DNA of 64,000 bases, from contig NC_091970.1 in NCBI RefSeq assembly GCF_036711975.1, forward strand, positions 4,285,501 through 4,349,500, given 5' to 3'. The position numbers and the translations under genes are program-made. Origin of the DNA: Onthophagus taurus (taxonomy: Eukaryota > Arthropoda > Insecta > Coleoptera > Scarabaeidae). The notes under the pieces were generated by a model. That model searched no databases. It was not told where the DNA came from and saw nothing but the letters and a program-made list of their open reading frames with translations. This document shows, one piece after another, positions 1 to 64,000 of this stretch (position 1 is the first letter of the stretch; each line of letters begins with the position of its first letter).

Positions 1-511
1 GAAAGAATGGATTTGAAGGTCGCTTTGGAGCGTTTGGGTCTTTTTCGGCCTTTGTGGTTTTTCGTTTCGGGGCTTTCTTAACAATCTTAGGTTTTTCATC
101 TATAAAAATTATCTTTTTTTTAATTAAATCTTTATTATTTTTCTTATAAATCTTACGTTCTTCTCGTTTTTCTTCTCTATTTTTGTGTACAACCCTAGAA
201 TGTCCCCCAATGGGTTTATGATTTTTCACTTCTTCTTCATCATCGTCCGTTGCTAGATTCAAGTCGTAATACTTCGGTATAACAGCCCAATCTTCACCAT
301 GTTCCGTGAATAAACGTTCTTTAATGAATTGAACTTGTTGGTGGCGTTTCTTCGTGATCTTATTCACCTCTTGTATCCGAAATGCTAATTTTTGATTGCG
401 TTTTTGTATATCAATGCATCTTTCCGCCAACAATTTATATTTTTTCGAATATAAATCGTTTTGTTCTGCTTCAGGGAATTGACCGTCCGTTTCAGATTCG
501 CTCGTTAACAT
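1..511 (-). CDS. TFPT-like INO80 subunit with HMG box (5' part, runs off window)
   Basis: The reading frame opens with ATG at 511-509 and stays open to the left edge, so the C-terminal part is missing. Residues about 17-75 form a coiled region (KYKLLAERCIDIQKRNQKL onward) that I recognise as the conserved block of TFPT/Amida, the INO80F subunit of the INO80 chromatin remodeller. A highly basic linker follows, and then DPNAPKRPSNPFF, the typical first strand of an HMG box, cut off by the window edge. Yeast Nhp10 of INO80 also carries an HMG box, so a TFPT block followed by an HMG box is consistent with a nuclear INO80 subunit; this is inference. The gene is single-exon over the visible part and lies head to head with PGS1, with 204 bp between the two start codons. 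Confidence 0.75.
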   Translation of the reverse strand, partial: MLTSESETDGQFPEAEQNDLYSKKYKLLAERCIDIQKRNQKLAFRIQEVNKITKKRHQQVQFIKERLFTEHGEDWAVIPKYYDLNLATDDDEEEVKNHKPIGGHSRVVHKNREEKREERKIYKKNNKDLIKKKIIFIDEKPKIVKKAPKRKTTKAEKDPNAPKRPSNPFF

Positions 512-715
512 TTTTTAAACTCAAATGATTCTTGTAGATTAAATTTGTTGAGGTTATAAAATTCGATTTTAAGGTTATGTTTATGTGTCAAATTAGAAAT
601 TGCATCTCTAAAAATCTATAAAAATGTTTTAAAAATAAAAATTTATTGAATTACGGGTTAGTCGATTAAAATGAATCAAAATTTGTGATTAATTTATTTT
701 AATTTAGGTTCGAGG

Positions 716-2206
716 ATGTTTCGAAGAGTACTTAGCACGGTTATGGAGGGTACGGTTAACCCTCACTATGAACCATTAGCTTATACAAGCCCTTTTACTC
801 ATCAGGATTTATTACATTTACAATGGTTAAATGGAATAGCTCCATGTTTTCCTGTAAAAGCAAAAAATATCAGCATAATTGCGGAACCCTGTCAATTTTA
901 TAATACCATTATCGAGAAGTGTGCAAAAGCCACAAAACGAATAACTTTGGTTAGTTTATATCTAGGTAATGGTAATTTAGAAACAAATTTAGTTAATGCT
1001 TTAATGTCAAATACAAGTTTTATAAATGGTCAATTGGATATAAACGTATTATTGGATTACACAAGAGGTAGCCGATTCAAGAATAATTCTCGTACAATGT
1101 TATTGCCCTTATTAAACAAAAACGACCGAAACTGCCAAATTTCATTGTATCACACGCCGATTTTAAGGGGATTACGCAAAAAATTAGCCCCGAATCGTTG
1201 GAATGAACTTTTCGGACTACAACACATGAAGTTATATATCTTCGACGATACCCTGATTATAAGTGGTGCTAATTTATCAAAAGATTATTTTACGAATCGA
1301 CAAGATCGGTATTTCGTTATCGAAAATAAAAATATATGTGACTTTTATTGCGGACTCGTAAAATGCGTCCAAGCGTTTAGCTTAAAACTTGATAAATTAA
1401 ACAACATCGGATTAAATACTGGATGGACTCAATTACCGTATGAGGGAAGCAAAAATAAATTTATTCAACAAGCCGGTGCGTTAATTCAGAAATTTTTAAA
1501 CGACACCAAAGAAGAACAAAACTATCAATTAAAAAATGGTTATGATACTTGGGTGTATCCGTTGGTGCAAATGGGGCAACTCGGCGTCAAACAAGACGCT
1601 TTCGTAACAGAGTGTTTATTAGCTAATGCTCCAACATCAACTAAACTATACATTGCAACTGGTTATTTTAATTTAACACATAGATATATGCAAACAATTA
1701 TTTATAATTCAAACGCCCAGTGCAAATTATTGATGGCTCACCCAAACGTATGTTATTACATTAATTCTAGCATCAAATTAATTAATTTGTTTTAGGCGAA
1801 TGGTTTTAAAGGTGCAAAAGGCCCCGCAGGTGGTATTCCCGATGCTTATAGTTTACTAGCTCAAAAATTCCGGAAGAAACTCGAAAAATTGGGTCAAAAT
1901 GATCGAGTGACGTTTCAAGAGTACCTGCGACAAGGATGGACTTATCATGCTAAAGGGTTGTGGTATTACACAGAAAATTCAAGGTACCCAAGTTTAACAT
2001 TAATTGGATCCCCGAATTTCGGCGAACGATCCGTTAAAAGAGATTTGGAAACACAAATTGCGATCATCACCGAAAACGAGGAGTTAAAAAAAGAGATGCA
2101 CAATGAATGTCAAAGGTTGTACGGTTTAGGCCTACCTGTTACAGAATACAGGATAATCCCCAAATGGGTTTATGCAATGGTCTTTTTATTTCGTGGATAT
2201 TTCTAG
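716..2206 (+). CDS. PGS1: Phosphatidylglycerophosphate synthase, mitochondrial (PGS1)
   Basis: Exons are 716-1747 and 1796-2206, giving 480 aa. The enzyme transfers a phosphatidyl group from CDP-diacylglycerol to glycerol-3-phosphate, the committed step to cardiolipin in mitochondria. It belongs to the phospholipase D superfamily and both HKD motifs are visible: HMKLYIFDDTLIISGANLS near residue 170 and HAKGLWYYTENSRYPSLTL near residue 394. The blocks LLDYTRGSR, NSRTMLLPLL, YFTNRQDRY and LTLIGSPNFGERS match the animal PGS1 family closely along the whole length. The intron uses GTATGT...TTTTAG, and joining the exons restores the motif ANGFKGAKGPAGGIP seen in other PGS1 proteins. The N-terminus is short, and a splice acceptor-like AG sits just upstream of the ATG, so a further 5' exon is possible. 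Confidence 0.93.
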
Positions 2207-2544
2207 TTTTTTTTTTTTTTTTACAAGAAGAATGTTGAGTTATGAACAGTATTTTTTGTTACTTTTTCAGAATCATAACAATTTATTACATGTTATTTTT
2301 ATTGTTTTTTTTTTATTAAATAACATGTTTAAAGAATGTTAAAACGTTGTAAATTTTATTTATTAACAAATAAATTAATTTAAAAACAAAATAATTTTTT
2401 AAACCTCAAAAATTTAGGGATTTTTCGTTTAATCTTGTTCATCTAGTTACTTAACCTAAAAAAATAAGTCGTACAATTAAAAAAACTAAAATATTAAAAA
2501 AATATTAAAAATTAAACATTTTAATTCCGAAATCTCATTAAATA
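2207..2544. other. Spacer between PGS1 and DDX47
   Basis: This is AT-rich sequence with T and A runs just after the PGS1 stop. It serves as the PGS1 3' end and the DDX47 upstream region. I see no gene in it. Confidence 0.6.
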
Positions 2545-4261
2545 ATGACCGAAAAAGGCGAAATTGATAAAGTAACCGAAGAAAACATCTCGTGGAAAGA
2601 TTTGGTAAATATAACCTTTAAATATTCATGCTTTCTTTAATAAAACATAACCTAACTTTATTATTTTTTTATTAATTTCTTATTTTTTTAGGGTTTAGTG
2701 GATGCTTTATGTACAGCATGCGAACAATTAAAATGGAAATCCCCTTCGAAGATTCAAAAAGAAGCAATTCCAGTTGCCCTCCAAGGTAAAGACGTAATCG
2801 GTTTAGCTGAGACGGGGTCTGGAAAAACGGCCGCTTTCGCCCTCCCCATTTTACAATCGCTTTTAGAGAACCCACAAAGATATTTTGCTTTGATTCTTAC
2901 CCCAACAAGAGAATTAGCTTTTCAAATATCGGAACAATTTGAAGCTTTAGGCACAAGTATTGGGGTAAAATGTGCTGTTATTGTTGGGGGGATGGATATG
3001 ATGTCTCAAGCTTTAGTTCTGGCTAAGAAACCTCACATTTTAATTGCCACTCCTGGAAGGTTATTGGATCATTTGGAGAATACGAAGGGATTTAATTTAC
3101 GAGCTTTGAAATATTTGGTTATGGATGAAGCCGATAGAATTTTAAACATGGATTTTGAGGTGGAGGTTGATAAGATTTTGAAGGTTATTCCTCGAGAGAG
3201 ACGGACGTTTTTATTTTCTGCCACAATGACTAAGAAAGTTAATAAATTGCAAAGGGCTTGTTTGCAAGTGCCCGTTAAAGTCGAAGTTAGTACGAAGTAT
3301 CAAACCGTTGAGAAGTTACAACAAAGTTATATTTTTATTCCAGTTAAATTTAAGGTACATAAATTATTTTAATTAAAATTAAATTAATTATTTTATTTTT
3401 AGGATGTTTATTTAGTTCACGTTTTAAATGAATTAGCTGGGAATACTTTTATGATTTTTTGTTCTACTTGTAATAACACGATACGAACAGCTTTAATGTT
3501 GAGGAATTTAGGTTTTACCGCAGTTCCGTTACATGGACAAATGTCCCAAAATAAACGATTGGCTGCACTTACAAAATTTAAAGCTAAAAACCGATCTATT
3601 TTGATTTCTACAGATGTAGCAAGCAGGTACATTTTTTAAAACACTTCAATATTTAGGTTATAATTACAAATTTTAGAGGTTTGGATATTCCGCATGTTGA
3701 TATTGTAATTAATTTTGACATTCCAACGCATAGTAAAGATTATATCCATCGAGTTGGTAGAACTGCAAGAGCTGGTCGATCTGGGAGGGCTATTACTTTC
3801 GTTACGCAAGTAAGTTCGGTTCTTAAAAAAATTTTGAGGTTATGTTGTAAATTAAAAATAGTTTTCTAATAACAATTTTTATATTTAACTTAAAGTAAGT
3901 AGAAATTTTTGTTTAAAATTAGTATGATGTCGAACTTTATCAAAGAATTGAGGAATTAATTGGAAAAAAGCTTCCTTTGTATCAATCGGAAGAAGATGAA
4001 GTGATGATTTTACAAGAAAGGGTTGCCGAAGCTCAACGAATAGCAAAATTGGTAAATTATAAATATAAAAAAAATTAATTTAAATACATTCTTTAAATTT
4101 TAAAGGAAATGAAAGATTTGGGGGAAAAGAAGAAGCGAAAAAAGGGTGACGGAGATGAAGAAGATGACACAGAAAACTCATCCGGAGTTCGTAAACGACT
4201 CAAAGGAGGTAATAATAAAGGTAATAAAGGGGCGAAACATAAAGGCAAACGAAAAAATTAG
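2545..4261 (+). CDS. DDX47: DEAD-box RNA helicase DDX47 / Rrp3
   Basis: There are six exons: 2545-2604, 2692-3354, 3403-3626, 3677-3809, 3923-4051 and 4106-4261. All phases agree and give 454 aa, against 455 in human. This nucleolar ATP-dependent helicase is needed for 18S pre-rRNA processing. The helicase core is complete: motif I AETGSGKT, Ia PTRELA, Ib TPGR, II DEAD ([14 protein letters not shown]), III SAT, and in the second lobe DVASRGLDIP and [15 protein letters not shown]. The lysine-rich C-terminal tail is typical of the family. The short first exon ([10 protein letters not shown]...WKDL) joins in phase to the [15 protein letters not shown] block, which supports the ATG at 2545. Confidence 0.96.
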
Positions 4262-4380
4262 ATTTAAATGAATTTTTATTACTTTGTTTTAAATTGAGGT
4301 TATGTTACAATATTTTGACAGTTTGAAAAATAACCTAAAAATAATCAGAAATAAACACATAAATAATTATTTATTTTATA

Positions 4381-6843
4381 TTATAAAAACGTAGCTCCTT
4401 CGGCGTCTAAAGAATCCACAAAAAGATCCTCTTTATCATTAACCTCACATTTTCGCTCATTACTGTTTGGTTTGTGTAAAAAATAAGGTGGTTGTTTCAA
4501 AATTTTACCATAATGCGATTGATATGAACTAGCCTCAGATATTTCCAAAGAATCCGGCGTAATACTCGTCGAAGCGTTCGAAAAATCATCATAATTTAAT
4601 AAAACGGGACCGAAAAACCGCGTCGCTACGAAAACATCATCTTTATCAACTTCATTTTTAACAATATTTAAATTCGAATGCGGCCTCGGAACGTCGTAAT
4701 CCGGTTCGGAGTGTCGCCGTTTCGTAATTGAGCTTGAATCTGTTTCAAATTCATCGTTATAACAAATCGGGGGCGGATTTAAACTTATTGTAACTCCGGG
4801 TGTTAAAATCGGAGCGTTGGTTACTTTCACCAACTCGGAAAGCAATAAATTTAATTCATCCGATGAATTTTTCGATGATATTGTTGAAGTATTTGAAGCT
4901 TTTTCCCTTAATGTTACATTAAATGTATCGTTTTTAGATTCGTTTATTTCGTGATTATTAAATTTAGCAATGATTGATTTTACTTTTCCTGTTGAAAATG
5001 GATTGCTGGTTTTTTTCATATTATCTAAATCGCTGAGGATTTTATCGATTTTAATTAAAGCGGTGTTTGCATATGTGTGATTATCGATATTTCCAATTGA
5101 ATCTTAAAGAATTTTTATAAAAAATAGAATAATTAGGTTAAGTTAGATTATGTTACCTGGAATCTCTTGATAAATTGTTTCGGGTTGTTTTTGCGGTGGA
5201 ATTGGTGGGTTTTCGAGATTAATTGGTGAAAATTTTACTTCCTTTTTATTTATTAATAAATTTTGGAGTTCCTCCAACATCCTTTTAGTTGCTAAATCAG
5301 GTTTAATTTGATTTTGTTGCTAAAAAAAAATTTTCTAAAACAATATTTGAGTTAAAATTTATTTTTTACCTGTAAACTCGCCTTTTTAGCAACCAATAAT
5401 TTTTGTAATTCCTCCAAAACTTTTTTATTAACTAAATCTCCTTCATAAAGTTTCTCATTATCATTTTTTAAGCTTTTCCCAACTTCGGCTTGTTCTTTAC
5501 GCGCTTTTAATTTAAAAAATTTCTTTAAAAAATTAACTTTTTTTGGTAATTGAGGTTTTTTTTCTTCTTCGCTTTTTAATTCATCGATTTTTCCTTTTTT
5601 ATTATCGAAAACTTCAATGGGAGTGTCATAAATCGATTCTTCGTGTAATTTTTGTTTTGGGAAGATATCGCATATTGAATAAGGATTAACATCGTCGATT
5701 TTAGAAATTTTATTTTCATTTTGATCCACATTTGGAACACTATAAATGTTATCTCTACCCGGTAAATTGTATTCGTGATATTGATTACTTTTCGTTTCAA
5801 TTATTTTAATCGCAGCAGTACAATATTGATCGTTTTCAACCAATTCCTCTTCATTTTTTTTTTCAATGTTATCCATTTCATTTTGCGTAACATAATCGTT
5901 TATTTTAGTATAAATATTTAAATTTTCTTGCGAAACACCTTCTTTTGGTTGATTTGAGTCCGTTGAAATTCTATAATAAATATTCAAATTATTTTCTCCA
6001 CTTTTTTGGTCAACTTCATTAGTGGAATATAAATCATTTATAACTTCTTCACTTTCTTTTCTAATTGTGGTATCCTCGATATTTTGAGTACTCAAACATT
6101 TCTTATTTAAACTTTTTTCTAATTCCTCGCAGGTTTTTGATAAAACGTTTTCTAAACTACCACAAAAAGTTTGCCGCTTCTTCAATTTAAAGCGTTCGGG
6201 CATCGTATTTTGGCGAGTTAAAACTCGATTCACCCCCGTTTCTTTTGGTTGTTGTTGCTTCGGAACCAATTCGTCCGAATAATAGCGAAAATGTTGTGTT
6301 CCGACAATATTTGATGCTGCTTGATTTTGATTTAACACGGATAAAATCGATTGTAACCATTTTTCTTGCTCTAAACGATTTTTCGCTCTCTAAAAAAGAT
6401 TTATTAATTAAAAATTTACTTAAAATCATTTTGAAGAAAACTGCACTACCGACCTAAATGTCATTCGAAAATATTTTGACGTTTAAAATGTCAATGAAAA
6501 TTCTTGAATTATACTTACTAAAATAATTGTTTTTGCTCTAGTTTCTATTTGGAAAACGCACGATGTTCCTAATAAAGGTTTAACAATACAATTTGGGCCT
6601 AAATTAATCGAGCCTTTACACGGGCCTTTACAAGCTTCGTATTCGTCTTTGGAGCGATAATACAGCAATAAGCGTCCTTTTAAAACGAACCATTTTAGTT
6701 TCCAGGAAGACATCATCTTCTACAATCAACTTTTTTTACTTACTTTCAATCGAATTATTTATTATTACCATCTTATTCCCCTTTTTCTCTAAATATCCGC
6801 ACATTTTCACCAAATTTATCTCATCATCTTTCTCACTTGACAT
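4381..6843 (-). CDS. PH-domain protein with multiple tyrosine motifs (adaptor-like)
   Basis: There are five coding exons on the minus strand: 6843-6769, 6719-6519, 6389-5370, 5319-5157 and 5102-4381, giving about 726 aa. The first three rebuild one complete PH domain at residues about 13-110: CGYLEKKGN, then SWKLKWFVLKGRLLLYY, then the closing helix EKWLQSILSV. The rest is low in hydrophobic residues and looks disordered. It carries several tyrosines in SH2-ligand-like settings: NIYYRI, NIYTKI, NIYSVP, SIYDTP and NPYSIC. The layout of one N-terminal PH domain plus a tail of YxxP-like sites resembles a membrane-recruited phospho-adaptor, but I do not recognise an ortholog. The first exon's donor (ATG|GTAATA) is the weakest junction. 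Possible non-coding first exons with GTAAGT donors end at 7582 and 7438. Confidence 0.75.
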
Positions 6844-8220
6844 ATTTTTTGATCACTGTATTCTCTTGGTTTATTCGCCTCTAAATGCAATAAATTTCCT
6901 ATTAGAAGTGATTTACGTAAGTTAAGAAGTTAATATAGAGAATTTGTTATGCATGGATTAAACATGATGATGTAAAATGATTATGTAAAACAGATTCTTC
7001 GATTTTATTAACTCAGTCTTCACAGTTTAATTTGCTAAGTTGGTTTAAATTGCAGCAATTTAAATCGAAATGATACGCCTACATTAATTATTTTTGAACC
7101 GTTGATCTCCCAGATTCAAATTTAAATTTTTTTAATAACTTAGAGATGTTTATTGACCGTGAAGAATCACTGAAAATCTTTATAAAATAATGATTATATT
7201 TAAAGAGAATCCCCACAAAAGAGAAAGCTTTTTTTTTAATCAAAAATTACTTTGATTTCTCTTCATACATGACGTTTATTATTATTAACAAAGCGATTAT
7301 TAGAATTTTTATCAACATGCAAAGCGCTTTATTTTTTATAGATTAACGCTTATCAAAAGTGAAACCACACATTTTTAAACAAACAACCAACTTTTTTTAT
7401 TATAAATCAACAAAAACAACCTTTATTTGGAACTTACTCAATTTGTTTTTAATTTTTCACAAAGTTGTACGCACCGAATTAATAAATCTTTCAATTTCGA
7501 GCTTTCTAGTCAGATTTTCGGCGACTTTTCGTCTCTAAACCGTGTTTTAATAGCGTAACGAAGCACTACTTTGTGACTTACTGATCCCGTGTTGTTGCGT
7601 CGTGTTGGTTACCCTTGCGGAAATTCTACTTCCGCTCGACAAAAACCCAGATAGTAAAGGCACGGTTCTCTGTCTGTGCACTATCCTATCTATACATGTT
7701 TAATTTAAAACTAGTGCGGAAATGTGATATATTGAGGAAAAAATTATGCAACCTAACACACAAAACACAACCTATTTTATCTAATAAATCATAATTCAAT
7801 ATTAAGATACAATTATTTAATTATCAACAACGTAATTACTTCAAATTAAACACTTTTCTCCTTCAAATTTAAATAATTTAAATTGGCAGTTCTTGTTTAT
7901 GCAACCCAAAACACATAGTCAATTAAATTTAATCCTTTTTTAATATATTTCAAATTTTAATTCTATACTCTCAAAATCACCCAAAATTAATTATTTTTAT
8001 TATCCCATTTGTAATCAACAAATAAATCTATAATAATCAAAAAAATAAAATGAAGTATTATTTAAAAGTAACCACATAGATGGCGCATTTTTTAGTCCTG
8101 TCAAATTCATTTCAAGGTTATTATTTATTTTCTTTTAAAAAATACAATGTTATCTCATTTAATTTCGTAATAACTGATAAAATTTGGTGAAAAGACACTT
8201 ATTCTTCATTCCATAAAAAG
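6844..8220. promoter_or_regulatory. Upstream region shared by the PH adaptor (-) and ribokinase (+)
   Basis: No coding exon is seen here. On the minus strand, a GC-richer block at about 7582-7690 and another ending at 7438 each finish in GTAAGT, so they look like alternative non-coding first exons of the PH-domain gene. A copy of the dispersed motif TAGATGGCGC lies at 8077-8086, 135 bp before the ribokinase start. Confidence 0.45.
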
Positions 8221-9327
8221 ATGCCAAATAATAATATCGTTGTAATTGGTTCTTGCATGATCGATTTTGTGTGGTAAGTTTCAAACAACACAAAAAAACT
8301 CTTAATTAAAAATAAAACTCTTTTAGTTACGTTGATCGTCTACCTAAACACGGAGAAACAGTTGTTGGTTCTAATTTTTGTACGAATTTTGGTGGAAAAG
8401 GCTCTAACCAATGTGTGGCCGCTGCGAAACTCGGCGGGAACACTCTCATGATCGCCCGAGTAAGTTATCTTATTCATTCTGACCGTTTTATTTTCAAGTT
8501 AAACTAAGTAAGTTAGAATTTAGGTTGGAGATGATCTTTGGGGCGAAAAATATTTGCAAAATTTCAAAGATGTCGGAGTTGATCACCGATTTGTTAAAAA
8601 AACCCTTGGATTTACAAACGGAATTGCTCAAATTTCGGTTGCAAAAAACGCAGAGAACCAAATCGTCATTGTTCCTGGAGCGAACACCGAACTAAGCGAA
8701 ACAGATGTTGAAAATGCCAAAGAAGAAATTGAGAACGCCGCCGTTGTTGTGTGCCAATTAGAAACACCTATTACCTCGGCTTTAAAAGCCATCAAATTAA
8801 CGAAAGGAATAAGTATTTTAAACGGAGCCCCGGGATTAAATGATTTTCCGATCGAATTATTAACAACACCGAGTATTTTTTGTGTCAATGAAAGTGAAGC
8901 GGAATTATTTTCTAAACTCCCAATTACTTCAATTGAGTAAATTAATTTAATTTTTTATATTCAATTTATTAATTAATTTTATTCTTTTAGTGAAGCTTTA
9001 ATAGCAGCCAAAAAATTTATTGGTATGGGATGCAAAACGATAATAATAACCTTAGGAGGTGAAGGTTCAGTTTATATGAATAACGATGGAAGTGATCCCG
9101 AACATGTTATATGCCCCAAAGTGAACGCTGTTGATACAACAGGAGCTGGTGATGCTTTTGTTGGTGCTTTGGCGTACTTTATAGCTTCCGAACCTGGACT
9201 ATCATTAAAAGAAGCTATTTTAAAAGCCGGTTTCGTCGCATCTAAAAGTACTACATTACCAGGGACACAAATTAGTTATCCCAATAAGAATGTCTTAGAT
9301 GAGATTAAATCAAAGAATTTGTTATGA
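8221..9327 (+). CDS. RBKS: Ribokinase
   Basis: There are four exons: 8221-8273, 8327-8459, 8524-8936 and 8991-9327, giving 311 aa (human 322). The enzyme phosphorylates D-ribose to ribose-5-phosphate and belongs to the PfkB sugar kinase family. Both family signatures are visible: TNFGGKGSNQCVAAAKLGG near residues 46-64 and DTTGAGDAFVGALAYF near residues 247-262, where the aspartate of DTTGAGD is the catalytic base. GSCMIDFVCYVDRLPKHGET at the N-terminus matches the substrate-binding start of eukaryotic ribokinases. Codons are split in phase at introns 1 and 3, and the joined frame is continuous. It lies convergent to the GAPDH gene. Confidence 0.95.
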
Positions 9328-9727
9328 AAATATTGTAATAATCTTGTACTTTATTTTACAAATTAAATTTTACATATTTTGAGGTTAAAGTTTTAATTTT
9401 GACATTTATAGGTTATGCATCCCAAACATCACGAAAATAACAAAATAGTTACTGTGAAGAAATTTTAAACAAATTTTATTAGGAGAAACAAATTGCGGGA
9501 AATATCGATTTATAATTTAAAAAGAGTAAGTTATTTTGAAATTTATTATTGCTTGTCAAAGATATTTTTTTTGAGGTTATCTTTTGTAACTCCAAATAAA
9601 ATTAAAATATTGATTCATAAATTGTTTTAATATTTTCTATAATTTTTCTAATGTATAGTGTTTATAAAATGTATCAAAGAGGACATCCATAAACAAAGTA
9701 ATGGTCTACACACAGAGATCTTCCGTT
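9328..9727. other. Spacer between convergent ribokinase and GAPDH genes
   Basis: This AT-rich stretch holds the two 3' ends. One copy of AGGTTATG lies at about 9411. No gene is seen. Confidence 0.6.
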
Positions 9728-10940
<1,213 letters not shown>

Positions 10941-11313
10941 TCTCTAAAATTCTATTATTCTCTTTAATTTAAAATGGGAAACATTCCATCGCAATTTTGA
11001 CAAAAAAAAATATTAAAATATTTATGACAAATAAACAACATATAGTGTTTGTTTCTTTAAAAAAAATTAAGGTATTGCGATTTTAATAATTTTAATTTTG
11101 TTTAAATTAATGCAATGATGCGAGGTAGGCAACCTAAATTACTTCTCGATACAATCTGTTGCATAATCAAAATCATTTTTGATCTGTAATATTTATTTAT
11201 ACATAAAAATATTTACAAAAAAAATTATAAAACGGAAAATGCGAAAACGGTTACAAAGAAAACAAAAAAGGGGCTGATAATATATCAGCTTTAATTACTT
11301 CTATTAATTCTAA
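10941..11313. other. Spacer between GAPDH and 4E-BP
   Basis: This is the GAPDH upstream region and the 4E-BP 3' UTR. A short inverted repeat, CTGATAATATATCAG, lies at about 11273-11287. No gene is seen. Confidence 0.5.
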
Positions 11314-13051
11314 TTAAAGCTCCAAAGCGAACTGATCTTGGTCTTCGAAAGTGGTTTTTTCTTTGGCGGATCGCTTGACGTGATGATTCATTTTTGGAAC
11401 ACGCTTAGGCGGTGAGTATTTAGTGCCTTTTTGTAAAGCTTCCGGTATATCGAATTTCGGTGGAGTCTTTGATATCGGAGAACCTTTCAGATGCATTAGG
11501 AATGATTTTTCATAAACGATTTTTGTACCTAAAAAGAAATCATCATTACGAGAGTATCTAATCAGTTTTATTCAATTTAGTTATCTCCATCAGACAAGAA
11601 TAATTTGTTTACAAAGATTTGTCAGATAACGATTAGACAAAAGAAAATAACACGAATAATTAAGACTAATTTAAATTATTACCAAGTAATGCGGAAGTTG
11701 TTTACATAGAAATTTTTTGTTGTTATACCCATACAATTCGAAAAAATTATAAATAAGTGTTTATGCAAAATAACCTTGTAAATATAATTGTAATGATAAG
11801 AACAAAAATTTATGGGATTTAAACAATTTTTTTAAACAACCACAATGTTGTAGTTCATCTTGGTGATTATTTACTTGAATAATACCTAAAATTAAAAGTA
11901 ACATAACCTCACTTTACCTTTTTCGTTCTTTTTTAATACTTTTATCTCGCAACTTTGAGATTCCTTATAAATATTAATAAAGCGAAATTAATGTTATTGT
12001 TCTTGAGAAGAACACGTGGTCAGAAAGGACCACAAAAAGAATAATAAAATGGTAATCGCTTTCGACTCAAGGCCAAATTCTAAACGAAGCCAATGGACTG
12101 GACGGGCGCCTTTATCTTTACACGTGTTCATTACTATTTACGTATTACTTTTGAAAACGTTAAAAAATACTTTTAAAGTAATAATTATTTTCTAACCTAA
12201 AAATACTTTTATTTATATAAAAGAAAAAATTAAGTTGGTATGAAAAAAATTTATTTTTATAAATAATTTTATTTAGTTATATTAAAAATTAACTATGAAT
12301 GAAATTATTTAATGTAAAAAGAAATTAGAGAAAAAAATTATTTATAATTAAATTTAATATTTAAATCATAAAAAAAAATTAGGTTGGCGATAAAGAACTT
12401 AAATTTAAATTGTCAATTACATCAAAAACATAACCTAACAAAGTTATTATTACTTATTTATCCAGTTTTCTTTTAAAACGTGATTGTTAAATTTAAAGGA
12501 GTGTTTTAGCAAAGAATTTGAGACGGTGCCAAAAAAAGATTCGCATGTTTTGCAATCCCAAAAATAACTTGAAATTAATCGAGAATTTATTAAAACGACA
12601 TCGAGGAAGTTGAATTTTACCCAGAAAATGAAAAATGTTTAAAACAAATATCGAAATGACTAATTTTAATAATAATATAATATCGAATCAGGTGATATCT
12701 ATCGATTTCATTACTCATTTCTAGTTAAATTAGGAAATTAATTTCTATTTCAAATGAGGAAATCAATTGAGTTTAAAAATTAGATAAGATAATACACATA
12801 AAGGTATGTAAATATGGAATAATTTTAAAGGAGTTTATTTTTAAAAACGAAAATTGAGGTTATGTGAAATTAATATTTGGAAGACTTTATTAAGAATATT
12901 TTATCATCTCACCTCCTGGAGTTGTAGAATACAAAGTACCACCGGGAGTTGTACTATAATCAGAGGGCAGTTCAGAATGATCATTTATAGTTCTTCTAAT
13001 CGGAATTGATTTGCTTTCAGTTACTTGTCTAGCCATTGGTGAAGCAGACAT
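11314..13051 (-). CDS. Thor: eIF4E-binding protein (4E-BP, Thor)
   Basis: Two exons, 13051-12913 and 11528-11314, encode 117 aa, the usual 4E-BP length. The protein binds eIF4E and blocks cap-dependent translation until TOR phosphorylates it. Visible elements in order: a RAIP-like KSIP near residue 14; the paired TOR sites DYSTTPGGTLYSTTPGGT, corresponding to T37/T46 of the human protein; the eIF4E-binding helix YEKSFLM (consensus YxxxxL plus a hydrophobic residue); GSPISKTPP, corresponding to S65/T70; and the C-terminal TOS motif FALEL, for raptor docking. The 1.38 kb intron splits the TPGGT glycine codon, as expected for the family. FOXO-like elements occur in the intron and upstream. Confidence 0.97.
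11605..11612 (+). promoter_or_regulatory. FOXO-type element in the 4E-BP intron
   Basis: The exact core TTGTTTAC, the known DAF-16/FOXO site, lies just downstream of exon 2's acceptor in genomic order, within the 4E-BP intron. A second exact copy is at 11698-11705. Thor is an established FOXO target in Drosophila; function here is inferred. Confidence 0.35.
11698..11705 (+). promoter_or_regulatory. FOXO-type element in the 4E-BP intron (second copy)
   Basis: This is a second exact TTGTTTAC, 93 bp from the first. It has the same orientation as the copy upstream of the gene at 13661-13668. Confidence 0.35.
12001..12130. promoter_or_regulatory. GC-richer island with two CACGTG boxes in the 4E-BP intron
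   Basis: Palindromic E-boxes CACGTG at 12013-12018 and 12121-12126 bracket a block that is clearly less AT-rich than its surroundings. A 6-bp stem, GTGGTC...GACCAC, overlaps the first box. It could be an enhancer or an alternative promoter. Confidence 0.35.
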
Positions 13052-14643
13052 GATTTTAACTAATTAATTAACAAATTTAGACTAATCAATTAACACATTT
13101 AATAAAGAAGCCACGTTTTTTTTCTAAGTGATTGAGATAATCTCACATAAAAAACGTTTTGTTAACGTGGCGAGTTGTAGGCAAATACTAAAAGTAGATA
13201 AGAGAGGCCATCAGTATTTAAGTATATTTGAGACGCAAATAGTCCCCTTCCCTACCCAATAAGAATTTTAGAGATAATTTTTCTAAAACCATAAACACAT
13301 TGAGGAAATATGATATAGTAGAGTAGTTTATGTTTTCGTTTGGACTAAATAGTGTAATCTTTGTAGATTATTGATAAAAGGTGTCCCAAAACATTCAACC
13401 TTGAGCGTTTCAAAACAAACTAAATCATCGCCTGTTTCGAAGCAATAAATCGACTCCTACAGATTCGTCGATAAAAAAACAAAAAGAAATGATCTTGAAC
13501 CACGCCCACGGTTACACAAAATATTATTTTTATATTCATTGCGCAATTTATAAGTGTAAACGTACTTATTGGATCAAATATAAAATGTTATTATTTAAGT
13601 TTTTGGGCGTACTGCGCATTTTATCCGGAACAATTGTGATTTATGACATAACTTTACGAGTTGTTTACCCGATCGATGCAACAGTTCAAGTGCGTAAATG
13701 CACTTAAAAACGGTACAAAAAAATTAATGAATCGTAATAAACGAAAGTGAACGGCGTCCAACACGTTGTTGTTGTTGAATTTTTATTTATAGACGCAATT
13801 AGATAAAAACAAGTTTTATTATTACAAAAGGAATTCTTGAATTTATTTTAATCCGATTAATTTAGGTAATTAATTAAATAAACTTGATTAAAAATAATAA
13901 TTTTTAATAAAATCTTTATTTATGAAGATATAGGCAACTAATCTTACTTAGTTATGACTAAAATTTATTTTGATTTTATCACTAAATTTTTATTAATTAA
14001 TTATTTCTTGATTTATCAAACAAAATAAGCTTTTTAAACGAATTTTTTTTTATATTAATATATAAAACTTTGTGACTAACTTCACTTCGTTTACAAATTT
14101 TTTTTTTAATAACATAACCTCAAAATCAAAAAGTAAATTGTTATGGTAAAAACGGTTTTAATAAATTTAAGGTAATTATTTCAATCCCTCTTTATTTTAG
14201 GGACATTTATTATCAATGTACTTACATTTTGTCTGTTTAATTTGAGACCATCGAATTTTTTGAAAAAATTTAAATTTGTTAAGATTTCTTTTATTGGAGG
14301 TTATGAAACGCTTTATTTACCAAGGTAAGATATAAATTAATTTAATTGCGATGAGACGTTTTGATATGTTTGTAGGATTATCAACAACGTTGAATCATCA
14401 ATCGATATTACTCCTAAATGTATCTTTTAATAGAGAATTCTTTTTAAATCAATAAATCGAACTTGGGTAATTTTATATATTATAATAAAGATTTTCCTAC
14501 AAATATACATAACACCTAACAATATCATTTTATATTTAATCTCATTTATTATTTCAATTTTTTTTTGGGATCTAATAATACTTATTCACTCCTAATCCTA
14601 AATTTGAAAATTGACTAGGGCTATTATTAAAAAAGAAAATTAA
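13052..14643. promoter_or_regulatory. 4E-BP upstream region and WDR81 3' flank
   Basis: The right part is upstream of 4E-BP and holds TTGTTTAC at 13661-13668, about 610 bp before the start codon. At 14200-14430 on the plus strand there is an open stretch with splice-like borders that I could not turn into a convincing gene (see findings). No other gene is seen. Confidence 0.4.
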
Positions 14644-17600
14644 TTAACAAACTAAAGTAATATTTCCATTATCAGCACCAAGAAGTAATAAACGATTCAA
14701 CGGTAAAACCGCCATGGACGTTAAAATCCCTTTAAAAGCATCCGATCTTAATTTGGTGCTTGAAAAAGACGCATCAACATCGATTGATGTATACACTCCA
14801 ATTCGGTTCGCAGTTGTTCCGGAAATCAACTCGGAATTGTAAAGATTAAGGCAGTGAACTGGTTCGGTGGTTCCCCTACACAATGAAAATAATCTGTATT
14901 ACAATAATCGTTTTGGACTTAATTATTATTTTTTTACTTCATAGAGAACTTAAATTTCCCATCAGCTACATTCCAAATGGAAACGTTTTGATCCAAACTA
15001 CTTGAAATTAACGTTTCATCATCCGGCGTCACCAATTGGAGCACTTCACTTTCATGGGCTCTCCACGTTGCTAAAATTTGACCCGTTCTTGAATCCAATA
15101 CGGTTATGTGGCCGGAAGATTGTCCGGCGGCGAACCATAATCCCGATTTCGAAACTGCTATACATCTTATTAAATTACCTTGATTTACATTTACCTAAAA
15201 ATTAATTTACGTTAATTTTTACTTAAATCATCAAGCATTTTAACTTACTTTTAAATCGTGAGTATACGAACAAGTTCTTACATCAATAATTCGAAGCATC
15301 CCTTCAGTTGTGGCCGCATAAATTTGCGTGCTAGGTACTGGCATGGCTTTAATTGTATTAACAGGTGGACTTCTTGGATTTTCTAACACTTCAATTAATT
15401 GGCCTACAAAGGGATCCCAAATATGCACCGTTCCATCACATGAAGCAATCAAGCGATTAGCCTCGACGAAAGTGATTGCTAAAATTGATTTGCGATGCGA
15501 AGTGTACGTCCATTGGCAGTTACAGATGTTAGAGCCATCACCTTGACTCCTCAAAGACCACAATTTCACCGCTTTATCCTTACTACCACTTAAAAAGCTG
15601 TTTTCGTTATCTAAAACGCATAATGATTTTACCGAATGAGTGTGCCCCGTGAAATTTTGAAGCTTTATTTGTTTAAAATTAAACATTGTATCTTTATCGT
15701 GTCGTCCAATTTCATGTTCCCAATAAGCCAACCAATTCCCTCGTAAATGTCGACTTGTATTTTGGATTATATCCGGGTTTCGGAATGAGGAGATATCTTC
15801 TGATGTTGTTTGTAAATCGATTCGATTTCCAATTAACGCTACATTCGTTCGCGATTGATTTGCTTTTATTGGTGTAGGCCCTTGATTTTCGATTTTTATC
15901 GTGGGATTATTAGTTTCTGGGGTGGTTATTTTTTCATCTTCAACATATTTTTGACATAAAGCATGGACGGTTGAGTGGTTTTTTAATGAGATTTCTAATG
16001 ATTCGAGACCGATTTGTTTTAAAAATGGTATATAGGCAGTGTGTGCTAACTCGGACGTAAAAACACTTTTTAATTCATCCATTGCCTAAAAAAATTTTTT
16101 AGGTTATTTTTCTTTTTAGGTTATGATTTTTTTTTAATTTACTTGATCAATAGTAGTTTCATTTTGTGATTTATTCGTTTCTGTAGGTGGTGAAATACTA
16201 TCGGGGGAATCAGTTTCTCGAATTTTTTGCACAATTTCCCCTGGCTTAACGGTCCACTCGGTGAATGAGCCATCCCTTCGAAGTTCAATGTAAGTTTCTT
16301 CAAGAGTATCAATTAAATTGTCTTTAGCAAAATTCTAAAAAGAAAATCAATAATATTTTTGGTACGAATCGATAATTAATTACCTTATTTCGTATTCTTA
16401 TCGTATTAAAATATCCATCCTCTTTAATTTTTTCAAAAATCATGAAAAATCTTTGCAGCGAAGGTACAGCGAGTTTAGTTCGCGTATTATCGGCCCCCAT
16501 TCTCAACGATAATATATACAAAGTATCGATAAATTTCCTTGCGAGAACATTCCGTGAAATCGAGCCATTAGGAAAAGCGTATTTAGTTGATCCTAAGAGA
16601 CGTACGCATGGATGGAGAATACTTTTTAAGATGTCATCCTAACAAACATTAATTAATTAGCTTTTTTATTATTTACAAATTTTTTCAAAATTTTTAAACA
16701 ACCTAACTTTTGGTAATTTGTTTAATACCTAATAGATGGCGTTATTTTGACGTTTATTAAACGGCAAAACAATTATAAATAATTTACTTACATCTAAATG
16801 TTCCATTAAAGTTGAATCGGCCAAATAAGGAATAACGTGTTTCAACAACGACAAACACGAAATAAGTCCCCCTTCTAAATTGAGCGTTAATTTCCGTTTA
16901 CACAAAGCAATTAATTCGCTCATATGTGGAAAATATTGCAATAAAATGAATTGTTCCCCATACAAAGCGGCGATTCTTCCCAGACAATCTAAAACTTTGG
17001 AAGCGTTTCGGTCTCCGATAACATTTGAATTTCCCACGTTTAAATCGAAATTTTCATTAAATAATGATCCATTTTCGTTCTTTTCTAGCGGCATTAAATT
17101 GTCTTTTCCAACATAACACAGTGTGAGCATTTTTAATAAATTCCTCGATAAATATCGCGCGGAAAGAACGGGCCCCAAACGATGAGATAACCACATTAAG
17201 CTATCGGCGCTTGCATCCGATATTTTTAAATCATTCCGTGTTGTTTGACGTTTCAATAAATAATTTGAATCATAGCTCGTGCTGGGTTCCGAATACGAAG
17301 TTGATTCGTCGAATTCAAAGCTCTTTTTGCTACCAATTTCGCAGGAAATGTTTCCTAATTGAGATGATGACGGAATAGGAATCGTTGGGGACGCTAACTT
17401 TTGAGCATTATTTAAATCATCGAAATTTTCTTCATAAACTTCCTCGGCTACGTTTAATTCTAAATGTTCTATAAGCGATTTTAAAGGCTCCTCCCCTTCT
17501 TGTTCGAACTCAAAAACCTCCGGTTCCGTTACTACAACTTCAACTTCTTTTTTAATAGAAATATTTTTTTCCGATTCACTCGACTCATCTCCTGGGGACA

Positions 17601-20600
17601 ACTCCTCGGCATCAATCGTTTTTAGATGAGACGTTTTCCTTATTATCTTCTCGTGTGTGTGCAAAATAAAATCAACTTTATCGTAATCTCGATATCTTCC
17701 AACAGCTTCAACCAATGACGTCACAAAATTATCTAAGAACCTTTTTAAGCCAAATCGGATGATTAATCGCATCAAAAAAGTGTGGTGATATAATTTAGCG
17801 ATTTTGCTGTTATAAGGAATTGTGTTTTCGCTTGGTTCATTTTCATACAACTTTAGCATTGATTCCAAAAATATTTCCGACGATTTTTGGGGCCCTAACA
17901 CTTGCGAAATCGGATCGAATAAGTACCAAGCCGCCAAAACGGAAGTTGGAGGATACTCAATCATCGTTTTTATGTAAGGTACTAAGATATAAATCAAATC
18001 AATTTCTGTTGAAGTGTTTAAATTATTTAATAAAAACTCCATATTTTTAGCGCACGCTTTTACTTTGCATTCGCCGATATTTTGTTCAAAAAGCACTTTA
18101 GTTCTTTCAATCGTCTCATATTCCGTGCATAAAAACCCATCGCAATCGAAATGATACAAAACTGATAATTCCTGGGAAACATTTTCGAAATTTTTAATAT
18201 TTTTTAATAAACCATATAAAATTAAGTATTTCGGTGTAAATGGAATGGAAGAATTTAGCGGCTCTAAAAGTAAATGAGCACTTGGTGGGGGTAACCCAAC
18301 ATCGGTAACAACCGGATATTTAAATTCTTTCAAATTCACTTGATCAGGCTGCAATAACAAATTGGCGATGTAACGGATACAAAACGGGATGTCATTCGAA
18401 CTCCTTAAAATCGATATGCAAGTTTTTAAACGCTCGTTTAATCCACGATTAGTAACTCGACGATTTAAATCCGTACTTTTTAATGTTCGTATTTGTTTGT
18501 TCATGAAGATCTCGATGATTAAACAACCCAAAATTTGTAATTCTTTGGTCCTTCTTGACGAAATTATTTCCAAATAATTACACATTACTTTGAAATTTTC
18601 GATTAAATCGCCTAAAAAAAGATTTTAATAAGTGTGGTTATGTTTAACTGTGACAGTTCTATAAAAATTAAATTTGAGGTTATGTTAACTAAATGACAGT
18701 TCTATAAAAATTAAATTCGAGGTTATGTTGACTAAATGACAGTTCTATAAAAATTAAATTTGAGGTTATGATGACTAAATGACAGTTCTATAAAAATTAA
18801 ATTTGAATTATTTACCTTTATTTCGTTGAGGTTGATCATAAATCGGGAATGAATACGATTTCTTAGAATTTTTACGTTTCCCCTCGAAAGCTTCGGTAAA
18901 AATCCGATTCGTAAAAGCGTTTTGAATCGTGTCATCACCAAAAAAATCTTGCCCAATTTTGTTTTCGGGTAAAATTATTTTTCGACTCTTCTCCGAATGG
19001 AAAGTTTTTGAATAAAATCCGTGTTTGTTTTCTAAGTTGGTTAATAATTGTGCTGGGTTGTATTCTTTCGGTAAATAAATTATTCCGGTGTTTAACGTTG
19101 ATGATGGAACTGCGAGTTGATTGGGTTTTGCTTTTTGTGGGGTAACGTGCGACATAAAGGTGGGATTTTTCGGACCTAAACTAGCGCTTCTTTGCCCACT
19201 TGGACTCCGCGACATTTTATTCTCTTTTTGTTCTTCGTTTAGAGAGGAGCGGCTTCGGGATAAAATCTTTGTGAACCCCAACGGAGACCAATTACAAACG
19301 TTTGAATCGCAAAGATCGTCTTCTAATTCATCTTCACTTTTCTCAGTTTCCACTGTTATTGATGATAAGCTGTGATCGCGGCTTTCTTAATAAATAAATA
19401 AGTTATAAAGTGGTTTTAAAAAAATTTCAGGTTATCTTACTGTATTTATGTGATTTTTTGATGTAAATTTTCGGCGGGATTTTTCCCCAAAATAAATTAT
19501 TTATTGTTTTTGGGGGATGTGGTTGTGTAAAGAGTTGGACTATTCCCGAACTCGTTAAATTTGAGTGATCATCAACTAATTGTAAACAAACATTTTTGGC
19601 TTTTATTGCAGCCTGGCCTGACAACCTAAAAAATATGTTTTTAATTAACACAAACAAATCACTTTTGGATCAAACTAACTTATATCCAAACGTAAGATCA
19701 ATCCAATGATGTAATCTTTCAGAAACATGTCCCCCTTCCAAATTTTCCCGATGCTTCTCGACGAAATCCTCAGGGCCAGAGCACCAAAGTGGCACTTCAA
19801 GGTCATCGAGATCATCGTGAATGCTTCGAAAAACAGAGGGGTCATTAAAAAACTCTGGGATGCATTCATCGGGGGTCCACTCTTGTAAGCGTTGAATTGA
19901 ACTGGGGTATTCGGCTGGGACCCAATTTGTTCGGACGTATTTACAAAGAACTGATTTTGGGGTCCTCCTTGACATGTAAACGTAATAAGTTATCGATGAA
20001 AGAACATCAGAAACGTGATGGGGGGTCTCCTTTGATGAGCACTCATACATTAAATCTAATTGACGGTCACCTTTATTTAAGCGATACTTCGATTTCTTCA
20101 AATCCCTCCAATTTTTTCCACACCTAAAATTAATCAGGAAATTAAATTTTCATTAATAAGTTAATTTAATTACCTCGATGAAAAATCCGAAACCCACGGA
20201 AAAACATGGTGGCAATTCGGATCACCGTATTTCCTGCCCGATAAATTATTCAACGCCGTTAAATAAGTGAAATTAGAAATTTGCCCTTCAATCCACAACT
20301 GACACAACTTCTCCAAACTCTCATTACTAACTTGTACTTTATCGTAAGTTTTAATACCGCAATAAATACATTTAAAGTTCTCGAAAACATGGCCGTGTTT
20401 TGAGCAATCGTACGAAGAGTTCTGCGATTTTTTAAAATCTTTTATAGGCGGATCTTGTACGTACAAGTTCGATTTTAATTGTGGAAAAATCATCAACCAT
20501 AAATCATCGTTTAAATAAATATCGCTTAAAGTAATATCACCGATTGTCAAACTCCGATCGTGTAATGATTTTAAACAATTTAATAATTGGTATATTATAA

Positions 20601-21314
20601 ATAAAGGTTTTGTGTAGCACTTTTCTAGAATTGCAGGGCTAAAAGTAACACAATCGTTTAAATTGTGCTCGATAAACGGAATGTGCAATAAAAAGATTGC
20701 ATTTAATGTTTCAACTCCACAAACGGCCGGTAAAACATTCGAATGCACATGGAATGTTTTTGAATTCTCACTGATTTCATTTGGAACGCAAATATTAATT
20801 ATTTTACACCCATAAGTTCTTATTAAAATTTCTCTTAAAACATCGTTATAATCCGTTAAGGTTATTTGCGATTCTCTGTTGTTTTCGTTATATAAATTGT
20901 ATTTTTTATACGATTCTTTCCATAAATTTTTGTAGTTTGTTTGGGCAACGTATTGGATTAACTGTGCAAATAACAAAGGTGGTTCATCTTTGACATTATG
21001 ATTTCGTACTCTCGGCAAAGGCATCACTTTAACTTCATGTTTTTTATAGACGCCAATAAAAATTTTCATCCATGATTGTCCTAAATCTTCATCCGAACTT
21101 GGCCAAGCATCAAATTTTGATTTTTCCGTAAAATCCGTTAACCGGGAATGTTTCACTAACGACCTTGAAAAAATTTGGATTAATTTTTAATTAAATTATA
21201 AAAAAAAAATTACTTTAACCAACTACGGTGGACTAAACCTATAAACCTATCTTCTCTCGAGGTGGATTTCAGGTACTTCTTTGGTATACCCACTTCTTCG
21301 AAAATATTCTCCAT
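14644..21314 (-). CDS. WDR81: WDR81: BEACH and WD40 protein
   Basis: There are eleven exons: 21314-21214, 21163-20174, 20123-19680, 19625-19441, 19385-18816, 18611-16792, 16638-16384, 16334-16143, 16085-15249, 15194-14938 and 14893-14644. All phases agree and give 1966 aa (human about 1940). WDR81 works with WDR91 on endosomes to restrain PI3K activity and helps autophagic clearance of aggregates. A BEACH domain spans about residues 340-555, with blocks [40 protein letters not shown] and [15 protein letters not shown] long helical middle part follows. WD40 repeats fill the C-terminus from about residue 1600, with [50 protein letters not shown] and [14 protein letters not shown]. It is head to head with RIOK3. 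Confidence 0.95.
18651..18808. repeat. 43-bp tandem repeat in a WDR81 intron
   Basis: Four copies start at 18651, 18694, 18737 and 18780, an exact 43-bp period, with the last copy truncated. Each begins TGACAGTTCTATAAAAATTA and the first three carry the dispersed motif GAGGTTATG. They differ by only a few bases, so the expansion is recent. Confidence 0.9.
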
Positions 21315-22055
21315 AATTCGATTAATAAGTAATAAAAAATCACAATGTTTTAATTATTAATTAAATTAAATATTCGATGATTGTTAATTGTAAACATTGT
21401 TATGATTACGTATAACATAACCTAAAATATTTGACATATCATCATATGTCAATTTTAATTTTGTCAAAAAATAAATGTTTATTTTTATTTCATTCATTTG
21501 CCTTTTTTTCAATTTTAATTAACTACTATATTAAATTAAATAATAATTAATTTGTAATACGTTTATTTTATGAATTACATAAAAGAAAATGAGCGCCATC
21601 TTACGGATGATTATGATGAATGCAATTCAAATTCAATATAACTATACTTCCTTTTATTAATTAATGAGTAATTTAATAACTTAATTAATCAAATAAGAAG
21701 AATTAAATGGAAATAATAAATAGATTAATTATAAAAAAATTGATAATAATTGTCTCAAATTATTAAAAAGAAAATTTTATTTATAGCGCCATCTATCAAT
21801 CAATTTTTTTATTGACAAATACAAATCATTTTTCGTCATTTTCCACAACGTTTCATTAAATTGCACAATATTTTATTCGTCATTGATTCATTACATATAT
21901 AAATTAGGTACGTCCCCTTTACACTCGTATTAAATAAGTGCTTTCTTTACAAAGCGGTCTCAAATCTTAAATTCCGTTATCTAACCTATATTAGGTTGTT
22001 TTTGACGTTTGTTACAGTTATTGTAAAGTGTAAAGTAATTTATTATAAATAAACA
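21315..22055. promoter_or_regulatory. Divergent promoter region of WDR81 and RIOK3
   Basis: This 741 bp spacer has no coding exon. It holds two copies of the dispersed motif on the minus strand, AAGATGGCGC at 21602-21593 and TAGATGGCGCTA at 21795-21784, and one CATAACCT at about 21416. Confidence 0.55.
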
Positions 22056-23673
22056 ATGAGTAATCACGAAGAAGATTTCGTAATAATCAACAACGAAGAT
22101 GTGACGGACGAGAGTATTGCGAGGGAACTTGAGAAAGAAATCAACGCATCCGATGGTTCTGAACATTTAAGCAAAGCTTTTATATCAAACGATGAGGCCA
22201 TCGCTAGGGAATTACAAGGTCAAATCGACAGGGAGTACAATGAGAGTTTAAAAAGATTGGAGAGGTTACAAAATGGGACCTCAAAGTTGAATATTTCTTA
22301 TGAAAAATATAAGAAATATGAAAATTATGGTAAACATTAAAATAACTGTTATTTTTTTTTATTAAGTAATTAATTTTTTGTTTAGATGGGTACGGAGAAG
22401 AAGATTATGATGAGTTTGATCCCGGAGATAACGTTGATTGGGACAGATTCGAAGCTGTTGATAGAACGTTTAATTCCGTACCACCGTGCGGGTATTTATT
22501 TAATAAAGATGGAACGGTTGTGACAAAACACGATGTTAGCTTAAACGGACAAAGGAATATGAAGAGATTGATGAGTTTACCCCCAAATGTCCAAACAGGA
22601 GATGGAGCAGCTTCTCATATGGAGATATCAAATAGCGTTTTAAATGGGTAATTAGTTTGTGTTAAATTGGTTGCCTATCTTATAAGAAGAATTTTTTTTT
22701 TTTTAGGTTAAAACTTCACTCCCAACATGAGATACATCGCGAAAATATGCGACGTAAAGATAAAGACGATACAAAGGATCGCAAATTAGATAAAATTCGT
22801 AAAATTGGATTAATCGGAGTTGATCAAAGTACGAATGATACGATTCATAGTTTATTCAAAGGAATTAACCCTTGTCTTAATGCAATTAATGGACGAGTCG
22901 GTGAAGGAAAAGAATCATTGATTTATTTTGGGGAAAAAACTCCCGATAAAGCGTATTATTATATTAATGAGCGCCCAAACTTCGATTGTATTTTAAAATT
23001 ATACAAAATCGATGGGCACGATTTTAGGCAACAAGAAAAGTACATAGCGGGTGATTATCGTTATAAGGATCGTTATAATTCAAAGATGAATAAATTTAAT
23101 ATAATTTGTTTGTGGGCGGAAAAGGAGCGCGATAATTTGGTACGCTTGGGAAAGTATATTTCATGTCCAGAGCCAATTATGTTGAAAAACAACGTGTTAG
23201 TGATGAGTTTTATCGGTAATAAAGGAAAACCAGCGAAAAAATTAAATCAAAGTAATTTATCCACCCGCGAATACTTCTCAGCTTACGAACAAATCATCAA
23301 AACCATGAAAAAGATGTATACAAAGGCGCGTTTAGTCCACGCCGATTTATCCGAGTACAACATTTTATGGCATAATCAAAAATGCTACTTCATCGATGTG
23401 AGTCAAGCCGTTGATATCGCCCATATTAATGCTTTTGAGTATTTAAAAAGGGATTGCAAAAATATCATTGATTTTTTTGACAAGAAACATATAGCTGGTA
23501 CAATGACGAAAGAGGAATTATTTAAATACATCACCAATGAAGAATACAATGATAAAATTGGGTTGGAATTGTTAACGATGACTTTTAAGGAGAAACATCA
23601 TCCCAAAAATCATGATGATCATAAATTCGAGGAGCTTTGGGCTAGATCTAAAGCTAAACTGGTTGGTGTTTAA
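22056..23673 (+). CDS. RIOK3: RIO kinase 3 (RIOK3)
   Basis: Three exons, 22056-22329, 22386-22647 and 22707-23673, give 500 aa (human 519). RIOK3 is an atypical kinase of late small-subunit ribosome maturation and also acts in innate signalling in mammals. The N-terminal blocks IARELQGQIDREYNESLKR and VQTGDGAASHMEISNSVLNG mark RIOK3 rather than RIOK1. Kinase elements: GRVGEGKESLIYFG as the glycine loop near residue 220; ILKLYK with the ATP lysine; WAEKERDNLVRLG; CPEPIMLKNNVLVMSFIG as the hinge; HADLSEYNILWH as the catalytic loop; and IDVSQ in place of DFG. The loop is unusual: family members read STGKES where this protein reads GEGKES. The C-terminus ends soon after the kinase domain. Confidence 0.93.
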
Positions 23674-23966
23674 ATAATTTGTAAATTTAAATTGAAATTC
23701 AAATACGTCAATCGTTAAATAAAAGTGTTAATAAGATGCAAAAAGGGTGTCGTTTTTATTCTGATGAGATTATTTTTTTATTCCCGGCTCCTCCGCCTCT
23801 TTTGCGCAATGACGACAAAGATAAATACGCCCACATCACCCAGCTCCTTCTACGCCTTACTTTTATCCTCTTCCACGGATTCCGCGTCGTCGTCAAGATA
23901 CCCAGGCGAGCTTTAAAGCCGCCCCGACGTCCACGAACTCAGTTGATCCCCAGGCACCGAATAAAA

Positions 23967-25438
23967 ATGATTAAATTCTTGCAAACTACAATTATTTTAA
24001 GTTGCCTCATTGTTTTAAATGTTTCTTTACCGACATCTATCGTCGAAGAAGTCAAAGATAATGACATAAGGAATTTTAAAGGTTATTTTTTTTTTATTTA
24101 ATTAAATTTGATTTTTATTTTTTGTGTTATAGTTAAAAGAGCCCATGATTCCCAACCCCAACCCGGCGTTTTCTACAAGAAACCAACAGCTATAAAAAGA
24201 GGTAAAAATAAAAATTGTAGCAATATTGTTTTTTGTTTTAAATAAAAGGGGATTGTTTAGATACGACAAGAAATGAGCAACTTGTACCAAATTGGGGGGC
24301 TAACGAAGTTTACCCCAACTTAGGGGGGCTAACTTACATCGGGTCGAATGATTACTCCGACGAAAAAGCCCTCACCGATTACGAAAAAGCGTATAAACAC
24401 GCCGAAAATCAGGTTAAATTGGACGAGGCGCTCCGCAACGCAATTTTAAAATCGGAGATTTATGGGGAACCCACCTCGATGAATCCTTATCGATACTACG
24501 TTGACGATCAGAAGAAGAGAAAACGGAGGGAGGCACCGAAAAATAAACTCAAGTAAGATTGTTAATCAAATTGTAAGTTAAAAATTGATTTCGTTACCAA
24601 AATCGGACAAAACGTAATTAATTGAAACAACGGGGTGGGTTTTGGGGAGGTGGAAAATCGATAAAACCACGCGGAAACTTGTTGCTACGTCCCACGCGAA
24701 ACACGACCTCCAAACATCGATTTTTTAAGACACAAAAAAATTTATTTTAGCTTTCAAAATAGTTTTTTTGTTTTAATTTTTAAGTGTTTAGTTACAATTT
24801 TTATTTTATTACCGCATTAAGTACACATTTCTAATACATTTATTATTCATTTCCATTACTGTCAAATTTGACGTTTAAAAATCGTCAATTAAAACGTCAT
24901 TAATTGACATTTCCCATTAATTTTTCGATTAATATTTATTTATGCAAAAAAAATCTTCGAATTTCATTATGTAAATTTAAAAAATCAATTAATTTATTTT
25001 TTTAGATATGAGAGAGTTAAACGCGACACTGAGTTAAACCCCGAAGAGATTTTAACGGTTTTGAGCCTCCTGGACAAAGAGAGACAAAGAAATCCCTCTT
25101 TCGATAACGATTTAAACAATTATTTAAATCAGAATTATTTTAATGGGATCTCCGATGATGAGGAAACTTGGTTGGATGGGCCAGTTTATCCCCATGTATC
25201 CCACAGCAACAAAAACTCGAAATATTATTACGAAAAGCCGACTCAAATTTACGGAAAATATCCCGACGTTTTCGAGTCGAAGCCGAAGCGGTTTAAAATC
25301 GCGAAAAGGAAGAACGACCCGACTAAGGAGTTAAGATATTTAAATGGACCCTCCGTTAACGATTATTACACCTTGGCTCAACTTTTAAATAATCAACGTG
25401 AACCCAACGTACCCGTTTATCACAGGGCCGTATTATAA
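23967..25438 (+). CDS. NVP-like neuropeptide precursor (putative)
   Basis: Four exons, 23967-24081, 24133-24201, 24261-24552 and 25006-25438, give 302 aa. The start at 23967 is chosen because it opens directly with a signal peptide (MIKFLQTTIILSCLIVLNVS). The in-frame sequence upstream looks like 5' UTR. The chain is cut by dibasic and polybasic sites: VKR near residue 41, AIKR near 61, KKRKRR near 153, RVKR near 167, KPKR and AKR near 255-260. Spacers such as AHDSQPQPGVFYKKPTA could be released peptides. The C-terminal end REPNVPVYHRAVL resembles the insect NVP-like peptides (NVPIYQEPRF type, from memory). The first donor (AAAG|GTTATT) is weak, but it restores the KVKR site. A secreted peptide precursor is well supported; the family name is less so. 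Confidence 0.65.
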
Positions 25439-25631
25439 ATATCCTCGATGTTTGCCAAAAAAAAATTTTAATGTCTATAAACACCATAATCGTAAAATTA
25501 AGAAAAAAAATTGAATGTATTTTTCTGATTGTTTAATTATTTTAAATCGAATCAGTCAGTCAGTGTGATGTTTAAACATAAAAAATGTAACATCATATAC
25601 AAAAATAAATAATTTAAAAAAACGTTTTTAA

Positions 25632-26768
25632 TTATTTGAACCCTCCTTTTTTATAAATATCTTCTTTTTTGTCTTGTTCTTCAAAATATTGAACCAATGT
25701 AGTTAAAGCAGTTTGATCTTTCTGTGCTAAACCAAATGAATTGTGACGTTCGGTATGGGCTGCCTCTAAAATGCAGGCCACCTGATCGTTTTTATGCTGA
25801 AGGGCAACTTCGTAAGGATATAAAAATTTTAAATCTTTCGCTGTGGCCATCGTCCCGTACTTTAATAATAATTTGGCCATCGCCACGTTATTGCTTATCG
25901 CAACGAAATGTAACGCGTTTCTCCCGGTTCTTGGATCAATCGAGTTCATCTCGATGCCGTTTTTCATCAAATATTCGCAAATATCTAATCGATTTTGATC
26001 GGTACAATGTAAGGTTAGTTCTAAAATTAATGGTAAAAGTTGAGTTCCTCGATAAAAATTAACGGCAACACCGCCTTCAACCAAAGTTTTCACCATCTTG
26101 AAGCAAGCCACATCTATTGCCGCTATCGATAAAGGGGTCCCATAAAAAACGTCAACGGGATTTCGATTACAATTATGATCTAATAAAATCTTTATCATCT
26201 TTATTTGTAAAGTAAAAACGGAGTGATGTAGGGGTGTTCTTAAAAATCTATCCGTTATGTTAACGTTAGCCCCTTTTTCTGCCATCGTTTTCACAAACAC
26301 ATCGTGCATACTAGTTATTCCAATAATTAGGGCTGGAGTTCCCCGACTCGACACAACGTTCAAATCGAGTTTATTCGTTTTGTATAATACATCAAAAATA
26401 ACCATATCACCTCGAGCGGCTACAACGTGTAAAGGCATCACTTTATCATCACCACCGCAACAATTTGGGTTAACACCCAACTCTAATAAATGTACTATAT
26501 CCGGAACATGCCCGTGATTAGTTGCTACTAAGAGTTTCTCTTCATATTGTTTTACTTTAAAAAAATTAAAAAATTTAAATTATAACATTAATTATCATCG
26601 GTTATTAATAAATCCATTAGATGGCGCTATGTGTTTCGCATTAAATTTACTTTTTTATTATTATAATTATTGAAATGAATTTTAATAATTAATTTATTAT
26701 TTACCAGTTTCTTTCGGTGCGCCACTCCCCAATTTTCCTAATTTTTGAATATCTTTACTAACAGCCAT
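25632..26768 (-). CDS. Ankyrin-repeat protein
   Basis: Two exons on the minus strand, 26768-26705 and 26554-25632, give 328 aa. After a short N-terminus (MAVSKDIQKLGKLGSGAPKE) the protein is a run of about six to eight ankyrin repeats. Recognisable units are KVMPLHVVAARGDM, GTPALIIGITSMHD, RTPLHHSVFTLQIKMIKIL, GTPLSIAAIDVACFKMVKTL and GRNALHFVAISNNVAMAKLL. No catalytic or membrane segment is visible, and the lysine-rich tail ends in KKGGFK. The function is unknown; it is probably a soluble interaction scaffold. It is head to head with TAK1, 456 bp apart. Confidence 0.85.
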
Positions 26769-27025
26769 AAGGTGACAACTTCACTCGCATTCGACAGCTG
26801 TCAAAACTGTAACAAAATAATTTTTAATTATTTCGATTCTCTATGAGTCGCAAAAACAATTAAATAAATCAATAAGTAATTATTATTGTTAATAATAATA
26901 TTCCTTACTTTAAAAAAGTTTTAAGCAAAACCAATAGATGGCGCTAAAAGTTTCACATAAAATTTATTTTATTATTTTTATTATTGTTAAAATCAATTAT
27001 AGTAATTAATTTATTATTTACTCTA
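26611..27025. repeat. Duplicated 95-bp block around the ankyrin gene's first exon
   Basis: The block at 26611-26705 recurs at 26928-27025. Both begin with a motif copy, TTAGATGGCGCTA or ATAGATGGCGCTA, and both continue through GTTTC.CAT.AAATTTA and end in TAATTAATTTATTATTTAC. The left copy ends exactly at the exon 1 donor of the ankyrin gene. Confidence 0.8.
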
Positions 27026-27224
27026 CTTACTTAACATCCCTTATTTATTAATTAAATCAATAAGTATTTATTATTAATATAATATGTGTCGCCATCTAAA
27101 ATAAAAATTAGCTAACACAAATTTTTCTGTCAGCTGTCGAATCTGTCAAAACCTAACCACAACCGTTTTCTCAAATAAAAATAATAATATCTCTTAATTA
27201 TGTGATGTGATAAAGTGATTTTCG
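26769..27224. promoter_or_regulatory. Divergent promoter region of the ankyrin gene and TAK1
   Basis: No coding sequence is seen. It contains TAGATGGCGCTA at 26935-26946 and the variant TAGATGGCGA on the minus strand at 27098-27089. Confidence 0.5.
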
Positions 27225-30200
27225 ATGGCTCCACCAGACGTTTCACCCGAAAACGGAACGGTTTGTGAAAAAATCAAGTATGACGACATTGAGGAGATTT
27301 CAGTAAGTTTTAATGTGATGCGTTTCAAATTTGCTACTTTTCCCTTCGATTTCGTTAGATTATCGGTGAAGGAAGTTTCGGGCAAGTATTCAAAGGTAAA
27401 TGGAGGGGTATTTACGTCGCTATGAAACGGGTATCTCAAGGACTCGATGACAAAGAGGATGGATTTAGCATTGAAATTCGCCAATTATCAAGAACTAGCC
27501 ACGAAAATATTGTTAAGCTTTATGGGGCTTGTATCGACAAGAAAATTCTTGTTTTGGAGTACGCCGATGGTGGATCTTTATACAAACTCCTACATGGCTC
27601 GAAATGTCACTACAACTTAGGACACGCAATGTCTTGGGTTTATCAATGTGCTAAAGGTGTCGAGTATTTACATTTAATGAAACCAACTCCTTTAATACAC
27701 CGTGATTTAAAACCACCAAATCTATTGTTATTTAAGAATCGTCTACATTTAAAAATTTGTGATTTTGGAACCGTTGCTGATAAGCGAACTTACATGACGA
27801 ATAACAAAGGATCAGCAGCTTGGATGGCCCCGGAAGTATTCAGCACTTCAAATTACATAGAAAAGTGTGACGTTTATAGTTGGAGCATAATTTTTTGGGA
27901 AGTTTTATCCAGAAGAATCCCATTTAACAGAAAAGCCCACACTTTATCCGTTTTGTGGTCAGTATACCAAGGGAAACGCCCACCAACACTCAAAAATTGT
28001 CCCGAAATTATCGCAAAACTCATCGTGCAATGCTGGGGCCCCGTACCAGAGAAGCGACCAACAATGACTCAAATTGTTCAAATCATGGAAGCCCTTATGA
28101 AGTATGTCCCCAAAGATTTAGAACCTGTGGTTTCCGAATATGAGTATTTATACGATGAGGATTACGAAGATTATTACGAAAACGAAGATGATGAGAATAT
28201 TTATGAAGAAATCGATCCTTTTATGAACGGGAATAATTCGGAAATTAGAACTCCATCTTTACCTCAACCAAATGAGAGCATGTTTCAGCCGCTTAAAGTT
28301 GACGTTGACCAGGTAAGAAAAAGTGACGTTAAAAATATTTTTTCTTAATTTTATTTGTTTAGAATGATTGGGGCGATGGTGATGAATGTCTTATGAAGAC
28401 GATGCCAGGGTTTGATGTGCTTAGAAACGGTAAGTTAATTGGAATAAGAGACATAGCCAATCTTAAAGATATATATATATATATATAGAATTATTCCTAA
28501 TTCATTGTTATTATTACGATTCTCTCAATCCGTGTTAATTCTTAGTTAAATATTGAATGGTGTCTGCAAATTATAAAATTTAATTAAAGTTAATATCGAA
28601 AATTTAACCTCACTTCTCACAGAAGAATAAATCAAAATGCGTCGAGAGATGGCGCCACCTGATTTATTAATTTATTTATGTTTAATAATTATTATTAGAT
28701 TTCTTTAAATTTTTCCATAAAAAACTTTTAAAATGTCATAGAATTCGCAATTAATGAGTTTCTATTCAACAAATTTTTTTAAATGCGACTAAATAAAAAG
28801 AATTGAATAATTAAAATGAGTAGGCCACCAACTTAACGTCCCTGCAATTTGGGTTGCGTAATTGATTTTTTTTTTTAATTTTTAAAAGTAATATTTGGTG
28901 GATGCGCCGGAAATACGTTTTAATCAATAATTTCTAGTCTATTTTATAAATTAAAATGGTTTTCCTCGATTAAATTATAAGTAGGATTATTTTTATTGGG
29001 TACAATAGAGTCGAGACGACATTTAGTCTCAATTTAGTTTTTCTAAAACGATCCCCGGTGTGACTAAGTCGTGACAAATTGTCACGGGACCGTAATTCGT
29101 GTGCCATCTTCCACAGCGCATGATCTAATCGAAGCTACAGGTCTTTTAATTAAAAAAAATATAAATAAATTTATATTTGCAATAGGCGCTAATTAGAACC
29201 GGTTCAATCGATTCAAAAATCGTCATAAACAATTTGAAACAAGTTGAAATTGAATTGTTTATGTTTGGGGGAGAAGAAAGAAGATAAAAATTGATTAAAA
29301 CGTGAGTTGGTTGTTTTAATTTGTGATTAGGATCTGGATCTTGTTTAAAATTGCTCCGTTTCTCCTTCTTATTTATATATAGCGTCAAAAATGCGTGGAG
29401 CATTGCCTCCTGTTGTGGCATGAATCCGACTCGCACTGTGACTAATTCAATAGGAATTTGATTAATTTGACAAATTTTGAGTAAACTTTTAATAAGGTTA
29501 AATCTGCAAAGGAAGAAAAAGATTTTTCTTTGGTTGCAATCGTGTGGGATTAACTTAATGGGAACGTTAGCCATATTTCATTGTAGACCACGGTAGACAT
29601 TCGTCTCCTGGACTGGGACGCATGACGACTACGGCACTCTGTTTATAGAGCACGTGAATCACGTTTGCATTTTTAGAAATGGACCACCAAGCGTTTGTTT
29701 GCGGTGGTTAAATAAATTGGGTTGGTGCGCACTTTTTTTAATAAATAATTTCCTTATTTTTGTGAAATTTTCTCAACAAAAAAAAATAAATCATGCTTAT
29801 TAGTATTTAAATAATATAAAAAAAATCCTTAAAAATAAATTAAAAACTCAAATTAATAATTAATTCGGTTTTAAATTCGAATTAAGGGCTTATTTTAAAG
29901 GATTTTTCCCACATAGGCGTTAATTTCGGCTAAAAAAATGTAAAACCACAATGTATTCATCTATTTTTGTCTGTTACAATTTGTGTTCCTGCGCGCATGT
30001 GCTTCTACTACACACAACGAATGAATTTCGTTGAATTTCTTCATGTTCACGATACTAACACGTCGATTCGGTTATTGTAACAAAAATTTGCGTCGTGTAA
30101 ATCGTTTGACCATAAATAATAAGATGTGTGATTGCCCCACGGTTTTTACGACTCACGAGTCCCATAGAAGTTGGATAATTTTTAACGAAGTAAGAACAAA

Positions 30201-31484
30201 TAAAGGTAACTAACAATTTCTTTAATTTTAAACCGTGTTTTCATCGAAGCCTCGGTTTCACTTCCAATTTCTTCGTTCAAACCCAATTTATGACTAAAAA
30301 AAAATAAACTTTCAATGGATTTATAGATTATCAATAAATTTATACATTTTCATTGATGATTCATTCCTTAAGAGTAAAACGGTCTATTTTCAATGTAGGG
30401 CAACTGGAGGTTATAAGGCGAAATACTCAGAACGGGTATCTTCCTGTGTTTGCCTCCAAAACGTCGACGTAAAGTTATATTTATCACTTGAAAAATAGTT
30501 GTAAAACATCGATTTTTCTTCATTAATCATTATTTATACCTAAAAATAACTTTAAATTCATAATTTTTTATTTGACATTTAATTGTCAATAATGTTGATA
30601 AAATAGATCACAATTTTAACATTACCTTTTACATTAAAATAAAAAAAATATAAATAATAATTAATTATTATTTTACATAATCATTAAATTATTTTTTATT
30701 TAATTAATTGAACAAAAAAATAAAATTTATTATATTTAAAAAAAACATCATGAATGACATCTATCGACAAATAATTACAACTTCAAAATACTAACCTAAA
30801 AAAATCTTATTTTGATTTATAACAATTTGATGAATTAAAAGGAATACAAATTTTAATTAGATGACTCAAATTGATATTCTCAATTTCTAAGAAACGTAAT
30901 CGTTCCATGAAACCCTCCGTCGTTCTTTCGGTGACTCACTTAGGCCACCCAACACTTCACGAAGTAGTTCCTTGTTTACAACCGATTTTCTCAATGTATT
31001 TCTTAAAATTACTTTTAGGTGCATCAAATTCAGTTCAATCTGGTATGCAGAGTTCAAACGTAACCCAAACTGTCTCAAACGTTGATAATTTAGACCCGGA
31101 CATTGTGATGCAGCTTTTAGACCCACACTTAAGGCCGGCTACACCTGACAATAACGATCCTATGTCTATTGCACTTTACGAAAGGCATTTACAATTAGCA
31201 GAGGAATTATGTAAGGTACGTAAATTATTTTTTGTTACAAATTACATTTTTACTTAAATCTTTGTTGTTAGGTACAAACTGAAACGGCTTTATTATCGGC
31301 AAAACGACAACAATTACTTGCTCAAAAAACGGAGGAGCAACAATTAAGAGAGACGAAAGAACGCCTTTTAAAAGATAAACAATCCTGGTTAGAAACGAAA
31401 AAATACCTTGAAGGTGTTAAACAATCACAGCCAAATCAAGTTCCGGACGATTGGGTTATAGTAAATAGTACGGATAATCGATAG
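27225..31484 (+). CDS. Tak1: TAK1 kinase (MAP3K7)
   Basis: Five exons, 27225-27302, 27359-28312, 28363-28429, 31019-31215 and 31272-31484, give 502 aa. TAK1 relays IMD/TNF and TGF-beta signals to JNK and NF-kB. The kinase domain spans about residues 20-290: glycine loop GEGSFGQV, ATP lysine in VAMKR, catalytic loop HRDLKPPNLLL, DFG in ICDFGT, and the activation loop TYMTNNKGSAAWMAPE with the conserved phosphorylation sites. An acidic, tyrosine-rich stretch follows. The last two exons encode the C-terminal coiled coil (ERHLQLAEELCKVQTETALL) that binds TAB2/3 in other animals. A 2.6 kb intron separates the two parts. The phase fits a direct join, but the linker is shorter than in human TAK1, so extra or alternative exons in that intron remain possible. 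Confidence 0.93.
28430..31018. other. Large TAK1 intron
   Basis: It holds an (AT)n run at 28469-28487, a copy of AGATGGCGC at 28648-28656, a short palindrome CGTGACA-AAT-TGTCACG at 29070-29086 and a GC-richer patch at about 29570-29680. A GC-richer open stretch at 30387-30470 and one at 30895-30975 could be alternative exons, but neither joins in phase to both neighbours. Confidence 0.45.
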
Positions 31485-31995
31485 TGCTTTTTAATTTGTA
31501 TGTAATGAGATGTAATTGAATTGTTTTTGAATTGTACATAAACGTAATCGTAAACATAACCTAAAATTAGTCGTAGACATAACCTTAAAAAGTTCCAAAC
31601 AATTTTTTTTTGTATTTATACTCGATTCAGACTGTTTTTTAAGGTCGTATTTATTTATCTAATTATTTATAGATAATTGCAAGATTTAATAACAATGTTT
31701 ATTGGATTTTTACCATGTAATTTTGTAAATTTATTTAGGTTAAGAGTGAATTATAATTGATTATTATAATTTTAGTAAATATAAGAATGTTACAATTAAT
31801 AAAAATGAATTTTAATTATTAAGTTGTTTTAGTTATAAATAAAAACGCAACCCAAAACACTTTTTTAAAATTTTCCCCAATAGATGTCGTTTTAACACGC
31901 TTTAAGCCCAAATCTGTTAACTGTCGCTCAACACCACGCTTTGTTATTCGCATTAATGTTATTCTTTTAAAGATCCATCTTATTAAGCTTTTAAG
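31485..31995. other. TAK1 3' flank and Wntless upstream region
   Basis: Two CATAACCT motifs lie at about 31556 and 31578, and a motif variant, TAGATGTCGT, at 31881-31890. No gene is seen. Confidence 0.5.
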
Positions 31996-33612
31996 ATGGC
32001 CGGAACCGTTTTAGAAAATCTAAGCGGTCGAAAATTGAGTATTCTAGTTGCGATTCTCCTAATCCTTCAAGTGTTGTGTTTCATGATTGGGGGATTCATC
32101 GCCCCTTCGCCAGCGGGTCATCAAGGAATAACCGCGACTGTTTGTGTGGACGAAGAGGCCGGAAAGAATCGTGAAAAATGGTTTACGACCGATTGTGGAA
32201 GAAAAATTGATTTGGCAAGTCGTGATCCCATAAAAAACATGTTACCGGATAACTTGGTGTTTGTGTTTCAATTACCGCTTGGGATGCCAAAGTTTGATTT
32301 TTCCCGTTGGCAACAAAACTTGGTTGGAGTGTTGGAGTTTGATTTGGTACATGTCCCACCATTTAGTTTGGACCCGGTCGTTGATTTAGGGTTGGATGTT
32401 AAATTGGCCTATAAGAATCGAGGTGATGTTAAATGGAATGATTACGCAGTATCAATTGAAAAAAGAACGATGGATTGTATAGCGGGATACGATCAAGGTA
32501 ACGCTTTACCTGATTACATGTGTTCCACCGTACCTTTATTTGAATTGGGGGCTTTACACCATGATTATTATTTATTAAATATGCGATTACCAAGTGGTGC
32601 AGGGAAAAACAACATTCAAGCAAAAATTGCTGATGTTCGCTTACACGTTATTTATATGAATGGAGGGTTTACAATGATTTGCTTAGGATTAAAAACGTTT
32701 TTATTCCCTTGTTTATTAGCTGTGATGTTTTGGTTTTGGCGAAGAGTTCATATTTTATCAAGAACCCCAGCTTTATTGGAATATATGTTAATTACGTTAG
32801 CTGGATCGTTATTAATTTTTAATACTCCCATTGAATATTTATCTTTATATTTTGAAATGCCGTATATGCTTTTATTAAGTGACATCCGCCAGGGAATTTT
32901 TTATGCTACCTTATTATCGTTTTGGTTAATTTTCGCTGGTGAACATATGTTAATTCAAGATAGCGGAGAAAAAAATACGATTAAAAAGTATTGGAAGCAT
33001 CTCTCAGCGATTATTATCGGTTGTGCATCTTTATTAATTTTTGATTTTTGTGAGAGGGGTATTCAACTAAAAAATCCTTTTTATACAATATGGACAACAC
33101 CCTTAGGCACAAATCTAGCGTTATCGTTTATAATTTTAGCGGGAATTTCGGCAAGTATTTATTTCATTTTCTTGTGCTACATGATTTGGAAAGTTTTTCG
33201 TAACATTTCTATTAAAAGGGACACTCTTCCAAATATGTCCTCCGCTCGCCGATTTCATTATGAAGGAATTATTTATCGTTTCAACTTTTTGATGCTTGCC
33301 ACTGTTATTTGTGCTGCTGTAACAATTGTTACATTTATTTATGGACAAATTTATGAAGGTCAACATAATTGGGACGACGATATGGAACATATCGAGGTTT
33401 CTTCAGCTGTTTTTACTGGCGTTTATGGAATGTGGAATGTTTATGTTTGTGCAATGTTGATGTTGTACGCTCCGAGTCACAAACAATGGCCCACCGAACC
33501 TATTTGTAGAGAACATGGGGATGAAGTTGAATTTAGCCGATTAGCCACCGATCCATGTGCAAGTGAAATCGCTTCTTTAACTTCTTTTGCTAGCAAAGCA
33601 ACTATTGATTAA
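31996..33612 (+). CDS. wls: Wntless / Evi (Wnt cargo receptor)
   Basis: A single uninterrupted frame of 538 aa (human about 541). Wntless binds lipid-modified Wnt proteins in the ER and Golgi and carries them to the cell surface. The start MAGTVLENLSGRKLSILVAI leads into the first membrane helix (residues about 14-34). A lumenal beta-rich domain runs to about residue 225 and includes PKFDFSRWQQNLVGVLEFDL and the Wnt-pathway signature FELGALHHDYYLLNMRLP. Seven further hydrophobic segments fill residues about 228-495, and a polar cytosolic tail ends at 538. No frame breaks are seen. The absence of introns is unusual for this neighbourhood, where most genes have three or more exons. Confidence 0.96.
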   Translation: MAGTVLENLSGRKLSILVAILLILQVLCFMIGGFIAPSPAGHQGITATVCVDEEAGKNREKWFTTDCGRKIDLASRDPIKNMLPDNLVFVFQLPLGMPKFDFSRWQQNLVGVLEFDLVHVPPFSLDPVVDLGLDVKLAYKNRGDVKWNDYAVSIEKRTMDCIAGYDQGNALPDYMCSTVPLFELGALHHDYYLLNMRLPSGAGKNNIQAKIADVRLHVIYMNGGFTMICLGLKTFLFPCLLAVMFWFWRRVHILSRTPALLEYMLITLAGSLLIFNTPIEYLSLYFEMPYMLLLSDIRQGIFYATLLSFWLIFAGEHMLIQDSGEKNTIKKYWKHLSAIIIGCASLLIFDFCERGIQLKNPFYTIWTTPLGTNLALSFIILAGISASIYFIFLCYMIWKVFRNISIKRDTLPNMSSARRFHYEGIIYRFNFLMLATVICAAVTIVTFIYGQIYEGQHNWDDDMEHIEVSSAVFTGVYGMWNVYVCAMLMLYAPSHKQWPTEPICREHGDEVEFSRLATDPCASEIASLTSFASKATID

Positions 33613-35092
33613 GATTATTTTAACTATGTATATTATTAAATGTCAAATTTGACATTTAAACAATCTTGCCCACAATATTAATTAACAGGTATTATTAAGA
33701 TAAATAATCAAAATAAGTGTAATAATAGTGTGTAGATTCTCTTTTAAAGTGTGTTTTTTAATCAGTATTATATTAATTGTGATTTTTCCGTTATGTATAA
33801 CATCACATAATGTAGTGATATACTCGAATTTTTATATTCTTATAACATTTTAATGTACTTAACCATTTGCTAACAAAGAATAAATGTTGTCATATCAGAA
33901 AATCTTTAATCTTTTAATAAAACTCCTGAAATTAAATCATTTGCGTTTTAAATATTTTGTTTACGTCAAAAACTAGACGTCGCCACTCTTGCTTTAATAA
34001 AAATGATGATGAAAATTGGAAAATCTATATTTAACCTGTAACTTCATAAGCATTTGCTTTTTAGCAATGAGAAAATGTGGAATGTAGAAAAACATTTTAC
34101 ACTATATTTATTTATTGATTATAAATTATTTGTGTTACCCGATATTTCTTCATAGATGGCGCTAGTCCAAAAGTGTCAAATACGTGTATACAAACTAAAA
34201 TTGAGGTTAATAAGAATTTTCGGCTTAAATGTTATGTTTAATATAATTTATATATTATGTTATTTAGTGTAAAATGAATGATCTTTGATTAAGTAATTAT
34301 TATTTAATTAATCGTGTTAGCAAATTTATTAAATTTAAATTCGAAGATAAAAAAAAATTTTATTTGGCTGATTAGTTCTGCTATTGAGTAAGAGATGTCA
34401 CTCAATTTTGTTTTATTAATTTATTTTTCTTTGTCCATTTTTATGTTTTCTTAGATTGTTTTATGTATAAGGATCACAGAAGTTAAATTTAATTTTTGCC
34501 TTAATTTGATTATTTTATTAGATATATTACTATAAAACAATTTATTATAACTCAACACAAGTTTTTATCAAACAAAATGTTATCTAACTCATACATGTCA
34601 CGAAGTGTAATTAATTTACACTCAGTTAATGTAATTACGTTATTTGCATATTTAGATAATGAATTTATGGAAACATAACTCTAGGAATTTTATTTTTATG
34701 GCATATTGTTAACAACTTTCTTTCACAAATGTCATTTACCAATGACAGCAATTTGACTTTCTTATTGACAACTTAATCAAAATTCTCACTTTTAACGCTA
34801 GATGGCCAAAATCAAAATTGTTTTAATTTTCATTTTAAAAATTATTTAATAAAAAAATAGCTTTTCCCATATCATTTCATTTGGGAAAATGGGTTGGTCC
34901 GTGCTAATTAACAATCCTTCAAACATTCTTTGAACACGTGAATTAAACGGCGTCTAATTACGTTTTTATTTTTTCAGGTTTTCCCCCAGGAACTCATCAC
35001 CGCCCAAAACTCTTCGTATAAAAAGGGAAAATTTTATCTAATTCGATTCCATTTCACCATTAAACGCAGTTCGTAACATAACTGTTTCAAAA
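33613..35092. other. Spacer between Wntless and the DEG/ENaC channel
   Basis: AT-rich sequence without a credible gene. It contains the palindrome TGTCAAATTTGACA at 33641-33654, TAGATGGCGCTA at 34153-34164 and a variant motif TAGATGGCC at 34799-34807. Confidence 0.55.
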
Positions 35093-37104
35093 ATGACTGT
35101 AGAAAAAAACGATCAAATTTTCGAAGAAAATTTGAAACCGAAAAAGAAATATCCCGGTTTTGTCAAAAATTTGCGAGATTATTTTAGTGAATACACAAGT
35201 TCGACGAGTTTACATGGTTTTCAATATTTGGGCGATCAAAATAGAACGATTCCCGAAAAGTAATGTTTTAGATTAATTTAATTTTCACATAATTGCAATT
35301 GTACGTTGAAGGATATTTTGGACGGTTGTTATATCGGCTTGTTTGAGTATTTGTACGATGATGATCTTAAAAACGCACGATAAATGGACGAACTCCCCGG
35401 TTATCGTTAGTTTTGCGCAAAGCCCAACTCCGGTTGGGGCCATCGCATTTCCTGCGGTCACGATTTGTTCAGAAACTAAAAGTCGACAAACCGTTTTTAA
35501 TTTTACCAGTTATTATCACAGAAACAGAAAGCATGATAACTTAACCGAAGAAGAGTAAGTAATTAAATTGATTAAATTTATCTCAAGTTGGTAAAAGTGG
35601 GATTACTTAAATTTGACATACGTCAAAAATAAAATTTTATTTTAAATCATTTCCTTTTAGAAATAAGATGTACGAAGACGCTTCGTTATTATGTGACACC
35701 CACGTTTATTTAGATGGATCTAAAACCACCGATTTCGGAGTGATCGATTTCTTCGAAGAGGTTTTATTTTGAATTATTTTCATTCACCTCACTTTTCTTT
35801 TTTGGCATTTAGATAGCACCTCCTTACAAAGAAATTTTCATGTCGTGCACTTGGCAGGATCGAAACGAAACGTGCGACACCTTATTTTATAAAATGCTCT
35901 CGGAGGAAGGGATTTGTTACACGTTCAATATGTTAAACAGAGACGCGATTTACACCAACGAAGTGTTCCATAACAAAGATTTTCTTGATCACAATCGCGA
36001 ACCAACCGATTGGACCTTAGAAAGCGGTTATACGTCTCTCGAAGACGACGAAGAAACGTATCCTTTTAGAGTCGTCACGGCCGGTGCGAAAGCTGGGATA
36101 ACGATTCTTTTAAAAGCTAACGAAAACGATTTAGATTACGTTTGTAGAGGCCCTGTTCAAGGATTTAAAGTAATTTATTTAAGATTGATGTAATAATAAA
36201 ATTGATTTTTTGAAATTTTAGGTAGCTTTGCATCCCCCGGATGAAGTACCGAGAGTGGGGATGCAATTTTTTCGGCTTCCGTTAGACCAAGAAGTCGTCG
36301 TTGCAATAAAACCGGATATGATGACCACATCGTCGAGTCTCTTGGGTTATGACCCCAAAAAAAGGGGTTGCTATTTCTCGCACGAGCGAAAATTGCGATA
36401 CTACAACACATACAGCCAACAAAATTGTTACATTGAGTGCTTAACGAACGTCACGTTAAATATGTGTGGATGTGTCGCTTATCATATGCCTCGTAGGTCC
36501 TTATATATTTAAAAAAAAGCCAATTGAGGGATTTTTCTCCTTTCAGATAGTGAGCACACCCAAATTTGTGGCTCGGGCAGTACAGCTTGCATGAAAAATG
36601 CTCGGACAAGCATAGTTTCGAGTGTTAATTCCACCGAATCGGGGTGTAATTGCTTACAAGCTTGCACAGCCGTCACTTATAACGCGGAAACCTCGCAAGC
36701 TGATTTTAATTGGGTAAAAGTGTTGGAGGCTTACGAAAACGAAGAAGATTTTACCGGGTAATGTTAAAATTAATGTAATTATTAATCTCATCGTTTTTTT
36801 TAGAACAAGAATGGCCAGGATGACGTTATTTTATAAAGAAATGCAGGTTATAACATCAGAAAGGAACGAATTATATGGTATAACCGATTTTATGGCAAAC
36901 TGCGGCGGTCTTTTGGGCCTTTTTATCGGATTTTCATTCGTTTCGTTGATAGAAACCTTATATTTTATGACTCTACGCCTTTTAATGAATATTTTAAAAT
37001 TTGGACGGCACTTTTGGTCTGCTTCCGACGATTTATTACAAAATGACGCCTATTTACATCCTTATAAAGATAAAAAGAACGAAAAGGATGATCTTGAAAA
37101 ATAA
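35093..37104 (+). CDS. ppk: DEG/ENaC sodium channel (pickpocket family)
   Basis: Seven exons, 35093-35259, 35312-35554, 35661-35760, 35813-36169, 36222-36492, 36547-36757 and 36804-37104, give 549 aa. The protein is an amiloride-type sodium channel subunit of the insect pickpocket group, used in sensory neurons and epithelia. The first membrane helix is at about residues 55-75 (IFWTVVISACLSICTMMIL). It is followed by the conserved FPAVTIC at the start of the large cysteine-rich extracellular domain. The pre-TM2 block YGITDFMANCGGLLGLFIGF and the SFVSLIE helix carry the selectivity filter and second membrane segment near residues 465-505. The exon 5/6 join gives MPHSEHTQICG in the last cysteine cluster. 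Which ppk subfamily it belongs to cannot be judged by eye. Confidence 0.93.
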
Positions 37105-37165
37105 TTTTAGGTTATGTTATTATTAATTTTAGTGATAATTAATAGCGAATAAATCTTTTGTTTAA

Positions 37166-38365
37166 TTAATCGTAATAATCACATTCATTATTTAGTAGTT
37201 TATATAATAAATAGCGTAAAATTGAGGTTAGCGTAGACACTCCAAGTCCGGTGGTGTGATCGATACAATTATCGGGTAATAAATTACTTTCTCGTTTTAA
37301 TCTTGTAGTTTTCTTTGTGATTTTATTTCCAGAATCGACGCCAAAACATCCGGATGGTTTTTGTATCGATAAAATGTAGTCGATAATCTCGCTTGTAATA
37401 AAGTTTTTGTATCCCTCATAACCACACAAAGTAACTGTCAAATAAGTGCAATTAATATATATAAATTAAGTAATAATAATGAAAAAAACTTACTTTGTTC
37501 TAATAATAAATCATCGAGAGATCCCAAAAAACCATAACCAACATTTTCTTGCATCTCCCATAAAATGTACGAACAAAACTTTTTAATGTTCCTTTTGACA
37601 TTAATTCCGTTTAATTCGCACATTCGCGATCTTGCTATTTGTAAAAATAATAAGCTGTGTGTAATCCCATAGCCAGGATCGAATTTAGTTTGGGAACCTA
37701 ACCTAAAAATTTTGTAACATTCCTCACTTAGGATACAAAGATGTTTAGAGCGGAAACTTTTTTCTTGTTGCAACAACTCCAAAATGCAATCGTCGGAGAT
37801 TTTTTCGTTAAAAGAGGACCCAAGTAACAAGTTCAAATACTTTTGATAAGTATCAATTGGGGTTGAAGAATAAAACTTTGCCAATAAATTTTTATAGGTT
37901 ACATTTTTAATCCAGGGCTCAAATTCTAAAACGGTGTTTAAAACTAAAACAAGAAACATTAAAATGTTATAATTACAAAATATAAATACTCACAAATTAA
38001 GTTTCTTTTATTTATGAGTAAAAATGTTTTGGTTTCTTCAACGATTCTTTCAAATTTCTTCATAATTTTAAAAGTTTTTTCTTTGTATTCTTCGGGGATT
38101 TGGTTAAAACGATTTAAATACACCACATGGGCTTTAACAAAAAGTTTTTTTTTAAATCTACTTTTAATTTAATGCCTTTACCTTCTCCTAAAACTAAACC
38201 GAAGACAGCGTCGACGTTCATAAACTCTTTATTCACATCTACATAATTTAAAACTTTCTCTAAACTATCGAAAACTTCTTCGACAAGGTGATTTTCGTAA
38301 CAGCGACATACCACAGTCGAAGGAAACCCGTTAAGAAGAAAAAGCCAGCAAAAGAGTCGCAACAT
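37166..38365 (-). CDS. C16orf89-family secreted protein (UPF0764 / DUF4735)
   Basis: Four exons on the minus strand, 38365-38182, 38131-37994, 37943-37494 and 37434-37166, give 346 aa. The start at 38365 opens with a signal peptide (MLRLFCWLFLLNGFPSTVVC). Blocks GYGITHSLLFLQIARSRMC, LCGYEGYKNF, SGCFGVD, RLKRE and the ending CIDHTTGLGVSTL match the vertebrate C16orf89 family, a secreted thyroid-enriched protein of unknown role. The many cysteines fit an extracellular protein. The TATA box and initiator placed just before the start codon imply a leader of only a few bases. It is divergent from DCXR. Confidence 0.85.
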
Positions 38366-38840
38366 CACTGAAGACGAACGACGGTGTTGTCCCCGGTTTA
38401 TATACGCAACGTTTTCTTTCGCAAAAAGAAAAGAAATTGTTTTTCTTTTATTCGTGGAAATTATGTATTATTAATTATTATTAATTAAAAATCGAATTAT
38501 GAAAGATCTTATTAATCAAATTGATGTTTAATTGTTAAAAAAGCTTAATAATAAAGTTATTTTTACATTTAATATTCCTCGAGGGGAAACACTCAATTTA
38601 TTTCGTTTAGATTTAAATCCGACCTCAATTTGTAAAAGGATTTTCTGGGATTTACTTGGAATTTATCTAAATTTAATTTTGAATGAAGAGAAATGTTGAA
38701 TAAAAAGAAGTTATGTAATTAAAGTTGCATATCTCACTGATTATTTTTACTTAATTTTGATAACCTTACACCTAATAAAATCATAACATTTTGTGATAAC
38801 CAACGTTTTTAAACTCAATTAATTCGTTAATTACATAATT
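38366..38840. promoter_or_regulatory. Divergent promoter region of C16orf89-type gene and DCXR
   Basis: A 475 bp AT-rich spacer without coding sequence. Apart from the TATA element on the minus strand I see no clear motif. Confidence 0.5.
38397..38404 (-). promoter_or_regulatory. TATA box of the C16orf89-family gene
   Basis: On the minus strand TATATAAA lies here, and an initiator-like TCAGT is at 38371-38367, about 31 bp downstream. Transcription would start only about 6 bases before the ATG at 38365. Confidence 0.5.
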
Positions 38841-39732
38841 ATGGAAATATCTTTTAAAGGGAAAACGGCTTTAGTTACAGGAGCTAGCCAAGGTAAAAAA
38901 ATCCATCATATTTTAATATTATTAATTTTTACAATTATATAGGTATTGGAAGAGATATTGTAAAACAATTAGTGGCATGTGGGGCCCATGTAATCGCTAT
39001 AAGTCGATCGAAAGATCTTTTGGAATCCTTAAAATCGGAAACTTCTAACGTTGAAATAAAAACCGCTGATTTATCAAATTGGGAAGAAACCGAAAATGTT
39101 CTCAAAGACATTGGACCAATTGACTTATTAATTAATAACGCAGCCGTTGCACTTTTAGCCCCAATTCTTGAAATAACCCAAGAACACATTGATAAGTATT
39201 AATTCAATTTATTAAACATAACCTAACATAACAAATTTTTTCTTTTTAAGATCTTTCGATTTAAATATTAAATCAATCATACATATAACACAAATTATTG
39301 CTAAAAATATGATTGCAAGAAACATTTCCGGTTCAATCGTTAATATTTCCTCACAAGCTTCCATGGCCGGATTAAAAGATCACGGCGTTTATTGTGCTAC
39401 AAAAGGTGCTCTGGACGCTTTTACACGCGTAGCTGCCGCGGAATTTGGTGCTTACAACATAAGGGTTAATTGTGTGAACCCCACGGTGATAATGACAGCG
39501 ATGGGAAGAATTGGATGGAGCAACCCTAAAATAGCTGATCCGATGAAAGAAAAAATTCCTTTAAAACGGTATTTATCTCTTTATTATTTCTATTTTAATC
39601 TTTATATTAAATTTTTTTAGATTTGGAGAAGTACGTGAAGTTACCGATGCCGTTTTATATCTTTTAAGCGATAAATCGAGTTTGATTACCGGATCTTGTT
39701 TACCGGTGGATGGTGGATTCCTTGCTATTTAA
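38841..39732 (+). CDS. DCXR: L-xylulose / dicarbonyl reductase (DCXR-type SDR)
   Basis: Four exons, 38841-38892, 38943-39195, 39251-39568 and 39621-39732, give 244 aa, exactly the length of human DCXR. The enzyme uses NADPH to reduce L-xylulose to xylitol and also reduces dicarbonyls. SDR landmarks: TGASQGIG cofactor loop at residues 13-20, ISRSKD after the second strand, NNAAVALL near residue 84, NISSQAS with the catalytic serine, YCATKGALD with the YxxxK pair, and [10 protein letters not shown] after it. The C-terminal [13 protein letters not shown] is family-typical. All three introns split codons and the joins are consistent. Confidence 0.95.
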
Positions 39733-40004
39733 TTAAGAAGATAAGAAATTAAAAATGTTTTTTATTATTTTAAATAAACAATAAATTGTAAAAATTATTT
39801 AAATTTGAACCAACTACTCATTTGATAGACAAAAGTATCCACGCCCATTCTATTAAACACCAGTTCTACACGCCGCGCACAAGCTATGACGCACCTAGTC
39901 CGAAAATGCAAGTATGTTTACGGTGTTTAAACCAGCAAAAAGTGTTTGAATTCTCAATAATAACTCGTAAAAATTATTAAAATAAATCTCTATAAAGGTT
40001 TAAA

Positions 40005-40610
40005 ATGGATTTTAATCCAAAAATTGTCGTTTTCATCTCAATTCTTTTAATAGTTTTAATTAAACAAGGTTAGTGTGGTATCGCCCAAACTCTAAGAAAG
40101 TTTCAAAGTTCCCTTTAATTTTATATAATTTAATTAATTCTTAATCACTTAAACGATTTATTAATAGGTTACGGAATTAAATGTTGGGAATGTAGAAGCG
40201 ATGCTGACCCAAAATGTTCGGATCCTTTCGACAATCGTACTTTTGCAATTACTGATTGCAGTAAAACGCCCAGCTTAGATCATCTACCCGATATCGAGTC
40301 GAGGATGTGCAGAAAAATACGACAAAAAAGTACACAATTAAAGTGACTCATCTTTTCGTTTATTTGATTTTACCAATTTTTAGTTCACGGCGTTTGGAGA
40401 TACATACGAAGTTGTGCTTATTTGGGAGAACCCGGGATTCGAGGTGACGAACGTTTTTGCCTTATGAGAACGGGAACTTACAACATTTTTATGGAATATT
40501 GTACCTGTAACAGTAAAGATGGATGCAACGGAACGGATTCGCTTAAAATATCTAGGTTAGGGTTTGGAGTATCCATGTTTTTGTTGATTTTGTTGTTACG
40601 GAATGTTTAA
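40005..40610 (+). CDS. Ly6/uPAR-type GPI-anchored protein
   Basis: Three exons, 40005-40068, 40168-40329 and 40384-40610, give 150 aa. It has a signal peptide (FNPKIVVFISILLIVLIKQG) and a three-finger domain with ten cysteines, opening with KCWECRSD and closing with YCTCNSKDGCNGT. The hydrophobic tail (LGFGVSMFLLILLLRNV) suits GPI attachment. Insect members of this family shape septate junctions and ion-channel trafficking, but I cannot assign this one to a named ortholog. A decayed copy of its last exon and 3' flank lies at 42340-42620, and a second intact Ly6 gene lies at 42800-43810. Confidence 0.88.
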
Positions 40611-42339
40611 AGAAAACGATATTATTAAAATTAACTTTGTTGTATATATCACAATATGGAAAATTGATCAAAGAAGCAAAAAGAAACATTAATTTCTAGA
40701 TTTAATGATGTTTTACTGGAATCTCATGTATCCGTCCATTTCTTTTTATAATAAATCGTATATATATAGAAGTTTTATAAAATAAAGTTTTTTTAATAAA
40801 AACAACTCACAAAATAAATAAAATTTATTCATTTGATTAACGGAAAGACCTTACAGTAGATTTTAATAATGTCAAGACGTTTTTAATTGATAATAATTGC
40901 GTTTATATAAACTTAAATATGTCTTTGTGCTCAATTAGACCTAAATTGAATGAACGTTTTCGGTTTTATTCCCTTCTAATATTCATTTTGTGGGCGATTC
41001 TTAACTTGTTTAAACATAATGAGATAACTTCATCCATAATATGGGAAATACTTTTAACGCTTCATCTAAACGATTCGAATTTATTTATTTTTATAAATAT
41101 TAACATTTAAATAAATAAATATTAAAGTTAAAAACATAACCTATTTCGGCAACTAATTCCTCAGGGAATTCTGTCGTAACTACCAACCTTGAAATATAAA
41201 ATGAGTTAAATTATTTTTTAATTTACAAATTGTCATTGCAAGAGCAGGTTAATTTTCAAAATTGTCACCAAAACTTTTCTATTCGCTAAAAAAGAATGAG
41301 TTTTGTTCTATTCGATTCAGAATAAATCAAAGTTATTTATTTTGTATCTTTTAAGCCATTTATATTTGGCTATTGTAGAAAATTTTTGGGTTTTTGAGAC
41401 GAAACATGCCGAAAAAAAGAAGTAGCTCAGAAAATGAGGTGATGGCTGCCTTGCGCTTGTGCCGTTGGTAATAGAATTAATGAAATATCACTAAGTTTAA
41501 ATAAAATCTTTTTAAACAATTTTAATTTAAATTAATTACATTATACACTACCATTATATTAATTTTTGTTATTTAATTGTCAATTAATAATTGCTATGTT
41601 AAGTGAGTTACAATATAACGTCAAAACTTTAAGATTGAGTACCTTTATTTTTTTGTAAATTGGTACTATGAAATTGACAACCCCAAGGATCGTAAACAAT
41701 CATAAACAATTCATTTTGAGGTTATATCAGATTTCACTTTCATATCTCAAATTGTAGGTGGTTCATGCACCAGTCACTCGTATTAATGAAGTGGGGAACA
41801 TACGTTTAATTCTGGATACTGTCACTTATAGCGTTGCTTTCGATTACAGAACCCATTTTGACAATTTTTTGAGTTGTCAGTTTGACTGGTTTGACCAGGT
41901 TTGACATAGTACATATAGTAATATTTTTGATTGCATGATTGTGTTGTGTACCTATGTTGTGTACAGAGGAAGAGTTGCTAAAATAAATAATATTAAAAAA
42001 ATTAAAGAATAAAGTTTCAAAAGAACTTTCAAATAACCAATTTAATTTATATTTCCCGCCTGCCAATGATTTCAGCGCTGTAGACGACAGTATAAAAAAC
42101 GAATTGCGCATTCTAACCAAACGTTTTTAGTTGCCTATCTATATAACAATAAATTATATCTAATCTTGAGGTGGTCTGGTGCGCTTTATAACATAAAACA
42201 AGCTGTTTTAGGCCCCGAATATTTGAAAGAATCAATTGGGTAACCGGTAATTCAATCAATATTGGTATAGAACTTTTATTATTTTCCTAAATGAACGTCA
42301 AGCACAGAAATACATGGTTGTCCCAATAACTCAAATTCC
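40611..42339. other. Non-coding stretch between Ly6 genes
   Basis: The part at 40848-41040 is the parent copy of the flank repeated at 42421-42620. A 21-codon open stretch starts at 41407 (MPKKRSSSENEVMAALRLCR) but is not supported as a gene. No transposon ends were found. Confidence 0.45.
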
Positions 42340-42620
42340 AGTCACGATTTCATTGGAAATACATACGAAGTTCGAGATCTTATGAGAACGGAGATGTTTT
42401 TGCCTTATAAGAACGGAAACTTACAAGCTTACGGTAGATCTTAATAAGTAAAACGTTTTTAATTGGTAATAATTGCGTCTACCTAAACTTAAATAAGTCT
42501 ACGAGCTCAATTAAACCTGAATTGAATGAACGTTTTCGGTTTTTCCCCCTCCGAATACTTCTTTTGTGTTCCAATCTTAACTTATTCGAACGTAATGAGA
42601 TCATTACGTTGATAATTTCT
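42340..42620 (+). pseudogene. Decayed copy of the upstream Ly6 last exon and 3' flank
   Basis: Bases 42345-42430 match the last exon of the Ly6 gene at 40384-40490: both hold GGAAATACATACGAAGTT-like sequence, then TTTTTGCCTTATRAGAACGG and AACTTACAA. The copy has a deletion and premature stops. Bases 42421-42620 match the 3' flank at 40848-41040, through TTTTTAATTG.TAATAATTGCG and GAATGAACGTTTTCGGTTTT. The sequence between exon and flank in the parent (about 350 bp) is absent. The fragment is in direct orientation to the parent. Confidence 0.8.
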
Positions 42621-42799
42621 CACCACAATTTAATAAAAACCATCCATTTATGTACTACATTTATTTTATTAATTAATTTTTTTTCTCTCATATTTTATAA
42701 GTTAATAAACATTACAAAGGTTTTATTTACACAAAGTAACAAAAAAAACGTTAAAACAACACATCTAAGAATATAAATGATTTTAATTTGATTAAATGC

Positions 42800-43810
42800 T
42801 TATATTCGCAATAAAATCGTTAAGAAAGTTAATAAAAAGAAACTTTTAAGTGAAAACAATTTCGGGGATGAATTACACAAATCCGTATCGCAAACGTCGC
42901 ACGATTCTAGGGTTTTATGACTGCTTGGTCTCGATTCTTGGGGACATTCCAAAGTTGTTAAATCTCTATTGATGAACATACATTCTCTTGAGTATCGTTT
43001 TCTTCCGTATTCTAAACAAAAAAGTGTTATAAACCAACCCAAATTGTTTAATTGACTCTTTTATAACCTGTTTCGACTTTTTTCACGCAAACTGCTCGCT
43101 GATTAATCGATGGATAAGCAAAAACTTCAGTTCCACAATCGATTTCTTTCGGCATTTGAGCATCCGCAAAATTAGGACCATAAATCATTCTTCTCCGTAT
43201 GTCTGTTTGGTTAAAGTAATCAGCGCATAATTCCATTTCGAAAGAGGTACATTTGTAACATTTTAAAGCATCCACTAAAAAAAATTATAATAATAATTAT
43301 ATATAATTATTTATATTTATATGAAATTTTTAGATTTTTAATTATAAATAAAAAAAGTCTTTATTTCCAATCTAGAGTAGAGCGGAAACGTATATTTATT
43401 TACTTCGAAACTAGGTGCGCCAATTTGACCTACCTATAATATAATAATAAAAACAGAAAGTTTTTCTTTTTTGGAGTGGGGGGAATCAAGAAGGTGTAAT
43501 AACAAGTTATTTTAAGATATTTTGCTGTTTGCGATGATGTAACCGAAAATAATTGTTAATGATTATTTAAAAAATAGGTAGTTTTCGCAAATTAATACAT
43601 TACAACGATAAACATGTATGTGCATTTCCTGTCACGTAACCCACATAGAATATTTAAAAAACTGCATGAATTAAAACGTAATTTTAAACTAATTTTTCGT
43701 TTTATATAAAATTTTTAAACAATAACAACAAAATACAAATACATACCTGTATAAATAAGAGAAATTAACATAACGGTAAACAATAACAACGCGATTTTAT
43801 TAAAAGCCAT
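42800..43810 (-). CDS. Ly6/uPAR-type GPI-anchored protein (second gene)
   Basis: Three exons on the minus strand, 43810-43747, 43274-43068 and 43011-42800, give 160 aa. A signal peptide (MAFNKIALLLFTVMLISLIY) is followed by a three-finger domain with ten cysteines, starting LKCYKCTSFEMELC and ending SCDVCDTDLCN, and then by a hydrophobic tail (FSLKSFFLLTFLTILLRI) for GPI anchoring. The CDVCDTDLCN ending is the family hallmark. It shares the fold and the phase-1 intron layout with the plus-strand Ly6 gene 2.2 kb away, so the two are probably old tandem relatives, but their loops differ strongly. Confidence 0.88.
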
Positions 43811-44764
43811 GTTTTTGCACTTGTTGATCTTTCTTTGCTATCTTTAAAATTTAACTTGTTGCTTTCGCGGTATGACTACTGAAACTGAAGGTAAACTTTA
43901 ACGTGAATCCACACTCTCCTTCTACGTCTTAACCACCGTTTGAACCATCACAATTGGTTCCCCCACCGTTATTCATGTACCATAAAAAATGGTTACAAAT
44001 TTTATAGAGAACAGGTTGTGAGGTTTGTGTTTATAAAAAGACGATTGTGTAATTACAAAGATATGAATTATATTAATCGATTTCAAAACATTATTAAGGG
44101 AATGAATCAAAATCGGTGAATCACTTTGCAATGATTTCTATCGATATTTAAAATTATGACTAGTTTAGAGTATTACTACATTTACATAAAATAAAAAAAT
44201 AGCACTTACATAATCTACGTAATAAGTAATAACAGCATCGTAGCCTTTTAACCTTTAACAGTTGGATGAGAACTTACAATATGCGAAAATGTAACAATTA
44301 ACTCACTCGTTTGCATTCACACGGAATTACATTAGACGCAAAAACAAGTAAAAGATGATGACTGTACAGGGTCACCTTAAAGCCACTATTACGTCTACAT
44401 TTAAGTACTTAGTCATTTTCGAATTATTAGGTACTACCATAAAAACATTGTCTAATCGGAAAAGAGTTCAATCATAAATTTTTTTTCATCAACAATTAAT
44501 TTATTACTAACTTACAAGATTTACTTGATTCATAATTAATTAGTATATTTTGTAATTAATTGTAATTAGTATTTTCATTCGTTTCTCCTTTAACAACATT
44601 ATTTTTAATTTAACTTTTATATTTTGAATGTGATTATGAAAGTTGTCAAAATAAATTGAGCGTCTTCAATTAATCTTCGAAAATTATTAAAATACACGAA
44701 AATCTTTAAATTTAGCATTTAATGTACTATGTAAAATAATTATTATATTTTCATTATGATAATG

Positions 44765-44808
44765 CAAAGCCTACTAGAAATACTAAATAATATTTTTAGT
44801 AGGCTTTG
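44765..44808. repeat. Near-perfect 18-bp hairpin
   Basis: The left arm CAAAGCCTACTAGAAATA (44765-44782) pairs with TATTTTTAGTAGGCTTTG (44791-44808), with one G-T wobble and an 8-base loop. The outer 12 bp are a perfect inverted repeat. Confidence 0.85.
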
Positions 44809-44846
44809 GACAATGATAAAGAAGCTAATTTAGCAACAGTTTCCTT

Positions 44847-45200
44847 TATGAGTTTGTGTTATTAATTTAATAGATGGCGCTGACTAAATTCTTTTAATAA
44901 TTTTAAACAGAATGTAACTAGTAAGATTAGGGCAAGTTAATGTCATTTCTAAAGTTCAATTAAATATATCTGATAAAAATAAAGAATGACGTTATGAGTT
45001 TGTACTATAGATTGACTAGATGGCGCTGCCAAAATTCCAATGACAATTTCATATTTATGAAATGTACCGAATTTGTTTTTGTATACTTATTCGTGCAGCA
45101 ATTTCTGTATTTAAAAAGAATGTAAAAAGATAAGAAAGCAAGAAGTTAAGTTATTTCTAAAGTTCACCTAGATATTTCTGATAAAAATAAATCATAACGC
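44847..45200. repeat. Diverged tandem duplication carrying the AGATGGCGC motif
   Basis: Unit 1 (about 44847-44994) and unit 2 (about 44995-45200) share TATGAGTTTGT at their start, then TAGATGGCGCTG, then TTTCTAAAGTTCA and TCTGATAAAAATAAA near their ends. The second unit has extra sequence in its middle. Confidence 0.75.
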
Positions 45201-45635
45201 TTTAAGAATTTACGTAACAAAGAAATATATCGAAATGTTGTTTACCACAACGAAATGTTTCGATATTAACAATATTTTATGTTCATAAATATTAAATAAA
45301 CAAATATTCGCATAAAAAAAGGAATATTGGAAAATTCCTTTTGGATCCAAAAACAATATAAGACAAGATAACCTTGATAGAAAATTAACCTTCAATGCTT
45401 CATCAATCAAAAATAATCTTATTTTTCCTAAGAGAAAAGAAAACCCACAACAATTATTACTAAGAAAATACGCAACTTTAAGAATTAATATTAATACATA
45501 TAAGTGTTGTTATTGTCTTTTTCTTTGTGTTCTTATCTATCTTCTTAAATATTCATGCAATTTTTCCACAAAGCAGACATAAAAACTTTGGGTATTTCCA
45601 CCCATCATAACAGCATTTTTACATTAACGGACATG

Positions 45636-45643
45636 TATAAAAG
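45636..45643 (+). promoter_or_regulatory. TATA box of the thaumatin-like gene
   Basis: TATAAAAG lies 45 bp before the ATG at 45688. This position is consistent with a short-leader, strongly inducible gene. Confidence 0.55.
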
Positions 45644-45687
45644 AAGAGCGAATCCAGTTCATAACATTGAAGAGTTCACTTTACACG

Positions 45688-46505
45688 ATGAAACTTCTCA
45701 TTTTTGTATTGGCCGTTATCGGCAACAGTTTAGGAGTACAATTTAACATAATTAATTATCATGGTGGTCCGATTAACGTTGGAATTCAAGGAAATTCTGG
45801 GAAAGCTCATTTGGCGGGTGGAGGATTTACTTTAAATCAGGGTGCATCAGTAATATAATTTAAATTAATTTTATTTTAAATATATTAAATCCTTTTTTAT
45901 TTTCAGAGATTTGTAGATGCACCTAATGATTGGGCCGGACGATTTTGGGCACGAACATGGTGTGTTAATGGCAATCACTGTGAAACCGGTGATTGTGGTA
46001 ATATAATTGAATGTAACGGAAATGGAGGTGCTCCACCGGCTACTTTAGTTGAAATCAATTTAAGAGCTCATGCTGGGCAAGATTTTTATGACATTTCCCT
46101 AGTGGATGGTTTCAACTCAAAGGCTCTCGTAAGTTATCACTTAAAAGATCTCTTACAATTACATCAACCTTCATTATACAGATTAGACCAGTTAATGGAA
46201 ATGGGCAATGTCCAACATTACAATGTAAAAGCGATTTGAATTCAAATTGTCCAAATGAGTTACGTCTTAATTACAATGGTCAGACCATTGGTTGTAAAAG
46301 TGCTTGTTTATTGAGAAATGAGCCGCAATATTGTTGTACTGGAGAATTCGGACCTGATCGATGCAACCCAAATAATTGGCCGGAGAACATCAATTCGGCA
46401 AAATATTTTAAAGCAAATTGTCCCCAAGCTTACAGTTATGCGTATGATGATAGATCTAGCTTGTTTACTTGTGTTGCTGATACTTATGAAGTTGAATTTG
46501 GATAA
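45688..46505 (+). CDS. Thaumatin-like protein (GH64-TLP fold)
   Basis: Three exons, 45688-45849, 45907-46128 and 46182-46505, give 235 aa with a signal peptide (MKLLIFVLAVIGNSLG). Thaumatin-like proteins are secreted, and several plant members bind or cleave beta-glucans; in beetles an antifungal or digestive role is suggested. Family marks: RFWARTWC, the CNGNGGAPPATLVEINL block, QDFYDISLVDGFN, QYCCTGEFGPDRC and CPQAYSYAYDDRSSLFTC. The conserved acidic cleft residues (E of LVEINL, two D of QDFYD/LVDGF, D of YDD) are present. The mature chain has 14 cysteines, not the usual 16; the first (in the NNC position) and the last (after the final FTC) are missing. The start was placed at the first ATG after the TATA box, directly ahead of the signal peptide. 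Confidence 0.93.
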
Positions 46506-47979
46506 AATTTAATAATTATTATATTTTTGATTCTTATTATTACTTATAGTGTATATTGGGTTGCTTATGAAATTTATAAAATGATTTGATGAATAAATAT
46601 ATTAAAATAATATTTAGATAATTTTATTTGAGTTAATTAATTAAATTAATACATTTTTTTAATGTTATTTGCAATTTTAATTGAATTTTTTTTATTGTAA
46701 TTTTTACAAGTTTCGCCATCTATTAGTCGAGTTCATCAATATAAATAAAACGTGAATTAATTTCCGAAAACGATAAAATTTTAATTATACACCATAAAAT
46801 ATTATTTATTATATATTATAAAATAAATTTGTTTTTATTAAGAAAAATTAACTTTTTAATAAATTGATTATAAAATATTGAAATCTGTGTTATGTAATGC
46901 GTTTTATGACTCAAAGATGGCGGCGCTCTCTAAATTTCCAAAAAACGATTTAAAATAAAACTCCAATATTATTAATGATTATAAGGAGAAATATTTTATT
47001 TTTAATAACAATTATTAATACGATTAATAAAAAATAAATTTATTTTATTTGATTACTATTATTAATTTTTGTCAGTTATAGAAAAAATATAGAGATGTCG
47101 CCGTAAGATGTCAATTTGAATGTCAAACGTCAAGTGTAAATAAATTCGTTTATTTATTTATTAAGCTTTTTTATTTAGAACATAAATGGAAATACAAAGA
47201 TTAACTTCCTGTACTAAGTTCCTGTTTATTGGGGACACTTTTCTATTAACAGAGTCGTTTGAATCGGTGTCGTCGTAGAGCCTCAACGTAACCTACATTT
47301 TCCACACTGTTAAAGGAAAGAAAGAAACGATTTATTAATTTATAGAAATAAAACGAATCTTTAAGGCATAAACGCTTAATGACAACAACAATAAAACATT
47401 AGAACTTTAATAACATTTTAGTGGCAAATAATGGGTTTTTTATTCATTTTAAAGTGTAAATTAAGATGGTTTAAACGTGATTTTTTGATTTTTATCTCTC
47501 TAATTTATAACAATGGGTTTTTCAATCAGGTGATAATTGAAGATTTATGTTGAGATGCACTTAAATCTTGTTCTATTTTCGTTTTAATCTTATCAAATGA
47601 ATTTTTGATACTCAAATAATGATTAAATATTAGAAATTGGTGTGTAAAATAACAAATTTTTACCCCACAGCCTTTAAAACGGAAACGTACCCTCCACTCA
47701 ACAAACCCCGGTTCCACAAAGAAACCCGCATCTCTAACCCAAGATCCAGCTGACTCCGACTCTCTCGTTTAGAAAACGATGTCGTTTTAGTTTCGTTCGA
47801 ACAGCGCGCCGATGCACATCGTTTAATAATTCATTTCACAAATCGTTATTTATGTTTAACGACGCAAAATTTGGACAATGTTTTAATTTAAAAAAAAGTT
47901 TAATTTGATTTTAATTTTTCTTTGTGGTTTGGTGTTCTTTGTGCGCGTGTTTTGATTTGAATTATTATTTTTTTTAATA
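46506..47979. other. Spacer between the thaumatin-like gene and the PH-like gene
   Basis: AT-rich, with CGCCATCTA at 46714-46722, the YY1-like AAGATGGCGGC at 46914-46924 and a diverged GATGTCGCC at 47094-47102. The GC-richer end at 47680-47840 is probably the promoter and 5' UTR of the next gene. No gene is seen. Confidence 0.5.
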
Positions 47980-50900
47980 ATGCTAGTTGCCAGTCCTTTT
48001 ATTCATCCGTACGAAGCGTGTCCCAGGGTTATTTCGGAAGTTCGAAAAACAGAAGACACCAATTTCAAGTTGAATAAAGATCACCAGAACAGAAATAGAT
48101 TAAGTGGTAAAACAATTTTTAATTAAAATTTTAATAACGAAAGATTATTATTACCATTTTTTTTTGTTTCTTTTTCGCTGCACAGATGTGGTTTCAGTTT
48201 CGGTGATTCAGCGTGTGAAACACAATCTTTATTTATTATTTTTCTTTAATTTAATACACTTCCTGTTTTCTTCCTTATTTTTGACATTGTCAAATTTTAA
48301 ATTAAGGTTAGAAATAGAATTATGACAATTCATTTATTGACGTTTGAACTAAAATCAAAATCCTCCAATTCGATTAATTTAATTATATTCGTAATTCACC
48401 AAAAAATAAAACATAATAGACTAAAGTGATAAAATGCTAATTTTTATTTAATTAATTATCATTAATTAATGTTTATTTTTTTAATTACGTTTATAAGATT
48501 GCAAAATTTTAATTATGATTTTTACATCTGTCACTTATTGACGTTTCGACTAAAATCAAAATACTCTAATTTGATTATTTAAATTATTAATATTTATTTT
48601 AAACCGTTTAAGCAAACAAGAAAGGGGAAAGTAATAGAAAACTTTAATGTTTATTAATGATCGTTTTCGAATTTGTGTACCATTTAAAACAAGACGCACT
48701 TTTGCAAATAAACACGCTTAATAAACGACGTTAACTGGTTTCACATCGATTAGTTTTCTTATTGATTAGTTATGCATGCAATTTTCTCCGTTTTAAAGCC
48801 ACACAAATCATTATTGAGTGTAAAGTTCGTATTTAATTATTTGTTTTAGACCAATTTGCTTTAATAGTTTCAAACAAAAAATCCCCACTTGTAATTAATC
48901 TGACGTTGTCAAAATGTATGAAGGTTAGATTTTATAACTGTCATTTATTGACGTTTGAACAAAAATTAAAACACGTGTTTTTAGTAACAAAATGATTTTG
49001 AATTGAAATAAAGGTTTCAATTTCATTTTTATTTTTAGAAATGGTTAGAGCAGATGTTGAAAGTGACAAAAAAGGGCAGGTATATTCTTGTTGTTGTGGT
49101 GTTAAATTGTGCGTAAATGAAGATTTAGATTCTTAAAAATGTTTTTGTAACTGTCAAAATACTCACTTTTTTGAGTCATCTAAATGGGATTAATGATTAC
49201 CTTGAAATGGATGCAATTCTCGTTTTATTAAAGATATGTTTAGATGTTTCTTTGTTCTTTAATCGCTTTAATCTATTCATCTACCGTGTTTAAAGTGTTT
49301 TTTCCTTTTCTTTCTGTTCCATGCATCTTTTAAAATTGCTCAATCGGTTTCCTTTTCATTTGGTATTACCGTTATTTGTTGTATTCCCAAATAGTTTCGA
49401 CTTTAAAACGGTTTAATTGGAAAATCGGTGCCGTTATGAATTTCTTTGGAAATGAACCGCTTCTAGGAATTTCCGTTTTAGCTACCGTGTTAATTTATAA
49501 GCTGACTTGCTGGTTTAAATTTAATTTCTCTAATAATTAACACGTTAAATTTGAAAGACAACAAACGTCAAATTGACAAGTTCATTTTATTGACGTTTAA
49601 TTAATTGAAATCGGAACATCGGAACGTACCCCAAGGGTGCGTTCTTATTTTCGATTTAATACACGTCAAATAAATTTTAGGTTATATTTAATTTAAATAT
49701 AAATTTTAAAATATAAGAAGGATTATCTTAAATAGTTGACTAAGGGATGATTTAAAATCGTCTTGAAAAGTGATCAAAAGAGGGTTAATTTTTTTGCCTT
49801 TAAAAACCTTTGTACAACAGGGTTGGTTGTGTTGTTATAATGGACTTAGCTTGAAAAAAGCCCCGTTTGAGATTTAAAGACTCCGTTTAAGGGTTCAACT
49901 TCTTTCTCTTTTCGATTTTTTTATTTTTATTAATATGGGAACCTTCACCGTTCCTTATTCTTCTAAAACCCCCTTATTTTCACACCCTAACCTGCTTCTC
50001 CTAACCCCATTCTTAAAAAGTTTAAAGGGGATGAATCTCTTTAAGATTATTCGAATAAAATTATACTACTATGATTTAATTTCTCCTCTTTGGAATAAAA
50101 CGATTTTAAAATAATTGCAAAAAATTAATAGAGCAATAAGTTACAGAAACATACGGTTCTTGTTGCATAAAACGAAAGTGAAACTGTAAAGTCGTTTTTT
50201 TTTTAATAATTATTGTTGAATATGTTGTTATACGAAATTGCAGCAGGAAATTGCGATGAAATCGATTAAATTCGCAATAAACTTATATTTTTTGAATTTT
50301 AAAATAATGTTGATAACTTTGTGGGTTTATAAATAATTAATTCTTGGTAATTGTTGTGAATAATCAGTGCCGAAATGTAGAACTGGTTATTTATACATTT
50401 ATGAGAAATCATTGGTTAATGTATGAGTTATTTATATAAAGTATTATAGGAGATATGACAATTCCTTTGATAACAAATTTGTAACGAATAAACCAAATTA
50501 AATAGGAGGAAATCACTTAGATAGTAAAAAGTTTGCAATTTCTAAAACGACATCCTGTACGAAACGTTACGAAAGTCTTATTTAATTGGTGTTACTTAAT
50601 GTTTGCGCGGAAAGATATTTTAAGCTGTAAAAAGAAATTGTATTACGTATATTTTATTTGATTTCGCCTCAAATCGCAAATATATTAACACGAAATGGTC
50701 AGTTTTGGAAAATTATATCATCTATAACGTCAAATTTGATTAAAAAAGGTACTTAATTTGATATATTAACACGAAATCGTTAATTATGGAAGATTCTACA
50801 ACGTTTTGATACGAAATCGTTCTTGGGCAAAAAATCTTATTAAATATGAATTATTTTATTTTGACATTAACAACTGTCATCGATAACGTCATTTTGACTT

Positions 50901-53294
50901 TTATGTCAAGTTGACAGGTAACCTATAAATAATTTGTTCATTAAGGTAAATTTTTTTACTGTTTTATCTTTTAAAACTCTGCTTCATTTTAAGACTTTAA
51001 AACATCAACTTTTTATCTGTACAGGAAATACTTTGGATTACGAAACGTTATCTTTTCTTAGATAAAATGAAAAAAATAATGCACCTAAACCTTCCTTGTT
51101 AAAACCGGTTTATTTTTTGCCCCTCGTTTTTAATTGTTAAACGAATCGTTTCTTAAATCTTGTTAAACGATTTTTGAATACCCACGATTATTTAATTTCC
51201 GATCGCATTTCAAAATACCTACCCACACTTTAAAACGACCATGAAGTTCATTATCATATCGATCACTAAACTCGATTCATATTACACCCGGTGGAAACGT
51301 TAGCTGCTTTCAAACAACCTTCTTACTTTGAATAAACAATAAATTTTTTATTTTTAACAATCTTTTTATTCCCATAATAACAACCATTTAAAAAAACAAG
51401 TACAATTGAGATTTATTAACGAAAAGGACATTTTCCTCATCGGTCACGGTAACTAGTTCTTTATAACTACTTTTTATTTCTTTCCGCGACTTCATTATTA
51501 AAACTGTATACATCCAGGCGCGTTTTTACCGTTCGTTGATGAATTTTCCGCGATACTTTCATCTAATTATACCCCCTAATACCACTTGTGTACGGCCCGT
51601 AATTTCAGTCGGCGACTTTCAGTCTAAAGCTGGCGGAACGAGAAAGTTACATCCAACTTTATTAAACATTTTTGGTTTTGTTTTAAACGTCATACAAGAA
51701 ATAGAGAACCAATTTAAGAAGTAATCGTCTCCAAGTGTTTATCTCTATCTATAGATAAATATTTTTTATTCGATAAGTTGAATGCGTCTCATTCATGTAT
51801 GTATGTACGAGTTTTAGGCCAAAGAACTTTGTGTAAAATAAATATAAACACATCGACGCGAGACGTATCAAAAACAAACACGTTTTTGTAAGGTTTTTTT
51901 AATGTTACTTATAGATATGATTGTATTGGGATTTTTTTTTCAATTTTAACGCGCAACATGATAAAGGTTAACCTTTAAAATTAAGTGTAAAAATTAACTG
52001 TCAAAAATAAAAATCAAACTGTCAACATAAACGTCAAAATTTTGACATTTTGAATTATTAAATTATTTTTTATTAACCTTTTAACAACAACAATCGATAT
52101 TCTTCTTCGTTGTTTGCGTAACGACGACTTTTAAAACGACTAGGAACATCTGTCTTTATTGTATTTGAATTTTTTATAAATTCCTCATTATTGCGACATA
52201 ATACGCCCATGAATAAAAGAATTTCTTTTGTACACCTTTTTTAATTGTTTTATCGTAGGTGAATTGTTGGTCAAGTATGGAAAAGAACAACCTTGGAGTC
52301 CGCGTAAAGTCTGTATTAGAGGAGGTCAATTATTGGTGGGTTGCAGCAACAGCAATAATTGCGGCGATTCTGGGACAAGTAATAACCATAATCAAGAAAT
52401 TAAACCGACAAGTTTAAAAATCCCTTTAAGAAGACTTAGTTTATCAGCGGGATCGTTACCGAATAGCTTATCACTAATCCGAGGACAAAACATTGTTGTC
52501 ACTTTGCAGGTTAGGAAAATTATTTTCTTGTATATTCACCAATTTAACATTATTTTTTTTAGACAACGACGGAATCCTCGTTTGATACATGGGTAAAAGC
52601 AATAGCAATAGAATTGATACGACAAACTCCTTTAGAAGACATCAAATACTTTGATATCTTAACGATTCAGAAATGTTGGGGTACGAAGGAAGATGAAAAC
52701 GCTAATTATAATCGTATCGACGATACGATAATAAAATGTTTAAATAAATCGAAAGTACAAATAAAAGAGCCAAAAATTTTATTAACACAACAAAAAGAAA
52801 CTGTTTTACCAAAAGTAACTGATTTCGACAAAAGACATCGAAGATATTTATCCCCGATTCCAACATCATCATCAAGTATAATCCATAAAAACGTTACGCA
52901 TGAAAAATTAAGGATAAGAAGTAAATCTTGTAACGCTGTGTCAAGAAATTCAACGGAACCTAAAGCTTCCGATGAAAATTCCGTGGAGGTGTTATTAAAA
53001 AAGTGTCAAAATTCCGAAAATTATGTCCCCGTTAAAGAGAAATTGTTACTGTTTGAAACGTTGTGTCGCCTAGGAAGAAAAGTGAGAAGTACAGAGGATG
53101 TTTCGCAAAAACTCGAAGGTGGAGGTGCAACGAAGAGGGCTAAATCTTTACACGATTTGAGTTTTAATAGCGCCCCCGTAAAAGAAATTTGTCAGTATTT
53201 TGAAACAAGAAGCTTAAAAGATGATTACGATAAAGACTCAACTCAACATGTTAACATTAAAAGCAATAAATTTTATCGTGTACTTAAAACTTAA
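47980..53294 (+). CDS. PH-like domain protein of unknown function
   Basis: Three exons, 47980-48106, 52259-52509 and 52563-53294, give 369 aa. Exon 1 (MLVASPFIHPYEACPRVISE) ends in phase 1 and joins across a 4.15 kb intron to GELLVKYGKEQPWSPRKVCI. Residues about 42-150 look like a PH-type fold: GELLVKYG as the first strand, RKVCIRGGQLLVG, NSLSLIRGQNIVVTLQ, and the closing helix FDTWVKAIAIELIRQTP. A serine-rich, basic tail follows, with possible phosphosites (RRYLSPIPTSSSS, RAKSLHDLSF). I do not recognise an ortholog. It could be a cortical or signalling adaptor. A tiny candidate exon at 49039-49079 has good splice sites, but using it would shift the frame of the next exon. Confidence 0.7.
48107..52258. 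other. 4.15 kb intron of the PH-like gene
   Basis: A candidate cassette exon lies at 49039-49079. Related blocks containing TTATTGACGTTT occur at about 48330, 48530, 48940 and 49590 (see findings). The remainder is AT-rich with many TGTCAA/TTGACA words. No gene is seen on either strand. Confidence 0.45.
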
Positions 53295-53482
53295 CTTTTT
53301 GATTAATATAAAACGATTTTAAAAAGAAATCATTATTTTTATTTCATTAAAGGCACTTTTTAAATCTAACCTACAATTATTCTTAATTATCACAAAATAC
53401 AAAAAATACAAAGATAATTTTAAAACAAAGTGACTAGAAATATCTACTTGTCAACTTAACCTTACTTTTAACACAACAAAAA

Positions 53483-56400
53483 TTAGTTATTTATTTTCTC
53501 AAACGTCAATCCAAGCCGTTTTTGCATCTCATCGAATCTTTGCACATATTCCGAAAGGAGTAGCGGGGTTTGAAGGGGTGCAAAATCGCTTCTAAAACAA
53601 AAATTAAATATATGTAAAAATAAATTTTCTTAAATTAAAACCAAAACATTTCATTTTAACAAATTTCCCTATTTGCTTCTTACAGCAAATAACTTTAGAA
53701 CATAACCTATAAATACAAAAATCCCCACTCCAACTTTAAGTATATGAAATGAGGACATCTCTTGGCTGAATCAACAACTTGATGGTCAATTTGAAATTAA
53801 TTTCTTATTGGGACGTAATTCTGATCATGTACAACTTAATTTTTATTATAAAAAAAAATCAAACTTACTGTGTGCTTAAAGGCCTTTCTTTTTGTGGTGG
53901 CGAACTCCCCGACCAAGAAGAACCCATCAATTGGGGCGACCTTGATTCACCCCGTCGAAAATTTTGACTCGAAACAGGTTGTCCAACTTCAAATTTCATC
54001 TCATAATCATTTTTTGTACCATTTTCGTGATACCTCTCATCACTCGAATAATTTCTAACCCCTGTATGCCATCTCCGAACCATAAACTTCATTCTTTTCA
54101 TAGCAATAATCGCAATAACACAACTTTTAAATTTTTTGATAGGTTCGGTTATTTTAATGGGGTGTTTAGGTTGAAAAACGTTTACGTTGGTATTAATTTT
54201 TTGATAAGACGCTAATAACTTAATTAAAAAATGCTTTTGATAAATTAAAGCTTTCCGATAACTTTCTGCTCGAAGATATTTAGCGAAAAGTTGATGCGAT
54301 TTATGATTTTGAGGGTTTTGATAATTCAAATTTGTATTAATTTGTTCTAATCGACGAATTTTGTCTAAAAGTTTTGATCGTTCCAAAGCGATTTTAGTTA
54401 AATTGTTTGTTAAAATCTTATTTTCTTCCATTTGTTGTTTAATTTCGATTGTTAATTCACGCATTTTATTCAATAATTTTTCAGGAACTGGTGAATTTAA
54501 GTTAACATTTTTTTCTTCGTTTAAAATATCATTAATTTTCGAATCTTCCTCCAATTCTCTAATACGCTCATTTAAAATAATTTGATCCTTCTTTAAATTA
54601 ATCCTCTCCTCCTCCATTTGATTCAATAAAATCCGATTATTTTGTGTTTCTTCACATTTCCGATCCAGCTCAAACTTAACCTCACTTAATTTTTCCTTTA
54701 AATTCTCTTCTTTTATCTTATAATTTTGTAGTTTTATCTCAAAATTTTCCAATTCTTTTAGTTTTAAGCCCAACATTTCTTTTGTGTACTTCAAATTCGA
54801 GTTTAATTCGTCTTTAGATCTCTTTAAGTTTCTAACTTCACTTTGTAAATTTTCATTTTTCTCATTACATAGATTAATTTCCTCTTTCAACTTAACAATT
54901 TCTTGTGATTCTAAACTCGGTAATTTTTTATATTCAGTCGTGCTCGAACTTAAATCACATTTTAATTTTCTGACCTCATTTTCTAACTCGAAGCGAATCT
55001 TTTTTTCTTGGTCCAAAATCGATTCCAATTCATCCTTTTGATCTAAAACGCTCTCAAATTTAATTCTTAATTGTTCGATTAAATTAGAATCTTCGATTTG
55101 TATCGAGTTTAATAAAAACCTTTCTTTTTCTAAAAGCGTATTTAATTTGACAACATTTTGACGTTCACTCTCTAACATAACCTCACTTTTTTCTAACTCA
55201 ATTTTTAAGCGATTTATTTCATTCTTTCTTAAATCTTTCTCGTCCTCGGAACTTAAAGCTTGTATTAAATTTAAATCTAAATGAGCCGAAACTTCTAATT
55301 GTTTTTGTACTTCTCCTCGAATATCCTCAATTGACGAACATTTTTCTTCTTTTTCAGAACTCTTCAATGAATCAATTTCCTCTTTTAATATTGCATTTAA
55401 ATGTTTCTCTTCTTGCAATCGTTTTCTTAAATCAACGATATTTCCCGTTTCTTGTATTTTTGATTGAATCGTTTCTAAATTTGTGTGTAAACTAACCGTA
55501 TCTTTTTGCATTTGCTCGATTATGTTGTCTTTTTCTTGTAGATATTCTTGAAGATGAATAATTTCTTTTTTTAAATCGTCTTGAATCGATTTTAATTTAA
55601 TTATTTCGATATTTTTTTCGGAAATTTCTTCTTGACCTTTTAAATCTTGAAGATCGTTTTGATACCGGAGAATATCTTCGTTCAAGATTTCAATTTCACA
55701 GTTCTTATCAACGATTAAATCATTTAATTTTCTCATTTCAACTTCATTTTCGTTCATTTTCCCTTCGAAACATTTAATTTCTTTCAATAATTTCTCGATT
55801 TCTTTATTTTTACTTTCGTTATTTGTATTTATCTGAATCAATTCGTTCTCTTTTAGATGTAAATCAGCTTTAATTTGATCGATTTCAATCAAATTTTCAT
55901 TCATCTTTCTAATTTTTTCTTCAAGTTGTTTAATTACCCCATTTTTCTCCTCAAAAACGCGATTAATTTCGTTAATTTTTATCTCAAAATCGCGTTTTTC
56001 CTTTGCTAGATTAAAATACATCTCGTCTTTTCTTTTGTGATCATCAACAGATGATTTTAATTCATTTTCAACCTCACCGAGTTTCATTTTCTTTTCGGCT
56101 AGTTCTAATTGAAGCGATTTCCTTTCGATTTCAAAGTTTTCTTTTAATTCTTTTAAATTTTCTTCCAATTTTAACACATTTTCGGTAAGTTCTTGAATTT
56201 TTGTTTCCAATTTTACCTCGTCATCGAAATGAACCTTTTTGTGTTGGATTTCCGTCGAGTTTTGGACTAAATTAAAATCGATTTTGGTTTCGTTTGGATT
56301 CCTCGGGTTGAAATTCATTGAATTTTCGATGCTATCGATTATATTTTCGTTTCTTCTTGCGATAGGAGTTAAATTAAGAAAATCCGAGAAACCCCTTTCG

Positions 56401-59400
56401 GAACTTTTCATTCTACTGATATGTTTTAGTTGATCGTAATCTAAATTTAATGATAAAAACGATTCTAACTGCTTTTGAGTATCATCTAATTTTAACCTTA
56501 ACTTTTCTATATCCGAGTTTTTATCTGCAATAATATTATCCACTAATCCAGGTAAAATTTGAGCGTTTTGAGCATCGCTTTCAATCTTTGTTTTTAAAAA
56601 CCTATTCTCCTCCTTCAATTTAATCATCTCCTTCTCAAAATTTAATAAAATCTCATCATCCTCCCGATTATTTAGTTCTTTTTCCCGATCTTCTAACCGT
56701 TTCTTAGTCTCATCAATTACTTTATTTAATTGCTTTAAATTTTTATCTTTAGCATGCATCGTATCCTTTAATTCTTGTATCTCATTCTCTAAATCGTAAA
56801 TTTTTAATTCCAAAGATGTGTTTGCTTGTTTCTGATTTTGTTCGGCTTTTAACCGTTGCTCGTCCAGACGCATTTGTAACGAGGACAATAAAACTATTTG
56901 CTCAGTTACTTGGGCTTGAAGAAGATCCTTCTCATTTTGAGAATCCTAAAAAAATGAATAAAAAGTGTAAAATTAAGAAGAAAATTCAAAAATATAACCT
57001 TAACGGCGTCAAAACGCCGTTAAGGTTATATTTTCTGTCAAACCCCTACAGTTTAATTTTCGTTTTTTAAACAATCATAATCGTTCATAATTATCAAAAA
57101 AATTCAATATCTAATCAATATTTTATAAAACGGTTCAAAAACAACAATATAATTAATTATTAAGAAATAAAAAAGAACATAAACGTAATTTTTATAAATT
57201 ATTAAAGCGCGCCCTCTCTCTTGCTCGAATAAAAACGATTATTAGTTTCCTGTAATTATACACTAAAACCGAACAACACACATTTGAATAACATTTTTAT
57301 ATTTGTTTAAAATAATTTATTTACCTCCAATTCCTGTTTAGTACTACTCAATTGCATCTCTAAATCGCGAATTCTTTTGACGGCCGCATCTTCGGCTCGG
57401 GAATGTTTAATTAATTTTTCTTTTAACCGGGCTAATTGTTGAAGGGGAACGTCACACTCATCGAAAACGGCTCCGGGGGTGTTTGGGCGAACCTAAAAAT
57501 GAAATAATAAAATATAAATTTGCAATTTCGTAACACGAAAGAATTACTTGGTCCCTATAAGACATCTCATCCGATGGAGTTGAACACCCTGTCGATGACG
57601 AATGCAATCCTTCCAAATCCCGAGTTTTTTTATCGATGGAACTCTCTAATTCGTACAATCTTACTTGGATTTCCTTAATAACCCCTTCGCTTCCAGCCAA
57701 TTCGCTGTTTAACCTCAATTGTTGAGCTTCCTTTTCTAAAGCGACGATTTTTCCCTTAAAAAACTCCACATCCGGGCCTAATTTATAATTTTCTAGTTGC
57801 TCGTAAAGCTCGTCAATCGTCTCCGATTGTTGTTTAACAACCGGATTCAATTTCGAAATGATCTCTTTTAACTCGTTTTCAGAAATCGTTTTCTCTTTCA
57901 CTTGATTATCCAAATCCCTAATAATATCCCTCAAATCGGAAATTTTATCAATCGCTTCTTTACGTTCCGTTTCAATTATTTGATGTTTAGCCTGGCTCAA
58001 TTCTTGTAATCGGGTCATTTCGTGCATTTGACGCTCGAGATGTTCGACCTATTTGGACGTGAAACGAAAAAAATTGATTTTAAAACCATGATAAACATTT
58101 TTTGGATTTAAATTTAATGTATTTATGTAGCTACAAGCTCTCTTTAAGTTCTAACTTAAGACTAAAAGTGCATCAGATCCAAGCGCGAACGGAAAAGGTT
58201 CCAAAATAGAACGTCACTTAATTATAGAATAGAAACGGGGTGTTTAAGAAGATGAAAGAGGATGTTTTTTTTTTAATAAATTTAAAAATAAAACTCACGG
58301 TGCTATTAACAAAATTTATGGCGTTGTGGCAGCATTCGTTAAGCTTCCAAATTCCATCCTAAATAAGTGCAAAAATCCAAAAAGTTACTACACAAAAATT
58401 AATCCCATTTACCATGTTAAATAAAAGCTTAAAGCGCCTCAACAGAAAATTAATAAAGCCTGTACACACCTCTTTAACCATTAAATTACGATTTTGCTTC
58501 TCTTTTTCTTTTTCTTTAAGGATTTCGTTCAAACTTTCAATTTCTTTTTGGGCATCGCTCCGTTCTTGTTCGCGCTCCATCGCTTGTTCTTCCAAAAAAC
58601 GATTCGTCGATCGCAACTTTTTCTCGGCAGCTTCTATCTAAACGTAGCGAAAGAGCACATTGCAAAAGCAAAAATTTTATAAACTCAATCGTACATAACC
58701 TCAAATTTTAAAAACAACACCGATTTCGGGTTTATTCCAACAACAAAAACAACACGAACGAGAAAACAAGTTATTATGAGTTAGAAGGCGAAGAATTCGT
58801 GCTTTAAAAGCGATTAAAATGAAATTTAAGGGTTTAATTAAGCTTTCTTTTGGCGACATCTTTAGTTAATACAATATTTATTTAAAATATATTGAATTAA
58901 ATTAAAGGAGTTTAATTAACTTTTATTGGATTTATTTTGTACTTATCGGATATTTTATGAAATTAAATAAATACGATTAAAAATTATTAATGAGGTTATG
59001 TTTATGAATAAGAAAATGACTTTTTAAAAAATGACGTTTGAAACGAGAAGTGGCACCAACCTAAACTCATAATTTAATTTAAAATGTAAAAATTAAAACT
59101 AAAAATGTGTCAATGCAACTAAATGACTATTCGGAAGATTTCATTAATCACTTTTAATAAATTTACTTTAACAAAAATTTTAAGGAATTAAATAAATTCG
59201 ATTAAAAATTATAAATGAGGTTATGTTTATGAATAAGAAAATGACTTTCAAAAAAACAATGGTACCAACCTGAGGTAATTCTTTAATTTTTAACCTACCT
59301 GTTGTATTAAATCCCTTTTTTCTTTCTTCGATTCATCATCGATTCGTTCCCCTTCCCTACATAGTTCCTCGATTAACTCTAAAAGCGGGTGATCCGCCCC

Positions 59401-62400
59401 ACTTTTCCATTCGGCGGCTAAATTTCTTGCTTTTTCTTGTAACTCGATTAAATTTCCGATTTTCCCCGGTTTGCCGTCCAAGCTACTCTCTCCGTAACCT
59501 TCCGAAACGATTTCATTACGTCCACATTCAATTAATTCAGTAATTTTTCGATTGGAATTCTCTAAATCTTTCTCTAAAGTTTTTTGTTTTACCATAAAGT
59601 GTTCGATTTGGTTCTCTAAATGATTTCGTTCCGATTCTAACGTTTTAATATATTCTTTTGCCTCCTTCAATTGGTTACTTTCTAACAAAAAATCGTCGTT
59701 TTTGTGAGGTTTTTGATTTATGTTTGATGATAATGCTAAAATAGTGTTTGCATCCGACTTTAAACGATCCAAACAAGTTCCGAGTTCATTTTTAAAATCA
59801 ACCGAATCTATCGATGAATCAATGAAGTTTAAATTAGGGGTAAAATGGACTCGTTTTATGAAACTTTCGGTTATCGAAGAGTTATCAAGGGTTTCGTTTT
59901 GGTCGAGTTGATTATTTTCGAATCCCTGTTTTAAAATTTCATCGATTAATGTTTTATTTAATTCGTCCTCGCATTTGGTGAAATATTTCAATAATTCGTT
60001 AATGATGTTTTTTAAAATCACGTTTGATTTTTTTAAACCATCCCTGTAACAACCAAAAAATAATAAACTGAGTTGTCAATAAAATATCAAATAAAATTGA
60101 AGTTTCGTGCCAAAAAAAAACACAATTTATTTATCAAAATTAAAAATGGTAACGTCCAAAAATTCCAGTGAAGAATCGTTGCCGTCAACATGTAAAAAAC
60201 GAAAGCTTGACCAGGGTGGTTCCGCCCCACAATCCCGAAATTGTTATAGCATACACGTCGACGAACAACGCTTGAAAAAAGCCGACGAAAAACTGCAGTG
60301 TTTCATTGACACCAAAAAAAATTACGAATGCGAATTGATGAAAGCTTTGGATGAAATACGATGCATCGACGAACGGATTCATCAATTGGAGTGCAAAATC
60401 GAAAAGCTCATTACATCGCAGGCAAACATGGAGAGCAAACGAAGAATGCAAGAGGAAATCGAAATGATTAAGGAGGACAAAAAATACATGGACTGCGAAT
60501 TGAAAAAGTACAAACGACGAATCGAAGATAAAATGAAAAAATTAGAAGAGTGCAAAGAAATGAAGTGTAAAAGACCGTGTGATTGATTAACAAAAATGAT
60601 TTTGTATTTGATTTCAAAAAATTAAGTGTATTTTATTTTCTTATTAAATTTGACGTTTCTTAAGTTGACGTTTCTAAAAAATGACATTTCGAAAAATTTA
60701 CGTTTCAAATTTTAATATCAAAAAACATTAAAAATTTACAAAGTAACCACAAATAAGATCAATAATTAATAACCCGACGACGAAAAATAGCGAGAAAAAA
60801 TATAAATTTTTAAAAAAATTGCTTCTGAAAGTTGACACTTTCATTTCTGATGAGGGCCAATTCCTTTTTCGCTCGGTCCCGAAATTCATTCGTCGCCGCT
60901 TCTTGCACTAACCGTTCGATTTCTTCCTCAACGTTTTCAATACGGCCGTTCAAACATTTAATTTCACGGAAATTCTTTTCGATGGTTTGTTCAAGCCGTT
61001 TCTTAGCCTCCGTGTAATTGTGCAATTTCTCCTGATTCTCCTCCAATTTCACCTGAATAGATTCCATCGTTTTTTCTTTATCAGAACCTTTAACCCAACC
61101 CATTTTTATTTTTTAAAAATTTATTTAATCAATTTTGTTTAAATTAAAAAAAAATGTCCACCAAATTTTGACGTAATCAAATTTTTCTAACGATCACTTC
61201 GATTCTTTTCAATTTGTTGTTTATTTTAATCTGTCAAAATTACGAGTACCTAAATTTATTTATTTTATTTAAAAATAATGTTACCTCAACTAAATTACGA
61301 TATCGATGAGCTTAAAAATCGAATAAGACGTTTGAGAGAGCAAAAACACTGTGAAAAGCACGCGATTAAATTACACAAAGATCAGTTGTGTGACGTTAAC
61401 CAGAAAATTCAAAAATTGGAGGGAAAAATATTGCAGTATACGACACAATTGGTGGAGAATGTTCCAAATTTATTTTCGAAAAATAAACGTTTCATTGAAT
61501 TTGCCCCAAGAAGAAAAAAAGAAAATTATTTACGAAAAAAACGTAAACGAAAAAATATTCAATAAATCATTTTTATAATAGCGCCATCTTTTATTGAATA
61601 GCACAACTAGAATTTAACCTCAAAATAACTTACCTATCAATCGAAACTTCCCCTTCTTTTTCATTTTCTTTAAAAGAATCTTTTAAATTTTTCACCTCCT
61701 CATCGTGTTTTTCTTTTAAATTTTCAATTTCGCTTTCATATTTTTCTTGGAAACACCGCTTTATTTGAAGTAACTCTCTCGGCCAGTAAGTATCATCGGA
61801 ATATTGAGATAATTTCTGCAAAATTACCTTGATAATAATGTATAAATAACTAATATTAATTTACCTTAATTTCTTGCATTAAGTTTTTAAAAATATCAAT
61901 TCGAGCTAAATCGATTTGCTCTTGTAACCGACGTTCGTAGCTTTTAACAACATCAACAATTTCAAACTCATTACTAATTACTTCTTGAGATGTTAAATTG
62001 TTTTGGAGATGTTTCAATTCTAATTTAGTATCACCGCCAGGCCCCAAATGTTGATCATAAGCCATTTGATTCGATGAATCGTTTAACATTTTTCGATTAA
62101 TTTCTTCTGAGTAATTTTTTTCTAATTCGACACATTTCTTTTCATAATAAGTTCTTAAATCTTCTAATTCTTGATTGTGTTTATCACCCAATTCTTTTTT
62201 TAATTCAACCTATAAATATACTTAAATAAAAATTTAATTTTATGACATCATATTTTTACCTCGATTTCTTTAATTTCCTTTTTATGTTCATCTTGAACCA
62301 CATCGATTCGTTTTTGAACGTAAAATTCAAAATAATTTTTCAACTCACTCAAAATTACCAATTGATGTGGGCTCAAAACCTGCTCAAGCTTCCGAAAAAT

Positions 62401-63547
62401 TTTGTTGATACCCATTCCGCTTACTTTTTCGCTTCTCTCTTGATCCAAACTTGATTCGATCTCTACCAAAGAATCCGTTGAGTGAGTTGATTTTAAATTA
62501 ACTTTCCTATTTGGACTCCATTGTTCAGTATCACTAACGCATTGATGTTGTTTGATTTCTGTTGAATGTTCTTTTAATTGTTTCTCTAATTGGTGGATTT
62601 TGCTCACAAAATTTTCACTTTGCTTTTGTAACTCGTCACGATTTTCGCACATTTGTTGAAGAATATCCTCTAAGTGGCGAATTTGACGATCTCGATGAGA
62701 AATTGCGTCCTGATAATTCACAATCTGACAAATAAGAATAAATAAGTGAGGTTATGTTCTCGAATAATTATTAATATACCTTATTAGAAGAATCATCTTG
62801 ATAACATTTATATTCCGTTGCACTCGTAACACTCGATGCATCAAACTCAACACTTAAATTACCCAATTCGGAGTTTTTTCTACTTGATCCTTTTACTTTT
62901 ATCCCTTCATCGCTTGGATTAAACCCTTTTAACTTACTTACATAATTATTAATACTGCTATCATCTAAACTAACACCTTCGAAAATATTTAAACTAACGT
63001 CTCTACTACTACATGAATCACTTTTTTCAATTTTAGTTCCATCACTTCGCGAAGAAAATTGTTTATCCTTTAAAATTTCATTTAAGATACTTTGAACGTT
63101 ATTTGCAGCTTCGTTTCCGTCACTATTACAACTTAAACTTAATTCGGATTTATTTATACGTTCGTAGTCATTTACATTATCAATAAAATCTTGTTTTAAG
63201 CTAATTTCCGATAAAGATCGATCGTTTTCTATTCCACTTTGAAGCGAATCTAAATGCTCCGATATTGTAGATGACTCGGAAACGGCTTCTTGAGGTTTTG
63301 TGTTATCGGGAAGATCAAACGAATTCAAACTGATCGATGTGGAATCGTCGCTTAAAAGGATTTCTCTCTTCTGTTTTGATTTGCCGTGCTGTAAAATACC
63401 GCTCAACGTTAAATTTAGACGACGAAAGAAATAAGGGGCAACAAAAAGGGGGAAACGGGCATTCCAGAAATGTATACATATGTTTTAGCAATCTATTTTT
63501 AAACTTACGGTTTCAGGGTTGTCTTCTTTTTTATCCGATTCGTCCAT
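53483..63547 (-). CDS. Plp: Pericentrin-like protein (centrosome scaffold)
   Basis: Twelve exons on the minus strand: 63547-63509, 63388-62780, 62724-62260, 62209-61865, 61815-61634, 60043-59299, 58637-58470, 58358-58299, 58048-57548, 57492-57325, 56945-53869 and 53591-53483, all in phase, giving about 2155 aa. It is almost entirely coiled coil, rich in K, E, L and N. Near residues 1985-2050 is a PACT domain (RAESYRKALIYQKHFLIKLL, then AIIAMKRMKFMVRRWH), the calmodulin-linked centrosome-targeting module of pericentrin, AKAP450 and Drosophila Plp. The short last exon (LLLSEYVQRFDEMQKRLGL) is also typical. The N-terminus is serine-rich and disordered. Smaller exons may be missed in the longer introns. 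The intron between the exons ending at 61634 and starting at 60043 hosts three other genes. Confidence 0.92.
56989..57034. repeat. Perfect 21-bp hairpin in a Plp intron
   Basis: The arm at 56989-57009 (ending CCTTAACGGCGT) is the exact reverse complement of 57014-57034 (starting ACGCCGTTAAGG), with loop CAAA. The arms contain the dispersed word AGGTTAT. Confidence 0.95.
58638..59298. repeat. Plp intron with duplicated 95-bp block
   Basis: The block at 58961-59060 recurs at 59186-59276: both read AATTAAATAAAT.CGATTAA, then AATGAGGTTATGTTTATG, AATAAGAAAATGACTTT and GTACCAACCT or GCACCAACCT. A diverged motif (TGGCGACATCTT) lies at 58851-58862. No exon was found in it. Confidence 0.75.
60146..60586 (+). 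CDS. Nested small coiled-coil protein A
   Basis: A single exon of 146 aa, on the strand opposite to its host gene Plp, inside the 1.59 kb Plp intron. The first ATG of the frame is at 60146. A polar N-terminus with a possible nuclear signal (CKKRKLDQGG) is followed by one continuous helix from about residue 40 to the end, with heptad-like spacing (LKKADEKLQCFIDTKKNYE, IRCIDERIHQLECKIEKL). Bases 87-140 of the protein include a repeated R/K-E pattern, and it ends KEMKCKRPCD. It aligns without gaps to nested gene B over about 70 residues. The family and function are unknown to me. Confidence 0.7.
   Translation: MVTSKNSSEESLPSTCKKRKLDQGGSAPQSRNCYSIHVDEQRLKKADEKLQCFIDTKKNYECELMKALDEIRCIDERIHQLECKIEKLITSQANMESKRRMQEEIEMIKEDKKYMDCELKKYKRRIEDKMKKLEECKEMKCKRPCD
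60810..61103 (-). CDS. Nested small coiled-coil protein B
   Basis: A single exon of 97 aa on the same strand as Plp but lying in its intron, 223 bp from gene A, tail to tail. It starts MGWVKGSDKEKTMESIQVKL. The helix KLHNYTEAKKRLEQTIEKNF, then REIKCLNGRIENVEEEIERL, matches gene A residue for residue in its key positions (EKL, KK, EI, C, RI, E, IE, L). No signal peptide or membrane segment is seen. The absence of stops over 97 codons of lysine-rich helix, and the homology to A, argue that it is a real gene rather than intron noise. Confidence 0.65.
   Translation of the reverse strand: MGWVKGSDKEKTMESIQVKLEENQEKLHNYTEAKKRLEQTIEKNFREIKCLNGRIENVEEEIERLVQEAATNEFRDRAKKELALIRNESVNFQKQFF
61278..61565 (+). 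CDS. Nested small coiled-coil protein C
   Basis: A single exon of 95 aa on the plus strand, divergent from B (174 bp between starts), ending 68 bp before the next Plp exon. It opens MLPQLNYDIDELKNRIRRLR. A helix follows, with DQLCDVNQKIQKLEGKILQY, which corresponds to the DEIRCIDERIHQLECKIEKL segment of gene A. The tail is strongly basic (RRKKENYLRKKRKRKNIQ), perhaps for nucleic acid or microtubule contact. A copy of the dispersed motif (TAGCGCCATCTT) lies 14 bp after its stop at 61579-61590. Its relation to A and B is weaker than theirs to each other. Confidence 0.6.
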   Translation: MLPQLNYDIDELKNRIRRLREQKHCEKHAIKLHKDQLCDVNQKIQKLEGKILQYTTQLVENVPNLFSKNKRFIEFAPRRKKENYLRKKRKRKNIQ

Positions 63548-64000
63548 CGTTAAAGGGGAAATGATTTAAATCGTTATCTTTAAATAATAGTAATAATTAG
63601 TCCCAATTAAATCGTTTTTTATAAAAAAATAAAGCAAATAATTTTGAGGTTAACTTATGTCACCTCTGTTTTTAACGGCCACTATTTCGTTTCCATGGTG
63701 ATGACACGATTTGAGTAAAGTTTAAAGAAATTTGAGTAAAATCTTTATTTTTGTAAATAATTAAATCTCGATAAAATCTTGATTAATACAAATCGATTAC
63801 ATTAATTTATCTTTTTAATTAATGTTGATATTTACCGATAAAGTATTTTTAAAAATTAATTTAGGGGGACTTGTTGTTATTAGTTATTCAGTTGGTATAA
63901 TGGGTAAGGTTCATGTAAGGTTTATGTTGGTACTTTTGTAGATTGAAGGATAATTTTGAGGTTATATAAAGAAAATTAATAATAATAACAAAATGCAGTG
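63548..64000. promoter_or_regulatory. Plp upstream region, right edge of window
   Basis: AT-rich with GAGGTTA words at about 63648 and 63957. A short frame starting at 63899 (MGKVH) ends in a GTAAGG donor-like site but cannot be supported as an exon from this window. Confidence 0.35.

Follow-up and report, generated by a model that had tools for sequence, protein, structure and literature searches.

A single intron of a pericentrin-like gene of Onthophagus taurus holds three open reading frames, and the question raised by this locus is whether such frames are genes, whether they are related to each other, by what route they came to lie there, and what their products could do. The whole stretch of DNA analysed (the window) comprises 64,000 nt (C5:4285501-4349500), and the host, on its minus strand, is assigned to the pericentrin-like gene (Plp) by a profile match to the PACT_coil_coil domain. 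The features concerned are the following, in window coordinates except for the last:

53868..56945, minus strand: host Plp exon with the PACT domain (PF10495, E 5e-13)
59293..60043, minus strand: Plp exon downstream of the intron (open frame and splice junction)
60044..61633, minus strand: Plp intron holding A, B and C (GT/AG ends and continuity of the host frame)
61634..61815, minus strand: upstream Plp exon, with an open frame and the donor site of the intron (the 5', higher, border is approximate and placed by eye)
60146..60586, plus strand: gene A, 146 codons, coiled coil with 10 cysteines, family member (shuffles, hhalign)
60810..61103, minus strand: gene B, 97 codons, coiled coil, family member (56% identity to D; purifying selection)
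61104..61277, no strand: spacer of 174 nt from which B and C start in opposite directions (coordinates; putative promoter role)
61278..61565, plus strand: frame C, 95 codons, which may be an orphan gene without relation to the others or may have arisen by chance (shuffles; codon score)
C5:4360212-4360490, plus strand: gene D, 92 codons, family member outside the window (whole-genome protein searches)

The intron spans exactly 1590 nt and is bounded by GT/AG, with the host frame continued from one side to the other (...GEVSID-R/DGLKK...). The 1.59 kb intron and the frames of 146, 97 and 95 codons in the orientations +, -, + were placed correctly in the initial annotation. Apart from A, B and C, this intron contains no ATG frame of 90 codons or more. 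An order-2 Markov model trained on the entire intron gave, in 1000 sequences, 126 with one frame of this length, seven with two and one with three, and a lone frame such as C is therefore within chance; when the training was restricted to the parts of the intron outside the frames, one such frame appeared in 4/1000 sequences and more than one in 0/1000. In a neighbouring Plp intron, a direct repeat of 89 nt is present (window 58943-59256), its copies being 89% identical and 225 nt apart. Elsewhere in the window, a Wntless gene occupies one uninterrupted frame of 541 codons (31987-33612, plus strand; PF06664 E 4e-72, PF21883 E 2e-40) and is possibly intronless, while a gene of the Thaumatin family, which is uncommon in animals, is represented by two overlapping frames (45889-46505, plus strand; PF00314 E 1e-25 and 9e-29).

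In regard to the relatives of these frames, the genome (290.8 Mb, 33 contigs) was searched with protein queries, to E 1e-3 for A, E 1 for B and for C, and E 10 for D, scoring only the best candidates (10, 8, 3 and 4, respectively), and remoter members are possible. Among the candidates scored, the best non-self match of B is gene D (56% identity, E 2e-23), which lies 13.6 kb from B and 10.7 kb past the right end of the window. The non-self matches of A at E 1e-3, among its best 10 candidates, are B and D only, and B and D each match the other and A, followed by one weak place apiece (E 0.43 for B, 1.58 for D). All three are found inside 15 kb of a 291-Mb genome. A profile of A, B and D run over 4508 open frames in 294 kb recovered A, B and D, with no other match below E 2. 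Pattern searches of collections that are not of insects gave matches of which none was confirmed, namely 176 for A, B and D and 18 for C in IMG/VR, and 333 for the pattern of B and D in prokaryote genomes. Telomere-repeat patterns of 30 bases gave no match for TCAGG and two overlapping ones for TTAGG at a single place, which is uninformative as to the insect order.

Two coiled coils may resemble each other through their heptad composition only, and the pairs were therefore compared with shuffles (3000 per direction) that exchanged residues solely between equivalent heptad positions. The scores of 108 for A-B, 105 for A-D and 242 for B-D were reached by none of the 3000 shuffles in either direction, and a relation beyond heptad composition is thus present in all three pairs. 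Likewise, hhalign aligned the profile of B and D to A over 71 residues with E 4.9e-8. The gap-free alignment of A and B over about 70 residues described at the outset is borne out, as it covers 70 residues with 22 identities, unreached both by the 3000 heptad-keeping shuffles and by 400 ungapped ones.

The same comparisons do not extend this relation to C. Its score against A (55) was reached by 182/3000 shuffles of C and 53/3000 shuffles of A, its score against B (40) by 1250/3000 shuffles of C and 846/3000 of B, and its score against D (30) by 1778/3000 shuffles of D and 2130/3000 of C, while the ungapped scores against A, B and D were reached by 267, 191 and 208 of 400 shuffles. Furthermore, C is absent from the matches of the A, B and D profile at E 5, its hhalign probability is 0.4%, and the genome search to E 1 returned only C itself among the best three candidates scored. 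As its similarity to A, B and D is within the range of shuffles, C is left out of the family, and the second half that it was initially said to share with A and B is not supported, gapped or ungapped. One could still regard C as a third nested member diverged past detection, because it lies in the same intron as A and B, has a coiled-coil stretch, carries DQLCDVNQKIQKLEGKI where A has, by eye, the similar DEIRCIDERIHQLECKI, and reaches with A a score among the top 53 to 182 of 3000 shuffles; given the ungapped comparisons, the silent profile, the hhalign value and the solitary genome match, such an origin appears quite improbable. For C this leaves an unrelated orphan gene or an open frame due to chance, and only if C is a gene would the spacer at 61104..61277 serve as a shared promoter of B and C. 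Of the small expanded coiled-coil family proposed in the initial annotation, the family itself is retained, with A, B and the outside gene D as its members, and C is removed from it. It is very probable, judging from these sequences, that A, B and D, which encode short helical (coiled-coil) proteins, make up a small family, comprising two old intronless nested genes and D, that has spread locally.

The coding nature of these genes is best seen in B and D, where 47 of 84 aligned residues are identical and nucleotide changes are distributed over the three codon positions as 25/20/42. The rates are dN 0.33 and dS 1.62 by NG86, and dN 0.29 and dS 0.99 by LWL85, corresponding to dN/dS of about 0.2 and 0.3, with maximum likelihood giving a saturated dS of 7.5. 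In 1000 neutral simulations, evolved to an equal number of nucleotide changes before the identities were counted, the mean was 32.6 identities and none of the runs, from either starting sequence, reached the observed 47. Because this identity lies above all neutral simulations, B and D are, as far as can be read from their alignment, old genes under purifying selection. For the pairs with A, the 22/70 identities of A-B were reached by 0/1000 simulations and the 23/69 of A-D by 8/1000, while the excess of third-position changes is weaker (reached by 31/1000 and 94/1000, respectively), and the LWL85 dN/dS components of 0.70/0.59 (A-B) and 0.57/0.56 (A-D) are uninformative.

Codon scores amounted to 0.185 for A, 0.146 for B, 0.281 for D and 0.019 for C, to be compared with 0.176 ± 0.081 in 41 coding pieces, which are the score's own training exons, and -0.116 ± 0.160 in 51 noncoding frames. 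A, B and D are placed among the coding pieces and C between the two sets, which overlap: 2/51 noncoding frames score above A and 4/51 above B, and the +2 frame of B (0.232) scores above its own frame. Synonymous usage alone (A -1.0, B -4.3, D +5.7) did not separate coding from noncoding sequence. The signals AATAAA or ATTAAA are present 56, 93 and 40 nt past the stops of A, B and D, a weak sign in such A+T-rich DNA. The moderate codon evidence for A and B, together with the uninformative ratios in pairs with A, could also be expected if both were silent relics, that is, former genes whose frames are now unexpressed, but the frames have stayed intact at a dS near saturation and the protein identity of B-D and A-B exceeds all 1000 neutral simulations, which renders such relics highly improbable. 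By the neutral simulations and the B-D dN/dS, A and B are protein coding and under selection, and their coding frames lie wholly within a spliced intron of another gene.

Two routes could have produced such copies. The initial annotation had suggested a retrogene cluster, in which A, B and D would have been reverse-transcribed from a spliced parent, and the three known copies are indeed all without introns. However, the genome searches with A, B and D revealed no intron-bearing parent among the best-scoring candidates (a lost or very diverged one is possible), and the copies are confined to 15 kb, whereas retrocopies are usually scattered across the genome. Retroposition is therefore unsupported by any multi-exon parent and is considered very unlikely; the poly(A) remnant and target-site duplication expected of a retrocopy would have been lost at a dS this close to saturation. 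Local duplication, favoured by the clustering of the copies, fits the arrangement of A, B and D better, as far as their positions and sequences indicate. Stretches of 180 nt on either side of B and D resemble each other only within the range of shuffles (144/1000 and 317/1000), a dissimilarity that age alone could explain, although in permissive blastn the match of B to D reached 180 nt further upstream (62% over 457 nt).

Within gene A, a 26-nt repeat (77%) is present at 60313-60338 and 60478-60503, spaced 165 nt or 55 codons apart, and a partial internal duplication may be the source of the second helix of A. In addition, permissive blastn matched the 3' part of gene A (60478-60615) to the Plp exon upstream of the intron (about 61610-61750, Plp strand; 63% over 143 nt, E 4e-5), which probably reflects a common Lys/Glu codon composition.

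With respect to known families, none of the Pfam and NCBIfam matches that carry a cut-off reached it (all 7 for A, the best 25 of 33 for B, all 3 for C). The same outcome was obtained in a second comparison for A, B and D, which covered the best 25 of 41 families and did not include D's own scores, and in a further one with scores for B and numbers of matches for A, C and D. Highest among the matches with a cut-off is Tropomyosin for B (E 1.4e-5), which was rejected since its 25.1 bits stay below the cut-off of 38.6 and indicate a general coiled-coil likeness; in the same way, matches of A, B and D to PDB sequences are general coiled coils, and C gave a single one at E 0.44. The profile of A, B and D resembles the N-terminal domain of ING proteins (PF12998; PDB 4afl, ING4) without gaps over 66 residues (E 4.3e-4), but the profile of B and D alone gives E 0.45, and the PF12998 model finds six places in the genome at E 0.1 that do not include A, B or D. 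HSBP1 (PF06825), which we take to resemble the family as a short coiled coil, was rejected likewise, as the five places that its model picks at E 10 are one HSBP1 gene elsewhere in the genome and four weak matches, A, B and D again not being among them.

In an AlphaFold model of A computed from two sequences, B being the other, helices are predicted at residues 40-92 and 95-138 (mean pLDDT 78, pTM 0.35), while residues 9-33, with pLDDT under 50, are predicted to be disordered. Foldseek on this model returned nothing below E 5, the two matches listed having E 5.3 and 5.8. The earlier statement that no named family is recognised thus holds among the Pfam, NCBIfam, PDB-sequence and Foldseek matches considered, and the family of A, B and D is apparently unnamed. 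Its members differ in cysteine content, with 10 in the 146 residues of A, one in B and none in D.

The surroundings of D bear on possible function. D starts 101 nt past the stop of a B9-C2 domain gene on the same strand (C5:4360108-4360212; distance and last exon determined by eye), which is identified by PF07162 in its middle exon (E 2.7e-10) and is presumably B9D1. A protein kinase gene, which we take to be CDKL-like, lies upstream of the B9-C2 gene, and a convergent SH2-domain gene follows D. The 101-nt gap contains no AATAAA or ATTAAA, one ATTAAA being found just before the stop, inside the B9-C2 coding sequence, and a shared transcript of the B9-C2 gene and D is therefore possible.

Our best guess, suggested by nested-gene base rates, neighbours and composition, is that the family consists of small helical proteins that self-assemble and belong to testis or ciliated cells. 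Each gene would be transcribed, D perhaps jointly with the B9-C2 gene, chiefly in those cells, and its product would form oligomeric rods or hairpins within a microtubule-based structure, for example the centriole of sperm, a flagellum or a cilium. Taken as a whole, the explanation by nested genes A and B that form with D a coding family, transcribed and producing helical proteins of testis or ciliated cells, is given a probability of roughly 0.55, while its functional part, namely transcription mainly in those cells and a place as rods or hairpins in a microtubule-based structure, is proposed tentatively. The expectation of testis expression for A and B, voiced as 'testis-type' in the initial annotation, derives from Drosophila, where genes nested inside others frequently show testis specificity (PMC8467205). 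The ciliary hint, and with it the initial suggestion of accessory factors of the same organelle, comes from the neighbours, namely Plp (for A and B), the B9-C2 gene (for D) and the protein kinase gene that precedes the latter. The nearness of Plp and of the B9-C2 gene may, though, be accidental. Two of three Drosophila B9-domain genes are under RFX control, and the X-box consensus has 50,000 matches in the fly genome (PMC2375033). A degenerate X-box-like site is present at -99 of D, within chance, as 0.44 degenerate matches are expected per 300 nt; A has two degenerate matches and B and C none, and near-palindromic sites number 125 in 294 kb.

It is also possible, if short of probable, that the same three genes do work unrelated to centrioles or cilia, as general helical adaptors or, for A, as a nuclear protein. 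Coiled coils have many roles and the neighbours may be accidental, A carries a basic KKRKLD near its N-terminus in the stretch predicted to be disordered, and no ciliary family matched A, B or D among the matches considered; the testis base rate of nested genes and the B9-C2 neighbour of D, both weak, speak against it. Returning to the proposed role in testis or ciliated cells, the 10 cysteines of A might fit disulphide-linked sperm structures. A more elaborate version, regarded as unlikely, would have A, B and D as a lineage-specific accessory set of the centriole or cilium that evolved in or beside Plp and the B9-C2 gene and shares the chromatin or transcripts of these hosts, with D coming from an mRNA that also carries the B9-C2 gene and A, rich in cysteine, serving as a sperm form linked by disulphides.

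At present, these genes stand as a modest, apparently unnamed gene family. If expressed in sperm or cilia, A and B would be small components of the centriole or axoneme that change fast, and they would also offer a compact case for the study of transcription interference between host and nested genes, with two related genes kept in opposite orientations in one intron. Genes of this type can be missed by annotation, being short, intronless and nested in an intron. Among the entries listed by a literature search, none dealt with genes nested in Plp, which does not in itself show their absence in print.

Intronic nested genes are known from other insects, and in D. melanogaster about 6% of genes are intronic (PMC3786989). 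As small genes wholly within an intron of a larger unrelated gene, A and B are of this known kind, and they are real, if probably ordinary, nested genes. Unlike the usual insect nested genes, here two related genes lie in opposite orientations in one 1.6-kb intron, and a closer sister, D, is located outside the host.
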